From Verrucomicrobiales bacterium (GTDB lineage: Bacteria > Verrucomicrobiota > Verrucomicrobiia > Verrucomicrobiales > DEV007), in assembly GCA_016795505.1 (NCBI GenBank), contig JAEUHH010000079.1:1-64000 (forward strand): a stretch of 64,000 nucleotides of DNA. The letters run 5' to 3'. Below the pieces are notes generated by a model. That model searched no databases. It was not told the origin of the DNA and was given only the letters and a program-made list of their open reading frames with translations. Below, in pieces: positions 1 to 64,000 of the stretch. Position 1 is the first letter of the stretch, and the number at the start of each line of letters is the position of its first letter. The translations under genes and the position numbers were made by a program.

Positions 1-113
1 TCATTCCCTGCCGACCCGCGGGAGGGTTCCTGAAGTTCATCGAAGACACGCTTGCCGCCGGACACTCCTTGCGCGCGGTCCGGACCGTGACGACAAAAGG
101 AGGTGCGGCATGA
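1..113 (+). CDS. C-terminal end of an unidentified gene, cut by the window edge
   Basis: An open frame enters from the left edge (first full codon at base 3) and ends at the TGA at 111-113. Only about 36 residues are visible, including FLKFIEDTLAAGHSL, too few to assign a family. The stop overlaps the hsdS start in an ATGA arrangement, which suggests the two are co-transcribed and translationally coupled. In a type I restriction operon hsdM is often the gene before hsdS, but this tail shows no recognisable HsdM feature, so I do not call it that. Confidence 0.45.
   Translation, partial: IPCRPAGGFLKFIEDTLAAGHSLRAVRTVTTKGGAA
95..104 (+). promoter_or_regulatory. Strong Shine-Dalgarno sequence for hsdS
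   Basis: AAAAGGAGGT lies 5 bases before the hsdS ATG at 110. This is notable because most genes in this window have no visible Shine-Dalgarno sequence. It fixes the hsdS start at 110. Confidence 0.75.
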
Positions 114-1435
114 GCTTTCCGCGGTATCCGGAATACAAGGAGAGTGGTGTCGAGTGGCTCGGGGAGGTGCCGGCGCATTGGGACGTCACCCCCGGTCGCC
201 GACTCTTTCGCCAGGATCGAACACCCGCGTTGCCGGAAGATGAACAGCTTTCAGCGACCCAAAAGTACGGCGTTATTCCTCAGAAGCTGTTTATGGAGCT
301 GGAAGACCAGAAGGTCACTCTTGCTCTGAGTGGGTTGGAAAACTTCAAGCATGTTGAAGGCGGTGACTTCGTGATCAGTCTTCGCAGCTTTCAAGGAGGA
401 ATCGAACGAAGCGAGCACGCTGGTTGCGTGAGCCCAGCCTACACGGTTCTTAAGCCCGACTCTTCTCTCCATGGGCGGTTCTGGAGTTATTTGCTCAAGT
501 CAAAAGGCTACATCGAGGCCTTGCAGTCGATGACCGACGGCATTCGCGATGGCAAATCAATCAGTTACGGCCAGTTCGGAGCGATATTGATTCCGACCGT
601 CCCCACTGCCGAACAAACCGCCATCGCCGCCTTCCTCGACCGGGAGACGGCGAAGATTGATGCGCTGGTGGCGGAGCAGCGGCGGCTGATCGAGCTGCTG
701 AAGGAAAAGCGTCAGGCCGTCATCTCCCACGCCGTCACCAAAGGCGTCAACCCCGACGCCCCGATGAAGGACAGCGGGATCGAATGGCTCGGCGAGGTGC
801 CGGCGCATTGGGACATAGCGGGTTTGACGAAATATATCCCAGTGTTAGTGGACTATCGAGGTCGCACGCCGACAAAAGTTGATGACGGCGTGTTTCTAGT
901 CACGGCGAAGAACATTCGCGATGGCAAGATTGACTACTCTGCCTCGGAAGAGTTCATCGCGGAAAACGAATACGAAGATGTAATGAGGCGCGGGAAGCCC
1001 GAAATTGGTGACGTGTTGTTCACAACGGAGGCCCCGTTAGGCCAGGTCGCGAACGTAGATCGCAGGGATGTGGCGCTGGCTCAACGCATCATCAAGTTCC
1101 GAGGGGAGCCGGGTGTATTGGACAATTACTTTCTCAAATATTGGCTCATGGGCACGTTTGCTCAATCAGACATGGAGCAACTCGCCACCGGATCGACGGC
1201 ACTAGGAATAAAAGGAAGCAAGGTGGGACAGATTCGGCTGTGCCTTCCGCCATACAACGAGCAAGTTTCAATTGCCCGATTCCTCGATGATGAGCTCGAC
1301 AATCTCGACACCCTTACCGCCGAAGCCCAACGCGCCATCGACCTGCTCCAGGAACGCCGTTCTGCCCTCATCTCCGCCGCTGTCACCGGGCAGATCGATG
1401 TGCGTCACCTCGCTCCCGCCCCGCAAGCCGAATGA
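110..1435 (+). CDS. hsdS: Type I restriction-modification specificity subunit HsdS
   Basis: This 441-residue protein is the DNA-recognition subunit of a type I restriction-modification complex; it would direct HsdM and HsdR to a bipartite target. It has the usual two-fold architecture: the block SGVEWLGEVPAHWD near residue 12 recurs as SGIEWLGEVPAHWD near residue 223, each opening a target recognition domain. Each domain is followed by a helical spacer (AAFLDRETAKIDALVAEQ near 177 and ARFLDDELDNLDTLTAEA near 387). Length is normal. It overlaps its neighbours on both sides by ATGA junctions (110-113 and 1432-1435), so it sits inside an operon. Its hsdM partner is not in the window. Confidence 0.95.
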   Translation: MSFPRYPEYKESGVEWLGEVPAHWDVTPGRRLFRQDRTPALPEDEQLSATQKYGVIPQKLFMELEDQKVTLALSGLENFKHVEGGDFVISLRSFQGGIERSEHAGCVSPAYTVLKPDSSLHGRFWSYLLKSKGYIEALQSMTDGIRDGKSISYGQFGAILIPTVPTAEQTAIAAFLDRETAKIDALVAEQRRLIELLKEKRQAVISHAVTKGVNPDAPMKDSGIEWLGEVPAHWDIAGLTKYIPVLVDYRGRTPTKVDDGVFLVTAKNIRDGKIDYSASEEFIAENEYEDVMRRGKPEIGDVLFTTEAPLGQVANVDRRDVALAQRIIKFRGEPGVLDNYFLKYWLMGTFAQSDMEQLATGSTALGIKGSKVGQIRLCLPPYNEQVSIARFLDDELDNLDTLTAEAQRAIDLLQERRSALISAAVTGQIDVRHLAPAPQAE

Positions 1436-2898
1436 GTGTAGCCGCCGACATCAAGTATCTCCGGGGACTCGTGGATGAGCTGCGCAAGCTACCCAGTGAG
1501 ACGCCTTGGGTCGAGTTCAAACTCAACAACGCGAACCCGGAAGATATCGGGGAATACCTCTCCGCGCTTAGCAATGCGGCAGCGCTGGACGGAAAGGCCA
1601 ACGCCTACCTCCTTTGGGGCCTCGACAACGGGACTCATGAAGTGAAGGGCACGACCTTCGACCCCGGCCGTGCCAAGAAGGGTGGCGAAGACTTGGAAAA
1701 CTGGTTGGTGCGCCTTCTCAACCCTAGGCTCCATTTTAGATTTCACTGTTTCGAATATCACGGTGAGCCAGTCGTCCTGCTGGAGATCCCGCGGGCGAGT
1801 GGCAAACCGACCGCTTTCAACGGCACGGAGTTTATCCGGGTCGGCTCGTATCGGCAGAAGCTCAAGGATCATCCCCAATTGGAGAAAGATCTCTGGCGGG
1901 TTTTCGACACCACGCCGTTTGAATCGCTGTTCGCTCGGGAGCACGTAGACGGGGCCGAGGTCCTCGCCCTCTTGGACTACCCCTCGTATTTTCAGCTCCT
2001 CAACCGTCCACTGCCCGAAAACCGGGACGCCATCCTCGAGGTCTTCGCCGACGACGCCATGATCGTTCCGGACAGCGCCGGCGGCTGGAACGTCACCAAC
2101 CTTGGCGCGATCCTCTTCGCGCGTTCGCTTGGCGATTTCAAACCTCTGGACCGGAAGTCTGTCCGCGTGATCGTCTACGAGGGGCGTGGTCGCTTGAAGA
2201 CCAGACAGGAGCAGGAGGGAAAGAAAGGCTACGCCAGCGGATTCGAGGGTCTGATTGGATTCGTCAACGGCCTGCTTCCCCGCAACGAGGTCATCGGGCA
2301 GGCGCTTCGCCGGGAAGTGCCGATGTATCCTGAGCTGGCAGTTCGGGAATTGGTCGCCAACGCCCTGATTCACCAGGATTTCGCCGTGTCCGGCGCGGGT
2401 CCGATGGTGGAGATCTTCGCCGATCGGATGGAGATCACGAATCCGGGTCTGCCGCTCGTGAAGGTCGAGCGGTTCCTCGATTCACCGCCCCGCTCACGGA
2501 ACGAGGCGCTGGCCTCCTTCATGCGTCGGGCCGGCGTGTGCGAGGAGCGCGGCAGCGGGGTGGACAAGGTGGTCTTCGAGACCGAGTTCTATCAGTTGCC
2601 GGCACCGAGCTTTGAGACCCCGGAGGAATCGACCCGGGCCGTTCTCTTCGCTCACAAGCCCCTGAACGACATGGACAAGTCCGAACGGGTGCGGGCCTGT
2701 TACCTGCACGCGGCGCTGCGCTACGTCCAGCGCGACCCCATGACGAACACCAGCCTGCGGGAGCGGTTCGGGATCGAAAAACGAAACAGCGCCACGGCCT
2801 CGCGGATCATCAAGGAAGCCCTGGAGGCGGGGCGCATCCGCCCCCTCGATCCCGAGCAGGGCAAGCGGAACGCCCGATACGTCCCCATTTGGGCATGA
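1432..2898 (+). CDS. AlbA_2 (Schlafen-type) DNA-binding and HATPase domain protein
   Basis: A 488-residue protein with an N-terminal AlbA_2/Schlafen-like domain (WVEFKLNN near residue 25, then SNAAALDGKANAYLLWG) and a central to C-terminal region of the RecG-like/HATPase_c_4 type (AVRELVANALIHQDF near 305, EITNPGLPL near 334, EERGSGVDKVV near 370). The last 70 residues resemble a winged helix. Proteins of this design are common next to type I restriction genes and are usually annotated as putative DNA-binding or ATP-binding proteins; their role is not established. Its ATG overlaps the hsdS stop, and hsdR follows further on, so it belongs to the restriction island. Regulation of the operon or an independent defence role are both possible. 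Confidence 0.85.
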   Translation: MSVAADIKYLRGLVDELRKLPSETPWVEFKLNNANPEDIGEYLSALSNAAALDGKANAYLLWGLDNGTHEVKGTTFDPGRAKKGGEDLENWLVRLLNPRLHFRFHCFEYHGEPVVLLEIPRASGKPTAFNGTEFIRVGSYRQKLKDHPQLEKDLWRVFDTTPFESLFAREHVDGAEVLALLDYPSYFQLLNRPLPENRDAILEVFADDAMIVPDSAGGWNVTNLGAILFARSLGDFKPLDRKSVRVIVYEGRGRLKTRQEQEGKKGYASGFEGLIGFVNGLLPRNEVIGQALRREVPMYPELAVRELVANALIHQDFAVSGAGPMVEIFADRMEITNPGLPLVKVERFLDSPPRSRNEALASFMRRAGVCEERGSGVDKVVFETEFYQLPAPSFETPEESTRAVLFAHKPLNDMDKSERVRACYLHAALRYVQRDPMTNTSLRERFGIEKRNSATASRIIKEALEAGRIRPLDPEQGKRNARYVPIWA

Positions 2899-2903
2899 AT
2901 TTT

Positions 2904-3001
2904 TTATTTGATGGTTATTTGATGGAATTGGCTTTTCTGCCGTTTCGTGAATCGTAAATAATTCTTTTTCAACGCCTTATATCTTCAACCTTATTTGATG
3001 G
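2904..3001 (+). repeat. Three copies of the 11-mer TTATTTGATGG before the GIY-YIG gene
   Basis: Perfect copies of TTATTTGATGG lie at 2904-2914 and 2915-2925 (tandem) and at 2991-3001, the last ending one base before the GTG start at 3003. The 100-bp gap is much more AT-rich than the flanking genes and is the only clear non-coding gap inside this group apart from the 28 bases before hsdR. It may hold an internal promoter with repeated operator sites, or be the product of a short duplication. Confidence 0.6.
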
Positions 3002-3002
3002 C

Positions 3003-3866
3003 GTGAGCACCCCCACCCCGAAAACCATCCAAATCTTCCTCCCGGGCGGCGATCCCCGCGGCATCCGTGTGGCCGAGATCACGACCCGCATCGTCCAGGT
3101 CATCGAGGTGCCGCGCAGTCTCCTCGGCGACTTCCTCAAGATGCCGGAGAGCGACCAGGTCGCGGTCTATTTCCTCTTCGGCCAGAGTGAGGAGACCGGC
3201 GAGCCGCGGGTCTACATCGGCCAGACCGGCGACCTCCGCTCCCGCCTCAAGGCCCACCACGACAAGAAGGACTTCTGGGAACGGGCCGCCGTCCTCATCT
3301 CGCGGACGAACAGCCTCACCCAGACCCACGCGCTCTTTCTGGAATGGCACTGTCTCCAAGCGGTGCGCAAGGCGGGTCGCTACGGCGACGAGAACGGGAA
3401 CAGCGGCACCAAACCGCACACCCCCGCGCCGCTGGAGGCCGATTGTTTGGAAATCTACGAGACCGGCCACACCCTGCTCGCGACGCTTGGATTTCCCATT
3501 TTCGACCCGGTCGCCAAGCCGGTCGTTGGGCAGGAGGCGGAGGAGATCTTTTACTGCAATGCGTCCGGGGCCGAGGGCCGTGGCCAATACACCGAGGAGG
3601 GCTTCGTCGTGCTGAAGGGATCGAAAGGACGGGCCAAGAGCGTGCCCTCGTTCGTTGGCGGCACCTGGCACGAGCAGCGCGAACGCATGATCGAGGTCGG
3701 CGAGATGAAGATTGAAGGCGAAGCCCTCATCGTGACGAAGGACCTCCTCTTTCCCAATCCCAGTAAGGCGGCCGCCATGCTGATGGGTCGGAGCGCCAAT
3801 GGTTGGATCGATTGGAAAACCCAGGACGGAAGGACACTTGACGCCGTGAAGCGGCAAAACCCGTGA
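3003..3866 (+). CDS. GIY-YIG family nuclease with DUF4357 C-terminal domain
   Basis: A 287-residue protein starting with GTG at 3003; the nearby ATG at 2998 runs at once into a stop. The N-terminal part carries a GIY-YIG-like nuclease core: YFLFG near residue 57, VYIGQTGDLRSRLKAHH near 69, and FLEWHC near 115 giving the expected catalytic Glu. The C-terminal part (about 190-285) resembles DUF4357, with GFVVLKGSKGRAK and a Gly-rich GWIDW segment. GIY-YIG/DUF4357 proteins are often found in type I restriction loci, where they are thought to be accessory nucleases. It is followed after 6 bases by the next nuclease-like gene. The first motif is FLF instead of GIY, so activity is not certain. Confidence 0.85.
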   Translation: MSTPTPKTIQIFLPGGDPRGIRVAEITTRIVQVIEVPRSLLGDFLKMPESDQVAVYFLFGQSEETGEPRVYIGQTGDLRSRLKAHHDKKDFWERAAVLISRTNSLTQTHALFLEWHCLQAVRKAGRYGDENGNSGTKPHTPAPLEADCLEIYETGHTLLATLGFPIFDPVAKPVVGQEAEEIFYCNASGAEGRGQYTEEGFVVLKGSKGRAKSVPSFVGGTWHEQRERMIEVGEMKIEGEALIVTKDLLFPNPSKAAAMLMGRSANGWIDWKTQDGRTLDAVKRQNP

Positions 3867-3872
3867 AAATCC

Positions 3873-4967
3873 ATGAGCCTCTATCGTGTCACTCCAGATC
3901 GGTTCGAACAGGTTCCTTCAACAACCTTCGCCGCCGAACGCCTGCTCGAACGTCGCGACCTGCAGCGGCTTCTCCGCGAAAACATTGCGGTCATCGACAA
4001 GGATCTGTTGGTGATCGCCGAAGAGTTCGGCAACTGGCAGGATAGCACCCGCCGTATCGACCTCCTCTGCTTGAGCCGGGATGCTTCTCTCGTAGTGGTT
4101 GAGATCAAACGAACCGAAGATGGCGGTCACATGGATTTACAAGCGATCCGCTACGCCGCCATGGTATCGAGCTTGACGCTCGATCGAGTCATCGAGGCCT
4201 ACGCTCAGAGCAGAACCGGAGACGATCGTGATCTCGCCCGACGAGAGATCGCAGAGTTCCTTCAACTGGGTTCCGACGAACCTGCCGAATTGACCGGCGG
4301 CGTAAGGATTGTGCTGGTATCGGCGGACTTCTCCGTCGAAGTCACGACGACGGTTCTATGGTTGAATCGGCAAGGCCTTGATCTTCGATGCGTCCGATTG
4401 CGTCCTTACCGCTCGGGGAATGAGGTGCTGGTGGAAGCAACGCAAATCATCCCTCTGCCCGAGGCGGCCGAGTATGAGGTGAAGCTAAGGGAGCGGGAAC
4501 GAGAGAAACGAAAGACGTCGGGGCCGGGAGCCGGCGTCTTCCGACGCTTCTGGACAACCTTGATCGAACGCGCCGCCGATCGCACCCAATTGTTTCAAGG
4601 GATCCAGCCTTCATCGACGAACACCCTCGCGATCCCGACAGAGGTGGAGGGGATCCAGTTTTGCCTGCGTGTCTACGAAGCGGACGCGAGGGTGCTGTGC
4701 CTTTTGCGATTGAAGACGGACGGTGACAGAAAGCGTGCGATGGTGGCCGCCCTTCACGCCAGAAAAGAAGAACTGAACGCCGAAACCGGTTGTCATTTGG
4801 ATTGGCTCGCCATGGAATCAAAGCAAGAGCGTCGGGTCCGGATCCTGATTGATGGCGGCTGGAACGTCGGAGAAGCCTCATGGACCGAACTTCAGGATCG
4901 CATGGTCGATGCGTTGATCCGTCTGGAGGCGGTCATGCGGAATCCAATCAGCGCGTTCACGTCTTGA
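3873..4967 (+). CDS. NucS/DUF91-like PD-(D/E)xK nuclease-fold protein with DUF4268-like tail
   Basis: This 364-residue protein has an N-terminal PD-(D/E)xK nuclease fold of the DUF91/NucS type: RRIDLLCLSRDASLVVVEIKR at about residues 60-80 supplies the Asp and the ExK pair. The C-terminal half (about 225-360) is helical and resembles the DUF4268 region found in defence-associated proteins. It begins 6 bases after the GIY-YIG gene and ends 28 bases before hsdR, all on the same strand, so co-transcription is likely. Its role in the restriction island is unknown; a nuclease accessory to HsdR or an independent anti-phage nuclease would both fit. Confidence 0.75.
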   Translation: MSLYRVTPDRFEQVPSTTFAAERLLERRDLQRLLRENIAVIDKDLLVIAEEFGNWQDSTRRIDLLCLSRDASLVVVEIKRTEDGGHMDLQAIRYAAMVSSLTLDRVIEAYAQSRTGDDRDLARREIAEFLQLGSDEPAELTGGVRIVLVSADFSVEVTTTVLWLNRQGLDLRCVRLRPYRSGNEVLVEATQIIPLPEAAEYEVKLREREREKRKTSGPGAGVFRRFWTTLIERAADRTQLFQGIQPSSTNTLAIPTEVEGIQFCLRVYEADARVLCLLRLKTDGDRKRAMVAALHARKEELNAETGCHLDWLAMESKQERRVRILIDGGWNVGEASWTELQDRMVDALIRLEAVMRNPISAFTS

Positions 4968-4995
4968 ACCAATCGTTTCGATATCGCCTAGTTAC

Positions 4996-7900
4996 ATGAG
5001 CCTCCACAAAGAAATCGCCCTCGAATCCGAGATCTGCGCCCACCTCGCCGATCACGGCTGGCTCCACGCCGAGGGCGATGCGGCCCGCTACGATCGCACC
5101 CGCGCCCTGCTCCCGCCGGACCTCCTCGCCTGGGTGCAGGAAACCCAGCCGAAGGCCTGGGAGACCCTGGCGAAGCAACAGGGTTCGGCCGCCGAGGCAA
5201 CCCTGTTGGATCGGGTCCGCGCCCAGTTCGACCAGCGCGGCACCCTCGATGTGCTCCGTAACGGCGTCGATGTGATGGGCCTGCGCCAGCCGCTCCAGGT
5301 GGCCCAATTCCGACCCGCCCTCGCCCTCAACGAGGAGATCCTCACGCGCTACCAGGCCAACCGCCTCCGCGTCGTCCAGCAGGTGCGCTATTCGCTCCAC
5401 AACGAGAACAGCCTCGACCTCGTCCTCTTCCTCAACGGCCTGCCCGTGGCGACGGCGGAGCTGAAGACCGACTTCACCCAGAGCATCGAGGACGCGATCG
5501 ACCAATACCGCTACGACCGCGACCCGAAACCGAAGGGCGGGGCGGCCGAACCGCTCCTGTCCTTTCCCGGCGGCGCCCTCGTCCATTTCGCGGTGAGCAA
5601 CTCCGAGGTCCACATGACGACCCGCCTCGAAGGGAAAGGGACCACCTTCCTGCCCTTCAACCAGGGCGACAATGGCGGCGCCGGCAATCCGCCGAATCCC
5701 GCCGGCGGCCATCGCACCGCCTACCTCTGGGAACAGGTCTGGGAGCGCGAGAGTTGGCTGGAGATCCTCGGCCGCTACTGCATCGGCCACTACGACCGCA
5801 AGAAGACCCTGGCCCGGATCATCTTCCCCCGTTACCACCAGCTCGATGTGACCCGGAAACTCCAGTCCGCGGTCCTCGCCGACGGGCCCGGCACGAAATA
5901 CCTCGTCCAGCACAGCGCCGGATCGGGGAAGACGAACTCGATCGCGTGGACGGCCCACTTTTTCTCCGAGCTGCACGATGCCGCGAACCGCAAGCTCTTC
6001 GACAGCGTCCTCGTCGTCTCCGACCGCACCGTCATCGATGCCCAACTCCAGGAGGCGCTCTTCAGCTTCCAGCGGAAGACGGGGGTGGTGGCCACGATCA
6101 CCGGCAAGGCCGGCAGCAAGAGCGGCGAACTGGCCGAGGCCCTCTCGGGCGACAAGAAGATCGTAGTCTGCACGGTCCAGACCTTCCCCTTCGCCCTCGA
6201 GGCGGTGAGGGATCTCGCGGCGACCGAGGGCAAACGCTTCGCCGTGATCGCCGACGAGGCCCACAGCTCCCAGAGCGGCGAGGCCGCCGCCAAGCTCAAA
6301 GCCGTCCTCAGCCCCGAGGAACTGGAGGAACTGAAGGACGGCGGCGAGGTCAGCACCGAGGACCTTCTCGCCGCTCAGATGAGCGCCCGGGCCGACAGCG
6401 CCGGCATCACCTTCGTCGCCTTCACCGCCACGCCCAAGGCGAAGACGCTGGAACTCTTCGGCACCCGGCCCGATCCGGGCCGGAAGCCGGCCGCGGACAA
6501 CGTGCCGGCACCCTTCCACGTCTATTCGATGCGCCAGGCGATCGAGGAGGGCTTCATCCTCGACGTCCTCCAGAACTACATCAGCTACAAGCTGGCTTTC
6601 AAGCTGGCCCACGAGGGCCAGGACTACGACGAGAAGACGGTCGAGCGATCCGCGGCCATGAAGGGCATCATGGGTTGGGTGCGCCTCCACCCCTACAACA
6701 TCGCCCAGAAGGTCCAGATCGTGGTCGAGCATTTCCGCTCCACCGTGGCCCCGCTCCTCGATGGCAAGGCAAAGGCCATGGTCGTGGTCGGCTCGCGCGT
6801 CGAGGCGGTGCGCTGGAAGCTGGCGATCGAGAAATACATCGCCGAGCAGGGCTATCCCATCGGGACGCTGGCGGCTTTCTCCGGCGAAGTGACCGATCCG
6901 GACTCCGGCCCGGAAGGCTTTACCGAGACCAGCAAAGCCCTGAATCCCCACCTCAACGGCCGCGACATCCGCGAGGCCTTCAAGGGCGGGGAATACCAGA
7001 TCCTCCTCGTCGCCAACAAATTCCAGACCGGCTTCGACCAGCCCCTCCTCTGCGGGATGTACGTGGACAAGCGCCTCGCCGGGATCCAGGCGGTGCAGAC
7101 CCTCTCGCGCCTCAATCGCTGCCACCCGGGCAAGGATACCACCTACGTGGTGGATTTCGTCAACGAGCCCGCCGACGTGCTCGAAGCCTTCAAGACCTAC
7201 CACACCACCGCGGCGCTCTCGACCACGACCGATCCCAACCTCGTCTTCACCCTCCGGGCCAAGCTCGATGCGGCCGGTCACTACGACGACTACGAGGTCG
7301 ATCGCGTCGTCGCCGTCGAGATGAACCCGGCCTCGAAGCAGAGCGACCTCGTCGCCGCCCTGGAGCCCGTGGTGGATCGCCTGCTGAGACGCTACAAGGC
7401 CGCCATGGAGGCGATCAAGGCTGCCCGCGAGCGCGGTGACGACGCCGGCGCCAAAGCCGCCACCGACGAGCGCGACGCGCTGATCCTGTTCAAGGGTGAC
7501 ATGGGAGCCTACGTCCGACTCTACACCTTCCTCTCCCAGATCTTCGACTACGGGAACACCGCGGTCGAAAAGCGAGCCCTCTTCTACAAGCGCCTCCTGC
7601 CCCTCTTGGAGTTCGGCCGCGAGCGCGAGGGAGTCGATCTCTCCAAGGTGGTCCTGACCCGGCACAACCTGAAAAATCTCGGCAGGCAACCCATCTCCCT
7701 CGCCGCCGGCGACACACCCGCCCTGCCCCCGATCACCGAGACGGGCAGTGGTTCCGTACAGGAGAAGGAGAAGGTCTATCTCGCGGCCGTCATCGAGAAG
7801 CTCAACGACCTGTTCGGCAAGGACACGACCGACCAGGACCAACTCCTCTACGTCAATGGGGTGATCATGGGCAAGATGCTGGAGTCCCAGACCCTGCGCC

Positions 7901-8100
7901 AGCAAGCCGCCAACAACACCCGCGAGCAGTTCGCCACCTCACCCGATCTCGGCCAGGAACTCGACAACGCCATCATCGAGGCGCTCGACGCCCACACCCT
8001 GATGAGCACCAAGGCGCTTAACTCCCCCGAGGTGAAGAAGGGCATACTCCGCATCCTTCTGGAGCATTCCCGGCTATGGGAGCGCCTGCGAGCGGGGTGA
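4996..8100 (+). CDS. hsdR: Type I restriction endonuclease subunit HsdR
   Basis: A 1034-residue motor and nuclease subunit that translocates DNA with ATP and cuts it away from the recognition site. The N-terminal nuclease domain has the ExK pair in VATAELKTDF (Glu155, Lys157) preceded by NSLDLVLF. Walker A is HSAGSGKTNS at about 306-315 and the helicase DEAH box is at 420-423. Later helicase motifs include FVAFTATPKAKT near 475 and ANKFQTGFDQP near 676. Length is normal for HsdR. It is the last gene of the island. A paired CAACAGGGTT/AACCCTGTTG motif of the dispersed element type is embedded in frame at 5175-5215 (residues about 60-74). Confidence 0.97.
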   Translation: MSLHKEIALESEICAHLADHGWLHAEGDAARYDRTRALLPPDLLAWVQETQPKAWETLAKQQGSAAEATLLDRVRAQFDQRGTLDVLRNGVDVMGLRQPLQVAQFRPALALNEEILTRYQANRLRVVQQVRYSLHNENSLDLVLFLNGLPVATAELKTDFTQSIEDAIDQYRYDRDPKPKGGAAEPLLSFPGGALVHFAVSNSEVHMTTRLEGKGTTFLPFNQGDNGGAGNPPNPAGGHRTAYLWEQVWERESWLEILGRYCIGHYDRKKTLARIIFPRYHQLDVTRKLQSAVLADGPGTKYLVQHSAGSGKTNSIAWTAHFFSELHDAANRKLFDSVLVVSDRTVIDAQLQEALFSFQRKTGVVATITGKAGSKSGELAEALSGDKKIVVCTVQTFPFALEAVRDLAATEGKRFAVIADEAHSSQSGEAAAKLKAVLSPEELEELKDGGEVSTEDLLAAQMSARADSAGITFVAFTATPKAKTLELFGTRPDPGRKPAADNVPAPFHVYSMRQAIEEGFILDVLQNYISYKLAFKLAHEGQDYDEKTVERSAAMKGIMGWVRLHPYNIAQKVQIVVEHFRSTVAPLLDGKAKAMVVVGSRVEAVRWKLAIEKYIAEQGYPIGTLAAFSGEVTDPDSGPEGFTETSKALNPHLNGRDIREAFKGGEYQILLVANKFQTGFDQPLLCGMYVDKRLAGIQAVQTLSRLNRCHPGKDTTYVVDFVNEPADVLEAFKTYHTTAALSTTTDPNLVFTLRAKLDAAGHYDDYEVDRVVAVEMNPASKQSDLVAALEPVVDRLLRRYKAAMEAIKAARERGDDAGAKAATDERDALILFKGDMGAYVRLYTFLSQIFDYGNTAVEKRALFYKRLLPLLEFGREREGVDLSKVVLTRHNLKNLGRQPISLAAGDTPALPPITETGSGSVQEKEKVYLAAVIEKLNDLFGKDTTDQDQLLYVNGVIMGKMLESQTLRQQAANNTREQFATSPDLGQELDNAIIEALDAHTLMSTKALNSPEVKKGILRILLEHSRLWERLRAG
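5175..5215 (+). repeat. Dispersed paired CCCTGTTG element, copy a (within hsdR)
   Basis: CAACAGGGTT (5176-5185) and AACCCTGTTG (5199-5208) form a perfect 10-bp inverted repeat with a 13-base spacer, followed by GATCGGG. It matches the half-units of the elements at 9824, 13740, 22771, 41343 and 63355. It is read in frame as KQQGSAAEATLLDR. Confidence 0.5.
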
Positions 8101-8423
8101 AGTGACCAAAGGGCCTCCAGTTCTAGTCTGGCGGTGGCAGTCGGGAGTTTTTCCTCAAAATTGCCGCCGAACACGGGCACTTGTCCGGAGTCAGGCCCGC
8201 CGGTAGCGCCTCCAAAGTCGATCGCCTTTGACCAAAGGAGGAAACGCACGGAGAATCGGCGCGGAAGCCGCCGATGGCGCTGTTCCCGTGCTTTGAATGC
8301 CCGTGGATCGACCGTCTCCGGAGGAATCCGAGGCACGGTTTGCCGCAGTGAAAATCGGCCTTCTGGCGATCACTCCGCCCCCTTTCTATAGAGACCCATC
8401 CCCCCTTCCCTACTTTCTTCCTC
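8101..8423. other. Intergenic gap with no recognised gene
   Basis: This 323-bp stretch between hsdR and the rRNA methyltransferase gene contains only short overlapping open frames without homology that I recognise. No clear terminator hairpin with a T-run, tRNA or repeat was seen. The last 60 bases are pyrimidine-rich and precede the start at 8424 without a Shine-Dalgarno sequence. Confidence 0.5.
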
Positions 8424-9629
8424 ATGCCCGCCCTCATCGTCAAACCTCGCGCCCGGCTCTACGAAGGCCATGAGTGGGTCTATGCCACGGAGATCCAGCG
8501 CGTCACCGGCCAGCCACAGCCGGGCGATGTGGTGGAATTAATCTCGGCCAGGAATCGGCCGCTCGGCTCGGCCATTTACAATCCCGAGTCGCAGATCGTC
8601 GCCCGGCGCTTTTCGCGGCGGAAACAGGATCTCGACGCGGACTTTTTCGTCCGGCGGCTGGAGCGGGCCCGCGACTATCGGGAAGGCCTGGGATTCGCGG
8701 AGCCAGTCTATCGGCTGGTATGGAGCGAGGCCGACGGCCTGCCCGGCGTGGTCATCGACCGCTACGGTGACGCCTTTGTCCTCCAGACGCTGACGCTGGC
8801 GATGGATCAGCGGAAGAACCTCATCGCCGACGCGCTGGAGCGGCTCTTTTCTCCTCGTTGCCTCGTCGAGCGCAACGATTCCCCCATCCGCAAGGCCGAG
8901 GGGCTGCCATCCGTCACTGGCATGCTCCGCGGCGAGATGCCGGCCCCGTTCGAGATTGAGATCGGCGGCGTCCGGCAGATGGTGGACCTCGGCGGCGGGC
9001 AAAAGACCGGCATCTACCTCGACCAGGTCGACAACTACGCCGCGGTCGCCCGTCGCGCTGCCGGCCGGCGAGTGCTCGATTGCTTCTGCAACCAGGGTGG
9101 CTTTGCCCTGCATGCGGCCCGGGTCGGCGCCCGCGAGGTGACGGCCATCGATGCCAGCGAGTCGGCGGTGGCCGCGACTTTGGCCAATGCCAAGCTCAAC
9201 GGATTCGCCGCCGTGCAGGCGGTGGAAGCCAATGTGTTCGATTTCCTCAAGGACCTGGAGGCCAAACACACCGCCAACGCCCCGGACAGCGGCGACAGTG
9301 CCGGGCTCTATGATCTGATCGTGCTGGATCCGCCCAGTTTCACCCGCAACCGCAAATCGGTTGGCGATGCCCTGCGGGGCTACAAGGAAATCCACCTGCG
9401 CGCCTTGAAACTGCTCTCCCGCGACGGCATCCTGGCCACTTTCTGCTGTTCCCACCACGTCAGCCGCGAGGAATTCTACGCCGTCATCGGCGAGGCCTCG
9501 GTGGATGCCCGGCGCACCCTGCGGCTGCTGGAAACCCACGGCCAGCGGCTCGATCATCCCGTCATTGCCACCGTGCCGGAGACGGAATATCTGAAGGGCT
9601 TCACCTTCCAGGCCATCGCCGGCTGGTGA
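8424..9629 (+). CDS. rlmI: Class I SAM-dependent rRNA methyltransferase, RlmI-like
   Basis: A 401-residue protein of the RlmI family, which methylates a cytosine (m5C) in 23S rRNA. The N-terminal PUA domain (about 1-85) starts with ALIVKPRARLYEGHEWVYATEI; a linker domain follows, then a Rossmann methyltransferase domain from about 190. Motif I is VLDCFCNQGGFALHAA near 215, the acidic motif is VTAIDASESAV near 237, and the catalytic-loop region is IVLDPPSFTRN near 300. FCCSHHVS near 340 matches the family. The start at 8424 has no Shine-Dalgarno sequence but begins directly with the PUA fold. Family membership is sure; the exact target base is inferred. Confidence 0.9.
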   Translation: MPALIVKPRARLYEGHEWVYATEIQRVTGQPQPGDVVELISARNRPLGSAIYNPESQIVARRFSRRKQDLDADFFVRRLERARDYREGLGFAEPVYRLVWSEADGLPGVVIDRYGDAFVLQTLTLAMDQRKNLIADALERLFSPRCLVERNDSPIRKAEGLPSVTGMLRGEMPAPFEIEIGGVRQMVDLGGGQKTGIYLDQVDNYAAVARRAAGRRVLDCFCNQGGFALHAARVGAREVTAIDASESAVAATLANAKLNGFAAVQAVEANVFDFLKDLEAKHTANAPDSGDSAGLYDLIVLDPPSFTRNRKSVGDALRGYKEIHLRALKLLSRDGILATFCCSHHVSREEFYAVIGEASVDARRTLRLLETHGQRLDHPVIATVPETEYLKGFTFQAIAGW

Positions 9630-9675
9630 CACGACTCCGATCCTTTTTCCCTGTTCCCTTTTTTCCCATCCACCC

Positions 9676-10665
9676 ATGAAAGTGCTCATCACCGGCGGCG
9701 GCGGCTTCCTCGGCAATCAACTGGCCCGCAAACTCATCACCCGCGGCACCCTGACCGGGCCGTCGGGCGCGCAGGAGCCGATCGATGCCATCACCCTGTT
9801 CGATGCCCAGTTCTCCGACGCGAGCAAACAGGGTCTGACCGGAGAGGTAACCCTGTTGGATCGGGATATCGCCGATCGCGACGCGGTTTTCGATGCGATC
9901 GACCGCGATGACATTGCCGTGTTTCATCTCGCCTCCATGGTCAGCGGCGAGTGCGAGTTGCGCTTCGACGACGCGCTGCGGGTCAATCTCGACGGCGGCC
10001 GCAATGTCTTCGAGGCCTGTCGCGCCCGTGGCGGAATGCCCCGGGTCGTTTTCGCGAGCAGCGTGGCGAGCTTTGGCGGCGCGGTGATGCCCGAGGTCGT
10101 CAGTGATGCGACGAAGCGCACTCCCCAGACCACCTACGGCATGACCAAGGTGATCGGCGAACTCATGATCAATGACTACTCGCGCAAGGGCTTCCTCGAT
10201 GGCCGCTCTGCCCGCCTGCCCACCATCATCATCCGTCCCGGCCGGCCGAACACCGCGGCGTCGAGCTGGGCCAGCGGGATGTTCCGCGAGCCCCTGCGCG
10301 GCGAGGCCTGCGAGCTGCCCGTCGGTCTCGACCAGGGGCATCCCGTGCTCGGCTACCGCGATGTGATCGACGCCTTCATCGCCCTGCACGAGGCCCCGGC
10401 GGCTCTTCTCGGCGACGACCGGGCTTTTGGTTTGCCCAGCCACCGCATCACCCCGGCCTCGGCCCGCGTGGTGCTGGAGGAGGTGGCCCGTGAGCGCGGC
10501 ATGGCTCTGGGCCCGCTGGTTTTGGCCCCCGACGCCCGCATCCAGGGCATCGTCAACACCTGGCCGACGGCCACCGATGGTTCCCGTGCCGTGGGCATCG
10601 GCTGTCCCGCGCCCCAGCCGCTGCGGGTGATGATCGAGGAGTATCTGGAGGATTTCGGCTCGTAA
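9676..10665 (+). CDS. denD: NAD-dependent epimerase/dehydratase family protein, D-erythronate dehydrogenase-like
   Basis: A 329-residue extended short-chain dehydrogenase. The nucleotide-binding motif GGGGFLGNQLA is at residues 8-18 and the catalytic YGMTK at 154-158. The sequence VFHLASMVSGECE near 87 and RPGRPNTAASSWASGMFREPL near 190 match the DenD group, which oxidises D-erythronate to 2-oxo-D-erythronate in tetronate catabolism. Only the dehydrogenase is present; no DenK- or OtnC-like partners are next to it, so the substrate is inferred from similarity alone. It converges on the DUF1501 gene with 11 bases between the stops. A paired CCCTGTT element lies in frame at 9824-9865. Confidence 0.8.
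   Translation: MKVLITGGGGFLGNQLARKLITRGTLTGPSGAQEPIDAITLFDAQFSDASKQGLTGEVTLLDRDIADRDAVFDAIDRDDIAVFHLASMVSGECELRFDDALRVNLDGGRNVFEACRARGGMPRVVFASSVASFGGAVMPEVVSDATKRTPQTTYGMTKVIGELMINDYSRKGFLDGRSARLPTIIIRPGRPNTAASSWASGMFREPLRGEACELPVGLDQGHPVLGYRDVIDAFIALHEAPAALLGDDRAFGLPSHRITPASARVVLEEVARERGMALGPLVLAPDARIQGIVNTWPTATDGSRAVGIGCPAPQPLRVMIEEYLEDFGS
9824..9865 (+). repeat. Dispersed paired CCCTGTTG element, copy b (within denD)
   Basis: AAACAGGGTCTGACCGG and, after a short spacer, AACCCTGTTGGATCGG form an inverted pair of half-units. Both half-units match those of the other elements in the window. It is translated as SKQGLTGEVTLLDR, which resembles the KQQGSAAEATLLDR encoded by copy a in hsdR although the two proteins are unrelated. 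Confidence 0.5.
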
Positions 10666-10676
10666 CTCCGGCCCTT

Positions 10677-12152
10677 TCACCCGAACAATTCCGTCATCGG
10701 CGAGCCATTGTAGAGCGGCATGGGTCGGCCGATGATGTCCTGCCAGTGGGTGCCGATCGGCACGCCGAGGGTGTGGAAAATGGTGGCGGCAAAATCCTCG
10801 GGCGTCTTCGCATCGCTGACGGGATGGCCGGCAAACTTGTCCGTCTCGCCCAGCACGGCTCCGCCGCGAATGCCGCCGCCGGCGAACCACACGCTCTGCA
10901 CCGCGCCCCAGTGGTCGCGGCCGGGCAGGGTGTTCTGACCGGGGATCCGCAGGGTGGAAATCTTCGGGGTGCGCCCGAATTCGCTCGCCATGACCACGAG
11001 GGTGTCGTCGAGCAGGCCCCGCTCCTCCAGATCGTCGAGCAAGGCCGACACGGCGCGATCGGTCGGCGGGAACAGGTAGTTCTTCAGATTGGGGAAAGCC
11101 GATTGGTGGGTGTCCCAAGTCTCGTTGTTGCCCAGATTCACCTGCACCAGCCGCACGCCGGCTTCGACGAGTTGCCGGGCCATCAGCAGCGACCAGCCGA
11201 AGGCATTGCGCCCGTAGCGATCCTGGGTTTTGTCGTCGACGGAATGGACATCAAAGGCTGACTTGGTCTTCTCATCCGAGATCAGGTCGATCGCCATTTC
11301 GCGGTAGCGATCCATCCCCTGGGCGAGGGCGGTTTTTTCCAGATGAGCCTGTTGCCCATCGAGGAACTGCCGCAGGCCGAGCCGGTCCCGCAGACGGTCA
11401 AAGTCCACCGTGTCGGGCAGATCGAGGCTGAAGGTGCGGAATTCGAGGTCCTCCCGCTTCATGAAGCCGGTCGGATGATCGAACAGGTACTCCGGATAGG
11501 CGCCGTAACTTCCAGGATGAGGTTTCGACGATTCGAGGAAAAAGGGATCGTAATGTTTTCCCAGCAAGCCGCCGAACTGCCCCGGAATGGTGCGTCCGGT
11601 CCGGTGAACCAGCTTTTCCGGCAGCACCATGGCCGAGGGCAACACGCCCTGCTGCGGAATCAGGGTGCCGGCCAGCGCGGCGATGGAGGGCCAGTCGGTC
11701 TCTTTCGGCTTGGTGCGGTCAAAGCCGAGCGGCATCTGGCTGCGCCCGGTCATCATGATCATGTGGCCGTCGGAGTGCTCGTTCGACTGGTGCGTCACCG
11801 AGCGGCAGATGGCCCACTTGTCGCTGCGTTTCGCCAATTCCGGCAGGTGCTCGCAGATGTGGAGGCCCGGCGTCTTGGTCGGAATGGTGCCGAACTCGCC
11901 GCGGATGTCGCTTGGCGCATCCGGCTTCATGTCAAAGCTCTCCAACTGCGACAGACCGCCGGAGAGAAAGATGTAAATCACCGACTTGGGCCCATGCGAC
12001 GAAGCCGCAGCCGGTTGGGCAGCCTGCAGGGCGGCGAGCCGGTCGAGGCCGAAGCCTCCCAGTAAACCAAGTGCGCCAGCTTTCACAGCGGAGCGGCGAG
12101 TGTGACGGGCGGCGGGGTGATTCGTCCGGGGAGAGCGGAAATCCAGGGACAT
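10677..12152 (-). CDS. DUF1501 family protein, Tat-exported
   Basis: A protein of about 491 residues from the DUF1501 family, a group related to alkaline phosphatases/sulfatases and very common in Planctomycetes and Verrucomicrobia. The start at 12152 is chosen because it places a twin-arginine signal (HTRRSAVKAGALGLLGG, Arg-Arg at residues 19-20) near the N-terminus; an upstream ATG at 12260 would add 36 unlikely residues. Family features include KSVIYIFLSGGLSQLESFDMKP near 55, a His-rich THQSNEHSDGHMIMMTGRS, MASEFGRTP and GRDHWG toward the C-terminus. Members are often paired with a DUF1549/DUF1553 cytochrome gene, which is missing here. Substrate unknown. Confidence 0.9.
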   Translation of the reverse strand: MSLDFRSPRTNHPAARHTRRSAVKAGALGLLGGFGLDRLAALQAAQPAAASSHGPKSVIYIFLSGGLSQLESFDMKPDAPSDIRGEFGTIPTKTPGLHICEHLPELAKRSDKWAICRSVTHQSNEHSDGHMIMMTGRSQMPLGFDRTKPKETDWPSIAALAGTLIPQQGVLPSAMVLPEKLVHRTGRTIPGQFGGLLGKHYDPFFLESSKPHPGSYGAYPEYLFDHPTGFMKREDLEFRTFSLDLPDTVDFDRLRDRLGLRQFLDGQQAHLEKTALAQGMDRYREMAIDLISDEKTKSAFDVHSVDDKTQDRYGRNAFGWSLLMARQLVEAGVRLVQVNLGNNETWDTHQSAFPNLKNYLFPPTDRAVSALLDDLEERGLLDDTLVVMASEFGRTPKISTLRIPGQNTLPGRDHWGAVQSVWFAGGGIRGGAVLGETDKFAGHPVSDAKTPEDFAATIFHTLGVPIGTHWQDIIGRPMPLYNGSPMTELFG

Positions 12153-12335
12153 GGCGGGTGGCGACGGAGAGACAGCAGGCGAAGGGGCTGGGAAGTCCTT
12201 CGCATTTCCGAAAAGTGTGCCAGCCGGCCCGGAATCCGTAAAGACTTCGCTGACACGCATTCACGCCCCGCGCACCCAAGCCAGATCGGGTGCCCCGTTG
12301 ACTTTCCGCCACCATCTGCGACACAATAGGCCTTC

Positions 12336-13691
12336 GTGACCGAACTTTTCGTCATCCTTTTCCTACTCGTTCTCAACGGCGTTTTCGCCATGGCCGAGAT
12401 TGCCCTCATTTCGGCCCGCAAAGCGAGAATGAAGCGCCTCGCCGAAGGCGGCAACCGGGGAGCGGTCCTCGCGCTGAAACTGACGGAAAACCCCGAGCGC
12501 TTTCTCAGCACGGTGCAGGTCGGGATCACGCTGGTGAGCGTGCTGAACGGGGCCTTCGGTGGCGCCACGCTGGCTCCCTTCGTCGCCCCGCTTTTCGAGA
12601 GCATCCCCTGGCTGGCGCCCTTCGCTGACCGGATCGCCTTTGCCATCGTGGTCGTGTTCATCACCTACGCTTCGATCGTGATCGGCGAGCTGGTGCCCAA
12701 AGGTCTCGCCCTGCGACATCCAGAGGCGATCGCTGCGTTCATGGCACGTCCCATGGGGGTGCTGTCCACGATCACCAAGCCGGTGGTGTGGTTCCTCGAA
12801 CTCAGCACCCGGGTCGTGCTCCGGCTTTTTGGAAAACGCGGTGCGGCCGGAGACTCGGGCGCCTCGGTGGACGATGTGGAGGTGATCCTGCGCGAGGGCA
12901 TCGTCACCGGCATGGTCCAGCGCGAGGAATCGGAGATGGTCGAGGGTGTCTTCGATCTGCGCGAGGTACTGGCGGAAGAAGTCATGCGACCCAAGCCACT
13001 CGTCGTATTCCTGCCCCACGACGCCCCGGTGCCGGACTACTGGCAGATGGTGTCGTCCAGCGATCAGACGGTGTTCCCGGTTTACCGGCAGAGCCGGGAT
13101 TCGGTGGTGGGGCTGGTGTCACTGCGGACGCTTTTCTCCAATCTCGCCGCCGGCCATCCCAAGCCGCTCGACCAGATCTGCCACGAAGCCCTGTTCGTCG
13201 CCGAGACGCAGAGCGCGCTCTCGCTGATGAACACCCTGCGTTCCTCGCCCCTCGGGGCGGCCTTGGTGGCCGATGAATTCGGCACGGTGCGTGGATTGAT
13301 CACGCTCGAAGACATCGTCGAGGAGGTCGTCGGCGACCTGCGCCCGTCCGCGTCGAAAACGGACCGCCCCGCCATCCGGCCGCGCGAGCCGGGCGTGTGG
13401 CTGGCCGACGGCTTGGTCGAAATCGACGAGGTCGAAGAGGCCATTCCCGGCTTTTCGGCCCTGATTGAGGAGGAAAAGGAGCCGTTTCAGACCCTCGCCG
13501 GCTACATCGTGCACCGGCTCGACCGCTTGCCCGAGGAGGGCGAGTCGTTCGAGGTTTCCGGGTTCCGCTTTGAGATCGTCGACATGGACCGCCAGCGCAT
13601 CGACAAGGTCGACATCCGCCAACTCAAACCGACCGACGGGGAGATATTCCCGGGAGAGATCACGCCGGCCGATGCGCCGATCGTGGCCTGA
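12336..13691 (+). CDS. CorC/HlyC (CNNM) family membrane protein with CBS domains
   Basis: A 451-residue protein of the hemolysin-C/CorC/CNNM group, implicated in magnesium and cobalt transport. It starts with GTG at 12336 and opens directly with a membrane helix (MTELFVILFLLVLNGVFAMAE). The DUF21 transmembrane domain covers about 1-190, with RFLSTVQVGITLVSVLNGAFGG typical of the family. A CBS pair follows (about 205-325), containing EEVMRPKP, VFPVYRQSRDSVVG and DEFGTVRGLITLEDIVEEVVGD. The C-terminal CorC_HlyC domain spans about 345-430. Its 5' region is divergent from the DUF1501 gene. Older names suggest haemolysis, but a metal transport role is more likely. Confidence 0.93.
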   Translation: MTELFVILFLLVLNGVFAMAEIALISARKARMKRLAEGGNRGAVLALKLTENPERFLSTVQVGITLVSVLNGAFGGATLAPFVAPLFESIPWLAPFADRIAFAIVVVFITYASIVIGELVPKGLALRHPEAIAAFMARPMGVLSTITKPVVWFLELSTRVVLRLFGKRGAAGDSGASVDDVEVILREGIVTGMVQREESEMVEGVFDLREVLAEEVMRPKPLVVFLPHDAPVPDYWQMVSSSDQTVFPVYRQSRDSVVGLVSLRTLFSNLAAGHPKPLDQICHEALFVAETQSALSLMNTLRSSPLGAALVADEFGTVRGLITLEDIVEEVVGDLRPSASKTDRPAIRPREPGVWLADGLVEIDEVEEAIPGFSALIEEEKEPFQTLAGYIVHRLDRLPEEGESFEVSGFRFEIVDMDRQRIDKVDIRQLKPTDGEIFPGEITPADAPIVA

Positions 13692-13739
13692 GCCGGCTCG
13701 CTCCGTTTCCTGCCCTCCCTGTCGACCGAATTCGTTTTT

Positions 13740-13784
13740 CCGATGAAACCCTGTTTGATCGCCGGACTGACCCTGTTGCTTTGG
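13740..13784 (+). repeat. Dispersed paired CCCTGTTG element, copy c (carries the sulfatase start codon)
   Basis: The element reads CCGATGAAACCCTGTTTG, then ATCGCCGG, then CTGACCCTGTTGC and TTTGG, that is two direct half-units. The ATG at 13743 inside the first half-unit is the start of the sulfatase, and the element encodes MKPCLIAGLTLLLW, most of the signal peptide. Confidence 0.55.
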
Positions 13785-15305
13785 ATATCCCCCGCCCCGA
13801 TGTCGCCGCTGTGGGCGCAGAAAAAGGGCTCATCCTCCTCCAAAAAGGCCTCCAGCCAACCGGCCAAGCCGGACACCCGGCCCAATCTGATCCTGATCAT
13901 CGCCGACGACCTAGGCTGGGGCGACAGCCAGCCCTATGGCTCCGATGCCGCCCGCACCCCGAATCTGGCCCGGCTGGCGCGGGAGGGCATGACCTTTCAC
14001 CGTGCGTTTGTCACCGCCAGTTCCTGCTCCCCCAGCCGCGCCAGCCTGTTGACCGGACGCTTCCCGCACAACACCGACGCGGAGGAACTTCACTGGCCCG
14101 TGCCGAAGGAACAGGTGACTTTTGTGGAAAAGCTGAAGGCCGCCGGCTACTGGACCGGCGCCGCAGGCAAATGGCACCTCGGCGACGCCGTTCGCGACCG
14201 GTTCGACAAAATCATCGAAGCCGACACGTCGGGTTTTCAGCTGCCCGCCGGCAAAAAGGGCGAGGCCGGCCAGTTTCAGGAGACTCAAGCCGGCGAGGCG
14301 CAAAGTGGCTGCGCCGACTGGCTGCCGCTGCTGGCAGCCAGGCCCAAGGGCAAGCCGTTCTTCCTCTGGCTCGCCGCCCTGGACCCGCATCGCGACTTTT
14401 CCGAAAAAGCCCACGATCCGCCCCACGATCCCGCAGCGGTGAAACTGGCCCCCTACCACCCGGACACGCCGGCGGTGCGTGCCGACTACGCCGCCTACTA
14501 CGACGAGATCGCCCGGCTCGACCGCTACGTGGGCGGGGTGCTCGACCAACTCGCCACAGATGAGGTCGCCGACCGCACCGCGATCCTGTTCATCAGCGAC
14601 AACGGCCGGCCTTTTCCCCGCGACAAGACCACGCTCTACGACAGCGGCATTCGCACGCCGTGGCTGATGAAGTGGCCCGGGCGGATCGAGGCGGGCAGCC
14701 AGTGCGAACGGCTGGTCAGCACCGTCGATGTCGCGCCGACCTTCCTCGCCATGGCCGAAATCGCGGAACCGGGGACCACTTTCCAGGGCAAAAGCCTGCT
14801 GCCGCTGTTCACCACGCCGACTCGGCCGGTCCACGATTTCATTTTTGCCGAGAAAAACTGGCACGACTACGAGGATCACGCCCGCGCCGTGCGGACCGAG
14901 CGCTACAAATACATCCGCAACAGCTACCCCGACCTGCCACTGACGCCCTCGGCTGATGCCGCCCGCAGCCCCACCGGGCTGGCTTTGGCTGAATGGGAGG
15001 CGGCCAAAAAACTGCTGCCGCACCAGCGGACGATTTTCATCCAGCCCCGGCCGACCGAAGAGCTTTACGATACCGTGAGCGATCCCCACGAGTTGCACAA
15101 CCTGGCCGCCGATCCCCGCCACACCGTGGTGTTGGACACCCTGCGCGAGGCTCTGCGCGATTGGGAGCAGCAGACCGGCGACCGCGTGCCCGATCTGCGC
15201 ACCGCTGATGAGTTCGACCGCGTCACCGGCAAGCCCACCGCCGCCCGGATGCGCCCCCGCTGGGACAAAGCCCGGATGATCGAGGCCGGACTGACCGCGC
15301 CGTGA
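13743..15305 (+). CDS. Secreted sulfatase
   Basis: A 520-residue sulfatase of the arylsulfatase family, with an N-terminal signal peptide (MKPCLIAGLTLLLWISPAP, cleavage near the WAQ at about 26). The metal-binding start is LILIIADDLGWGDSQPYGS near 50. The active-site motif CSPSRASLLTGR begins at Cys95, the residue converted to formylglycine by an activating enzyme not seen in this window. AAGKWHLGD near 140 and FISDNGRPFPRDKTTLYDSGIRTPWLMKWPG near 280 are further family blocks. Such sulfatases usually desulfate polysaccharides; the substrate cannot be told from sequence. The gene starts within a paired repeat element (13740-13784), so its signal peptide may derive from it. Confidence 0.93.
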   Translation: MKPCLIAGLTLLLWISPAPMSPLWAQKKGSSSSKKASSQPAKPDTRPNLILIIADDLGWGDSQPYGSDAARTPNLARLAREGMTFHRAFVTASSCSPSRASLLTGRFPHNTDAEELHWPVPKEQVTFVEKLKAAGYWTGAAGKWHLGDAVRDRFDKIIEADTSGFQLPAGKKGEAGQFQETQAGEAQSGCADWLPLLAARPKGKPFFLWLAALDPHRDFSEKAHDPPHDPAAVKLAPYHPDTPAVRADYAAYYDEIARLDRYVGGVLDQLATDEVADRTAILFISDNGRPFPRDKTTLYDSGIRTPWLMKWPGRIEAGSQCERLVSTVDVAPTFLAMAEIAEPGTTFQGKSLLPLFTTPTRPVHDFIFAEKNWHDYEDHARAVRTERYKYIRNSYPDLPLTPSADAARSPTGLALAEWEAAKKLLPHQRTIFIQPRPTEELYDTVSDPHELHNLAADPRHTVVLDTLREALRDWEQQTGDRVPDLRTADEFDRVTGKPTAARMRPRWDKARMIEAGLTAP

Positions 15306-15503
15306 CTTGGGGGAAAATTTCGCAAAGCCAAACAAATTCCCATTGCGAAAGTCATTCGGACCGCCCATTGATGAAGGCGAGGAGCCTCCCCGCCGCACCG
15401 CGTTCCCGGTGACGGAATCCTCACAATGTAGCTTGAAGCCCCACAGCGACGGGCGATATTCGCCGCGCTTTTTCCATCCCCCATAAACCCGTCACACCCG
15501 CCG

Positions 15504-17321
15504 ATGAGCGCCACTGCCAGTCCGGCTCCGAAGGAGTCTGAAACCCAATCGTCGTCCCCGTCGCAATCCCCCGTGGAATTGCAAGATGCCGTCATCCGGT
15601 TCGCCGGAAATTCCCAGGACGGCATCCAGACCATCGGTGGCTTCCTCGCCAAACTCGCCGGCCGCAGTGCCCGGGAGGTCATGACCTACATGACGATCCC
15701 GTCGACCATCTCCGGCGGCCCGTCGATTTTCCAGGTGCACCTCGGCTCCGGTGAAGTGCTGTCCTCGGGGGACGAAGCGGATTTCCTCGTCGCCTTCTAC
15801 CAGCACAGCTACGACAGCCACATCGGCTCACTGCGTGACGGCGGTGTCTGCCTCTACGACTCCGACCATGTGAAGCCGGCGGAAAGCACCCGCGGCATCC
15901 AGCACGTCGGCGTGCCGATCACCAGCGCCACCGTCGAAGCCCTCGGCGGCAACACCCGTGAGCGTGGCAAGAACCTCTTCGTGCTCGGCCTCGTCACCCA
16001 GCTTTTCAAGCTCGACCACGACAAGCTGACCGGCATCGTGGAACGCAACTTCGGCCGCAAGGGCGACGACGTGATCCGCAATGCCATGCTGGCCTTTGAT
16101 GCCGGCTATGGCTACCAAATCGGCCAGGATCTCCTCGCCCGCAGCTTCGCGCTGAAGGCCGGCAAGTCGCTCGATGCCGACCGCATCGCCACCGACGGCA
16201 ATACGGCGATCGTTTACGGTCTGCTCGCCGGTGGCGTCCGCTACGGCGCCGGTTATCCGATCACGCCCTGGTCGTCGATCATGGAGCAGCTTCGCTCCGA
16301 GCTGCCGAAATACGGCGGTTTGTTCGTCCAGAGCGAGGACGAACTCGGCGCCGTCTCCACCGCCCTCGGTTTCTCCTACTCGGGCCACCTGGCCGTCACC
16401 GGCAGCTCCGGCCCCGGCTTGTCGCTCAAAATGGAGGCGCTCAGCTACGCCGTCATGGCCGAACTGCCCCTCGTGGTGATCAATGTCCAGCGCGGCGGCC
16501 CGAGCACCGGCCTGCCGACCAGCGTGGAGCAAAGCGACCTGATGCAGGCCATCTACGGCTCGCACGGCGACTGCCCCCGCATTGTCCTGGCGCCAAAGAA
16601 TGTCGAAGACTGCTTCTACACCGCCATTGAGGCCTGCCAGTTGGCGAAAAAATACAGCTGCCCGGTGTTCCTGCTCACCGACATGGCCCTCGCCAGCCGC
16701 ATCGAAGCGTTCCGCGAGCCCAATCTCGACGAGTGCCTCATCGAGGCCGAACTCGACCAGGAGCCCCGCGACGAATCTTTCAAACCCTATCCGCTCGATG
16801 GCGAGACCCGTCACGCGCCTCCCGGCACCAAGATGCTCGGCGGCAAATACCCGGTCGTCACCGGTCTCGAGCACGACGAATGGGGCCACCCGGCGTCCAG
16901 CCCGGCCATCCACACGAAGATGACCGCCAAGCGCCGCGACAAGATCAAGCGCCTCGGCGCGGAACTGCCGCTGCCCGAGATCTTCGGCGAAGCCACCGGC
17001 GACGTGCTCCTCGTCGGCTGGGGTTCCACCTGGGGTCCGATCCGCGAAGCCACCATCCGTGCTCACGAGAAAGGACTCGCGGTGAGTTGCGTCCACCTCC
17101 GCCATCTGCACCCCATGCCGAATGGTCTGGAAGCGCTGTTTGCCGGATTCAAGACCGTGCTGGTCGTCGAGATGAACGACTACGGCCTCTACGGCTACGG
17201 CCAGATGGCCACCCTCCTCCGCGCCCGCTATTGCGATCCCCGCATCCAGTCGCTCTGCAAGACCGACGGTCTCACCTACAAGATCAAGGAAATCCTCGAA
17301 GGCGTTCAGAAACACCTCTGA
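15504..17321 (+). CDS. korA: 2-oxoacid:acceptor oxidoreductase, fused gamma/alpha subunit
   Basis: A 605-residue subunit of a ferredoxin-dependent 2-oxoacid oxidoreductase, most like the 2-oxoglutarate type (KorA). The gamma domain (about 30-210) contains VIRFAGNSQDGIQTIGGFLAKLAG and MTYMTIPSTISGGPS; the alpha domain (about 225-605) contains GNTAIVYGLLAGGVRYGAGYPITPWSSIME, typical of the pyrimidine-binding fold, and GPSTGLPTSVEQSDL. The fused gamma-alpha layout and a separate beta subunit immediately downstream (63-base gap) define the two-gene form. The pair converts a 2-oxoacid and CoA to acyl-CoA, CO2 and reduced ferredoxin. A normal 2-oxoglutarate dehydrogenase is also present at the right end of the window. 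Confidence 0.93.
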   Translation: MSATASPAPKESETQSSSPSQSPVELQDAVIRFAGNSQDGIQTIGGFLAKLAGRSAREVMTYMTIPSTISGGPSIFQVHLGSGEVLSSGDEADFLVAFYQHSYDSHIGSLRDGGVCLYDSDHVKPAESTRGIQHVGVPITSATVEALGGNTRERGKNLFVLGLVTQLFKLDHDKLTGIVERNFGRKGDDVIRNAMLAFDAGYGYQIGQDLLARSFALKAGKSLDADRIATDGNTAIVYGLLAGGVRYGAGYPITPWSSIMEQLRSELPKYGGLFVQSEDELGAVSTALGFSYSGHLAVTGSSGPGLSLKMEALSYAVMAELPLVVINVQRGGPSTGLPTSVEQSDLMQAIYGSHGDCPRIVLAPKNVEDCFYTAIEACQLAKKYSCPVFLLTDMALASRIEAFREPNLDECLIEAELDQEPRDESFKPYPLDGETRHAPPGTKMLGGKYPVVTGLEHDEWGHPASSPAIHTKMTAKRRDKIKRLGAELPLPEIFGEATGDVLLVGWGSTWGPIREATIRAHEKGLAVSCVHLRHLHPMPNGLEALFAGFKTVLVVEMNDYGLYGYGQMATLLRARYCDPRIQSLCKTDGLTYKIKEILEGVQKHL

Positions 17322-17383
17322 TTTTTCCGCCACGCATTCCCCTCCCTTTCCCTTCCCCCAACGTCCCAACCCATCCGCCGACC

Positions 17384-18307
17384 ATGTCTGCCGCCGCCGA
17401 AGCCCCGCAGAAGTACACGAAGAAGGAACTGAGCGCCGACCACCCGACCTGGTGTCCGGGGTGCGGCGACTTCGCCGTGCTTGCCACCTTCTTCAAAGTC
17501 CTGGAGAAGCTCCAGATCCCCCATGAGCAGATCGTGACCATCGCCGGCATCGGTTGCTCGTCGCGCTTCCCCTATTTCGTCAACGGTCACGGCGTCCACT
17601 TCATCCACGGACGCGCCCTGCCGCTGGCCACCGGGGTGAGCCTGGCCCGGCCCGACCTGCATGTCTTCGCCTTCGGCGGAGACGGCGACGGCTACTCCAT
17701 CGGCGGCAATCACCTCGACCACGCGGCGCGGAAAAACATCAACCTCACCTACGTGGTGATGGACAACTTCGTTTACGGCCTGACCAAGAAGCAGACCTCG
17801 CCGACCTCGCCCCAGGGCTTCAAGTCGAAGACCGACCCCATCGGAGCCATCGACCAGCCCATCAATCCGATGCGCAAACTCGTCTCGAACGGCGCCACCT
17901 TCGTCGCCCGCACCCATGCCACTCAGGTGAAGCATATGTCCGAGATCTTCGAGCGCGCCATCCTGCATCCCGGCTTCAGCGTGGTAGAAGTGCTCTCCGA
18001 GTGCGTCATTTTCTATCCCGGTGCCTTCGATGCCGGCAATCCCCGCAAGGGCGGCGAGTTCGATGTGATCGACGAGAAGAAGTGGGACGACACTCCCGAG
18101 GATGAAGCCCGCCACGATGTCACCAGCAATGATGCCGCCTACGCTCTGGCTTCGCTCGATTTCCCCGGCAAGTTCGGTGTTTTCTACGAGGTCGATCGCC
18201 CCACCAAGAACCAGCTCGAGCAGCGCTGGATCGACAGCTCGCGCGAAAAGGTGAAAAATGCCTCCGCTCGCGACCTGATTCAGGAGCGCTTCGTCACGCT
18301 GCGCTGA
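17384..18307 (+). CDS. korB: 2-oxoacid:acceptor oxidoreductase, beta subunit
   Basis: A 307-residue thiamine-diphosphate-binding beta subunit. The start at 17384 gives MSAAAEAPQKYTKKELS; the open frame extends far upstream in the same phase but overlaps korA and is only a high-GC artefact. HPTWCPGCGDFAVLATFF near 25 supplies cysteines expected to bind the iron-sulfur cluster, GIGCSSRFPYFV follows, and FGGDGDGYSIGGNHLDHAARKNINLTYVVMDN is the thiamine-diphosphate and magnesium site. NFVYGLTKKQTSPTS is also conserved. It forms an operon with korA and is closed by a strong terminator at 18360-18412. Confidence 0.93.
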   Translation: MSAAAEAPQKYTKKELSADHPTWCPGCGDFAVLATFFKVLEKLQIPHEQIVTIAGIGCSSRFPYFVNGHGVHFIHGRALPLATGVSLARPDLHVFAFGGDGDGYSIGGNHLDHAARKNINLTYVVMDNFVYGLTKKQTSPTSPQGFKSKTDPIGAIDQPINPMRKLVSNGATFVARTHATQVKHMSEIFERAILHPGFSVVEVLSECVIFYPGAFDAGNPRKGGEFDVIDEKKWDDTPEDEARHDVTSNDAAYALASLDFPGKFGVFYEVDRPTKNQLEQRWIDSSREKVKNASARDLIQERFVTLR

Positions 18308-18359
18308 TCTCAGCACAGTGGTGGCTTTTGGTGTGCCGAATGCGAGAGCGCACCGCCAA

Positions 18360-18412
18360 GGCAGGAAAGGAAGGGGGCTGATCGCGCCCCTTTCCCTGAC
18401 CTGCCTTTTTTT
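18360..18412 (+). terminator. Rho-independent terminator of the korA-korB operon
   Basis: GGCAGG and GGAAGGGG on the left pair with CCCCTTTCC and CCTGCC on the right, followed directly by seven T residues (18406-18412). It is placed about 50 bases after the korB stop. Confidence 0.8.
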
Positions 18413-18589
18413 CGGGACCGGCTGCATCGCGCCGCGCTGTGTGCGGCTTGGGCGAGTCCGGCGGCTGGGCGTGGCGTCCGCTTTTTCCCTCCCAGGGTGA
18501 AATCCTCCGGAGATCGTTCTGCTCAAGCCTGTTGCGGCGAGCAGATCCCTCAAACGTCCGCAATCAGAGTGGCTTTTTGCAGATAATTA

Positions 18590-18617
18590 TTGACATTGAG
18601 TAGAAAATTCATAAATT
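18590..18617 (+). promoter_or_regulatory. Putative sigma-70-type promoter for the small secreted protein gene
   Basis: TTGACA at 18590-18595 and TAAATT at 18612-18617 are separated by 16 bases within a locally AT-rich stretch, about 40 bases before the start at 18656. It is one of few consensus-like promoters visible in the window. Confidence 0.5.
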
Positions 18618-18655
18618 TGGTAACAATTGGAACCGAACATCACTCCCTTTTGGCC

Positions 18656-19018
18656 ATGAAACACCGATGGAGATTGTCCCCCTCGAGGCTGCCTTTGATA
18701 GTGGCGGCAGCCTCACTGTGGATGGCTGTTCCCGGCCACACCCACCACGCCGAGAAGAATAAGTCGAAAAGTCAGTCGGCGAACACCAATAGCCACAGCG
18801 ACCACGGCGGGACAACAGGACCGGGACAGCCAGACCCGCAACTGATGGCCACGACCGCCACAGCACCCGCTGCTCCCACCGGCGGCGCCCTTGCCGCCAC
18901 CATCGCCGGTGATGCCGGCGGAACTTCCTCCCAATACGCTTACTACGCCGATCGCCTGGCCAACACTCTTGCCCAACTGACTCCCGCCCAGCGGGCTCGG
19001 GTCTTTGGCGGCCAGTGA
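18656..19018 (+). CDS. Small secreted protein, paralogue of the protein at 19521
   Basis: A 120-residue protein; start at 18656 (MKHRWRLSPSRLPLIVAAASLW) gives a clear signal peptide, whereas an upstream ATG at 18590 lies in the promoter. The middle is low-complexity (His, Ser, Asn, Gly, then Ala/Thr). The C-terminal 40 residues, AGDAGGTSSQYAYYADRLA followed by LTPAQRARVFGGQ, are closely related to the C-terminus of the protein at 19521-20000. No known domain recognised. The next gene, a pseudopilin, follows at once, suggesting that this protein is exported and works with it. Confidence 0.75.
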   Translation: MKHRWRLSPSRLPLIVAAASLWMAVPGHTHHAEKNKSKSQSANTNSHSDHGGTTGPGQPDPQLMATTATAPAAPTGGALAATIAGDAGGTSSQYAYYADRLANTLAQLTPAQRARVFGGQ

Positions 19019-19059
19019 TAGTGAACCGTGAACGAATGAACCGTGCCCCAATCTTTCTC

Positions 19060-19470
19060 ATGACCCATCCTATCCATCGCACCCATCGGGCGTTCAGCCT
19101 GGTAGAGATGCTGGTCGTCCTCGCCGTGATCGGCATCATGGCCATGTTCGCCATCCCGGCGATCAGTTCGGTCTCTGAAAACTCCAAAGACGCCAAGGCG
19201 CAGCGGAATGCCCAGAACATCGCCCAGGTCTCCTCCGCCCTCGACTCGCTCGGCATCGCCCATGTGCTCCCCGACTCGCTCGGCGGCGTGGAGGCCACCG
19301 CCCGGCTCCTGCGGGAGGGAGTCACCGTCGACCGCGGTGTCTTCAGTGGCGAGCAATTCATCATCGCCGCACTGACCAACGAGGAAATCCAATACGCGGC
19401 GCGCTATCTCTCCGTCGTTTACGACCTCAATCAGATCCGCCTGATCTACGCCGGTCCGAGTGTTTCCTGA
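19060..19470 (+). CDS. Type II/IV pseudopilin-like protein
   Basis: A protein of about 136 residues with a class III prepilin leader: THRAFSLVEMLVVLAVIG, with cleavage expected before Phe and the conserved Glu at position 5 of the mature form, followed by a single hydrophobic helix. The rest is a short globular domain (NIAQVSSALDSLGIAHVLPD). The start at 19060 gives an 11-residue leader; ATG at 19036 and a GTG at 19015 overlapping the previous stop are also possible. It is flanked by two related small secreted proteins, which suggests a three-gene unit, but no secretion ATPase or peptidase is in view. Confidence 0.82.
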   Translation: MTHPIHRTHRAFSLVEMLVVLAVIGIMAMFAIPAISSVSENSKDAKAQRNAQNIAQVSSALDSLGIAHVLPDSLGGVEATARLLREGVTVDRGVFSGEQFIIAALTNEEIQYAARYLSVVYDLNQIRLIYAGPSVS

Positions 19471-19520
19471 TCCCATTCGGTCCTCTCCACTTTTCCCCAC
19501 CTCCCACGCAATTTCCTCCC

Positions 19521-20000
19521 ATGATCTCCAAATCTCATCGCTGGCTGGCAACCTGGCTTTCGTTGCTGATGATCACAGCCACCCTCACGCCCCAGACAAC
19601 GTGGGCTGCGGGTAATGGTAGCAATTCGACCTCCTCGTTCTGGGAATCGTTCCTCAACGCCCTGCAGGACTGGATGTCGAGCCGGGATTCCGGCTCTGGA
19701 AGCGATACTGAGGCAGCAGCACCCACCGACTCCGGGAATACCACGACGAATTCGGGCGACACCACCGCAAACAGCACGACAGCGGCGGCGAATACCACGG
19801 CGAATACCACGGCGAATACCACGGCGAATACCACGGCGACCACGGCCTCGAATACCGTTCAACCGACCGCTCTCGCGGCCCGCATCGCCAGCGACGCTGG
19901 CGGCAATGCCAATCAGTATGCCTTCTACGCGGAGAAACTCTCCGAGACGCTGAACAAGCTCACGCCCGCCCAGCGCGCCCGTGTCTTCAGCGGCAAGTGA
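19521..20000 (+). CDS. Small secreted protein with Ala-Asn-Thr-Thr repeats, paralogue of 18656
   Basis: A 159-residue protein with a signal peptide (MISKSHRWLATWLSLLMITA, cleavage near WAAG at about 33). The central region is rich in Ser/Thr/Asn/Ala and contains an ANTT repeat encoded by perfect 12-bp tandem units at 19791-19838. The C-terminus, ASDAGGNANQYAFYAEKLS followed by LTPAQRARVFSGK, matches the protein at 18656 almost residue for residue, so the two are paralogues with different linkers. Function unknown; a structured C-terminal tag anchored by a flexible linker is the simplest reading. Confidence 0.78.
   Translation: MISKSHRWLATWLSLLMITATLTPQTTWAAGNGSNSTSSFWESFLNALQDWMSSRDSGSGSDTEAAAPTDSGNTTTNSGDTTANSTTAAANTTANTTANTTANTTATTASNTVQPTALAARIASDAGGNANQYAFYAEKLSETLNKLTPAQRARVFSGK
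19791..19838 (+). repeat. 12-bp tandem repeat, four perfect units
   Basis: AATACCACGGCG repeats perfectly four times (19791, 19803, 19815, 19827), coding NTTA per unit. Perfect identity suggests recent slippage; because the unit is a multiple of three, copy-number change alters linker length without frameshift. Confidence 0.85.
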
Positions 20001-20030
20001 CGCCCCCTCCACTGTCGGCCAGGGACTCTC

Positions 20031-22475
20031 TCACTCGTAGAGCAACTGCGCCGTCACGGAACCCGCCGCATCGGTCCGAAAGCGGATCCAATAGGCCTGG
20101 AATGACTCGGGAAAGGTCTCCGCGACCGCTTCGCCGGCTTTCACGGGCCACTGGCGCCAGGTCTGCCAATCGCCCATGCCGGAGAGATCGATCTCGGCGG
20201 TGATTGTCATTGGCTCGGAGGCTTTCAGGGTCAGTGATTTTCGATCATAGCCGGTCATCAGATACGGGTCCGAGAGATCGCCGGCTTTGACCGGGGTATC
20301 CAGCCAGGGGCCGCCCCGACCGACAGGCTTGCCGAGTTCCCAGATGTCATCGATCGCCCCCACCCAGAGCCCGGTCCGGCCGTCGGTGCTGCGAATGATG
20401 TGCCGACTCTCACCCGCGTCCGCGAGGTCGATCCCCGAGACCACGAACAGCCCGCGGTAACTGCAATAATCTGAAATCCGCCGCCCATGAGTCGCCACCG
20501 GCCGCACCCGGCGGAATCCCGCTGCGTTCTCCGCCGGCAACTCGAAGAACGTGCCGTGGCAGTTGAACAAATCCCGCTCCGTCGCCACCTCCCGGCAGAG
20601 CCGCTCCCAGCCGAGCGGACCGGCGGCATCGAACGACGCATCACCGCCCCGCGGCAGCCGGAAGCGGCGCCCCGCATCGTCCACATAGATCACCGAGGCG
20701 GCATCCAACTCGATCACCCCCTCGCGACTCGGGATCGCGGCATGCTCACGAGTCCAGGCCAGCGCCGTGGCATCGGTCACCGGTCGCAGGGTCAGTTTTT
20801 CATCCATCTCATAGAGCCCGAGATCGCCGTCGGGGCCATGGGCGGCGAAATGCAGCGTCCGCTTGTTCTCGCCGCGCGCCCGCACGATGCCGCCGGTCAC
20901 AGCCGTGGCTCCAGGCTTGGCCATGCCGGCGAATGTCTCCGCCTCCACCCCGGCTTTCCGCTTATCCGGGCCGGCACTGGTGAACCACGCCGTCGCCTCC
21001 TTCGCCTCGCCGGACAAGGCCGTGAGCCGCACCCAAACGCCCGACTCTCCATCGGAAAACGCCTCCCACCGATAGCCGCCCGCGGCCACCTCGACCTCAC
21101 GCAGCGTTTCCCAGGTTCCTGCGCCATCGCGGTCCACTTCGATCCGGAAGGTCACCGGAACCGCCGACCGGTGCGCCAGGTGCAGCGCGCGCCGCTGAAA
21201 ACCGGCGAACAGATACGGGTCCGACACCCCGCCGGCCGCCACCGTGTCCCCCAGCCACACCGCGCCGCGCCCGATCACCGGTCCGATGTGGTCGAGGCGC
21301 TCAGGATCGACAAACCACAGATTCGACTGCGATTGCGGCTGGGCGATCTCGCCCTTGGCTTTGCGCTTGTTGAGAAACTCGTTTTTCGCCGTGTCATCGC
21401 AGCCGAAGACCACCCGGTCGCCCCAGCGGCAAAAATCGCCCACCACCTTGAGGTAGGTCGAGCGCGGCGCGATTCCCGACGTGTTCGCCGCCGAAAACGT
21501 GCGGGGAAAGCGCCACAGCATCCCGTGCATCGTCATCAGCAGGTCGTCGTCAGGTTCCCCGCCGATCTCACGAATCCGCGGCCACTCGGTATTCCAACCG
21601 TGGGCCCCATCATAGCTGTGGCTGGCTTTGGGCAGGCGGAAGCGATGCCATTTGCCACCATCCAGCAGCATCAGGATCAGCGATCGCGCGTCCCAGCCGA
21701 CCGACCAGACCGGATCGGTCTCCGGATGCTCGTTTCCGTAAATCCCGCCCGGCCCGGTGACTTCAGTGAACTGATGCCGCAGCACCACGGACCAGTCCGG
21801 CGACCGGCCGTCCCACTCCGCCAGCACACCCGAGGGCACGAAGGGATTCCGCAACGCCTCCGGACCGTGCTCGCCGTTGTTCGCGTAGATGAGGCGGCCC
21901 TGCCCCGAGTAGAGTCCTTTCCCGTGGTAGCCCGGCAGCCCGGCTTTCGGCTGGCCGTCGCGGATCTGCTCGTCGTGGTAGAGCGTCGTCACCTCCAAGG
22001 TCCTCACATCCACCTCGTAGAAGCCCTCCTCCATCGTCGCGTGATAAATCTTGCCCGCCGGATCGGTGAGGTGCCGCGCCGTGCCCGTGATGCGGCCATA
22101 CATCCGGCTGGGCGGGATCGTTCGCACCTGCCGATCGGCGTCGATCACGTAGGGGCCGATGAAAAGCTGGTTCGACTCCCGGTGGATCAGGCGATTGGCC
22201 GGAGTGCCGCCGACGCTTTCGGGCCGGATGGTCAGATTCAGTGCCGCATCGATTTCGTAGAGCTTGTCGCTCGATCCCTTCGGTTGATGCGGCGCGTAGG
22301 TGATGACCCACAGCCGGTCCGCCCACGGCACCACCGCGCCGGTGCCGCACTCGCCTTCGTTGTTGAAGTAAGCCAGATGCGGGTAGATGCCGCTCCACGC
22401 CTCGCCCGCCCGCAGACCGGGCGTCATCGCCCAGCCAGCCAGCAAAGCCCATCCCAGGGTGCCAAGGGTTTTCAT
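20031..22475 (-). CDS. Large secreted protein of unknown function
   Basis: A protein of about 814 residues. The start at 22475 gives the signal peptide MKTLGTLGWALLAGWAMTPG (cleavage near RAGEA at about 24); an upstream ATG at 22562 would hide it. The body contains repeated blocks ending in DPYLFAGFQRRALHL and DPYLMTGYDRKSLTL, each next to a GRGAVWLGDT or GRGGPWLDTP segment and a W-rich strand, so it appears to have at least two related modules, possibly beta-propeller-like followed by a beta-sandwich. I do not recognise the family. It converges on the small secreted protein gene with 30 bases between the stops. Confidence 0.75.
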   Translation of the reverse strand: MKTLGTLGWALLAGWAMTPGLRAGEAWSGIYPHLAYFNNEGECGTGAVVPWADRLWVITYAPHQPKGSSDKLYEIDAALNLTIRPESVGGTPANRLIHRESNQLFIGPYVIDADRQVRTIPPSRMYGRITGTARHLTDPAGKIYHATMEEGFYEVDVRTLEVTTLYHDEQIRDGQPKAGLPGYHGKGLYSGQGRLIYANNGEHGPEALRNPFVPSGVLAEWDGRSPDWSVVLRHQFTEVTGPGGIYGNEHPETDPVWSVGWDARSLILMLLDGGKWHRFRLPKASHSYDGAHGWNTEWPRIREIGGEPDDDLLMTMHGMLWRFPRTFSAANTSGIAPRSTYLKVVGDFCRWGDRVVFGCDDTAKNEFLNKRKAKGEIAQPQSQSNLWFVDPERLDHIGPVIGRGAVWLGDTVAAGGVSDPYLFAGFQRRALHLAHRSAVPVTFRIEVDRDGAGTWETLREVEVAAGGYRWEAFSDGESGVWVRLTALSGEAKEATAWFTSAGPDKRKAGVEAETFAGMAKPGATAVTGGIVRARGENKRTLHFAAHGPDGDLGLYEMDEKLTLRPVTDATALAWTREHAAIPSREGVIELDAASVIYVDDAGRRFRLPRGGDASFDAAGPLGWERLCREVATERDLFNCHGTFFELPAENAAGFRRVRPVATHGRRISDYCSYRGLFVVSGIDLADAGESRHIIRSTDGRTGLWVGAIDDIWELGKPVGRGGPWLDTPVKAGDLSDPYLMTGYDRKSLTLKASEPMTITAEIDLSGMGDWQTWRQWPVKAGEAVAETFPESFQAYWIRFRTDAAGSVTAQLLYE

Positions 22476-22602
22476 GCCGGCAATCCTAGCGGGCGTCGCC
22501 GCCTTGCAAAGCCGTTTTTGACGGCGCGGGATTCCGATCAGAGCCGAAAAGCAATGAATCAAGGAAGGCGAACGCCTTGAGTGAGGTGAAACGCATGTCC
22601 TG

Positions 22603-22723
22603 AAACGCAGAGGCGCAAAAGGGCAGAGGGCCGCGGAGATGATTGAAATCTCCCGAGCTGATGAGAGCGATCGGTGGGGATGAAATTCTCAGCGTCCCTC
22701 TGCTCCTCTGCGACTCTGCGTTG
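22603..22723. repeat. Long imperfect inverted repeat between divergent genes
   Basis: Arms of 32 bases at 22603-22634 and 22692-22723 (built on ACGCAGAG...GCAGAGGG and CCCTCTGC...CTCTGCGT) are inverted copies with about eight mismatches and a loop of 57 bases. It lies in the gap between two divergently transcribed secreted-protein genes (22476-22961), with element copy d right after it. Confidence 0.6.
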
Positions 22724-22770
22724 AACTCACCGGTCCGATCGCCCGACGCGCGCGCTCATTCCGTGGCATT

Positions 22771-22815
22771 CCGATCAGACCCTGTTGTCTCTCCGATCAG
22801 ACCCTGTTGCATCGG
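22771..22815 (+). repeat. Dispersed paired CCCTGTTG element, copy d (intergenic)
   Basis: Two direct half-units: CCGAT followed by CAGACCCTGTTG, then TCTCT, then CCGAT followed by CAGACCCTGTTGC and ATCGG. This is the cleanest copy and defines the half-unit CCGAT / CAGACCCTGTTGC / ATCGG. Confidence 0.7.
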
Positions 22816-22961
22816 AAAGCGCCCGCTATCCGCCGGGCATTGAAACGAATTATTCACGTGCGAAAGACGCGACCGGGCGCTTCCCTGCGGCGAGGTTCGC
22901 AATCGACGCAGAGCGCCGGGCCTTTGTCCGAGATAGAATCCATTTGGATGCCACCCTTTTC

Positions 22962-25160
22962 ATGATTGCCCGTTTCCAGCCCATCCTGATGGCCTTCCTC
23001 CTGCTCGGCGGCGGCGGACTGGCTAAGGCACAGGAGCCCTTTGCCACCGACATCGTCCCGACCTTTTCCTACGAGGAGCAATACACCGAGGGACTCAGGA
23101 CGGTGGATGGCGAAACGATCGAGCAACTCCAAAATACGATCCGGATCGATCAGGTGAGGCTGTCGCTGGCCGGAGTGGACATCGGCAGTTTCACCGCCGC
23201 GACGCCGTATTCGATTGAGATGGGCGACCTGACGCTCGCAGGCGTGCTTGGCGACGATCCGACCTTTGCGCCGGGTAAACGGACCGCCACCATCGCCATC
23301 ATGGGCTCGAATTGGCTGACCGGCGCCGCCGAGAAGGTAGGCGACCTGATTTTCACGTGGAGCGAGGCCGAACTGAACTTCACGGTCAACATCGAAGCCG
23401 TCGAGGAGGCCTTTACGAACACTTTTTCCCCGCTGGCCTGGTATTTCTGGGATTGGGAAGACGATGCGATCGAGGAGGAGATGGATTTGATCGTTCGCTT
23501 CGGCAATCGCACTCTGGAGGATCGCAAAATCTACGCCTCGGGCACGGCCAGCTATGCGGAGGTCGTGACGCTGGAGGATGCCTGGGATCTGTCGCGGGTG
23601 CGGCTGACTGGCGCGATCGATTCCCGCAGTCCGACCGTCACCATCCAGACGCCGACCGTCCTGAGCGCCGTTTACACGCCCACCACCACGATTTCCGGCA
23701 CGGCGGCCGATAATGCTTCGGGCATCGCCCAGGTGCTGGTCCAGGTGAATGGCGGCCCGTGGCAGGTCGCGTCGGGATTCGAAATCTGGTCCGTGACGAC
23801 TCCTCCGCTCAAACTCGGCCGCAATGTGGTGCGGGCCAAAGCCATCGACGAGGTGGGGCTGGAGTCGATCATCGACTCGCGGACGTTCATTTACTCCCGG
23901 CAGCCGCCGCTCCAGGTGTCCGTGAATGGGTCGGGCGTGGTCTCGAAGGGATTTTTGGGCATCACCTATCGCAAGATCGGCTCCGTCGTGAGCGTGGCGG
24001 CGGCTCCGGCTCTGGGGCACCGGTTCACGGGGTGGACGGGTGATTTCACCTCGGCCGATCCGCGGATCACGTTTGTCATGCCCTCGGCGCCGGTCGCGAT
24101 TCAGGCTCAGTTCGTCCCCGGTCCCTATGTCCAGACCACCGGCTGGTATGCCGGGGGATTCCTCTCCGGCACCACTGGTTGGCGGGCTGGCGGCTCTGCC
24201 CTGCTCGCCGTGAATCCCGCGGGCGCGCTCAGTGGTAAGATTTTTATCGGTGGCAAGGGCTACGGGTTTAAAGGGGCTTTTGACGAGACGGGGCGATTCG
24301 AAAAGGTCCTCGCGCTCGCCACGCCCAAGAGTCCGCGGATCACGCTGCTTCTTCAGGTCGATACGGCCCAGTTCGGCGGTGCCATTGCCGGGAGCGTGGA
24401 TATCGACGGGCAGGTGGTGCCGTTCACGCTGGGTCAGTCGAAATGGGACGCCAAGCTCAGGCCCGCGCCGCAGGCGGGCACCTACACGCTGGTGCTGCCG
24501 CCGGAGGTGCCCTCGCCCGGCAATGCGCCCGAGGGAGATGGCTTTGGCCTGATCCGGGTGGGGCTGAATGGCCTGGCCAGCGGGGTGATTTATTTGCCGG
24601 ATGGCAGCAAAGTGGCCGTGCAGAGCTTCGTCAGCGATCGCGGGGAATTGCCGCTCGCGGGCCGGGTGGCGGGCAAGTTGGCTGCCGTGTCGGGCCTGAT
24701 GACTTTTGCGGACATCCCCGGCGCCACCGATTTGCATGGCCCACTGCTCTGGCAAAAGGACCCCATGATACGAGAGCTTGCCTATCCCGACGGATTTCTG
24801 ACCACTCTGCCTGTGGCTGGATCGAAATTCGTCCGACCGTTGACCGTGCCCGACTTTTTCCCGGGAGGCTCGGCAGCGCCGGTCGTGACCATCGGAGCCG
24901 GTCCACTGGATGCGACCCGCCTGGTGAAGACGCTCTCCGTCAGTCCCCGTGGAGTGGTCACGGTCGTCGATCCCGGAGCGGACCAGTTGCAGGTGAAATA
25001 TCTTTTCAGCCAGGGCTTGTTCACGGGCAGTTTCCGGGATCCGGCTTCCGGCGCGCTTCGCCGGTTCACGGGTGCCTTGCTGCAAAAGCAGAATCTCGCG
25101 GGCGGCTATTTTTTTGGGAATGGCGAGACCGGCTTTGTGCGAATCGATGCGCGGCCCTGA
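22962..25160 (+). CDS. Secreted protein with Ig-like and InlB B-repeat-like domains
   Basis: A protein of about 732 residues. The start at 22962 gives a signal peptide (MIARFQPILMAFLLLGGGGLAKAQ); an earlier ATG at 22785 would start inside element d. After a beta-rich N-terminal part (about 25-225), an Ig-like module (TVLSAVYTPTTTISGTAADNASG near 230, WQVASGFEIW, NVVRAKAIDEVG) is followed by an InlB B-repeat-like module (KIGSVVSVAAAPALGHRFTGWTGDF near 345, ending in FVMPSAPVAIQAQF). The C-terminal third consists of repeated beta segments (ASGVIYLPDGSKVAVQSF). Likely cell-surface or exported; no enzymatic motif seen. A phosphoesterase gene follows on the same strand. Confidence 0.82.
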   Translation: MIARFQPILMAFLLLGGGGLAKAQEPFATDIVPTFSYEEQYTEGLRTVDGETIEQLQNTIRIDQVRLSLAGVDIGSFTAATPYSIEMGDLTLAGVLGDDPTFAPGKRTATIAIMGSNWLTGAAEKVGDLIFTWSEAELNFTVNIEAVEEAFTNTFSPLAWYFWDWEDDAIEEEMDLIVRFGNRTLEDRKIYASGTASYAEVVTLEDAWDLSRVRLTGAIDSRSPTVTIQTPTVLSAVYTPTTTISGTAADNASGIAQVLVQVNGGPWQVASGFEIWSVTTPPLKLGRNVVRAKAIDEVGLESIIDSRTFIYSRQPPLQVSVNGSGVVSKGFLGITYRKIGSVVSVAAAPALGHRFTGWTGDFTSADPRITFVMPSAPVAIQAQFVPGPYVQTTGWYAGGFLSGTTGWRAGGSALLAVNPAGALSGKIFIGGKGYGFKGAFDETGRFEKVLALATPKSPRITLLLQVDTAQFGGAIAGSVDIDGQVVPFTLGQSKWDAKLRPAPQAGTYTLVLPPEVPSPGNAPEGDGFGLIRVGLNGLASGVIYLPDGSKVAVQSFVSDRGELPLAGRVAGKLAAVSGLMTFADIPGATDLHGPLLWQKDPMIRELAYPDGFLTTLPVAGSKFVRPLTVPDFFPGGSAAPVVTIGAGPLDATRLVKTLSVSPRGVVTVVDPGADQLQVKYLFSQGLFTGSFRDPASGALRRFTGALLQKQNLAGGYFFGNGETGFVRIDARP

Positions 25161-25228
25161 GCGGGCGCGGATCGGCCATGAATGGCGGCTTGCCAGCGGG
25201 GCAATCTCCGGGCAGAACTGCGGGCATC

Positions 25229-26803
25229 ATGAATCCCCGCTTTTGTTTTTCCTCACGACTGATGGTTCCCGCCGCTCTGGCGCTGCTTTCGCTCCCGGCT
25301 TTGGCCCGCGGCGAGACGGCGGCAGGATCGGTCTTTCACGATCAGAATGGCAACGGCACCCGCGATGCGGGCGAAGCGGGTCTGCCGGGCGTCCGGGTTT
25401 CGAACCAGCGGGAGATCGTCACCACTGACGCGGAAGGCCGCTGGAGCCTGCCGGTCACCGACGACACGATCCTGTTCGTCATCAAGCCCACGGGCTGGGC
25501 GACGCCGGTGGACCGGTATCAATTGCCGCGCTTTTATTACATCCACAAGCCGAAGGGCTCGCCGGCCGACTTCCGCTACCCCGGTGTGGCGCCGACGGGA
25601 CCGCTGCCGGCGAGCATCGACTTCGCCCTGCGACCGCAGGAGGAGCCGCCGACGTTCAAGGCCATCCTGTTCGGTGATCCGCAGCCGAACAGTCTCGACC
25701 AGATCGACTACATCGCCCACGATGTGGTGGCGGAACTCGTCGGCACGGACGCGAAGTTCGGCGTCACGCTCGGGGACATCATGTTCGACAAACTGGAGCT
25801 GTTTGAGCCGGAAAATGCCAACATCGCGCTCATCGGCATCCCCTGGTACAACGTGATCGGCAATCACGACCTGAATTTCGACTCGCCGACGGACAAGGAC
25901 TCGGACGAGACCTATCACCGGCATTTCGGGCCGAATTACTACAGCTTCGACTATGGCGCGGTGCATTTCATCGTGCTGGACGATGTGGAGTGGGGCGTGA
26001 CGAATGCCCAGGGCGCGCGGACCTATCGCGGCGGGCTGGATGAGACGCAGCTGGCTTTCGTGAAAAACGACCTCGCCCTGGTGCCGGAAGAGAAACTGGT
26101 GGTGCTGATGATGCACATCCCGCTGACCACGGTGGAAAACCGCACCGAGCTGTATCGGCTCATCGAAAAGCGCCCCTACAGCCTCTCCATCTCGGGCCAC
26201 ACGCACTGGCATGCCCACCAGTTCATCACCCGCGAGGATGGCTGGCAGGGTGCCGAGCCGCATCACCACATCGTGAACGTCACCGTCTGCGGCACCTGGT
26301 GGAAGGGCACCAAGGACGAGGTCGGCATTCCTCACGCGACGATGCGGGACGGCGCGCCGAACGGCTATTCGATCATCACTTTTGACGGAGTAAAGCACAC
26401 GCTCGATTTCAAGGCGGCGCGGCAGCCGGCCGACTATCAGCTCAATATCCACGCGCCGGACGAGGTGAAGGCCGCCGCCGCCGGCGAGACGGCAGTGTAT
26501 GTGAATGTCTTCAACGGCTCCGAGCGCTCGACGGTGAAGCTGCGTGTCGATGGCGCGGGCGACTGGGTGACGCTGGAGAAAGTGCTCGAACCCGATCCCT
26601 ACTACGTGGAAGTGCGAAATCGCGAAATGGCCCAAAATCCCGAAGCGAAGGATCATCTCAATGCGCCGGTCGCCTCGGCCCATCTCTGGAAGGGGCGTCT
26701 GCCGGCCGGTCTCAAGCCCGGCTCGCGCCTGATCGAGGTCGAAGCCACCGACCACTACGGACGCAGCCATCAGGGCAAGCGGCTCGTCCGGGTGGTGGAG
26801 TGA
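25229..26803 (+). CDS. Secreted calcineurin-like metallophosphoesterase
   Basis: A protein of about 524 residues. The start at 25229 gives MNPRFCFSSRLMVPAALALL, a signal peptide with cleavage near ARGE; an ATG at 25178 is an alternative. An SdrD B-like/calcineurin N-terminal module (SVFHDQNGNGTRDAGEAGLPG, residues about 36-57) precedes the metallophosphoesterase core: LFGDPQPNSLDQIDY (Asp), GVTLGDIMFD, NVIGNHDLNF (Asn-His), MMHIPLTTV and SGHTHWHAHQF. A C-terminal beta domain follows from about 390. This three-domain layout is common in Bacteroidetes and PVC genomes; the substrate (phosphodiester or phosphoprotein) is unknown. Confidence 0.9.
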   Translation: MNPRFCFSSRLMVPAALALLSLPALARGETAAGSVFHDQNGNGTRDAGEAGLPGVRVSNQREIVTTDAEGRWSLPVTDDTILFVIKPTGWATPVDRYQLPRFYYIHKPKGSPADFRYPGVAPTGPLPASIDFALRPQEEPPTFKAILFGDPQPNSLDQIDYIAHDVVAELVGTDAKFGVTLGDIMFDKLELFEPENANIALIGIPWYNVIGNHDLNFDSPTDKDSDETYHRHFGPNYYSFDYGAVHFIVLDDVEWGVTNAQGARTYRGGLDETQLAFVKNDLALVPEEKLVVLMMHIPLTTVENRTELYRLIEKRPYSLSISGHTHWHAHQFITREDGWQGAEPHHHIVNVTVCGTWWKGTKDEVGIPHATMRDGAPNGYSIITFDGVKHTLDFKAARQPADYQLNIHAPDEVKAAAAGETAVYVNVFNGSERSTVKLRVDGAGDWVTLEKVLEPDPYYVEVRNREMAQNPEAKDHLNAPVASAHLWKGRLPAGLKPGSRLIEVEATDHYGRSHQGKRLVRVVE

Positions 26804-26842
26804 TCTTGCCGGATTGCCGACTCAATGGTAACGCCTTTCCCC

Positions 26843-27742
26843 ATGCGACTGTCCCTCACCCCTTCCCTGTTTTCGCTCCCGGCCTTCACCGCCGCGGCAT
26901 TGGCTCTCGGCTCGGCTTATGCGGTGGACCTGACGCCATTGGGTGGCAAAATCCGGAGTGAAAACGGCGTGCCGGTGGAGCTTTCCTGCGACACGGATGC
27001 CTTCACCGCGGCGGATTACCGCCTGATCGGGCAGTGCGTGACGCTGAAGAAGCTCAATCTGAATGGAAAGACCCTGACAGATGAGACGCTGCCGCTCCTC
27101 GCGGGCCTGTCGGCGCTGGAGGAATTCACGACGAACGGCTCGCAACTCAGTGACGAGGGCTATCGGCATTTTGCGGCCTTCAGCCAGCTCCGGGTGCTCA
27201 ATCTGTGGCATCCCTCCTTCGGCAAGGCCGGATTCACCGGCGCGGGCCTGATTCACCTGAAAGGGCTGGCCCAACTGGAGCGACTCACGTTTGCCGGAGC
27301 GACTGCCGGCGACGAGGCACTCGCAGCCATCGGCCAACTGGGTCAGCTCCGGTTTTTCCAGACCTGGCACACCGCCCAAACCCAGGCGGGCAACGCCCAC
27401 CTCACCAAACTAAGCCACCTGACCCGGCTCAAGATCGGCCAACGGCTGCCGAAATGGGGCACGGACTCCGCCCCGAGCTTCGACGCGTCGACCATCCCGG
27501 TATTGGCGCGGATCACCTCGCTGGAGGAGCTGGAATTGTTCGAAGCGCGGCTGACATTCACCGACCTCGAGCCGCTCAAGGGGCTGCCCCATCTGAAAAA
27601 GCTCTCCATCCACACCTGCGACATCGCCGAGGCCGACATCGCAAAGCTGCGCGCCGCCCTTGGCGACCGGGTGGCGGTCGAGTTCAAGCCGCTCAGCCCG
27701 GAAGACCGGGTGGCGACGCTGGAGAAAAAGCTGCGGCTCTGA
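26843..27742 (+). CDS. Secreted leucine-rich-repeat-like protein
   Basis: A protein of about 299 residues with a signal peptide (MRLSLTPSLFSLPAFTAAAL, cleavage near AYAVD). The body is a solenoid of short repeats of the leucine-rich type: LKKLNLNGKTLTDETLPLL, LRVLNLWHPSFGKAGFTG, LERLTFAGATAGDEAL, LEELELFEARLTFTDLEPL and LKKLSIHTCDIAEADI. The C-terminus ends in a short helix (SPEDRVATLEKKLRL). An ATG at 26825 gives six more residues. It follows the phosphoesterase by about 40 bases and may be co-transcribed. Probably protein-binding; no catalytic motif. Confidence 0.8.
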   Translation: MRLSLTPSLFSLPAFTAAALALGSAYAVDLTPLGGKIRSENGVPVELSCDTDAFTAADYRLIGQCVTLKKLNLNGKTLTDETLPLLAGLSALEEFTTNGSQLSDEGYRHFAAFSQLRVLNLWHPSFGKAGFTGAGLIHLKGLAQLERLTFAGATAGDEALAAIGQLGQLRFFQTWHTAQTQAGNAHLTKLSHLTRLKIGQRLPKWGTDSAPSFDASTIPVLARITSLEELELFEARLTFTDLEPLKGLPHLKKLSIHTCDIAEADIAKLRAALGDRVAVEFKPLSPEDRVATLEKKLRL

Positions 27743-27745
27743 CAC

Positions 27746-28765
27746 TCAGCGGAACATTTCCCATGCCGTGAAAGCCATGCCGAGCGCGGCGGCGGAATCC
27801 CCGCCGATGGCCCACTCGAAGCGGGTCGTTTCCTTGTCGGCATCGAGCGGACTGCGTCGATACATGGGCCAGGCACGGGTGTCGAAGCCCTCTAGGATCC
27901 ACTCCAGATAGCGATCGCGGAAAGTCGTCTCGGCCAGCCCGCCGCCAATCACGACGAGACCGGGATCGAAGACACGGACGAGATCCGCGAGGGCGTAACC
28001 CAGGATCATCCCCTGCTGCTCGAAGATCTTCGTCGCCAGCGGATCACCCGAGGCGGCAAAGTCACGAAGCTTGAACGCTTTTTCCTCGATCGGCGCCGGA
28101 TCGAGTGTCAGCGGATGCTCGGCCCACGCTTCCTTGGCGAGTTCAAAGCGCAGGCGGCGGCGCAGGGCGACGAGCGAGACCCAGGCCTCGACGCAGCCCT
28201 TGAGACCGCAGGAGCACTCCGGCAGTTCGCCATCGTCCTCGGTAAACGGCACCGAGATGTGGCCCACCTCCAGGGCGAGGCCATTGGCGCCCTCATAGAC
28301 CCGGCCGCCCGGCAGCACTAAGCCACCACCGAGACCGGTGCCAGGCGCGACGAACAACAGGCTGCCGATGTGTTTCCGCCGCATCGCATACTCGCCGACG
28401 GCGGCGGCATTGCCATCGTTGGTCATGTAAACGGGCACACCGACTCGGGCCGAAAAGCGGTCACGGATGTCGCGCCCGACCCAGTCGTCGGCCAAATTGG
28501 CCCGCCCCCAGATGACGCCGTCGCTGGAGGGCGCGGGCACATCGAGACCGATGCCGCGGATGGCGGTGCGCTCGATGCCGGCCGAGGCCGCCAGCTCCGT
28601 GAGGGCCTGCTCCAATTGTCCGAAAGTGGCCTCGTAGCCGTCCTTCACCCGGCTGCGCACCTCGACCATGCGGCCGGCGGTTTCGCCGCGGTCATCGATG
28701 AGGATTGATTTCACCGTGGTGCCGCCCACGTCGAGTCCCGCGAAATAGCTTTCTGTCTGTGCCAT
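27746..28765 (-). CDS. ROK family sugar kinase or regulator-like protein
   Basis: A protein of about 339 residues of the ROK family. The start at 28765 (MAQTESYFAGLDVGGTTVKS) puts the phosphate-binding motif at the N-terminus; an ATG at 28801 would add 12 residues. Other signatures: VYMTNDGNAAAVGEY near 120, GTGLGGGLVLPGG near 150, a zinc-binding CSCGLKGCVEAW near 190, and DPGLVVIGGGLAETTF near 285. It has no N-terminal winged helix, so it is a kinase (glucokinase-like) and not a ROK repressor. The sugar cannot be decided from sequence. Confidence 0.9.
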   Translation of the reverse strand: MAQTESYFAGLDVGGTTVKSILIDDRGETAGRMVEVRSRVKDGYEATFGQLEQALTELAASAGIERTAIRGIGLDVPAPSSDGVIWGRANLADDWVGRDIRDRFSARVGVPVYMTNDGNAAAVGEYAMRRKHIGSLLFVAPGTGLGGGLVLPGGRVYEGANGLALEVGHISVPFTEDDGELPECSCGLKGCVEAWVSLVALRRRLRFELAKEAWAEHPLTLDPAPIEEKAFKLRDFAASGDPLATKIFEQQGMILGYALADLVRVFDPGLVVIGGGLAETTFRDRYLEWILEGFDTRAWPMYRRSPLDADKETTRFEWAIGGDSAAALGMAFTAWEMFR

Positions 28766-28858
28766 GATGGTATTCGAGCCGAAAAGTTCGCCGATAAACA
28801 CCGCGAACCGGGCGGGCGCGTCAATGCGGAATCCGCAGCCAGGTTCGCTCCGTTTTTG

Positions 28859-30973
28859 TCACCTCAGCACCTGAAACAGGCTGCTGAAATCATCCGTCCA
28901 CCGCAGCGTCGCCGTCTCACTGTCCCACGGTGACAGGGCGGCGGCGACAGTCGCGTCCGCGAGGAAATCCGGCCGGTCCGCCCCAATGATCCAATGGCTG
29001 TGCAAGTCCAGAGCCTCGGGGAGCCCCGATTGATCCGATGATTGCCGCCAGATCTGGCCGGTCGTCAGGCCGATGCGCTCCATCGCACCGCGCACCAGCG
29101 GCGTCAGATCCAGGTGGCGATTCGACACATGGGCAGCCAGCACCCCGCCAGCGCTGAGGTGGGTGCGGTAGATGGCAAAGGCTTCATCCGTGAGCAGATG
29201 GGCCGGCACCGCGTCGCTGCTGAAGGCATCCAGCACCAGCACATCGAACTGTTCCGCGCCGGCGGCCGCCAGCACGAGCCGGGCGTCGCCGATCCGCGTT
29301 TCCACGGTCGCTCCCCGCGCTTCGGCGTCGGCCAGAAAGGTAAAATAGGCCCGCGCGTAGCGCTCCACCTGGGGATCGATCTCATAGAAAATCAGATGAT
29401 CCCCCGCCTGCCCGTAGGCTGCCAGGGTGCCAACTCCGAGCCCGATCAGGCCGATCTTGAGCGGTCGTCCAGCCAGCCGCGACGGGTGCCGATCGATCGC
29501 CAGCCCGACTCCGGATCCTTTCTGGTAGTAACCGGTCGGCTCGGCCTTGCGCGCCGGGTCGGTGAACTGAAAGCCATGCGTGGTATTCCCGTGGGTGAAG
29601 GACACCGTCGCCGCCCGGGGATCGCGTGCCGGTTCGCGCTGCGCACTGACGAGGCCGTAGAAATTCCGATCTCGGGCGATGCGATCCGCGCCCCCACCCA
29701 GAGCCCCGGTCCAGCGGGCAAATCCCCACGCCCCGGCCACGCAGACCGCGAGGGCCGCCGCTGCCACCGCCGTCCGGCTCACCTGGCGCCGCCGCTCGGG
29801 TCCGTCGAGCGTGAGCCAATGATCGCGCCGATAGAGCAGGATGAGGAGCAAGCCCGCGCCAAAGAGCGTCACGTGAAATTCGTAAAAGCCATCAAAAATC
29901 GCCGGCGCCACCAGCGACACCAGCACCCCGCCCAAGGCACCGCCGGTCGAGATTAGGAAAAAGTAGCGCGTCAGCCGCCGTGGCTCGGGACGCAGCGCCG
30001 CCAGTTCGCCGTGGCAGACCATGCAGCAGACGAACAGGATGCCGCAATAGATCGCAATCTGCGCCATCAGCGGCGGCGAGCCGCCCAGCAGCAGCCACAG
30101 GCCCGCGACCAGCGCCACCAGCCACCCGACGGCGAACAGCCCGCGCCGATACCAGCCGTCGCTGTCAAAGCACAGGATGAAGGTGACCAGATACAGCCCC
30201 AGCGGCAGCACCCAGAGAAAAGGCACCGACGCCACATTTTGGCACAGTTGATTGGTCACTGCCAGCAGCGTCGCCGAGCCGCAGGCGCTCAGGATCAGCC
30301 ACAGAGCCGCATCGATGCGCCTCAGTCCGGGCTTGGCGGTCGGCCGCGCGCCGTCATTCCCGACCGCATTTGCCTGGGCTGGCTCTGGCTCCGTCCGCAT
30401 CCGCCACGCCGTCGCCGCGCAGACCGCGACGAAGACCGCGTAGCCGCCCCACCAAGCCACACGCTGCACCGGCAGGCGGAGAGTCCACTCGATGAGGAAG
30501 GGATAGGCAAAAAGCCCCAGCAGTGAGCCTACATTCGACAAGGCGTAAAGCCGGTAGGGCGAGCGCCCCGGATGCCGGAGTCCGAACCAGCTCTGCAACA
30601 GCGGCGCCGTTGCCGACAGGGTGAGAAACGGCCCGCCGATCACCAACGTGAGGATCGCGAAGACCTGCAGCGCCGGCACACCGGAGTCACCCACGCCCGC
30701 CAGGCCGGCAGCCAGGGGCGCCAAAGCCAGCCACAGCAGCGATATCGCCAGCAGACCCACGTGAATCGTCGCCTGCCTCGCCGGAGCGAAGCGCTCGGTC
30801 AGCCAGTGAGCATAGGTATAGCCACCCAGCAGGGCGCTTTGGAAAAACAGCAGGCAGGCCGTCCACACCGCGGGCGTCCCGCCGAACCAGGGCAGGATCA
30901 GCTTGCCCATCATGGGCTGCACTTGGAACAGCAGGAAGGAACTGACGAAGATCGTGATCGCAAACAGCCTCAT
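28859..30973 (-). CDS. Membrane-bound fused spermidine synthase-like protein
   Basis: A protein of about 704 residues. The start at 30973 is chosen because MRLFAITIFVSSFLLFQVQPMMGKLILPWFGG is the conserved beginning of this family; the open frame continues 53 residues further upstream without similarity. The N-terminal two thirds are a polytopic membrane domain with 10 or more helices. The C-terminal third is a spermidine synthase/methyltransferase-like fold: KIGLIGLGVGTLAAYG, FYEIDPQVERYA, RIGDARLVLAA and DVLVLDAFSSDAVPAHLLT. Such fusions lack proof of aminopropyl transfer, and the true substrate is unknown. Confidence 0.88.
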   Translation of the reverse strand: MRLFAITIFVSSFLLFQVQPMMGKLILPWFGGTPAVWTACLLFFQSALLGGYTYAHWLTERFAPARQATIHVGLLAISLLWLALAPLAAGLAGVGDSGVPALQVFAILTLVIGGPFLTLSATAPLLQSWFGLRHPGRSPYRLYALSNVGSLLGLFAYPFLIEWTLRLPVQRVAWWGGYAVFVAVCAATAWRMRTEPEPAQANAVGNDGARPTAKPGLRRIDAALWLILSACGSATLLAVTNQLCQNVASVPFLWVLPLGLYLVTFILCFDSDGWYRRGLFAVGWLVALVAGLWLLLGGSPPLMAQIAIYCGILFVCCMVCHGELAALRPEPRRLTRYFFLISTGGALGGVLVSLVAPAIFDGFYEFHVTLFGAGLLLILLYRRDHWLTLDGPERRRQVSRTAVAAAALAVCVAGAWGFARWTGALGGGADRIARDRNFYGLVSAQREPARDPRAATVSFTHGNTTHGFQFTDPARKAEPTGYYQKGSGVGLAIDRHPSRLAGRPLKIGLIGLGVGTLAAYGQAGDHLIFYEIDPQVERYARAYFTFLADAEARGATVETRIGDARLVLAAAGAEQFDVLVLDAFSSDAVPAHLLTDEAFAIYRTHLSAGGVLAAHVSNRHLDLTPLVRGAMERIGLTTGQIWRQSSDQSGLPEALDLHSHWIIGADRPDFLADATVAAALSPWDSETATLRWTDDFSSLFQVLR

Positions 30974-31260
30974 GGCGCGTCTTGGGTAGCGAAAGCCGCA
31001 CCGATACGGTCGATCCCGCCGCTTGGCGACCGGGAAAAGCCGGGCAGATGCCGTTTTGCCGCATTCCCAACCGATCCCCCGGTTCCGCGTCCGATTTCCG
31101 GCCCGCTTGACAAGCCCCCCTCGGGTCGCCATCGTTCGCGCGCATCGACCGGACCGGCTCCCAGTGCCTCAAGCATGGGGACATCGGCGTGGATTCTGCT
31201 CTCCCCCGTCGGTGAGCGCCTCGACCCGGCCGCCTTCCCTTTCTCACCCATCACCCACCC

Positions 31261-32478
31261 ATGAAAATTGCTTTCCTCACCGCCGGCGGCATCGCCCCCT
31301 GCCTTTCCTCCTCCATCGGGGGCCTCATCCATGCCTACAATTTCCTCGCGCCGGATGCCGAACTGATCGGCTACCTGAATGGCTACCAGGGCCTGCTGCT
31401 GGGGCGGTCCTACTCCTTTCCACAGGCGGTCCGGGAAAAGCATGAAATTTTCTACCGCTTCGGCGGCAGCCCCATCGGCAACAGCCGGGTGAAGCTCACC
31501 AACGTGGCCGACTGCGTGAAGCGCGGTCTCGTCAAGGAAGGCGAAATCCCGTTGAAGGTCGCCGCCGACCAACTGGTCGCCGACGGCGTGACCATCCTCC
31601 ACACCATCGGTGGTGACGATACCAACACCACTGCCGCCGACCTCGCCGCTTATTTGCACGAAAATGGCTACGAACTCACCGTCGTCGGTCTGCCCAAGAC
31701 GGTGGACAACGACGTTTACCCCATCCAGCAGACCCTCGGTGCCTGGACCGCCGCCGAGCAGGGCGCCCGCTTCTTCCGCAATGTCGCCAACGAAAACACC
31801 ACCAGCGTGCGTCAGCTCATCATCCACGAGGTGATGGGGCGCCACTGCGGCTGGCTGACCGCCCGCACCGCGTGGGACTACCGCCAGAGCCTTCACGAAT
31901 ACGACTGGCTTCCCGAGGCCCTGCTCCACCAGATCCGCTGGGATGTCGACGCCGTCTGGGTCCCCGAACTCGCAGTGGACATGGAAGCCGAAGTCGAACG
32001 CCTCAACAAGAAGATGGACCAGCACGACAGCGTGAACGTCTTCCTCAGCGAAGGCGCCGGGGTGGACGCCATCGTCGCCGAGATCGAGCGCAGCACCGGC
32101 AAGCCCGTGCCCCGCGACGCCTTCGGCCATGTCCGGCTCGATGAGGTCAATGTCGGCCAGTGGTTCGCCAAGGAACTCAAGAACAAACTCGGCGCCGAGA
32201 AGGTCCTCGTGCAAAAAAGCGGCTACTTCGCCCGCTCCGCCGCGCCGAACAAAGCCGACCTCGATCTGATCATCAAAAGTTGCGCCCACGCCGCCCGCTC
32301 CGCCCTCGATGGCATCAGCGGTGTCGCCGGTCTCGACGAGGACAAGGACGGCAAGATGAACACCATCGCCTTCCCCCGCATCAAGGGCGGCAAGCCCTTC
32401 GACTACGAGCAAAACTGGTTCCGCGAGATGCTTTTCGAAATCGGCCAGCCTCTCGGCAAGCCGTCAGCGGAGCATTGA
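31261..32478 (+). CDS. pfp: 6-phosphofructokinase, pyrophosphate-type
   Basis: A 405-residue phosphofructokinase that phosphorylates fructose 6-phosphate in glycolysis. KIAFLTAGGIAPCLSSSIGG is the N-terminal nucleotide/phosphate site. GGDDTNTTAADLA near 118 has Asp where ATP-dependent enzymes have Gly (GGDGS), and VGLPKTVDNDVYP near 141 has the Lys typical of pyrophosphate-dependent forms. EVMGRHCGWLTA near 192 binds substrate. The gene is expected to act in the reversible, PPi-using direction; this is inferred from these residues. It stands alone, divergent from the spermidine-synthase-like gene. Confidence 0.9.
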   Translation: MKIAFLTAGGIAPCLSSSIGGLIHAYNFLAPDAELIGYLNGYQGLLLGRSYSFPQAVREKHEIFYRFGGSPIGNSRVKLTNVADCVKRGLVKEGEIPLKVAADQLVADGVTILHTIGGDDTNTTAADLAAYLHENGYELTVVGLPKTVDNDVYPIQQTLGAWTAAEQGARFFRNVANENTTSVRQLIIHEVMGRHCGWLTARTAWDYRQSLHEYDWLPEALLHQIRWDVDAVWVPELAVDMEAEVERLNKKMDQHDSVNVFLSEGAGVDAIVAEIERSTGKPVPRDAFGHVRLDEVNVGQWFAKELKNKLGAEKVLVQKSGYFARSAAPNKADLDLIIKSCAHAARSALDGISGVAGLDEDKDGKMNTIAFPRIKGGKPFDYEQNWFREMLFEIGQPLGKPSAEH

Positions 32479-32514
32479 TCGCGCGCCGACGCCGGCTCGG
32501 GGCGACGCCTCCTG

Positions 32515-33096
32515 CTACTTTCGCAGTCCCAGAAAAAGCCCCGCTCCGCTGGCCGCGCCTGACGGCAGGTGGCCTTTCACCAACGTCGCCAGAGATTCCG
32601 TCTGATCCGTCAGCCAGGGGCCGAGATCCTTCGCCCACTGCGAGGGATCGCCGATCGTGGCGGAATCAATCACGCCGAAGTGAACCAGCAGCGCCGCGCC
32701 CGCGGCCGCCACGCCGGCGATCGTCAGCGCCGTCTTGATGAACCACCGGATCGCCAGCGCCGCGAGAAACGCCAGCGAAAAGCTCAATCCCAGCCGTCCT
32801 GTCGGCCCGCCCCAGTCAAAGACCGCCTCACCCGCCTGCGTCACCGTCGAGTCGCTCCCGACCTTGTCGCGCGACGCCTCGGCTGCCGCCATCGGGCGGG
32901 TCTCCGAAGCGGCGGAGGCCGCCTCACGAGTCGCATTGGACTGGATCGTCTGATAGCCGTCACTGCCCACACCGAGCAGCCCGACCGCCGCCGCCGCATA
33001 GAGCAGCTTGCGCTTCCAGCCGGGCACGGTTTCCCAGCGCGGCTTCAGGCCCTTGATCGCTTCGCCCACGTCGGCGGCATTGGAGAGAGACGGCAT
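32515..33096 (-). CDS. FUN14-like membrane protein
   Basis: A 193-residue protein with three predicted membrane segments: KLLYAAAAVGLLGVGSDGY near 30, GLSFSLAFLAALAIRWF near 103, and TALTIAGVAAAGAALLVHFG near 122, followed by a C-terminal GAASGAGLFLGLRK. The last two thirds resemble FUN14 domain proteins, whose bacterial members have no assigned role. The N-terminal cytoplasmic part is Lys/Arg-rich and the loop between helices 1 and 2 is charged. It ends 36 bases from the convergent phosphofructokinase stop. Confidence 0.65.
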   Translation of the reverse strand: MPSLSNAADVGEAIKGLKPRWETVPGWKRKLLYAAAAVGLLGVGSDGYQTIQSNATREAASAASETRPMAAAEASRDKVGSDSTVTQAGEAVFDWGGPTGRLGLSFSLAFLAALAIRWFIKTALTIAGVAAAGAALLVHFGVIDSATIGDPSQWAKDLGPWLTDQTESLATLVKGHLPSGAASGAGLFLGLRK

Positions 33097-33149
33097 CGCT
33101 CATCCTACCCGATTTCCCACCGGCGGCAAGCCATCCCCGCCCGGCCGGC

Positions 33150-34040
33150 TCAGGTGTCCAGAAAACGTCGGTCGATCCCGTCGTAGGCGTCGATCCGTCG
33201 ATCCCGGAGAAACGGCCAGTAGGTCCGCGTCACATCGACATCGCCCAGATCCACCGGCACCACCATGACTTCCTCCCGGTCCGGCGAGGCCTTGGCGATC
33301 AGTTCGCCGCTCGTTCCTGCCACGAAACTCTGCCCCCAAAACTCGATCCCCTCCCCGCCTGCCGGCGCCTCGTGGCCGATCCGGTTCACCGCCGCCACGT
33401 AGCAGCCGTTCGCCACCGCGTGGCCCCGCTGCACCGTCTCCCAGGCACCATGTTGGCGCCCGCCCAGCGATGCCTTTTCCGAGGGCAGCCAGCCGATTGC
33501 CGTCGGGTAAAACAGGATCTCCGCCCCGCGCAGCGCCGTCAGCCGCGCCGCCTCCGGATACCACTGATCCCAGCAGATCAGCACCCCGATGCGTCCGAAT
33601 TTCGTGTCCCAGGCCCGAAAACCCGTGTCGCCCGGCGTGAAATAGAACTTCTCGTAAAAGCCCGGATCATCCGGGATGTGCATCTTCCGATAGATTCCCA
33701 GCAGCGACCCGTCCGCGTCGATGATGACCGCCGTGTTGTGATACAGCCCCGGCGCCCGCCGCTCGAACAGCGACGCCACCACCACCACGCCGTGCTTTTT
33801 CGCCACTTTTTGGAAAGCCGCCGTCGTCGGGCCCGGAATCGGCTCCGCCAGCGAGAAATACCCATGATCCTCGCTCTGGCAAAAATACACCGAGCGGCAC
33901 AGCTCCTGGGTGCAGATCACCTGCGCCCCCTGTTTCGCGGCCTTCTCGACCAGCGACAGCGTTTTCTTCAGATTTGCCTCCGGCTTTTCCCCGCAGGCAT
34001 GTTGCAGCAGACCCAGTGTGACCGTCTTCTTCATCGTCAT
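33150..34040 (-). CDS. aguB: Carbon-nitrogen hydrolase, N-carbamoylputrescine amidase-like
   Basis: A protein of about 296 residues of the nitrilase superfamily. The Glu-Lys-Cys triad is visible: CTQELCRSVYFCQ (Glu46), YRKMHIPDDPGFYEKFYF and GVLICWDQWYPEAARL. These blocks and length fit N-carbamoylputrescine amidase, which releases putrescine, CO2 and ammonia in polyamine synthesis from agmatine. Starts at 34040 and 34034 are equivalent (MTMKK/MKK). Agmatine deiminase, the usual partner, is not next to it, so the assignment rests on similarity. It is followed by the FUN14-like gene on the same strand. Confidence 0.85.
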   Translation of the reverse strand: MTMKKTVTLGLLQHACGEKPEANLKKTLSLVEKAAKQGAQVICTQELCRSVYFCQSEDHGYFSLAEPIPGPTTAAFQKVAKKHGVVVVASLFERRAPGLYHNTAVIIDADGSLLGIYRKMHIPDDPGFYEKFYFTPGDTGFRAWDTKFGRIGVLICWDQWYPEAARLTALRGAEILFYPTAIGWLPSEKASLGGRQHGAWETVQRGHAVANGCYVAAVNRIGHEAPAGGEGIEFWGQSFVAGTSGELIAKASPDREEVMVVPVDLGDVDVTRTYWPFLRDRRIDAYDGIDRRFLDT

Positions 34041-34158
34041 CGTCAGGCCGGATCGGTCGCGCCCTTTCCCCCACCCTTCAACAAGGAATGCCACCGCATT
34101 CCCCCAAAAAATGCGTCTGCCTTGGGATTCCGAATCGCAATTCGCAATTCGCCCCCGT

Positions 34159-35433
34159 TCACTCCTCGATCCGGTAAAGATGCGTCCGCGTCCTCACGAA
34201 CAGCGCCTTGCCCGACACCGCCGGCGAGGCCATGCAGCCTGAGTCGAGGTGATTCTCCGCCAGCACCTTGAAGGTCGTGCCCGCCTCGATCACGGTGCAT
34301 TTCCCGTCCTCGTCGAAGAACCAGATCTTCCCATCGGCATGGATCGGCGACGCCGAGTAGTTGCCCCCGACCCGGTCCCGCCAGATTTCCTGGCCGGTCT
34401 TGGCCTCCACACAGGCCGCCACCCCGCCGTCGTCGATCATGAACAAATGCTCGCCCAGCACCAGCACCGATGGCCTCTTCGGCACCACCCGGGTGTATTT
34501 CCACGCCAGATGCGTGTCCGTCACGATGCCCGAGCCGCCCGGACGCACTGCGTAAAGTTCGCCACCCGATCCCATTGGCGCAAAAATCAGGCCGTGCCCC
34601 AGCGCCGGCGTGCAGCCAGCCGAGTGCATCTTTTTGGCCTCCACCTTCCACAGCTCCTTGCCCGTGTCCGGGTCGTAGCCGAACAACGCCTTCGAGCCCA
34701 GCGAGATCAGTTCCTTGCGCCCCTCCGGCGTCGTCAGCAGGCGCGGCGTCGAGTAGGCCTTGCGCCAGTCGCCCTCGGCTTCCGGCTGGCCCGTCTTCGG
34801 GTCGATGTCCGCAAAATCCGTGCTCCGGTCGGTCTTCCACACCGTTTCCCCGGTCTCCTTGTTGAAAGCCATCACATACTGGAAGTCGCTGCCGTCGTAG
34901 TGCAGGATCAGCAGGTTCCCGTAGAGGAAGGGCGACGAGCCCGGCCCGCGGAAGTGATTGCACTTCAGGTCTGTGCGCTCCCACAGCACCTCGCCCGTCT
35001 TCGCATCGAGACAGCCCACCCACGGCGAGCCGAAGGTCGCATAGACCCGCCCCTCCTCCAGCACCGGCGACGGCGAGCCGTAGGAGTTGAACGGATGGCA
35101 ATACTGCGGCGCCACCACCCGGCGCACCATCTTGTCATGGACGATCTTGCCCGTCGCCTTGTCCAGACACACCACCGACAGCCGCGTCCCGCCCTCATCC
35201 GCATTCGTCACCCAGACCTGATCGCCCCAGATCACCGGCGACGACCACGCCTTGCCCGGCAATTCCGTCTTCCAGACCACATTCTTCGACTCGGAAAAAG
35301 AAACCGGCAGCTTCGTGCCCTCCGGCGTGAGCCCCTGTTCCGACGGACCGCGGAACGAAGGCCAGTTGCCATCCGCCGCCCCTGCGGGCAGCGCCAGAGT
35401 GGAGAGAGTCAGGAGCCAGAGACCGATTTTCAT
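34159..35433 (-). CDS. Secreted PQQ-binding-like beta-propeller protein
   Basis: A protein of about 424 residues; the start at 35433 gives a signal peptide (MKIGLWLLTLSTLALPAGAA). The rest is a beta-propeller of PQQ-like blades: NWPSFRGPSEQGLTPEG near 22, VCLDKATGKIVHDK, YATFGSPWVGCLDAKTGEVLW, VMAFNKETGETVWK, LFGYDPDTGKELWKVEAK and ACVEAKTGQEIWRDRVGG. These outer-membrane or periplasmic propellers are very common in Planctomycetes and Verrucomicrobia. No cofactor-binding or catalytic dehydrogenase site was recognised, so an assembly or binding role is more likely than PQQ-dependent oxidation. Confidence 0.9.
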   Translation of the reverse strand: MKIGLWLLTLSTLALPAGAADGNWPSFRGPSEQGLTPEGTKLPVSFSESKNVVWKTELPGKAWSSPVIWGDQVWVTNADEGGTRLSVVCLDKATGKIVHDKMVRRVVAPQYCHPFNSYGSPSPVLEEGRVYATFGSPWVGCLDAKTGEVLWERTDLKCNHFRGPGSSPFLYGNLLILHYDGSDFQYVMAFNKETGETVWKTDRSTDFADIDPKTGQPEAEGDWRKAYSTPRLLTTPEGRKELISLGSKALFGYDPDTGKELWKVEAKKMHSAGCTPALGHGLIFAPMGSGGELYAVRPGGSGIVTDTHLAWKYTRVVPKRPSVLVLGEHLFMIDDGGVAACVEAKTGQEIWRDRVGGNYSASPIHADGKIWFFDEDGKCTVIEAGTTFKVLAENHLDSGCMASPAVSGKALFVRTRTHLYRIEE

Positions 35434-35524
35434 GACCGCCAGTGTGGCCTCCGCCCGCCCCGCGCGACAAGCAAAAATCGCCATCCACCGCTCCCCTTAT
35501 CGCGTCCCCGTTCCGGGGTCGATT

Positions 35525-36544
35525 CTACGACGGTCGTCGGACGAGCCGGTAGCGCTGACGCGGGCTGCGGGGTCGCTCTGGCTCGGTGAGTTCGATGAGA
35601 CCGCCGGCCAATGCCGGATTCAGGTAATTCTCCCGCAGCGTCGGCCGATGCGACAGACCGAGCCGCCTCAGGCACTCGCTGGCGCTCAACGGCCCATCGG
35701 CCAGAATATCCAGGAGCGCTTTGACTTGATCGGTAGCTTGATCGGTAGCTTGATCGGTAGCTTGATCGGTAGCTTGATCGGTTTGGCCAAGTGATCGCAA
35801 TGCCGTCAACAGCGCGCCCAGCATGAACTCGATGAAAGCAGTCGACTGTCCCGCGCGATCGCAGGTGGCTAGCACTTCATAGTAGCCTTCCTGCTTTTCT
35901 CGAATCACGCTCTCGACTGGCAAATAGGCCAGCAGCGGATTCCATCGGCTCAGAATCAACGTCTGCCACAGCCTTCCCATCCTCCCGTTGCCATCGGAAA
36001 ACGGATGTATGAATTCCAACTCGTAGTGAAAAACACTGCTCGAGACCAGCGGGTGGGCATCCGTCTTCTTCACCCAGTCGAGCAAGTTCCGCATCAGCCC
36101 CGGTACCCGTGCCGCAGGTGGCGCGAGGTGGACGATCCGATCTCCTTTGGCGATGCCGACGGCTCCCGAACGAAATCGCCCCGCATCCTCCGCCAGCCCA
36201 TGTAGCATCCTGCCATGGGCCGCGAGCAGATCCTTCACCGAATCAGGTCGCCATCGCGGCATCTCCTCGTAGGCGGCAAACGCATTTTTCACCTCCTGGA
36301 TCTCGCGGGGTGGCCCGAGGACACGTCGCCCCTCGATCACGGCCGTCACCTGCTCCAAGCTGAGGGAATTCTGCTCGATGGCCAACGAAGCGTGCACACT
36401 GCGGATTCGCTGCTCCCGGCGCAGTTTCGGCGTCTGGGCCAGGCTGCCCAGAGCGACCAGTCGGCCCAACTCTCCGGCGATTTCGGCCACCTGCGTGAGC
36501 ATGGCGGGAGTGATCGAATAAGGAGGCGATTCAGCAGAAGGCAT
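35525..36544 (-). CDS. Fic family protein
   Basis: A 339-residue Fic protein, a family that usually transfers AMP to target proteins. An inhibitory-type motif SLAIEQNSLSLEQVTAVIEG near 53 matches the class II arrangement in which an N-terminal Glu blocks the active site, and the catalytic loop HPFSDGNGRMGR begins at His180. The C-terminal part ends in a winged-helix-like segment (LDILADGPLSASECLRRLG). Between the two lies (TDQA)n encoded by a 12-bp tandem repeat at 35726-35782. No partner antitoxin gene is adjacent, consistent with self-inhibition. Confidence 0.92.
   Translation of the reverse strand: MPSAESPPYSITPAMLTQVAEIAGELGRLVALGSLAQTPKLRREQRIRSVHASLAIEQNSLSLEQVTAVIEGRRVLGPPREIQEVKNAFAAYEEMPRWRPDSVKDLLAAHGRMLHGLAEDAGRFRSGAVGIAKGDRIVHLAPPAARVPGLMRNLLDWVKKTDAHPLVSSSVFHYELEFIHPFSDGNGRMGRLWQTLILSRWNPLLAYLPVESVIREKQEGYYEVLATCDRAGQSTAFIEFMLGALLTALRSLGQTDQATDQATDQATDQATDQVKALLDILADGPLSASECLRRLGLSHRPTLRENYLNPALAGGLIELTEPERPRSPRQRYRLVRRPS
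35726..35782 (-). repeat. 12-bp tandem repeat inside the Fic gene
   Basis: On the plus strand TTGATCGGTAGC repeats perfectly at 35726, 35738, 35750 and 35762, with a fifth partial unit at 35774. It codes TDQA per unit in the linker between the Fic domain and the C-terminal winged helix. Confidence 0.9.
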
Positions 36545-36746
36545 ATTGGAAACCGGGCGAAAGCTCCGGAGAGATCAGGGCTTTCTCTATAGGCGTTTTT
36601 CCGTCAGGCGGCAAGCCACCAGCCAACCCCACCGGGCTTCGCCCCTTTCCCATCGCCCTCCCGGCGGCTTCGGCCATTCCGACCCGACCCGAGAAACACT
36701 GGATCAGGGGCGCCTTTCGGCACTCTTGACTGGTTTCTAGCGGGGT

Positions 36747-37017
36747 GTTGGCCAACGGCCAACATCACCTTAGCCAGGGGCAGCGCCCCTGGTATCGGTT
36801 CATCCATTGGTGGTTTGGCTGAAAGCCAAATTCACCTGCTCGATGTCTCAAAGGGCCGAACGGCTCGGTCGCTCGTGGAAACAGCCGACACCGGACACGG
36901 GAGGGGCATGCCGGTGGTTAAACGGAATGGATGATTTTGGCTTTCAGCCAAACCGACATGACCAAAACATTTCCAGGGCCGATGCCCCTGGCTAAGATAA
37001 ATTTGGCCTTCGGCCAA
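36747..37017. repeat. Cluster of six short perfect or near-perfect hairpins
   Basis: Within the 606-bp gap between the Fic and AraC genes (36545-37150) six palindromes occur: GTTGGCC-AAC-GGCCAAC (36747-36763), CCAGGGGC-AGC-GCCCCTGG (36774-36792), TTTGGCT-GAA-AGCCAAA (36814-36830), TTTGGCT-TTC-AGCCAAA (36936-36952), CCAGGG-CCGATG-CCCCTGG (36973-36991) and TTTGGCC-TTC-GGCCAAA (37002-37017). They fall into two kinds, GGCCAAA-type and CCAGGGGC-type, with similar three-base loops. No gene is apparent here; short open frames do not look coding. Confidence 0.75.
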
Positions 37018-37070
37018 ACGCTAGAACCAAACGGTGACAGCCTGGCTCAGGCGGTTAAACCCGTGCCATT

Positions 37071-37114
37071 CCGATCCAACCCTCTTTCATCTCCGATCAA
37101 ACCCTCTTTCATCG
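37071..37114 (+). repeat. Dispersed paired element, variant copy e (intergenic)
   Basis: Two direct half-units with a changed core: CCGATCCAACCCTCTTTC, then ATCT, then CCGATCAAACCCTCTTTC and ATCG. The spacing and CCGAT frame match copy d, and both copies are preceded by a GTGNCATT stretch. Confidence 0.5.
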
Positions 37115-37150
37115 CATTCCCAGGCCGGGTCCCCTCGGAAAATCCGGGCC

Positions 37151-37921
37151 TCATCCCATCCGCTGGCTTTCCTGTCGATACCGCAGGGGCGTCACGCCGA
37201 GATGCCGGCGAAAATGGCCCGTGAAGGAGCTCTGATCGTAAAAGCCGAGATCGAGCGCGATCTCCCCGATCGGCGTGGCGCTGTGCCGCAGGGCCTCGCA
37301 GGCGGCCTGGATGCGGGTCTTGATGAGAAAGGTCTGCGGACTGACGCCAAAGACGGCATGGAAGCGGCGGTTGAAGCTGCGCACCGACAAGCCGGCGATC
37401 TTGGCGAGCGCGGCGATCGATACCGGCTCGCGGAAATGCGCCCGCAGCCACGACACCGCGCCGTCGAGCTTGGGATCGCACGCCATCGCCAGCCCGCGAT
37501 CAGCGTGGCTTTGCACCGTGCCGATGATGCCCACCGGCGTGCCATCGGCGGCGAACACAGGATACTTGTTGGTCAGAAACCAATCGGGCAGACCCTGCCG
37601 GTTGAAGAACAACTCGATGATCTTGAGCTTCGGCTGACGGGTGGCGAGCACTTCCTCGTCGTCGCGGCGGAAAGTCTCGGCCAGCCGTGCCGGAAACAGG
37701 GAAAAATCATCCCGGCCGATGAGATCGCTCTCCGACCGGCAGCCCAGCCGCTCCCAAAAGACCCGATTGGCCGCGACGAGGCGGAAGGCCCGATCCTTGG
37801 CGAAAAAAGCCACTCCCGGAAAGGCATCAAAAAGCTGCAACAGCTGCTCGCCAGGCGAGATGGCATCGAAGAATGCCTGTTTCAACGAATTCGGGCGCGG
37901 GGATGGCGGATGTGCGGCCAT
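37151..37921 (-). CDS. AraC-family regulator with N-terminal PAS domain
   Basis: A protein of about 256 residues if started at 37921; an ATG at 38017 would leave only 33 bases to the divergent gene. The N-terminal PAS domain (about 25-135) includes QLFDAFPGVAFFAKDRAFRLVAANRVFW and FLTNKYPVFAADGTPVGIIG. The C-terminal AraC-type double helix-turn-helix (about 150-250) has VSIAALAKIAGLSVRSFNRRF and GEIALDLGFYDQSSFTGHFRR. It is divergently transcribed from the ThuA/cytochrome gene, and AraC regulators often act on such neighbours, so it is a candidate regulator of that gene. The PAS ligand is unknown. Confidence 0.9.
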   Translation of the reverse strand: MAAHPPSPRPNSLKQAFFDAISPGEQLLQLFDAFPGVAFFAKDRAFRLVAANRVFWERLGCRSESDLIGRDDFSLFPARLAETFRRDDEEVLATRQPKLKIIELFFNRQGLPDWFLTNKYPVFAADGTPVGIIGTVQSHADRGLAMACDPKLDGAVSWLRAHFREPVSIAALAKIAGLSVRSFNRRFHAVFGVSPQTFLIKTRIQAACEALRHSATPIGEIALDLGFYDQSSFTGHFRRHLGVTPLRYRQESQRMG

Positions 37922-38050
37922 GGCCGATTCATCCCAAATTGAGGCAGGTTCCGGCAAGACTTTTCTCGCCGGATACGCGTAGTCTGTGGCAGTATCCGGC
38001 GCCTCGGTTCGCGTCACTCCCCCTTCCCTTCCCCCAAAAAAGAAACCGCC

Positions 38051-41000
38051 ATGACCCTGCGACTCCTGCTTTCCGCCCTGTCCCTCCTTGCCTGCGGCGC
38101 CTCATCCGCCCTGGCCCGTCCCGATGCGGGACCGATCCGGGTGCTTTTCCTCGGCCACGAGGCGCAGCATCACAATTCCGGAGCCTACGCGCCGATGCTG
38201 ATGCAGGCCCTCGGTCGCGACGCCATCTGGTTCGACTACGTGACGACCCCCGAGGCGGCTTTCGGCGATGCGGACTACCTCGATCGCTACGACGCGGTCC
38301 TGCTTTATGCCAACCACGGCGAGATCACGCCGGTGCAGTGGAAGAACCTCAAGACCTACGTCGAGGAAGGCGGAGCTTTCATCCCGGTCCACTGCGCCAG
38401 TTGGTGCTTCGGCAACGAGCCGGAGTTCGACAAACTCGTCGGCGGGCGCTTCGATCATCACAAGACCGCCATCTTCCGCGCCAAGACCATCGCGCCCGAG
38501 CACGGAGCCATCAAGAATGTCCCGGAGTTCGAGGCCTGGGACGAGACCTATGTCCACAAAAACCACCAGCCAGACGGACGCACCGTGCTCCAGGTGCGCG
38601 AGGTCTCCGGACCGGAGGACAACATCCAGGCGCCCGAGCCGTGGACCTGGGTCCGTGAGCAGGGCCGCGGCCGGGTTTTCTACACCGCCTCGGGCCATGA
38701 CGAGCGCGTCTGGAGCCGGGCGGAATTCCACGAACTGCTCAAGCGCGGCATCCTCTGGGCCGTCGGCGATGCCCGGCGCTCCAGCTACGAAGCCTTTCTC
38801 GCCCAGCGCGAGCCCGAGCAGCGGGAAAAGAACGTCAACGTCGCCAATTACGAGAAACGCCCCGAACCGCTCACGTTCCAAAAGCCCTACACCCCGAAAG
38901 GCTCGATGGAACGCACCCAGGTGCCGGCCGATCTCCGGCTGGAGCTGTTCGCCAGCGATCCCGACATCGGCAAGCCCATCGCCATGGCCTGGGACGAGCG
39001 CGGGCGCTGCTGGGTGGCCGAGACGGCCGACTACCCGCACCAGGTCGTCGAAAACGGCATCGGCGGTGACCGCATCCGCATCTGCGAAGACACCGACGGC
39101 GACGGCCGGGCCGACAAGTTCACCACCTTCGCCGAGGGGCTGAACATCCCCACCGGACTGGTCTTTGCCAATGGCGGACTCATCGTCTCGCAGCCGCCGC
39201 GCTTCCTGTTCCTTAAGGATACCGATGGCGACGACGTCGCCGACGTGCGCGAGGAGATCATGACCGGCTGGGGCATCGGCGACACCCATGCCCAGGCCAG
39301 CAATCTCCACTACGGCTATGACAACTGGCTCCACGGCTCCGTGGGCTACTCCGGTTTCAATGGCGAGGTCGGTGGGCAGGCCCACGATTTCCGCATGGGC
39401 ACCTACCGCTTCCGCGCCGACGGCTCGGCCATCGAGTTCCTCCACCAATTCACCAACAACACCTGGGCCCAGAGCCAGAACGATGCCGGGGACAACTTCG
39501 GCGGCACCGCCAACGGCGCCCCGCTCTTCTTCGGCGGCATTCCCCGCACCATCGTGCCCGACGGCCTGCGGGCCATGACGGCAAAGAAAATCAACCGCGT
39601 CGACCTCGCCCACGCCATCACGCCGCATTTCCGGCAGGTCGATGTCTTCGGCGGCTACACCGCTGCGGCCGGCTCGGCTTTCATCTATTCCGACAACCTC
39701 CCCGAGCGACTCCAGGGCATGGCCATGGTCACCGAGCCGACCATGAAGCTCGTCGCCCTGCTCGACGTGCGTCCCGACGGCGCCGGCTACACCGCGCATG
39801 ATGCCATGAACCTCCTCGCCAGCACCGACGAGTGGACCTCGCCCGTTTACGCCGAAGTCGGCCCCGACGGCGCCGTGTGGGTTGCCGACTGGCAGAATTT
39901 CATCATCCAGCACAATCCCACCCCGAATCTCGACCGCGGCGGCTACGAGGCCAAGACCGGCGTCGGCGGCGCCCATGAGAATCCCCTGCGCGACCACCAG
40001 CGCGGCCGCATCTACCGCGTCGTTTGGGAAAAAGCCACCGAGCCGAAGGTGAAGTCCCTCGCCGGAGCCGATACCGCCGCCCTCGTCGCCGCCCTGGGCT
40101 CCGGCACCCAGCACTGGCGCCTCACCGCCCAGCGCCTGCTCGTCGAAGGCAAAAAGACCGATGCCGCCCCCGCTCTGAAGGCTCTTGTCCTCGCCAACGA
40201 CGGCCAGATCGCCGCCATCCATGCCCTCTGGGCTCTCCACGGCACCGGCCAGCTCGATGCCGACACCCATCGCGCCGCCCTCCTCGCCAAGGACGCCAAA
40301 CTGCGCCGCAATGCCATCCGCGCCCTCGCGGCCGATGCCCCCGCGTCCCAGTTGTTCTTCAGCTCCGGCGTCGTGAGCGATCCCGACCTGACCACCCGCC
40401 TCGCCGCCTTCGTCAAACTGGCCGAGTTTCCGACCACCCCCGAGATCACGACCCTGGCGGGACGCCTCCTGCTCGATCCCATCACCCGCAGCGACGAGTG
40501 GCTCGGCGAAGCCGCGAAAGTCCTGGCCCGCGTCCATTCCGCCACCGGTTCCTTCAAAGAAGGACCGAACCTCATTCCCAACCCCGGCTTTGAAGAGATC
40601 GAAGAAGGCAAAGACAAACCCAAGCATTGGACCTACCGCCACTACAACGGCGAAGCCACCTGGTCCCTCGCCGGCAAAGCAGAGGCCCGCTCCGGCGACC
40701 GCGCCCTCGTGGTCGAGTCCTCCAAAGGCGCCGACACCAGTTGGTTCGTCGATCTGCCGATCGAGCCCGGATTCGACTACAAACTCAGCGCCTGGATCAA
40801 AACCGCCAAAGTCCGCGGAGCCCGCGGCGCCCAGCTCAACCTGCACGGCACCGAGATCAAGACCGACGCCATCAACCGCGATTCGAACTGGGTCGAGATC
40901 GAGACCATCTTCAATGCCGAAACGCGCGAGAAAATCAGCCTCAACGTCCTCTTCGGCGGCTGGGGACACAGCACCGGCAAAGCCTGGTTCGACGATGTGA

Positions 41001-41332
41001 AGCTGGTGAAGCTGACCCCCGTCGATACGATGGACGAGACCCCGCTCACCGGCGATCCCAAGCGCGGCGAAGAGATCTTCTGGAAGCACCCCGTCGCCGG
41101 CTGCGTCAACTGCCACATGCTCGGCGGCAAAGGCAGCCCCGTCGGTCCTGCCCTCGACGGCATTGCCGGCCGCAAGGACGCCGCCTACCTCACCCAGAGC
41201 CTCCTCGAGCCGAATGCCGTGCTCGCCGAGAACTACACCGCCACCCCCGTCTCCCCCATGCCCCCGATGGGCCTCATCCTCAAGCCGCAGGAGCTGGAAG
41301 ACATCAAGGCGTTTCTCAACACGCTGAAGTGA
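38051..41332 (+). CDS. ThuA domain plus PVC-type haem-binding (CxxCH) multidomain protein
   Basis: A 1093-residue exported protein of a type largely restricted to Planctomycetes and Verrucomicrobia. A signal peptide (MTLRLLLSALSLLACGASSA) precedes a ThuA domain (about 25-245; IRVLFLGHEAQHHNSGAYAP, FIPVHCASWCFGNEPEFDKLVGGRF). Then comes a glucose/sorbosone-dehydrogenase-like propeller (about 290-660; IAMAWDERGRCWVAE, EDTDGDGRADKFTTFAEGLNIPTGL), a HEAT-like region, a carbohydrate-binding-like beta domain (about 840-990; NLIPNPGFEE) and a C-terminal cytochrome c with CVNCH starting at Cys1018 and a distal Met (PMPPMG). It probably oxidises a sugar and passes electrons to an acceptor. The divergent AraC gene may regulate it. 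Confidence 0.92.
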   Translation: MTLRLLLSALSLLACGASSALARPDAGPIRVLFLGHEAQHHNSGAYAPMLMQALGRDAIWFDYVTTPEAAFGDADYLDRYDAVLLYANHGEITPVQWKNLKTYVEEGGAFIPVHCASWCFGNEPEFDKLVGGRFDHHKTAIFRAKTIAPEHGAIKNVPEFEAWDETYVHKNHQPDGRTVLQVREVSGPEDNIQAPEPWTWVREQGRGRVFYTASGHDERVWSRAEFHELLKRGILWAVGDARRSSYEAFLAQREPEQREKNVNVANYEKRPEPLTFQKPYTPKGSMERTQVPADLRLELFASDPDIGKPIAMAWDERGRCWVAETADYPHQVVENGIGGDRIRICEDTDGDGRADKFTTFAEGLNIPTGLVFANGGLIVSQPPRFLFLKDTDGDDVADVREEIMTGWGIGDTHAQASNLHYGYDNWLHGSVGYSGFNGEVGGQAHDFRMGTYRFRADGSAIEFLHQFTNNTWAQSQNDAGDNFGGTANGAPLFFGGIPRTIVPDGLRAMTAKKINRVDLAHAITPHFRQVDVFGGYTAAAGSAFIYSDNLPERLQGMAMVTEPTMKLVALLDVRPDGAGYTAHDAMNLLASTDEWTSPVYAEVGPDGAVWVADWQNFIIQHNPTPNLDRGGYEAKTGVGGAHENPLRDHQRGRIYRVVWEKATEPKVKSLAGADTAALVAALGSGTQHWRLTAQRLLVEGKKTDAAPALKALVLANDGQIAAIHALWALHGTGQLDADTHRAALLAKDAKLRRNAIRALAADAPASQLFFSSGVVSDPDLTTRLAAFVKLAEFPTTPEITTLAGRLLLDPITRSDEWLGEAAKVLARVHSATGSFKEGPNLIPNPGFEEIEEGKDKPKHWTYRHYNGEATWSLAGKAEARSGDRALVVESSKGADTSWFVDLPIEPGFDYKLSAWIKTAKVRGARGAQLNLHGTEIKTDAINRDSNWVEIETIFNAETREKISLNVLFGGWGHSTGKAWFDDVKLVKLTPVDTMDETPLTGDPKRGEEIFWKHPVAGCVNCHMLGGKGSPVGPALDGIAGRKDAAYLTQSLLEPNAVLAENYTATPVSPMPPMGLILKPQELEDIKAFLNTLK

Positions 41333-41342
41333 CTCCCCCCGA

Positions 41343-41390
41343 TCTCCGATGCAACCGGGTCTGATCGGAGACCAGACCCTGTTGCTGCGC
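41343..41390 (+). repeat. Dispersed paired CCCTGTTG element, copy f (intergenic, inverted)
   Basis: TCTCCGAT, GCAACCGGGTCTG, ATCGGAGA and CAGACCCTGTTGC follow each other so that two inverted repeats interleave (A B A' B'), with one mismatch in B. It lies just after the ThuA/cytochrome stop and could fold into alternative hairpins. Confidence 0.65.
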
Positions 41391-41430
41391 AAAACAGGCG
41401 CCGATGTCCGGGGGCGCTGGCCTTCCACCA

Positions 41431-42558
41431 CTACCCCAGCGCCTCCTCCACCCTCCGGGCCGGACGGCCAAAGCGCGCGCGGAACTCGGCGGCAGTGGGC
41501 TGGAGCCGCACCGCGACTTTCGCCTCGTGATTCAGGGCAATGGCGGACAGCGAGTGCTCCAGAAACGGATTGCGGAAGCGATCGAGGACGGACCGCGCGA
41601 AGCCAGCGGGATCCTCGCACCGGCCCTCCAGCACCGGCACGATTTCCTCAAACAGCAGCGCCTCCAGCCAGGGGCCGATCTCGGGGTGCTCCACCGCATC
41701 GCGGACCGTCGCCACACCGGGAAAGGCTCGCGCCTTCACCACCAGGGCAGAGTGCGCGCCGTTGAGCAGACGGACCTTCCGCAGCGTGTAGGGCACGATG
41801 TCGCGGGCCATCACTACGGCCGGATGCGCACTCAGGGGAAACGCCGCCGGCTCGTCGGTCTGCACCGCCCACAGCGCAAGGGGCTCCGCACTGAGGACCA
41901 GCGGCTCGCTCTCCAGCAACGGATGCGGCGGCCGGGGCGGACCGGGGACGATGCGATCGACCAGCGTATTCACCCAGCGACACCCGTCCCGCAGCCAGTC
42001 GAGCGCGCCCGGCGAGACCTGCCACGCCCGCGCCTGATCGAGCACCAGATCGCGGAGGCGGCCGCCATTGTTTTCGATCAGCTCGCACGGCACCACCCAG
42101 ACACCCGGCGCGCCGGCCTCGTGCCGCGCCAGCAGGGCCGCGAGGAGCTTGGCAGGAAAAGATCGCGGCGCCCCCGCCCGCTCAGGCGCCTCGGCATCCG
42201 CCGGGTCCAGCGTATAGCCGGCCTCTGTCGAGTTCGACAGGATCACCGTCAGCGCCGGGTCCCGCGCCGCGTCGAGGATCGCGGGCCAGTCATCGTCGGC
42301 GACCAGCAGGCGCTCCAGACAGGTCACCCGCTCGATCTCCTCCACCGTGCGCCCGTCGCGACACCCCTGAATGACCACCGGATAGCCCCGTCCCGACCCG
42401 ATCACCTCGCGCAGCGCCCGCGCCCGGTCCCGACCCGCGGTCGTGGACTGCACCACCGTCACCCGACCCACCGCCGTCGCAGAGTCGCGATTGAGCTGGT
42501 CGATGAAGAGGTCGGCAAAAGCGCGGAGGAAATTGCCCGCTCCGAATTGCAGGATCAT
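41431..42558 (-). CDS. uxaB: Tagaturonate reductase-like (mannitol dehydrogenase family) oxidoreductase
   Basis: A protein of about 375 residues. The start at 42558 (MILQFGAGNFLRAFADLFID) begins with the nucleotide-binding motif of the polyol/uronate dehydrogenase family; the open frame runs 135 residues further upstream, but that part is translated minisatellite. Other blocks are VILSNSTEAGYTLDP, LLAALLARHEAGAPGVWVVPCELIENNG and KVRLLNGAHSALVVKARAF. The length and the LIENNG block favour tagaturonate reductase (NADH-dependent, galacturonate catabolism) over mannitol 2-dehydrogenase, which is longer. No other uronate genes are adjacent. Confidence 0.8.
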   Translation of the reverse strand: MILQFGAGNFLRAFADLFIDQLNRDSATAVGRVTVVQSTTAGRDRARALREVIGSGRGYPVVIQGCRDGRTVEEIERVTCLERLLVADDDWPAILDAARDPALTVILSNSTEAGYTLDPADAEAPERAGAPRSFPAKLLAALLARHEAGAPGVWVVPCELIENNGGRLRDLVLDQARAWQVSPGALDWLRDGCRWVNTLVDRIVPGPPRPPHPLLESEPLVLSAEPLALWAVQTDEPAAFPLSAHPAVVMARDIVPYTLRKVRLLNGAHSALVVKARAFPGVATVRDAVEHPEIGPWLEALLFEEIVPVLEGRCEDPAGFARSVLDRFRNPFLEHSLSAIALNHEAKVAVRLQPTAAEFRARFGRPARRVEEALG

Positions 42559-42683
42559 CCGGCAACAGCGCCCCGGATGAGCCAGTGTCAAGCCCGGCCT
42601 CAGCCCTCCCGCCCCATCGCGCAAGCCCCCGGTCCGCCCGGGCATTCGCGTCACACGGTCTTGTAACGCCCACCCGGTCGCCG

Positions 42684-42956
42684 GAAATGGATGCGCCGTT
42701 CTGGGAAATGCCGCGTCAGCTCCAAGAAATGGACGCGCCGACTCAAGAAATGCCTCCGCCGCTCTGAGAAATGGCTGCGCCGCCTCAAGAAATGCCTCCG
42801 CCGTCCCGAGAAATGGACACGCCGACCCAAGAAATGCCCCCACGGCTCCAAGAAATGCCTGCTCGGTTCCAAGAAATGGATGCTCGGTTCCGAGAAATGG
42901 ATGCTCGGTTCCGAGAAATGCCTCCGCCGAGCCAGGAAATGGATGCGCAGCATCAG
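42684..42956. repeat. 21-bp minisatellite, 13 units
   Basis: Thirteen degenerate 21-bp units, each beginning GAAATG, run without a phase break from 42684 to 42956; a partial unit follows at 42957. Typical units read GAAATGGATGCTCGGTTCCGA and GAAATGCCTCCGCCGCTCTGA in part; two neighbouring units (42873 and 42894) are identical. Because 21 is a multiple of three, several frames on both strands stay open and give heptapeptide repeats, but none has a convincing start or wider homology, so I treat it as non-coding repeat DNA between the uxaB-like gene and the CRISPR locus. Confidence 0.85.
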
Positions 42957-43253
42957 GAAACACCTGCCTTCATGCCCGCGATGGATTTCCGGATATGAAT
43001 TAATGGCTGACTGCCTTCTCGTATGAGCCGCCTTTTTGCCCGAAATGCCCCCGGGTTCCTGAGCAGTGAGCCGCCAATCAGCAGCCGCCGCTTCCACTTT
43101 TTCCTCAAACTCCTTCGGCTCCGGGTCTTCCGCCTCTGCTACGTCCGCTCGCCGACTCCCGCCCCGGCACCAAACTGCGGCGCGGTTCTCCTTGAATAGA
43201 CAGGGTCGGAACGACCCCTGGTACCCGAAGTAGCCAGATCTAGGCGCCGACAA

Positions 43254-43298
43254 CCCGGAGTTTCACTCCGGGTTATTCACGGAGCATCCCTCCGGGAT
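43254..43298 (+). repeat. 45-bp composite hairpin repeat, left copy
   Basis: CCCGGAG-TTTCA-CTCCGGG is followed by a linker and then by a second hairpin ending ATCCC-TCC-GGGAT. The same 45 bases occur in the same orientation at 54319-54363 with one mismatch, so the two copies bracket the CRISPR-Cas locus. Confidence 0.85.
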
Positions 43299-43336
43299 AC
43301 CGCGTTAGTGTCGAGTTCCCTCTGCACCGGCAAAAA

Positions 43337-43357
43337 GTAGCTCGGGCTTCAGCCCGA
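43337..43357 (+). repeat. GTAGCTCGGGCTT hairpin, left copy
   Basis: TCGGGCT-TC-AGCCCGA preceded by GTAGC. Two more copies with the same flanks lie at 54905-54925 and 55083-55103, on the other side of the CRISPR-Cas locus. Confidence 0.75.
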
Positions 43358-43563
43358 TCCGCTTTGATCCCTCCACGATCGACTACCACAAATTGCAATT
43401 CCTCCAGTCCCGCCGAGAGTGTCAACCCCGGAGGCGGCAGTAATCGGAGTTGGTGAGAACCAATCTGCTACCTGCCCGCCTCGGAAGCTTTTCCATCTCG
43501 TCTTTTCAATTCCGGCAGTCAAATCTCTTCGATCTGCTTTTACTCCTTTGGCATAGTTACCCG

Positions 43564-43764
43564 ATGAGAACACCGAAAAAGAGATCCGATTACACTGATG
43601 ATTTAAAGAAGTTCCAACCAGGAAGGTTGCGAGTCGAAGATACGCCGATAGCCCCTCCCCTCCCTGGGATTGCAAAAAAGACATTAAATAGCGGACTTGT
43701 GGCTGGAACTCAACGTCAACCCTTGTTTGACGTCGTGATGAATCTTTATCGAGATAAGAACTAA
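43564..43764 (+). CDS. Possible small protein just before the CRISPR array
   Basis: A 66-residue open frame, MRTPKKRSDYTDDLKKFQPG and onward, ending LFDVVMNLYRDKN. It lies in a locally AT-rich stretch (about 43480-43790) unlike the GC-rich flanks, 72 bases before the first degenerate repeat. The residue mix looks protein-like (charged N-terminus, amphipathic C-terminus), but there is no Shine-Dalgarno sequence and I recognise no family; an in-phase ATT-rich extension upstream to 43450 is hydrophobic and probably not translated. It could also be non-coding. Confidence 0.3.
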   Translation: MRTPKKRSDYTDDLKKFQPGRLRVEDTPIAPPLPGIAKKTLNSGLVAGTQRQPLFDVVMNLYRDKN

Positions 43765-43835
43765 AGATAGGAGCGCATTTGCCAGTAGTTCACGCCCCAA
43801 TATCGCATGCCAGAAACGTTTGCGCAGCGCGCCCC

Positions 43836-46775
43836 TGGCCTATTATCCCTCCGGCACGGGACGGCCAGAATGCCGGTTCCGCGGCACCGTCAAGCTGATG
43901 CGTTTTGGCTTCCCCCCCGGCACGGGACGGCTAGAATCTGGCGAGCCGCTTGGACACCAGCGGGGCAGTTTTGGCTTCCCCCCCGGCACGGGACGGCTAG
44001 AATCGGAGTGGTGCCGATACAGACCGCTGACGAGTTTTGGCTTCCCCCCCGGCACGGGACGGCTAGAATGAACGCACCCCGCCGCAAAGCAAAGCCCCGG
44101 TTTTGGCTTCCCCCCCGGCACGGGACGGCTAGAATGGTGAAGGCCTCAACGAGGCGAGCGTATCGGTTTTGGCTTCCCCCCCGGCACGGGACGGCTAGAA
44201 TCCGCATCCTCCGCGTATCGCCTGACGAAGTGTTTTGGCTTCCCCCCCGGCACGGGACGGCTAGAATGGCCATGGGTTGCGCGAACTCGATGCGGAGGTT
44301 TTGGCTTCCCCCCCGGCACGGGACGGCTAGAATCCAAGTCCTCCTTGGTTTTGTCGGGCTTGGTTTTGGCTTCCCCCCCGGCACGGGACGGCTAGAATCC
44401 GGAGAAAGCCGCGCCGCCCGTGCCGAGCGTTTTGGCTTCCCCCCCGGCACGGGACGGCTAGAATTCCGGCAGCGGGCTGGCCAGCGTCTCGGCGGTTTTG
44501 GCTTCCCCCCCGGCACGGGACGGCTAGAATGCTGACACTGCCCTCGACCAGTCCGGCAAGGTTTTGGCTTCCCCCCCGGCACGGGACGGCTAGAATTGCT
44601 TAAAATCCGCGACGTGGGCGAAGATGGTTTTGGCTTCCCCCCCGGCACGGGACGGCTAGAATCCGGATGATACCCATTACAGCTACGAGATGGTTTTGGC
44701 TTCCCCCCCGGCACGGGACGGCTAGAATACCGAGGATAAAGCGCAACTGGCCCGGACTGTTTTGGCTTCCCCCCCGGCACGGGACGGCTAGAATGATGCG
44801 GCCCGCGATGCCTCCCATAGATCGGTTTTGGCTTCCCCCCCGGCACGGGACGGCTAGAATGACCCCGCTTGCCACCCGCGCATTTAAAGGGTTTTGGCTT
44901 CCCCCCCGGCACGGGACGGCTAGAATAACGCTGGATGTCCGCCGGCGCCGTGGCCGGTTTTGGCTTCCCCCCCGGCACGGGACGGCTAGAATCCTCTACG
45001 GCGATCCCATTCGCAAAGGCGGGTTTTGGCTTCCCCCCCGGCACGGGACGGCTAGAATGCAGGCCGCCACCGAGATCGTCGCCGATGGGTTTTGGCTTCC
45101 CCCCCGGCACGGGACGGCTAGAATTGTCCCCTGGTTACTGCCCCGCCTCCCGGAGTTTTGGCTTCCCCCCCGGCACGGGACGGCTAGAATAGCTGGGCGG
45201 AGCTGATGGCGAACTCGAGGGTTTTGGCTTCCCCCCCGGCACGGGACGGCTAGAATGTGCGTCTGCGAGCATTTCGCGGGCATGTTGTTTTGGCTTCCCC
45301 CCCGGCACGGGACGGCTAGAATCGCGCCCCTTCCGCTTTGGCGTCGAGATCGGTTTTGGCTTCCCCCCCGGCACGGGACGGCTAGAATGCCGGTCCAGCT
45401 CGTCCCAGGCATCCAGCAGTTTTGGCTTCCCCCCCGGCACGGGACGGCTAGAATTCGAGCTCCCACGTCTCAGACTGGCTCAGTGTTTTGGCTTCCCCCC
45501 CGGCACGGGACGGCTAGAATCCACCAACGTCGCGGTCTGGGTGGAGATGGGTTTTGGCTTCCCCCCCGGCACGGGACGGCTAGAATGGCGCTGAGTTGGT
45601 CCGCGAGCGCGACGCGGTTTTGGCTTCCCCCCCGGCACGGGACGGCTAGAATCGGAGGGGCAGGCCTGTCGCACCACCTGCTGTTTTGGCTTCCCCCCCG
45701 GCACGGGACGGCTAGAATTCCGGCGTGCCCACCAGCTCCGGCGCATGGGTTTTGGCTTCCCCCCCGGCACGGGACGGCTAGAATGGGCGGTAGCGGTGGC
45801 ACCGTTGGGGCATGGTTTTGGCTTCCCCCCCGGCACGGGACGGCTAGAATTCCGTGTTGCTCTTGGCCCGCTGCTTGCGTGTTTTGGCTTCCCCCCCGGC
45901 ACGGGACGGCTAGAATCGTCGATGGCGGCGCGCGTCCTGGTGATCTGTTTTGGCTTCCCCCCCGGCACGGGACGGCTAGAATTCCGTCAGCACCGATCCC
46001 GCCGGCTTCGCGTGTTTTGGCTTCCCCCCCGGCACGGGACGGCTAGAATTCGGGGCCGGCCGTCAACAGGCCGCCGCCGGTTTTGGCTTCCCCCCCGGCA
46101 CGGGACGGCTAGAATAAGCCGCGACAAATGCGGCCCGGTAGATGTGTTTTGGCTTCCCCCCCGGCACGGGACGGCTAGAATGCCGCCGAGCAGCACTTGC
46201 CGGCAAGTGCCGTTTTGGCTTCCCCCCCGGCACGGGACGGCTAGAATCCCTTTTCCCAGACTCCCACGACCCCGCCGGTTTTGGCTTCCCCCCCGGCACG
46301 GGACGGCTAGAATAGCGCAAGGTGACGCCGCTGCGCCTCCGTGGTTTTGGCTTCCCCCCCGGCACGGGACGGCTAGAATCCGCCATGGACGACGACGGCA
46401 AACACTACGGTTTTGGCTTCCCCCCCGGCACGGGACGGCTAGAATGCCAAGACCGCGGCGGCGTCTGCGTTGACGGTTTTGGCTTCCCCCCCGGCACGGG
46501 ACGGCTAGAATGCTGCCGACGGCGACGGTGGGCGACATCATGTTTTGGCTTCCCCCCCGGCACGGGACGGCTAGAATGCCGCATTCGCGTGCAGCTCGAT
46601 CGCGATGGTTTTGGCTTCCCCCCCGGCACGGGACGGCTAGAATATTGCAGCACCATCTCGAAGCTCAGCGACTGTTTTGGCTTCCCCCCCGGCACGGGAC
46701 GGCTAGAATGAGCGATCGCGCGCAGATAGTCCCGCATCAGTTTTGGCTTCCCCCCCGGCACGGGACGGCTAGAAT
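43836..46775 (+). CRISPR. CRISPR array, 45 repeats and 44 spacers, type II-C
   Basis: The 36-bp repeat starts GTTTTGGCTTCCC and ends GGGACGGCTAGAAT. Reading every unit, 44 repeats start at 43902, 43968, 44034 and so on to 46740, and look identical wherever I checked; a degenerate first repeat lies at 43836-43871, conserved only in its 3' half. Spacers are 30 bp except one of 29 (before 44363) and one of 31 (before 46014). The plus strand is the crRNA sense: the start and end match the type II-C pattern GTTNTAG...ACAAT, and the tracrRNA anti-repeat is on the same strand. The TAGAAT at each repeat end resembles a -10 box, as known for Neisseria meningitidis. The degenerate repeat marks the old end, so new spacers probably enter on the cas2 side. 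Confidence 0.99.
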
Positions 46776-46780
46776 AGGAG

Positions 46781-46809
46781 TTGCAGAACCCGTTTATGTT
46801 TAGTATAGA
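46781..46809 (+). promoter_or_regulatory. tracrRNA promoter
   Basis: TTGCAG at 46781-46786 and TATAGA at 46804-46809 are separated by exactly 17 bases. A start about 7 bases downstream falls at 46815-46817, the first base of the anti-repeat. It sits only 5 bases after the last repeat. Confidence 0.75.
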
Positions 46810-46815
46810 GACATC

Positions 46816-46915
46816 ATTCTAGTCGTCCCGTGCCGGGAATTTACTAGGGAAGCCTTAACTGAAAAGCAGCCGCATGGAGCCCTGCCATTGGCACCTCTCT
46901 TGCGGCTCTTTTTTT
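46816..46915 (+). ncRNA. tracrRNA
   Basis: About 100 nt, same strand as the crRNAs. The anti-repeat spans 46816-46859: ATTCTAGTCGTCCCGTGCC pairs with the last 19 bases of the repeat with a single G-U; GGG (46835-46837) continues the helix; a bulge AATTTACTA (46838-46846) follows; GGGAAGCC (46847-46854) pairs with GGCTTCCC near the repeat start; TT faces TT, and AAC closes with GTT. After TGAAAAGC comes a terminator hairpin. Order, bulge position and 3' hairpin agree with tracrRNAs of other Cas9 systems. The lower helix next to the spacer is 8 bp plus 3 bp. Confidence 0.9.
46868..46915 (+). terminator. tracrRNA terminator, overlapping the cas2 stop codon
   Basis: AGCCGCA (46868-46874) pairs with TGCGGCT (46901-46907), with an inner hairpin TGCC-ATT-GGCA, followed by seven T residues (46909-46915). 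The cas2 stop on the other strand is at 46914-46916. Confidence 0.85.
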
Positions 46916-47267
46916 ACCAAAACTCCACCTGTTCCGGCTGCTCAAGCCGGTCAGGGGGATGTTTTTTTCTGTAATTGCCCCCGCTGATGCAAATGCCACG
47001 CGTCCACTGGGCGTCGGTTAAAAACAAGGCCCGGACGTTTCCGGCGCGGGGAATGATCTTTTGAATCCGACTCGCGTGCTTTTCCATGCGATCCAAATCC
47101 GGACACGCCCGGGTATAGATGCTGAACTGGACCATGAAAAACCCATCGTCGAGCAACGCCTTGCGAAAGTCCGTCGCGGCCCGGCGCTGCGCCTTGGTCA
47201 GCACGGGCAGATCGAACATGACCAGCATCCAGCCCATGCGATAGGGTGACAGTTTTTCCTTGGGCAC
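46914..47267 (-). CDS. cas2: CRISPR-associated endonuclease Cas2
   Basis: A 117-residue Cas2, which forms the structural core of the Cas1-Cas2 spacer integrase. GWMLVMFDLPVLTKAQRRAATDFRKALLDDGF near 12 is the ferredoxin-like start with the conserved Asp, and QFSIYTRACPDLDRM and VRALFLTDAQW are typical of type II Cas2. It starts 28 bases after the cas1 stop on the same strand. Its stop codon lies in the T-run of the convergent tracrRNA terminator. An alternative start at Met11 is possible. Confidence 0.95.
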   Translation of the reverse strand: MPKEKLSPYRMGWMLVMFDLPVLTKAQRRAATDFRKALLDDGFFMVQFSIYTRACPDLDRMEKHASRIQKIIPRAGNVRALFLTDAQWTRGICISGGNYRKKHPPDRLEQPEQVEFW

Positions 47268-47295
47268 GGCAGCCGGGCGGAAAACGGTGGAAGAC

Positions 47296-48195
47296 TCAAT
47301 TCAATGCCGGAACCCACAGCGGTTCAGGACTGGAGTGGCTGTAGCTCTGTGCCAGGGAGGAGGCGGTCTTGTCGATGGCGTCGAGCAGCTTCAACGAATA
47401 GGGCTCACGCTCGACTCGCCGCTCCCGGAGTTCGCGGCCAATGTGGCGACACCAGGCTGCCTCGGTAATCTCCTGCGATTGGCACATGAAGTCCGCCAGC
47501 AGACAATCGACGAAGGGGCGGTAGGGCTCCATGACATCGTAAACCAGGGGATCGGACCGGTATCGGGCGACATGCCCCACTCCAAGCAAGGGCGAAAGGC
47601 CATGAACGATGAGGGATCGGTGGCAGAGGGCTGACAATACGGTGTAGCCATAGTTCAGCATCCGGTTTGGAGGCGTATTGAGCTTGCGATCGCGTCGGGT
47701 GGCCGACCACCCGATACTCGGGAAGTAGAGCTGCCAGTAATGGCGGGCGCAATTACCCTCGTCGATCTGCTTTTGTTTCATCGCCCGCTCCAGATGGGCG
47801 CTGAACAGGTCGCGCTGGCGGAGCACGGCTTGCTGATTCGCCGTCTTGCCGAGGAGCAACTTTTGCCAGAGCCGGTCATTGAGCCGCTTGGGCTGGCTGG
47901 CCTGGGTCAGAAACGCGCGGGTATCGATGATGCGGGGCATCGGCGCGGTGATGCCCACCGGGCGGTAGGACTCGTCGCAGTGAAGCAACATCCCATCGTG
48001 CCCCAGGATGCCCGAAATGGCGGAGCTGGTCAGCGTGACACCGCGGGCGGCGATGACCACGGCGCGAATATCCTCCAACGGGAGTCTCCGCTCCGGGGTG
48101 GCGGGATCGTCTTTGGGCGGACAGCACACCAGCATCCCTCGCTCTTTCGCCAGGGTGGCTCCGTGGGTGAGAATGTGGATGACGTGGTAGCTCAT
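47296..48195 (-). CDS. cas1: CRISPR-associated endonuclease Cas1 (type II)
   Basis: A 299-residue integrase that inserts new spacers. The N-terminal beta domain includes LPLEDIRAVVIAARGVTLTSSAISGILGHDG; the helical catalytic domain has the conserved Glu in DEGNCARHYWQLYF near 150, His in HGLSPLLGVGH near 215 and Asp in PLVYDVMEPYRPFVD near 230. The sequence GWSATRRDRKLNTPPNRMLNYGYTVL is typical of type II Cas1. The start overlaps the cas9 stop (ATGA at 48192-48195), indicating translational coupling. No cas4 or csn2 is present, which with cas9-cas1-cas2 defines subtype II-C. Confidence 0.97.
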   Translation of the reverse strand: MSYHVIHILTHGATLAKERGMLVCCPPKDDPATPERRLPLEDIRAVVIAARGVTLTSSAISGILGHDGMLLHCDESYRPVGITAPMPRIIDTRAFLTQASQPKRLNDRLWQKLLLGKTANQQAVLRQRDLFSAHLERAMKQKQIDEGNCARHYWQLYFPSIGWSATRRDRKLNTPPNRMLNYGYTVLSALCHRSLIVHGLSPLLGVGHVARYRSDPLVYDVMEPYRPFVDCLLADFMCQSQEITEAAWCRHIGRELRERRVEREPYSLKLLDAIDKTASSLAQSYSHSSPEPLWVPALN

Positions 48196-51100
48196 TTTAG
48201 CTTTCTTAGATCGACGCGCCGGAAGCCGGCTGCCATTAGAGAGGTAATTGGTATTTTGGTGAAGTCGTCACCCCTAGAGCTTTTTAAATCTACCTTTCGC
48301 TTCTTTTCTTCAACTCCGCCCAACCGGTACCGCCCTGGAGCCACTGTCTGGCGCCCAGACTGAACGGTCTGATCGATTTGGATGATGCAACCGGCTTGAA
48401 GGAAACAGATGACTTCCGAACAGTTGGGGTCGGCTTCGAGCTCGCGCCTCACCGCCGTTTGGGACTCAAATACCTTCACGGCTCGGATGCGGGGCTTTCG
48501 TTTGGCATCCAGAAAGAGCCACTGGCCGCGATGGCTGCCCTTTGCCATCCGCCACTGGCCGCGATGGCGCGGATCAGGCTCTTCAGGTCGGTCCTTCGCC
48601 AGATTTCGGTAGTTCTCAAATCCGGGCTTGTCGGACCAACAGGAAACTCGCTGAATGAGGGGGCCGCCCGGTGAAAGGCGAAAACTGGTGCAGAACTCCA
48701 ACCACGCCGTCGCCTGCTCGGCAGCGGAATCCAACCCATCCAAATCGGTAGCGACCGCCAACACCCGCCGACGAATCTCATCATCACGAATCTCGGAAGC
48801 GCTTTTGCGAAGGGATTTGGTACTGAATTTGATCGGGTTCCCGTTCGCGTCGGTCGTGTCGAATCCCAAATTGAAAAGCACGCGTCGAATCGTGGCTTTC
48901 GGTTCGCCACTCGGCGATGGGCGCATCCCGTAAATCGTTTCGCGCAGGACGGGCTTTTCAAAACGAAGTTCTTCGGCCACGACGCGGTCCAAGATCGGCT
49001 CAAAAAATGCCGCCCAATTCCGCCCTCGATCTGGAAGACTGAAGTAGAGGCTCTTGGTTGGATCCCCGGCCCAATGAGGCAGGAATGAGAGGACCATCGC
49101 ATCGAGGGCGTGGTGGCGTTTATCAGATCGGATTTTGTCCTCAATCGCTTTCTGCAATTTTACCACCGCTGTTCGCGCCTTCTTGAGTTCATCCAACGGG
49201 GCGCCTCCTTCATTGAGCACCGAAACCACGTCCAGTGCGGCGGCCAACTCCCGCTCCTGTTCCTCCAATCTCCCGGGGCCTCCGAGTAGCTTGTAGAGAC
49301 CATGCTTTTTCGCCACGCGATTGGTGACTGAACCGGTAACGATGACAATCCTGCGCTGCTGCCCTCCAAAATCGAGGGGCCAGCCAAATTTGAGGCAGAT
49401 CAGGGTGCGGGTCAATTTGGCGATCCACGCGGTCTCTTGTAGTGCCGTTCGCCTCTGGACCAGTTCGGCTGCCTCGGATTCACTGGTTGTGGTGAGAAGC
49501 TTCTTTTTGAAAGGCCGGATCAGTGGGCATTCTCGATCAATGAATCCAACGAACGAGTCCCAATCCCGAGGAAACCGCCCCTCCGCGAAGGCGACCGCAT
49601 GATACCGAGTGCCTTGGGCGAGATTGCAAGGTTTGCATCCTAAAACGAGATTGAGATAGGCGCGGGCGCCGCCGGCCTTCTGCGAGACAATGTGGCAAAT
49701 CTCTGCTTCGTCGTAGGATCGGTCCGTCGCGGTGGAATGAAATGTTTGCGGGTGCGAAATCGGCCCGCCGCAGAATAGGCATCGGCCGCCCTGCTCCGAA
49801 AACAGTTGGTGCTTCAAAATGGCGCCCTCGCCGGCTTTTGCCCCCAGTGTCTCCTGAATCCGGAGGCGTTCTTCACGGCGCTGATTGTTGAAGGCATCCA
49901 GCTTTTTCTTTCGCTCGCTGTCCCGGCCCATGAACTCGTCGCGCGCGAACTCCAACACGACTCTGTCAGGATAGGAATCGGGGGTGGGAAAGTGTTGATC
50001 CAGAATTTGATCCAGCAGGGTGAGTCGGTGCCGAATACGAGGATTGATCTCAGAGCCAATCAATTCCTTGATCGCCGCCCTTCGCGCTTTGGAGTCGGCA
50101 GCCGAGGCGATGCCTGAGAAGATTTCGAGCCGTTCATCCCTGACGGAAAGTTTTTCCCACGTGGCACCAATATTGTGGAGGAATTTCAAATTCTCGACGG
50201 TAAGGCCCCGTTTCTCGTCCGTATTCAGTAGGCCGTCGGCAGCGGAAAGGCGCACCAATCTTCGTAATTCACCCCACTTCTGGGTGTCGTTGGGAATTTC
50301 TTCAGCATCGTTTTTTTCCGAGATTAGAGCCTGGTGGAAGGCTGCCGGATCGAGACCAGAAACGACAAGGGCCCGGAGAATTCGAAGTCCCGGACGTGAA
50401 AACCGCGATCGACCGGACATTTTTGGCTTCTCGATCGCGACATCCCGCTTTTTCGTCTCCTGGCCGGGCTTTGGGCTGAAATCCCCTGAAAAGCGGGCTG
50501 AAAGCCAATTCACCATTTCCGTCCGCGTGATCGCTGAACGGGCACCGGGAGATAACATACGGCCTACGACTTTCTTTTGGAAAAACGCCTTATGAAACGC
50601 GGCGATCTCTTCCGCCGTCAGCCAGTCCCTCCCGGAGCCCAACTCGGGAACGAATCGGAAATGCTTCAATTGAAGCAAAAATGAAACCTCTGCAGCCAGA
50701 ACCGATTCGGGGTCAACCGTACCATCCGTCCGCACCCGAATCTCTGCCTTCACAACGTTGAACCGGGGCAAGAGGGCACAGGAACCGACACAGCGATTAT
50801 CAAAAGTGGGCGCCTTCTGACCGAGTGCGGCATTGAGTTCAGCGGATTTTCCCCGGACAAATTTCCGCCGCTCCTCCTCGGGCAAAGCAGCAAGGGCGGC
50901 CTTTCGGCGAGCTTCGATGTCGTTCACCCCATCCCCAATGCGGGGAATATTCGGGTACGGAACCTCCGTGGGACCATACGCGATGAAAGCGGCTTTTCCG
51001 GCAAGCTCGGGAATCAACTTTTCCGCCGCAGCGCAAAGGGCGAGCAATTCTGCTTCCACCAGAATGCGCGGAAACACTGCCGGCATTCTGTGAAAGGCTG

Positions 51101-52079
51101 CCTGCGTCTCCGCTACCTTGTCTTTCTTTTTGGCGGGATCGAACCGGTCCGCCCATTTGGTTGATTTGGCATGGTGCGTGTAATGAAGTGAGACCCGATC
51201 CGGGGCATCCGGACTCCATAGACCCATCTGAGCCGCCTCCCAAAAACACGGAAATTGCTTGCTTGGATCATCCGGCGAGAGACTCTCGATGATCGCGCCC
51301 ATCGATTGTGCGCGGGCGAGGTTGTCGGCTTCATCCTTTTTCTGGCGGCGGTCCTCCTCATCGGCGTTGTCTTCAACCGTTGCTGACCCGTCAGCATTAC
51401 CAATTCCACCACCGGTAGCTGCTCCGGTTTCACCCTCGGTGGCCTTCTTTCGAGAAGCCACCCGCTTCCAAGGTACATCGGGATCATATCCCCTCTTTTG
51501 TATTGCAGAGTGAAGCGCCTTGAAAACCTGCCATGGCTCCAACAACCGGCCTTGAACTTCAATCTGGGCGTCGCCCCCCAGCAAAAGGAGGCAACGCAAG
51601 GCTGCGCCACAATAAACCGTTCGAGAGCCAATCTCATCGCCCACCGCGCCATCCTTGCCGGTTTGGCCGGGTCTAGGCGGGAATTCCCTCTCCAGTCGAA
51701 AATCACCAGGACTCTGGAGGCGAAATGACTTCTTCACCTTTCCATCGGGTAGCGTTACGGAAACCCTTTCAATCTGCCGTCCCTGTAGAATTGCGTCGGC
51801 ACGGCCGACTTCAGTGAAGACTTGGCGAAGCCATTTTTCACGGATCAGATGGGATTGCCGCGTTCGATGCATTCGCCGTCGTATTCTTTCACCATCTAAC
51901 GCGGCCCAGTTTTCGGGGAGCTCACATGAGCGAACCAATGGAAAAGAATAGATGGTGCCAGCGGGCGAAGGATTGCGCTCCTGAACGGCAATCCCGAAGG
52001 ATCCAATCCCAATATCAAGGGCTAGGATTCGGTGAATTGAGTCAGCGGGTAGATCTCCAGGCAAATTTTCAGTCGTCAT
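48192..52079 (-). CDS. cas9: CRISPR-associated endonuclease Cas9 (type II-C, long form)
   Basis: A 1295-residue RNA-guided DNA endonuclease. The start at 52079 (MTTENLPGDLPADS) is preferred; an ATG at 52130 would add 17 residues. RuvC-I is ILALDIGIGSFGIAV (Asp22); the Arg-rich bridge helix is RIRRRMHRTRQSHLIREKW; RuvC-II is VVLEFARDEF (Glu710); RuvC-III is RHHALDAMVLSFL (His989, Asp993). The HNH domain has CLFC (767-770), EICHIV (His796), LNL (Asn810) and CKPCN (815-819). The two CxxC pairs suggest bound zinc, which SpCas9, NmeCas9 and CjeCas9 lack but IscB proteins have. The residue before the catalytic His is Cys795, where Asp is usual. A charged, Gly/Ala-rich insert lies at about 210-260 in the recognition lobe. 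All nuclease motifs are present, so it should be active. Confidence 0.97.
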   Translation of the reverse strand: MTTENLPGDLPADSIHRILALDIGIGSFGIAVQERNPSPAGTIYSFPLVRSCELPENWAALDGERIRRRMHRTRQSHLIREKWLRQVFTEVGRADAILQGRQIERVSVTLPDGKVKKSFRLQSPGDFRLEREFPPRPGQTGKDGAVGDEIGSRTVYCGAALRCLLLLGGDAQIEVQGRLLEPWQVFKALHSAIQKRGYDPDVPWKRVASRKKATEGETGAATGGGIGNADGSATVEDNADEEDRRQKKDEADNLARAQSMGAIIESLSPDDPSKQFPCFWEAAQMGLWSPDAPDRVSLHYTHHAKSTKWADRFDPAKKKDKVAETQAAFHRMPAVFPRILVEAELLALCAAAEKLIPELAGKAAFIAYGPTEVPYPNIPRIGDGVNDIEARRKAALAALPEEERRKFVRGKSAELNAALGQKAPTFDNRCVGSCALLPRFNVVKAEIRVRTDGTVDPESVLAAEVSFLLQLKHFRFVPELGSGRDWLTAEEIAAFHKAFFQKKVVGRMLSPGARSAITRTEMVNWLSARFSGDFSPKPGQETKKRDVAIEKPKMSGRSRFSRPGLRILRALVVSGLDPAAFHQALISEKNDAEEIPNDTQKWGELRRLVRLSAADGLLNTDEKRGLTVENLKFLHNIGATWEKLSVRDERLEIFSGIASAADSKARRAAIKELIGSEINPRIRHRLTLLDQILDQHFPTPDSYPDRVVLEFARDEFMGRDSERKKKLDAFNNQRREERLRIQETLGAKAGEGAILKHQLFSEQGGRCLFCGGPISHPQTFHSTATDRSYDEAEICHIVSQKAGGARAYLNLVLGCKPCNLAQGTRYHAVAFAEGRFPRDWDSFVGFIDRECPLIRPFKKKLLTTTSESEAAELVQRRTALQETAWIAKLTRTLICLKFGWPLDFGGQQRRIVIVTGSVTNRVAKKHGLYKLLGGPGRLEEQERELAAALDVVSVLNEGGAPLDELKKARTAVVKLQKAIEDKIRSDKRHHALDAMVLSFLPHWAGDPTKSLYFSLPDRGRNWAAFFEPILDRVVAEELRFEKPVLRETIYGMRPSPSGEPKATIRRVLFNLGFDTTDANGNPIKFSTKSLRKSASEIRDDEIRRRVLAVATDLDGLDSAAEQATAWLEFCTSFRLSPGGPLIQRVSCWSDKPGFENYRNLAKDRPEEPDPRHRGQWRMAKGSHRGQWLFLDAKRKPRIRAVKVFESQTAVRRELEADPNCSEVICFLQAGCIIQIDQTVQSGRQTVAPGRYRLGGVEEKKRKVDLKSSRGDDFTKIPITSLMAAGFRRVDLRKLK

Positions 52080-52291
52080 GGTGGTTTGTCGGTTTCTAAG
52101 ATTGGAAAGAAAAAGTAGCCAGATCGGCACGAATCCGTAGTGCGATTGACTTACCAGATAGGTTTAGGAACCTCAAGCCAAGATCTCTTGCGAAAAAAAT
52201 TCCCAGCATTCAAGCGGCCTCCGGGACTTTTTTCGGGTAGTCGCATTATTTTCTTTCCTTTTTTGGCCGGATTTACCAATCTGGCGGCGCA

Positions 52292-53080
52292 ATGAACGAC
52301 GAAATTGCCAATCAGCTCATGAGCTATCGGAACCGTCTTTCGTGTCTCGATAGACCTGACCACCTGCCCATCTGGCAGAATCAGCCGCCCCTCGCCTTCA
52401 CCACCAAAGTCGGCCAGGCCCGCGCGCTCACCAACGAACTGGCCGCCATGGCCGGTCGTCAGTCGGCCCTGATCAAGGGAAACGCCAAGGACAAACGCCG
52501 CGAAGAGGCGGAATTGGAGGAGGCAGCCTACCGCATGGCCCGCGCCGTGGTCACCTGCGCCACCGACCTCGGCAATCTGGCGCTGGCGGGTCGCTACGAC
52601 CAGACCCTCACCGCCTGGCGCAAGCTCCGCGACGAGGCGCTGATCCAGCGAGCCCGCCTGCTGGAACAAGAGGCCGGCGAACTGGCCACCGGCGCCGATG
52701 CCGCCCTGGCGGCGGACTACGGCATCACCCCAGCCTCGGTGGCAGCCCTGAAAAAGGAGGCCGACGACTACCAGTCGGTGGTGAACCTGCCGCAGGGCGC
52801 GATCGACGACCGCGTCGTTCTGACACGGAATCTGCCGATCAAATCGCGCGAAGTGGCAACGAAATTCGACGAACTGGCGGATTTGATCCTGCAATTCAAG
52901 CTCGTCCCCGGCGGCGCGCCTTTTGTAGAGCTGTATTTCCAGTCGGATCAGATCCTGGACCGCGGCCACGGTCCCCGGCCCAAAGCTCCCGACGGGGAGA
53001 ATGGCCCCACCGACCCGTCCGGACCGTCCGGACCGTCCGCACCGCCCGCTCCGACCCCGGACACCCCGCCGGCCGGCTGA
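52292..53080 (+). CDS. Unknown protein, first of two tandem paralogues beside cas9
   Basis: A 262-residue protein, divergent from cas9 with 212 bases between starts. The first 225 residues look mainly helical and soluble, without a signal peptide. They align throughout with the protein at 53190: MNDEIANQLMSYRNRL, WQNQPPLAF, KVGQARALTNEL, RDEALIQRARLLE, YGITPASVAALKKEAD, SREVATKFDELADL and LDRGHGPRP all have close counterparts. The last 35 residues are a Pro/Ser/Gly-rich tail (GPSGPSAPPAPTPDTPPAG). I do not recognise the family. The proximity to cas9 may or may not be functional; the hairpin repeats downstream suggest an accessory region. Confidence 0.8.
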   Translation: MNDEIANQLMSYRNRLSCLDRPDHLPIWQNQPPLAFTTKVGQARALTNELAAMAGRQSALIKGNAKDKRREEAELEEAAYRMARAVVTCATDLGNLALAGRYDQTLTAWRKLRDEALIQRARLLEQEAGELATGADAALAADYGITPASVAALKKEADDYQSVVNLPQGAIDDRVVLTRNLPIKSREVATKFDELADLILQFKLVPGGAPFVELYFQSDQILDRGHGPRPKAPDGENGPTDPSGPSGPSAPPAPTPDTPPAG

Positions 53081-53124
53081 GGGTGGCGGGGAAACGGATC
53101 GAACTTTTGTCAGAGTGCCATGGA

Positions 53125-53163
53125 GCGACAGGCGCCGTTTTGGGGTTTCACGGCGCCTGTCGC
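53125..53163. repeat. Perfect 13-bp hairpin between the tandem paralogues
   Basis: GCGACAGGCGCCG (53125-53137) and CGGCGCCTGTCGC (53151-53163) are perfect inverted copies around a 13-base loop. No T-run follows on either side, so it is not a standard terminator; it may be a processing, attenuation or recombination site. Confidence 0.85.
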
Positions 53164-53189
53164 AACGGCCCGAACCCCGTTGACCGAAC

Positions 53190-54170
53190 ATGAACGACAT
53201 CGTTGCCAACCAGATCGGGAGTTACCGCACCCGGCTGACCTGTCTGGACCAGCCGGCCCACCGGGCGGTGTGGTACAATCAACCGCCGGTGATGTTCACC
53301 CAAAAGGTGGAGCAGGCGCGGCTGCTGACCGCGGAACTGATCGAACTGTCGGGCCGCCAAAGCGCCCCGACCACCGGTCACGCCCGCGACAAGGATCGGG
53401 AGGAAGACGACCTCGAACAGACCGCGCACGCCCTAGCGCGGGCGGTGGTGACCTATGCGCGCGACCAACGGAATGAGGCGCTGGCGGCCCGCTACGATCT
53501 GCCGTCATCGGGCTGGCGCGCGATGCGGGACGAGGCGCTGATCCAGCGGGTGCGCCTGCTGGAGTCCGACGCCGCGGGTCTGGTGGCCGGGGCGAACGCG
53601 GTGGAGGCGGGGCAATACGGCATCACCCCGTCGGCGGTGGCCGCGCTGAAGGCCCAGGCCGATGCCTACGAGGCGCTGATGGCGGTGCCGCAGGATGCGA
53701 TCGCCGATCGCACGGTGCAGACGGCGGCGCTGCGCACCCGATCGCGGGCGGTGGCGGCGAAATTCGGCGAGGTGGAGGATCTGCTGCCGCAATTTGAGAC
53801 CACCCCGGCCGGCCGGGCCTTTGCGGCGGCCTTCCGCGCCAGCAGCCGGATCACGGATCGCGGGCACGGCCCGTCGCATCCGCGGCCGGAGCCGCCGTAT
53901 CCGCCGCCGTCGAGTTCGTCGCTGTCGAGTGGGTCGTCGTCGTCGCTGTCGTCACCTTCATCATCATCGCCGTCGCCATCGTCGTCCTCACCGTCGTCGA
54001 GTCCGAGTCCCAGTGCGTTGCCGTCATCGTCGTCGTCGAGTCCGTCGTCGTCTTCGTCCCCGCCTCCACTGCCGTCGAGTTCGTCCCCGTCGTCGTCGAG
54101 TTCCAGTTCGAGTTCCAGCTCGTCCTCGTCGAACCCCGGCCCGCCCCCGTCGAGTTCGTCGTCGGCGTGA
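53190..54170 (+). CDS. Unknown protein, second tandem paralogue, with long Ser/Pro tail
   Basis: A 326-residue protein. Residues 1-225 are a paralogue of the protein at 52292 with roughly half of the positions identical and no large gaps (MNDIVANQIGSYRTRL, WYNQPPVMF, RDEALIQRVRLLE, YGITPSAVAALKAQAD, ITDRGHGPS). From about residue 230 the sequence becomes almost only Ser and Pro, about 95 residues, encoded largely by TCG, TCC and TCA triplets (53908-54168). Such tails are typical of linkers or surface stalks, but there is no signal peptide or membrane helix. Function unknown. The duplication with divergent tails suggests the helical domain is the working part. Confidence 0.8.
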   Translation: MNDIVANQIGSYRTRLTCLDQPAHRAVWYNQPPVMFTQKVEQARLLTAELIELSGRQSAPTTGHARDKDREEDDLEQTAHALARAVVTYARDQRNEALAARYDLPSSGWRAMRDEALIQRVRLLESDAAGLVAGANAVEAGQYGITPSAVAALKAQADAYEALMAVPQDAIADRTVQTAALRTRSRAVAAKFGEVEDLLPQFETTPAGRAFAAAFRASSRITDRGHGPSHPRPEPPYPPPSSSSLSSGSSSSLSSPSSSSPSPSSSSPSSSPSPSALPSSSSSSPSSSSSPPPLPSSSSPSSSSSSSSSSSSSSNPGPPPSSSSSA

Positions 54171-54318
54171 GGGGGTGAGGGCGTGATCCGAGGGCGGGGC
54201 GGCGTTCCTTCCAACCGCGGCCGAGGTGGCGGGGTCGGGCCGGGGGGTGATTGCGTTGGGGATGCGGTTTCCCCATCGGACAACCCCATCCGGGGTTGCC
54301 GTTTTGGGGGCCTGGTGA

Positions 54319-54363
54319 CCCGGAGTTTCACTCCGGGCTATTCACGGAGCATCCCTCCGGGAT
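54319..54363 (+). repeat. 45-bp composite hairpin repeat, right copy
   Basis: Differs from the copy at 43254-43298 by one base (C for T at position 20) and has the same orientation. Confidence 0.85.
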
Positions 54364-54855
54364 GCAGGCCAGACGGGCGTCCGGGGACGATTTGTTCACA
54401 TCCGGCCCCGCTCGTTTCCCATTCGTGGCGTTCGCACCATCGAATGAGAGAGCCACCGGCGCGCCCGCATACCAGCCCAGGGCAACGCCCTGGTTACCCA
54501 CCCATCCCTCAGAAATACGCCCTGAAGGGGCGTCGCATCCCCATCTTGTCCGGCATTGCAGCCAACTGGCGACTGCGGCGCCCCTTCAGGGCGCTTTTCA
54601 GGGTCTGGACCGGGTTCCCAGAGCGTTGCTCTGGGCTGGTATGCGACGGGCCTTCAGCCCGGTTTATCGACGCACTTCCCCCCAACACGTCCACTCGATT
54701 TCCCATTCGTGGCGTTCGCGTCATTCGAGTTCCAACCTCCTGGGAACGAGCGCCGTTTTCTCCTCGCGCCCCTGCCGGGGCGCAGGTGATTGGGGGGGGA
54801 CCTGGACCGGTGGTTCCGCTGCGCTCCACCACCGGCTACCTTCCGTCGTCCCTCC

Positions 54856-54935
54856 GGGACGATCGCGCGGAGATTCCACCGGGAGGTATCGGCACCCGAC
54901 CAAAGTAGCTCGGGCTTAAGCCCGAACCGCGTCGG
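54856..54935 (+). repeat. 80-bp direct repeat, copy 1
   Basis: Begins GGGACGATCGCGCGGAGATT and ends with the GTAGCTCGGGCTT-AAGCCCGA hairpin (54905-54925). The second copy starts 178 bases later at 55034. Confidence 0.8.
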
Positions 54936-55033
54936 GCTTGCCGCCATCGCAGATCGCAGGCCGCAGGGCAGCGATCGCAGGTCGCCCCGGCCCAGTCACC
55001 CGCCTCGCCCTCGAGCCAAGCAATGGCCCCGGA

Positions 55034-55113
55034 GGGACGATCGCGCGGAGATTCCGCCGGGAGGTATCGATACCCAACCAAGGTAGCTCGGGCTTTAGCC
55101 CGAACCGCATCGG
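55034..55113 (+). repeat. 80-bp direct repeat, copy 2
   Basis: Matches 54856-54935 with about eight differences and carries the third GTAGCTCGGGCTT hairpin (55083-55103). Confidence 0.8.
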
Positions 55114-55571
55114 TCGTGACCCTGGCCTAAAGGAAAAGGCGATTCCCGCCTCGACCGAAGCTTCGCGCGGACGGTAAACTCTCGCTCGTGGCTGCAAATC
55201 CACTCCGCGGCTCGCTGAACCTCGAGACTGATAGCGGAGTCGGGTGATATGCTGTTCGCTTTGAACAAGCGGGCCTCATTTCGAGAATGGGCGTCACTAT
55301 TTGCGTTGGGCGATGCCCGGCCACCTGCGCCAAGGCCGCCTGGCTTTGCGTCAATGGGATTGCCTCTCCTGACGCCCCCCTTTTTTCCGCCCAGCCACGG
55401 TTGGCCGCGTCTCCACACCCGCGGCAATCCGCCAGTGGCGGGAACGGGAAGGAACGGGTAGCCTGCTGGCTGCCGCGTCGCTTTTGATTTCGACCGAGGC
55501 TGCCTCCCGGCGGCGGTGGGCGGTGCGGCACCTGTCATTTTTTCCACCCTTTTCCCCCACCCTCCCCGTCC

Positions 55572-56768
55572 ATGGCTTTCTCCCTGTCCCGTCTGGCTTT
55601 GGTATTGGCTGGCACAGCCCTCTGCGGCCCGCTTTGGGGCGCCGAGATCCCCGAATGGGTCGGTCGCACCGGCTTTGCGAACCTCCACCACCGGTGCGCG
55701 GTGGATAAAAAGGCCCACGTGGCCTTCCTCGGCGGCTCGATCACCCAGAATGGCAGCGGCCATGTGACGATGCTGCCGGACTGGCTGCGGGAGCGCTATC
55801 CGGATGCGGAGATCACGGTGACGAATGCCGGACTCAGCTCGACCTGCTCGGTGACGGGGGCTTTCCGCGTGGCGAAGGATGTGCTGGCGCAGGGGCCGGT
55901 GGATCTCTTCGTGGTGGAGTTCGCCGTCAATGACGATCAGGATGCCGCCCACGACCGCGACACGGCGATCCGCGGGATGGAGGGCATCATCCGTCAGGTG
56001 CGCTCGGCGCATCCGGCGGCGGATATCCTGATGGTTCATTTTATCAATCCGGGAATGCTGGAAAAAGTGACCGCCGGCGAGTGGCCGGTGAGCATCGCCG
56101 CCCACGAAGCGGTGGCGGAACACTGGAAAATCACCTCGGTGAACCTCTGCGCCGCACTGGCGGCCTCGACCAAGAGTGGCGGCATGACCTGGGAGACTTA
56201 CGGCGGCGTGCATCCGGGCAAGGAAGGCTATCGCTGGGCCACCGATGTGATGATCCGGGCGATGGAGCCGCTGCTGAAAGCCGGTGATACGCCCGGCTTG
56301 GTCGAGCATCAGGGACCGGAGGCTCCGCTCGATCCGACCTCCTACGCGCCGGTGCGATCGATCGACCTGCAACAGATCTCCTGGCTGGGCGGCTGGACTT
56401 TTGCCCCCGCCAGCGCCAAGACGGTCTCGGCCGGCTCCTTCCGAAAAGACTACGAGGGCTGGCCGATGCTGCGAACCACGGAGCCGGGCGCGATGCTCTA
56501 TGTGGATTTCGTCGGTCGGGCGCTGACGGCGTTCGTGCTGGCCGGTCCGGATGCCGGGACGCTGGAGGTGAGCGTGGACGGGGGCGCGTGGCGGCCGGTG
56601 ACGCTGTTTCATGCCTTTAGTAATCAGCTTCACTACCCGCGCTCGGTGGTGCTGGCCGATGGTCTGTCGGCGGGTTTTCACCAGATTGCCCTGCGCACCG
56701 CGGAGGCCAGTCCGCCTGGCAGCACCGGCACGGCGGCGGCCATTCTCAAGCTCGCCATCGTGGAGTGA
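55572..56768 (+). CDS. Secreted SGNH/GDSL-type hydrolase
   Basis: A 398-residue protein with a signal peptide (MAFSLSRLALVLAGTALCGP, cleavage near WGAEI). The SGNH core covers about 45-240: block I VAFLGGSITQNG with the nucleophile Ser, block II TVTNAGLSSTCS with Gly, block III VEFAVNDDQDA with Asn, and block V GGVHPGKEGYRW with His. Such enzymes hydrolyse esters, often removing acetyl groups from polysaccharides. The C-terminal 150 residues are a beta-sandwich-like domain (GWPMLRTTEPGAMLYVDF, TLEVSVDGGAW), perhaps substrate-binding. It stands alone, with a probable terminator at 56792. Confidence 0.88.
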   Translation: MAFSLSRLALVLAGTALCGPLWGAEIPEWVGRTGFANLHHRCAVDKKAHVAFLGGSITQNGSGHVTMLPDWLRERYPDAEITVTNAGLSSTCSVTGAFRVAKDVLAQGPVDLFVVEFAVNDDQDAAHDRDTAIRGMEGIIRQVRSAHPAADILMVHFINPGMLEKVTAGEWPVSIAAHEAVAEHWKITSVNLCAALAASTKSGGMTWETYGGVHPGKEGYRWATDVMIRAMEPLLKAGDTPGLVEHQGPEAPLDPTSYAPVRSIDLQQISWLGGWTFAPASAKTVSAGSFRKDYEGWPMLRTTEPGAMLYVDFVGRALTAFVLAGPDAGTLEVSVDGGAWRPVTLFHAFSNQLHYPRSVVLADGLSAGFHQIALRTAEASPPGSTGTAAAILKLAIVE

Positions 56769-56791
56769 CCGGCGCCGCATCGTGCGCCAAA

Positions 56792-56809
56792 GCCCGACGG
56801 CGGGCATTT
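56792..56809 (+). terminator. Possible terminator after the SGNH hydrolase gene
   Basis: GCCCG-ACGG-CGGGC followed by ATTTT, about 25 bases after the stop. The T-run is short, so strength is uncertain. Confidence 0.45.
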
Positions 56810-56918
56810 TCCCGTTGACCCACGGGCCAGAGATTCTAAAGATTCCAGAAACCCGGCCTTTCTCCGCTCTGTCGGACTGTTTTCCGCCTTGTCTCCTTTT
56901 CGCCTTCCTCATCCCATC

Positions 56919-58136
56919 ATGGCTGCCGACCGTCTCGACTCCCGATTCGTGGCTCTGCTTCTTTTTGCCGTCTGGCTGTCCGCTGGCCCCCTGTCGGCTC
57001 AGGAGAAAAAGGCCGCCGAGCCGAAGGCGGTGCCCCGTACGGAAGAGCCCGTCGCCACGGAGCGCCCGGCGACTGAGCCTGCCGCCACCACGCCGCCCGT
57101 TCCGCCCACTCCTGCCCCCGCCGCGCCCGCTCCCACGCCACCGCCGGCGGAAACGAAGAAGGATTTTCTCGAGAAACTGGCCGACAACCTGTCCAAACGA
57201 GCCCGGGCGCTCGCCGAACGCGAACGGGTCGCCGGCGAACGGGAAAAGGCCCTCTCCGAGCGCGAGCAGGCGCTGCGGGAGCGCGAATCCCTGCTCGAGG
57301 CGCGGGAAAACCTGGTGCGCCGCCGCGAACAACTGCCCCCGCCGCAGTCCTGGCACGGCCCCGAGGCGCCCAAGATCGTCGGCAAGTACGCCACCGTGAT
57401 CGACGGGCGCACCATGCAGATCTATTACGAGAAAGACGCGATGGAGAAGACGCCGGTGGCCAGCACGCAGAAGCTGCTGACGGCCCTGATCGTCGCCAAC
57501 GAAGGCGACCTCGACGGCGAAGCCACCGTCCCCGAGGACGTGCTGCGGGTCGAGCCGACCGTGATCGGCCTGAAGCCCGGTCAGACCTACACGCGGCGCG
57601 AACTGCTCCGCGCCCTGCTCATCCGCAGCGGCAATGATGTGGCCGCGACACTCGCGATCGACAGCGCGGGGAGCATCGAGGCGTTTGCCGACAAAATGAA
57701 CCATTTTGCCCGCTCGCTCGGGGCGGAGAACTCGCATTTCATCAATCCCCACGGTTTGCCGGCCGAGGGGCAGTATTCCTGCGCCCACGACATGGCCCTG
57801 ATCGCCTTCGAGGCCTACCAGATCCCGGACATCCGGGAGATCGTGAAGATGAAGACGTCGACCTTCGTGTTCGAGGACGGCACCACCCGCGAGTTGTACA
57901 ACACCAACTCCGTCCTGACCAGCAACCCCGCCTGCAACGGCATGAAGACCGGCTTCACCTACGCGGCAGGGCATTGTCTGATCTCCAGTGGGGAGAAGGA
58001 CGGCCAGGACCGCATCGTGGTGATGATCAAAAGCAGCAAGCCCTACGTCTGGACCGACAGCAGCAAGCTCCTCGATTGGGCGCTGAATCTGGAAGTCTCC
58101 CCCGCCGCGCCGGAACCGCTGGCCCAAATCCCCTGA
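56919..58136 (+). CDS. dacA: D-alanyl-D-alanine carboxypeptidase (PBP5-type) with coiled-coil insert
   Basis: A protein of about 405 residues (start 56919, MAADRLDSRFVALLLFAVWL signal). The penicillin-binding catalytic motifs are clear: STQK with nucleophile Ser182 and Lys185, SGN at 237-239, and KTG at 343-345 (GMKTGFTYAAGHCLI). It trims the terminal D-Ala of peptidoglycan peptides. Between signal and catalytic domain lie a Pro/Ala-rich linker and an unusual heptad region (AERERVAGEREKALSEREQ, ALRERESLLEARENL) that predicts a coiled coil, perhaps for oligomerisation or spacing from the membrane. The usual C-terminal membrane helix of PBP5 is missing. Confidence 0.92.
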   Translation: MAADRLDSRFVALLLFAVWLSAGPLSAQEKKAAEPKAVPRTEEPVATERPATEPAATTPPVPPTPAPAAPAPTPPPAETKKDFLEKLADNLSKRARALAERERVAGEREKALSEREQALRERESLLEARENLVRRREQLPPPQSWHGPEAPKIVGKYATVIDGRTMQIYYEKDAMEKTPVASTQKLLTALIVANEGDLDGEATVPEDVLRVEPTVIGLKPGQTYTRRELLRALLIRSGNDVAATLAIDSAGSIEAFADKMNHFARSLGAENSHFINPHGLPAEGQYSCAHDMALIAFEAYQIPDIREIVKMKTSTFVFEDGTTRELYNTNSVLTSNPACNGMKTGFTYAAGHCLISSGEKDGQDRIVVMIKSSKPYVWTDSSKLLDWALNLEVSPAAPEPLAQIP

Positions 58137-58156
58137 CCGCCCCGCCCCCTCCCGCC

Positions 58157-58954
58157 ATGAGCCGCCCTCTGCTGACAGCCGTGAAATGGTCCATGGTGAA
58201 GGTGCCGAAAGACGGCGGCGTGGACGATCTCTTCCGCATGGCGAAGGAAGCCGGCTTTGACGGCATTTCCCTGACCGCTCCGGGCGTTTACGACCTCGAC
58301 GAAGTGCGCCGCGCCCGCGACAAATACGCCCTCCCGGTGCACAACATCAATGTCGCCGCCCACTGGGATGTCCGGATGAGCGATCCCGATCCCGCGGTGC
58401 GCGACGCGGCGCTGAAGAACACGGTCGGCGCGATCGAGTTCGCCCATGCCGTCGGTGCCTCGACCGTGCTGCAGGTGGTCGGCAAAGTGACTGACCCGGA
58501 ACGGGAAAATCTCCAGCAGGTCGCCGAGCGCAGCCGCGACCAGATCCTCCGCGCCCTGCCCGTCGCGTCGCGGCTCGGGGTCCGCATCGCCTGCGAGAAT
58601 GTGGGCAATGGCCACGGCACCACCCTGGCGGAGTGGCGGGAGTATCTCGCCGCCTTCGACAGCCCGTGGGTGGGCGCGTTTTTCGACATCGGCAATCACG
58701 ACCGCTTCGACGGCGGCGCGCCGGCCTGGATCCGCGGACTGGGCTCGCTGATCCTGAAACTCGACGTGAAGGACCACGATCATGCTGCCCAGAAAAACTG
58801 CGACCTGTTCCAGGGCAACGTCGACTGGCCCGGCGTCCGCGCCGCCATTGATGAGATTGGTTATGCGGGCTGGACCACCGCCGAAGTCCGCGGCGGCGAC
58901 GTGCCGGCCCTGACCCGGGTCGACCGGGACATGCGCAAAGCCCTCGGCATCTGA
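58157..58954 (+). CDS. Sugar phosphate isomerase/epimerase family TIM-barrel protein
   Basis: A 265-residue AP-endonuclease-2-like TIM barrel; the start at 58157 gives MSRPLLTAVKWSMVKVPKDG, while the frame continues upstream only as overlap with the carboxypeptidase. Typical blocks: AKEAGFDGISLTAPGVYDL near 31, VLQVVGKVTDPE near 97, VRIACENVGNGHGTTLAEW near 140 (metal-binding Glu), VGAFFDIGNHDRFDG near 175 and ILKLDVKDHDHAAQK near 203. The metal ligands of this family are present. Members act on sugars or sugar acids; the substrate cannot be assigned. It is 20 bases after dacA, and the alpha/beta hydrolase follows after 36 bases. Confidence 0.88.
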   Translation: MSRPLLTAVKWSMVKVPKDGGVDDLFRMAKEAGFDGISLTAPGVYDLDEVRRARDKYALPVHNINVAAHWDVRMSDPDPAVRDAALKNTVGAIEFAHAVGASTVLQVVGKVTDPERENLQQVAERSRDQILRALPVASRLGVRIACENVGNGHGTTLAEWREYLAAFDSPWVGAFFDIGNHDRFDGGAPAWIRGLGSLILKLDVKDHDHAAQKNCDLFQGNVDWPGVRAAIDEIGYAGWTTAEVRGGDVPALTRVDRDMRKALGI

Positions 58955-58990
58955 CCGACCGGTGCCGGTGCGCCCGGCCCCACATCCCCG

Positions 58991-59770
58991 ATGCCCGTCA
59001 CCGGAACCAACCCCGTCAGTTTCCTCAACGCCGCCGGCCACCGGCTCGCGGCGAAACTGGAGTGGCCCGATGAAGCCGTCGGCGTGCGCGCGGTGGCCCT
59101 GTTTGCCCATTGCTTCACCTGCACCAAGGACCTGCCGGCCATCACCCGGATCTCGCGGGCGCTCGCGGCCGAAGGCATCGCCGTGCTGCGCTTCGATTTC
59201 ACCGGACTGGGCGGCAGCGAGGGCGATTTCTCCCACTCGAATTTTTCCTCGAACGTCGCCGACCTCATCGCCGCCGCCGGGCATCTCGGGGAGACCGTGG
59301 GTCCGCCTACCCTGCTCATTGGGCATTCGCTCGGGGGAGCCGCCGCCATCGCCGCGGCTCCACGGCTCGACGGCGTGCGGGGCATCGTCACCCTGGCCGC
59401 GCCATCCGATCCCGCCCATCTCGCGGACCTGCTCGCGGGTCAGATCGAAGCCGTGGAAGCCGAGGGCGAGGCCCTCGTCACGATCGGCGGCCAGACCCAC
59501 CGGCTGCGCCGGCAATTGCTCGACGACCTGCGCGCCCAGGACGTGCTCGGCATCCTGCGGGAGCAGTTTCGCGGCTCCTTGCTCGTGCTGCACAGCCCCG
59601 CCGATGCCACGGTCGCCATTTCCCACGCCGAGAGGCTGTTCGCCGCCGCCGCGCATCCGAAAAGCTTCATCGCGCTGGCCGGCGCCGACCACCTGCTGTC
59701 CAAGCCGGCCGATTCCGCCTACGCCGCCGCCGTGATCGCCGCCTGGGCGGGGCATCTGATGTTCGATTGA
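58991..59770 (+). CDS. Alpha/beta hydrolase, OsmC-associated type
   Basis: A 259-residue serine hydrolase. The nucleophile motif GHSLGGAA is near residue 112-119, preceded by FAHCFTCTKDLPAITRISRAL and VLRFDFTGLGGSEGDFSHSNFSSNV; acid and His positions are DATVAISHAE and GADHLLS toward the end. These blocks match the N-terminal half of bifunctional alpha/beta hydrolase/OsmC proteins, but no OsmC domain follows here. The gene ends at 59770; the efflux-protein frame opens directly across this stop. Confidence 0.88.
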   Translation: MPVTGTNPVSFLNAAGHRLAAKLEWPDEAVGVRAVALFAHCFTCTKDLPAITRISRALAAEGIAVLRFDFTGLGGSEGDFSHSNFSSNVADLIAAAGHLGETVGPPTLLIGHSLGGAAAIAAAPRLDGVRGIVTLAAPSDPAHLADLLAGQIEAVEAEGEALVTIGGQTHRLRRQLLDDLRAQDVLGILREQFRGSLLVLHSPADATVAISHAERLFAAAAHPKSFIALAGADHLLSKPADSAYAAAVIAAWAGHLMFD

Positions 59771-59814
59771 ATCCGCAGGGAAGGACTCGACAAGCCCCCG
59801 ATCGTGGTGCTGGT

Positions 59815-61374
59815 TTGGCGCCCGAAACACACCACCCCGGATCTTTTCCTCCGGCCCTGAAACACGCACCTACAGACCTCCCGCTCCGGGCCATCGCCGT
59901 CCGGAGCCTTGCCGCCGCCTTGGCTCTGGCCGGGACCGGCTGCCTGACCACGCCCGGCAGCGATGGTCGCCTCGACCCCGCCCTCACCGGCCAGATCCCG
60001 GCCCACTGGACCGCCTCGCGCATCGCCGTGCCCGACCGCGCCGCCACAGGCTGGCTGGAGGATTTCAACAGCGCCACCCTGACCGAACTGGTCCGGGCCG
60101 CGGATGAGCGAAATCCCAACCTCGCCGCCACCGCCGCGCGCGTCGAGCAGGCCATCGCCCGCGCCCGCCTCGCCGGAGCCGATCGCCTGCCACAGGCCAG
60201 CATCTCGCTCGATACCGCCCGCTCGCAAAACCTTCGCGGCGCGGAATTCCGGTCCGTCCGGGCCAATACCTTCCAGCACGGACTCGACATCTCCTGGGAG
60301 GTCGATCTCTGGGGCCGCGTCGCCAGCCTGCGTCGCGCCGCCCTGTCGGAAATCGACGCCTCGAGTGCCGACTATCGCGCCGCGCGCCTGTCCCTCGCGG
60401 CCAATGTCGCCAAAACCGCCCTCGAAATCGCCGAATCCCGGTCCCTCATCGCCCTGTCGGAGGAAACCCTGAAAAGCCTCCGCACCAATCTCGACATCCT
60501 CGACCGCAAGCTCGAAGCCGGCGCCGCAGACGACAACACCGCGCTGGAGATCAGCCTGAGCCGGGCCGACGTCGCCCGCGCCGAAGCCGCCATCGCCCAG
60601 CAGCAGCGCGAACTCGACACCGCCCGTCGCCTGCTGGAGACCCTGCTCGGCGACTACCCGGCCGGAAAAATCGACGCCCTCACCGAGTTGCCGTCCGTCC
60701 GCCGCGGCGTGCCGGCCGGCCTGCCCAGCGAACTGCTCCTGCGCCGTCCCGACCTCGTCGCCGCCGAGCGCCGGGTCGATGCCGCCTGGGAGGAGGCCGC
60801 TGCCGCCCGCAAGGCCCTGCTGCCCGCCGTCCGTCTCACCGCCGGAGCCGGCACCAGCACGACGGACGAGTTCGGTGACCTGTTCGACATCCAGAACCTC
60901 GTCTGGAACATCGGGTCGAACCTCACCCAGCCCATCTTCGAAGGCGGACGCCTGCGCGCCAACGTCGCCCTGTCCGAGGCCCAACGCGACGAACTCGCCG
61001 CCGGCTATGCCGAGACCGCGCTCGCCGCTTTCCGCGAAGTCGAGACCGCGCTGGCTGCCGAGCGCACCTATGCCGCCCAACAGGCCGCCCTCACCACCGC
61101 CGCCACGGAGGCCACCCGCGCCGAGCAGCTGAGCCTGAGCCAGTACGAAAAGGGTCTCGTCGACATCATCACCCTGCTCGAAAGCCAGCGCCGCGCCTTC
61201 GACGCCCGTAGCGCCCTGCTCCGCACCCGGCGGGAACGGCTGGCGAACCGCATCGACCTCCACCTGGCCCTGGGTGGCGACTTCGACTCGCCCCCGACCG
61301 TTGCCCCGGCGGTGGAAAAGCCGGCGCCCGTCCGGCCCGCGACGACGCGGGGACCGTCCGGCCGCAGCCGCTGA
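59815..61374 (+). CDS. TolC-family outer-membrane efflux lipoprotein (NodT type), start uncertain
   Basis: About 500 residues of an RND-type outer-membrane channel. A lipoprotein-like signal (VRSLAAALALAGTGC, then LTTPGSDGRLDP) is followed by two outer-membrane efflux repeats: WLEDFNSATLTELVRAADERNPNLAATAARVEQA and WEVDLWGRVASLRRAA, then LPSELLLRRPDLVAAERRVDAAW and QPIFEGGRLRANVALSEAQ. No ATG or GTG fits the signal; TTG at 59815, TTG at 59767 (overlapping the previous stop) and CTG at 59857 are candidates. No inner-membrane pump or adaptor gene is adjacent. Confidence 0.88.
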   Translation: MAPETHHPGSFPPALKHAPTDLPLRAIAVRSLAAALALAGTGCLTTPGSDGRLDPALTGQIPAHWTASRIAVPDRAATGWLEDFNSATLTELVRAADERNPNLAATAARVEQAIARARLAGADRLPQASISLDTARSQNLRGAEFRSVRANTFQHGLDISWEVDLWGRVASLRRAALSEIDASSADYRAARLSLAANVAKTALEIAESRSLIALSEETLKSLRTNLDILDRKLEAGAADDNTALEISLSRADVARAEAAIAQQQRELDTARRLLETLLGDYPAGKIDALTELPSVRRGVPAGLPSELLLRRPDLVAAERRVDAAWEEAAAARKALLPAVRLTAGAGTSTTDEFGDLFDIQNLVWNIGSNLTQPIFEGGRLRANVALSEAQRDELAAGYAETALAAFREVETALAAERTYAAQQAALTTAATEATRAEQLSLSQYEKGLVDIITLLESQRRAFDARSALLRTRRERLANRIDLHLALGGDFDSPPTVAPAVEKPAPVRPATTRGPSGRSR

Positions 61375-61380
61375 CCGGAA

Positions 61381-62319
61381 TCACGCGCCCGCCTTCAGCA
61401 GCGTGCCGAGATCGGCGTTGCGCAATTTGGAAAACTGCTCCGCGATCTGCGGCTGATGCTCGACCGCCAGCGTCTTGCCGCGTTCGAGCAGGCCCGAAAA
61501 ACGCGATTTCAGCGCCTCGGTCGACAGATTGCGCCCCCCGGCGAAGTAAGCCTGGGCCAGTTGACCAAGCGCATAGGTGGTCGCAAAGGACATCGCCACC
61601 CCGGCGGCGGAATCGCCGATCTTGCCGCCCTTTTTGCCGAAAACGGACTTCGCCAGCCCCTTCGCAAACTGGCGGGCAAAGCCCTCCACTACCTGCGAAG
61701 CCAGACCAATGCCGATCGCGGCCATGAACTCGGCCACGCTCTTTCGATCCAGCTCATGCCCAAAGCGCCGTCCGATCCGGTACACCATTTTGGTCTGGAT
61801 CGGCACGATCGCCAGCGTCGCCATGGTCTGCGGCAGCAGTTCCAGCGCCCCGGCGAGAATCGCATAGCGCAGCACCATCGCATCGGTGTCATCAGCGGGA
61901 GCCGGGCTCGCCGGCAGGTCGAGCGGCGGAGGCTCGAGCGCCATCACCGCCGCCACCGGACCGTGGGGAGCCAGCGTCGCCCCCTCGCCCAGCCCGAGGG
62001 CGCGGCGGAGATCGGCAAGAAAGACGCGCTCGTCGCCGCCGAGTTCATCATCCGACTCGCACACCGCCACCGCCATCTCGTAGGCCAGTTGCCGCGCGCC
62101 ATTCGGCTCGATGACCGCCGCCAGCGTGGCCAGATCGGGCTTGGACAGCAGCGTGTCCCGGTAGAGGGCCGCCAGATCGATGCTACCGTCGCCCAGGGAG
62201 CCGGAAATGGCGCGGAATCGCTCCCGTTCCGCCTCACACTTGCCGCCGTCGGCAAAGGCGGCCAGCAGGCAGATTTGCAGGATGGCTTTGGTGGCTTCTG
62301 GGGTCAGGTCTTCGCTCAT
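61381..62319 (-). CDS. TerB-like and DUF697-like protein
   Basis: A 312-residue protein. The N-terminal 110 residues are helical and resemble TerB (AILQICLLAAFADGGKCEAERERF, DDELGGDERVFLADLRRALGL), a domain seen in tellurite-resistance and stress proteins. The C-terminal half (about 150-250) matches the DUF697 pattern (AIVPIQTKMVYRIGRRFG, FMAAIGIGLASQVV) with two membrane-inserting helices. The two-domain combination occurs in several bacterial phyla, with no proven role. It converges on the efflux gene with 6 bases between stops. Confidence 0.7.
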   Translation of the reverse strand: MSEDLTPEATKAILQICLLAAFADGGKCEAERERFRAISGSLGDGSIDLAALYRDTLLSKPDLATLAAVIEPNGARQLAYEMAVAVCESDDELGGDERVFLADLRRALGLGEGATLAPHGPVAAVMALEPPPLDLPASPAPADDTDAMVLRYAILAGALELLPQTMATLAIVPIQTKMVYRIGRRFGHELDRKSVAEFMAAIGIGLASQVVEGFARQFAKGLAKSVFGKKGGKIGDSAAGVAMSFATTYALGQLAQAYFAGGRNLSTEALKSRFSGLLERGKTLAVEHQPQIAEQFSKLRNADLGTLLKAGA

Positions 62320-62348
62320 GGGGACAGAAATGGCGTGGGAACACGAAA

Positions 62349-62377
62349 AGCCGGAACCCTCTCAGGCGGTCCCGGCT
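62349..62377 (-). terminator. Terminator of the sucA-sucB operon
   Basis: On the minus strand AGCCGGGACC and GGTTCCGGCT form a 10-bp stem with one G-U pair around a 9-base loop, followed by TTTTCG. It lies about 65 bases after the sucB stop. Confidence 0.65.
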
Positions 62378-62439
62378 GCTCTGCCGTCTGAGACGCCATT
62401 CGCCGGAAAACTATTCGACCGGATCTTCGTCCCACGCGA

Positions 62440-63687
62440 TCAGGCGCCGACCAGCAGGCGTGCGGGATCCTCGATGCACTCCTTCACCCGGATCAGGAAG
62501 GTCACCGCCTCCTTCCCATCGACGAGACGGTGGTCGTAGGTCAGCGCCAGATACATCATCGGCCGGATCACGACCTCGCCTTTCACCGCCACCGGGCGCT
62601 GCTGGATGGCATGCATGCCCAGGATGCCGCTCTGGGGCGGATTCACGATCGGCGTGCTCAGCAGCGAGCCGTAGATGCCGCCGTTCGAGATGGTGAACAC
62701 CCCGCCCTGCAGGTCTTCCAACTGGATGCGACCCTCGCGCGCTTTTTGGGCAAAGCCGGCAATATCCTTCTCGATGTCGGCAAAGCTCTTCCCGTCGCAG
62801 TCGCGGATCACCGGCACGATGAGCCCTTTCTCAGTGCCCACCGCCACGCCGACATCGTAGAAGTGATTTTCCACGATGTCGTCGCCGTCGATGCGGGCAT
62901 TCACCTGCGGCACCGCCTTCAGCGCCTCGACCACGGCCTTCAGGAAAAACGACATGAAGCCGAGCTTGATGCCGTGTTTGGCGACAAAGCCGTCCTGCAC
63001 CCGCTGGCGCAGGTCCATCACCGCCGACATGTCCACTTCGTTGAAAGTGGTCAGCAGTGCCGCCTGCTGCTGGGCCTGGACGAGTTGCGAGGCGATCTTC
63101 CGCCGCAGCGGGGACAGCTTCCGCCGCGTGGTGCGGCTCGCGGTGTCGACCGGCGCAGCGGCGGGCACCGCCGCAGCGACCACCGAAAGCTCGGGCGCCT
63201 TCGCCGCCGGCTCGGACGCGGCGAGCACATCGGCTTTGGTCACCCGGCCGCCGGCCCCGGTGCCCTCGATGGACTCGATGGCGACGCCTTTTTCCTCCGC
63301 CACCTTGCGGGCGACCGGCGTGGCGCGGGGATGCGGCTCCTCGGCGGCGTTTTTCCGATCAGACCCTGTTGCATCGGCGATCGTACCCTGTTGCTCCGGA
63401 ACCGCCGCCGGAGCCGCCGGCGTCGTCGGGGCTTCCGCGCCCTGGGTTTGGGCAAATTCCTCGATCGTGGCCACCACCGCACCGATCTCGACCTCCTGCC
63501 CCTCGGGCGCGACAATGTGGAGGATGCCGGAGCGGTCGGCCGGGACTTCGATGGAAACCTTGTCAGTCTCGATCGTCGCCAGATTTTCGCCGGAGGTGAC
63601 GGCGTCGCCATCCTCCTTGTGCCATTGGGCGATGGTGGCGGAGGTGATCGACTCACCGACCGATGGGATCTTGATCTCGTGGGACAT
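62440..63687 (-). CDS. sucB: 2-oxoglutarate dehydrogenase E2, dihydrolipoyl succinyltransferase
   Basis: A 415-residue E2 subunit of the 2-oxoglutarate dehydrogenase complex in the citric acid cycle. The lipoyl domain (1-75) has [11 protein letters not shown] with the modified Lys near 43; a Pro/Ala linker follows; the peripheral-subunit-binding domain is [18 protein letters not shown] near 120-137; the catalytic domain includes [20 protein letters not shown] and the active-site [13 protein letters not shown] near 384. The E1 gene lies 55 bases upstream on the same strand. The linker carries a paired repeat element in frame (63355-63399, translated as [15 protein letters not shown]). Confidence 0.97.
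63355..63399 (-). repeat. Dispersed paired CCCTGTTG element, copy g (within the sucB linker)
   Basis: On the plus strand: CCGAT, CAGACCCTGTTGC, ATCGG, then CGAT, CGTACCCTGTTGC, TCCGG; two direct half-units. The first 23 bases equal the consensus of copy d exactly. Confidence 0.7.
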
Positions 63688-63742
63688 GGACTGCGGTTTG
63701 GGAAAAATGAGGAGACGGTTCGTGGAGGTCGATGACGCCGGA

Positions 63743-64000
63743 TCAGACGCTGAAGGCGGCCTCGATCAGGGAGGCCTGCTGCCGGACATGGATGGCTTTG
63801 GCTCCGGCCGCCGGGCTGGAGGCGCGGTCGCGACCGGCGTAGCGGACGCGGTGGTGGGTGAGCCGCTCCAAGCGCGGCCCGATGAAGGTCCATGCGCCCA
63901 TGTTGAGCGGCTCTTCCTGGCACCACACCCATTTGGCGTGTGAGTTGGGATAGCGGCCGGTGATCTCCCGCAGCATTTCCTCGTTCAGCGGGTAGAGCTG
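63743..64000 (-). CDS. sucA: 2-oxoglutarate dehydrogenase E1, C-terminal end, cut by the window edge
   Basis: The last 85 or so codons of the E1 subunit, which decarboxylates 2-oxoglutarate with thiamine diphosphate. [35 protein letters not shown] and [13 protein letters not shown] are the conserved C-terminal blocks of this enzyme. The gene runs off the right edge and precedes sucB in the usual order. Confidence 0.93.

What the first reader, a model, noticed from the sequence alone, without database searches (positions are those of the whole stretch)
48192..52079. Long type II-C Cas9 with a zinc-ribbon-like HNH domain and Cys before the catalytic His
Seen: two CxxC pairs (767/770 and 815/818) frame the HNH site, the residue before catalytic His796 is Cys instead of the metal-binding Asp found in SpCas9 (Asp839), NmeCas9 and CjeCas9, and total length is 1295 aa, well above NmeCas9 (1082) and CjeCas9 (984). 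Known: IscB proteins carry a CxxC/CxxC HNH. Inference: this Cas9 belongs to a deep or little-studied II-C branch that kept or regained a zinc-bound HNH, and its metal site may be arranged differently.
Basis: partly seen in the sequence, partly recalled or inferred. Interest (0 to 1): 0.82.

Follow-up and report, generated by a model that had tools for sequence, protein, structure and literature searches.

The report
Cas9 clade with rebuilt HNH site
This CRISPR gene-cutting enzyme (Cas9) belongs to a small bacterial lineage whose DNA-cutting HNH domain has lost two residues thought essential, yet the domain is still strongly preserved by evolution, so it either cuts by a changed chemistry or no longer cuts.

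Summary
The window holds a complete type II CRISPR-cas locus: cas9 (1295 aa), cas1, cas2, a tracrRNA and a 44-repeat array. The Cas9 HNH has CxxC (767/770) and CxxC (815/818) around His796, which is preceded by Cys795.

Much of the reading changes. A four-Cys HNH is not unusual: solved AceCas9 (II-C) and compact Cas9d align with the same CxxC...DH...CxxCN pattern. Cys795 is not conserved either.

The real feature is clade-wide. Five Verrucomicrobiota Cas9s, monophyletic at 100/99 support with HNH left out of the tree, carry C/A/A/A/S where 40 of 40 other sampled Cas9s have Asp or Glu (SpCas9 D839). All five also have Gln for the otherwise invariant Lys (K866; 40/40), His for Pro871 (38/40), Arg for D850, and a 9-10-residue insertion. 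The sister protein has the four Cys but keeps Asp and Lys, so the zinc site came first.

The general base, both Asn and the RuvC residues remain, and in the closest pair HNH is the most constrained part (omega 0.036 versus 0.20), which argues against decay. Most likely this is a working HNH with a remodelled metal site; a natural RuvC-only nickase is the main rival. Subtype is ambiguous.

The parts
48192..52079 (-). cas9, 1295 aa; RuvC D22, E710, H990, D993 intact
49470..49826 (-). HNH domain, residues 752-870
   Evidence: alignment; Pfam HNH PF01844 25.6 bits on the HNH stretch
49770..49781 (-). first CxxC, C767 and C770 (CLFC)
   Evidence: C767 is also present in 38 of 39 other Cas9s, C770 in 1 of 39 plus sister L130
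49695..49697 (-). C795, at the place of the metal-binding Asp (SpCas9 D839); C/A/A/A/S in the clade
49692..49694 (-). H796, general base (SpCas9 H840)
   Evidence: invariant
49662..49664 (-). R806, clade-specific Arg (D in 32 of 40 others)
49650..49652 (-). N810 (SpCas9 N854)
49626..49637 (-). second CxxC, C815 and C818 (CKPC)
49623..49625 (-). N819, remaining metal ligand (SpCas9 N863)
   Evidence: invariant
49614..49616 (-). Q822, at the place of the invariant Lys (SpCas9 K866); Q in 5 of 5 clade members, K in 40 of 40 others
49599..49601 (-). H827, clade-specific His (P in 38 of 40 others)
47296..48195 (-). cas1, 299 aa, type II (TIGR03639 131.1 bits, cut-off 120)
46914..47267 (-). cas2, 117 aa
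46814..46914 (+). tracrRNA: anti-repeat pairs with nearly the whole repeat (-62.8 kcal/mol), then a terminator hairpin and a T run
43902..46775 (+). CRISPR array: 44 identical 36-nt repeats, 43 spacers of 29-31 nt
43836..43871 (+). degenerate terminal repeat (12 of 36 mismatches)

Best explanation
A complete, probably working type II CRISPR-Cas locus whose Cas9 belongs to a small Verrucomicrobiota clade with a remodelled HNH nuclease site. Four Cys (767, 770, 815, 818) most likely hold a structural zinc, as in AceCas9, AnaCas9 and compact Cas9d (inferred). H796 activates water, and one divalent metal at the scissile phosphate of the target strand is held by N819, water and phosphate without the usual Asp (inferred). 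Cys795 is just a small residue in the emptied place, not a new ligand, since sisters have Ala or Ser. The positive charge normally given by Lys866 is probably supplied by new conserved residues such as R806 or H827 (inferred, weakest step). RuvC cuts the other strand as usual. Shown: the sequence pattern, its single origin on the tree, and strong constraint on HNH. Not shown: zinc, cleavage, metal preference.
For: Five members are monophyletic with HNH columns removed (SH-aLRT 99; 100/99), and acid loss needs one change on the tree. The substitutions come together in one clade: D839-eq to C/A/A/A/S, K866-eq to Q, P871-eq to H, D850-eq to R, plus a 9-10-aa insertion, against 38-40 of 40 other Cas9s for the first three. 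H796, N810, N819, four Cys and the RuvC residues are kept. HNH is the most constrained part between L128 and L129: omega 0.036, versus 0.20 for the rest. The sister L130 keeps four Cys with Asp and Lys. The HNH is native to this family: its best match is NF049971 at 43.6 bits, above Csn1 28.8 and IscB 19.8. An HNH of IscB type with Ala before His has a solved structure (HfmIscB 9k2z). The locus is complete, with an array and a pairing tracrRNA.
Against: D839A substantially compromised SpCas9 editing, and a basic residue at the K866 place was proposed to be required across the superfamily (PMC6706240); losing both at once could mean an inactive HNH. R806 and H827 as replacements rest on conservation only. 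Two of the five clade genes (L078, L128) are split by frame breaks in their draft genomes. AlphaFold models were poor (mean pLDDT 43.7 and 57.0), so the Cys and active-site geometry was not seen.
Confidence: 0.6

Rival explanations
1. The HNH has lost catalysis and is kept as a structural or regulatory domain; the enzyme nicks only the non-target strand with RuvC, or mainly binds.
For: Both D839-eq and K866-eq are gone in all five; D839A compromises SpCas9 and Lys is described as invariant in II-A and II-C (PMC6706240). PMC12669027 describes a phage Cas9 variant that kept only one active nuclease, HNH in that case.
Against: H796 and N819 have no role other than catalysis that is known to me, yet stay invariant in 5 of 5, and HNH is the most constrained part (omega 0.036). 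A dead site would be expected to drift at these residues.
Confidence: 0.25
2. Canonical HNH chemistry: another acidic residue moved in to replace the Asp, so the site is unusual in sequence but ordinary in geometry.
For: The 9-10-residue insertion before the His strand could bring a new side chain; the window protein and L078 have Glu at 793.
Against: No acidic residue is conserved across the five in the insertion, and position 793 is E/V/E/H/H (alignment A5).
Confidence: 0.12
3. The HNH was imported from a free-standing HNH nuclease by recombination, bringing its own active site.
For: Pfam HNH and HNH_5 match the clade's HNH, and a solved HNH endonuclease (9om4) has a similar 'EIAHIVGQSKGGPR' strand.
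Against: The HNH alone scores best against the Cas9d model. No free-standing protein with this signature was found in 145 genomes at E <= 1e-6 or among viral contigs. Sister L130 is intermediate.
Confidence: 0.12
4. Decaying gene or sequencing artefact.
For: Frame breaks in L078 and L128.
Against: The window gene, L019 and L129 are intact long frames; five independent genomes share the pattern; purifying selection in HNH.
Confidence: 0.03

Closest known systems
AceCas9 (Acidothermus cellulolyticus, type II-C, PDB 8d2k)
   Same: 1138-aa Cas9 with CxxC...DHIV...CxxCN in HNH; among the best zinc-type matches
   Different: Keeps Asp before His and Lys three after the metal Asn; no insertion
Compact Cas9d (type II-D; PDB 8zq9, 8w2s, 747 aa)
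   Same: CxxC...DDHI...CxxCN HNH; Zn-finger in HNH reported (PMC9755519)
   Different: Keeps Asp and Lys; much shorter; published II-D loci carry cas4 (PMC12669027), and none was found here
Large 'Cas9d' family of Verrucomicrobiota (NF049971)
   Same: Same family, same cas9-cas1-cas2-array order and similar repeats
   Different: Other members have [D/E]H and Lys, and lack the four Cys except L130; L086 has CxxC...HxxC
AnaCas9 (type II-C, 4ogc)
   Same: Discussed as a Zn-finger HNH in PMC5304195
   Different: Second metal held by Asp581 and Asn606; the Asp is missing here
HfmIscB (PDB 9k2z)
   Same: Ala in place of Asp before the catalytic His, with a CxxC pair
   Different: IscB, with His in place of the metal Asn (CSGCH); not a CRISPR effector

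Membership tests
Type II CRISPR-Cas (Cas9) | RuvC and HNH nuclease motifs in one protein | tested here: met
   D22, E710, H990, D993, H796, N810, N819; Pfam RuvC_III above cut-off
Type II CRISPR-Cas (Cas9) | cas1, cas2, array and tracrRNA with anti-repeat | tested here: met
Subtype II-C | Only cas9, cas1 and cas2, without csn2 or cas4 | tested here: met
   Gene content and no Cas4 in the held genome; csn2 was not searched by profile
Subtype II-C | Cas9 inside the II-C part of the Cas9 tree | tested here: inconclusive
   Nearest solved Cas9s by family profile are mostly II-C, but TIGR01865 falls just short of its cut-off (97.8 of 100) and NCBIfam calls it Cas9d; no tree against reference subtypes was built
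Subtype II-D (Cas9d) | Match to the Cas9d protein model | tested here: met
   NF049971 564.6 bits, cut-off 375; 21 of 21 family members match
Subtype II-D (Cas9d) | Adaptation module with cas4 (PMC12669027) | tested here: not met
   No Cas4 in the 96.6% complete genome
Subtype II-D (Cas9d) | Compact Cas9, about 450-1050 aa (PMC9755519) | tested here: not met
   1295 aa
Zinc-ribbon HNH | Two CxxC pairs framing the HNH core | tested here: met
Zinc-ribbon HNH | Bound zinc, four Cys close in space | not testable with these tools
   AlphaFold models too poor and coordinates not readable
Canonical Cas9 HNH site (D-H-N plus Lys) | Acidic residue before the catalytic His | tested here: not met
   C/A/A/A/S in the clade, D or E in 40 of 40 others
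Canonical Cas9 HNH site (D-H-N plus Lys) | Lys three residues after the metal Asn | tested here: not met
   Q in 5 of 5, K in 40 of 40 others
Canonical Cas9 HNH site (D-H-N plus Lys) | General-base His and metal Asn | tested here: met

The most novel reading that the evidence does not exclude
A natural Cas9 clade cuts the target strand with an HNH site that needs neither the Asp nor the Lys held to be essential in Cas9, using a differently bound metal and new basic residues (R806, H827), perhaps with a different metal preference.
Probability: 0.5. Interest if true: 0.72.

Novelty: new variant of a known kind. Interest (0 to 1): 0.58.

Why it matters
Which residues the Cas9 HNH needs has been argued from mutants and models of SpCas9. 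A natural lineage that lost D839-eq and K866-eq together while keeping H and N under strong constraint is a ready natural test: either HNH has a second working solution, possibly with another metal preference, or it is a naturally one-strand-cutting Cas9. Both would interest enzymologists and genome-editing groups.

Tried and rejected
Cys795 as a new metal ligand: rejected, sisters have Ala or Ser. Zinc HNH as the novelty: rejected. HNH imported from a free-standing nuclease: disfavoured. Confident II-D or II-C label: not reached. AlphaFold on residues 640-1010 alone and with 5 relatives: poor; Foldseek on the second model gave only weak Cas9 and HNH matches, none at E <= 0.001. Protospacers: none in phages or for two spacers in IMG/VR, so no PAM. 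Rfam: no match. Viral contigs encode no relative of the clade. Papers on HfmIscB or on II-D in Verrucomicrobia: none in the library.

Full report
Observation. The frame 48192-52079 (-) encodes a 1295-aa Cas9. Its only CxxC motifs are 767-770 and 815-818, framing His796, and residue 795 is Cys. The spacing H796-N810-N819 equals SpCas9 H840-N854-N863. RuvC residues D22, E710, H990 and D993 are present.

Locus. Downstream lie cas1 (47296-48195) and cas2 (46914-47267), then on the opposite strand a tracrRNA at about 46814-46914 with a terminator hairpin, and an array of 44 identical 36-nt repeats with 43 spacers. Repeat and anti-repeat pair along nearly their whole length (-62.8 kcal/mol). A degenerate repeat ends the array at 43836. 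Where the contig allows, relatives show cas9-cas1-cas2-array order with similar repeats. It looks like a working adaptive immune locus. No protospacer was found.

Subtype. NCBIfam names the protein Cas9d (564.6 bits, cut-off 375), while the general Cas9 model scores 97.8 of 100. The published II-D definition includes cas4 in the adaptation module (PMC12669027); no Cas4 is in the 96.6% complete genome, and this Cas9 is not compact. By a family profile the nearest solved proteins are mostly II-C enzymes. I therefore file it as type II with II-C gene content and a Cas9 of the NCBI 'Cas9d' family, and leave the subtype open.

Relatives. Searches of genomes from the same phylum, plus named contigs (Opitutales, Didemnitutus, Elusimicrobia and others), gave about 30 family members with open frames of roughly 1030-1613 aa. 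The phylum is taken to be Verrucomicrobiota from the named relatives; the genome itself is unnamed. Closest to the window protein are L128 and L129 (50% and 44% identity by BLAST), then L019 (38%) and L078.

HNH comparison. The window protein, L019, L078, L128 and L129 share CxxC...[C/A/S]HIV...CxxCNxxQ...H. At the SpCas9 D839 place they have C, A, A, A, S; the other 40 Cas9s compared have D or E. At K866 they have Q in 5 of 5, the others K in 40 of 40. At P871 they have H, the others P in 38 of 40. At D850 they have R, the others mostly D (32 of 40). They also have 25-26 residues from C770 to H796 instead of 16-19. H796, N810 and N819 are unchanged.

History. With HNH columns left out, the five form one clade (SH-aLRT 99; 100/99), and loss of the acid needs one change. 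Their sister L130 has all four Cys but keeps Asp and Lys. Thus the zinc site preceded the remodelling and does not explain it. C767 is kept in 38 of 39 other Cas9s, which looks like a relic of an older zinc site (inference). L086 has CxxC with HxxC.

Constraint. Between L128 and L129 (72% identical in protein) dN/dS is 0.036 in HNH and 0.20 elsewhere, although they differ at the Asp place (A and S) (synonymous sites are near saturation, so the values are rough). This argues against a decaying HNH.

Known comparators. AceCas9 and compact Cas9d align with CxxC, DH, CxxCN and Lys; a Zn-finger HNH in compact Cas9d is published (PMC9755519); AnaCas9 uses Asp581 and Asn606 for the second metal (PMC5304195). 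The four-Cys HNH is therefore known. Ala before the catalytic His is seen in HfmIscB, which has His rather than Asn further on. In SpCas9, D839A substantially compromised editing, and Lys at K866 is described as invariant in II-A and II-C (PMC6706240). I found no report of a natural Cas9 lacking both, within a limited library.

Mechanism. Best reading: structural zinc on the four Cys, H796 as base, one metal held by N819, water and phosphate, with charge from R806 or H827 in place of Lys. The zinc and metal steps are inferred. The main rival is an inactive HNH with RuvC-only nicking. Conservation of H796 and N819 and the strong constraint favour activity, but only a strand-resolved cleavage assay can decide.

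Limits. The sample is almost all from one phylum. Two clade genes are split in draft genomes. Structure models were too poor to show the Cys or active-site geometry.

Noticed in passing
L083:4137-8921 (G652): A member of the same Cas9 family with an open frame of 1613 aa, far longer than usual Cas9s, with large insertions; canonical DH and no second CxxC.
   Followed up: no
L086 (G819): A separate family member whose HNH has CxxC and HxxC (CLYC...HRQCN) with Glu before His: a possible independent zinc site.
   Followed up: partly
L078 5869-9506 and L128 5771-9780: cas9 of two clade members is split by a frame break at different places in draft genomes; error or real loss not known.
   Followed up: partly
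window 43836-46837: The degenerate repeat lies at the array end away from the cas genes, while the tracrRNA points to crRNA transcription towards the cas genes; repeats end in TAGAAT, like a -10 box, as if each repeat held its own promoter. A consensus scan found no promoter.
   Followed up: partly
window 52292-53080 and 53190-54170 (+): Two tandem, similar genes of unknown family next to cas9, the second with a long Ser-rich tail; no Pfam match above cut-off.
   Followed up: partly
window 54466-54645 and 54856-55118: A 72-nt inverted repeat (78%) and an 85-nt direct repeat (89%) in the stretch upstream of cas9; possibly mobile or REP-like elements.
   Followed up: no
window cas9 residues 799 and 805: The window protein lacks the proline of GGPR (it has GGAR) and has Ser after HIV where most family members have Pro, so its HNH is somewhat more diverged than its sisters'.
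   Followed up: no
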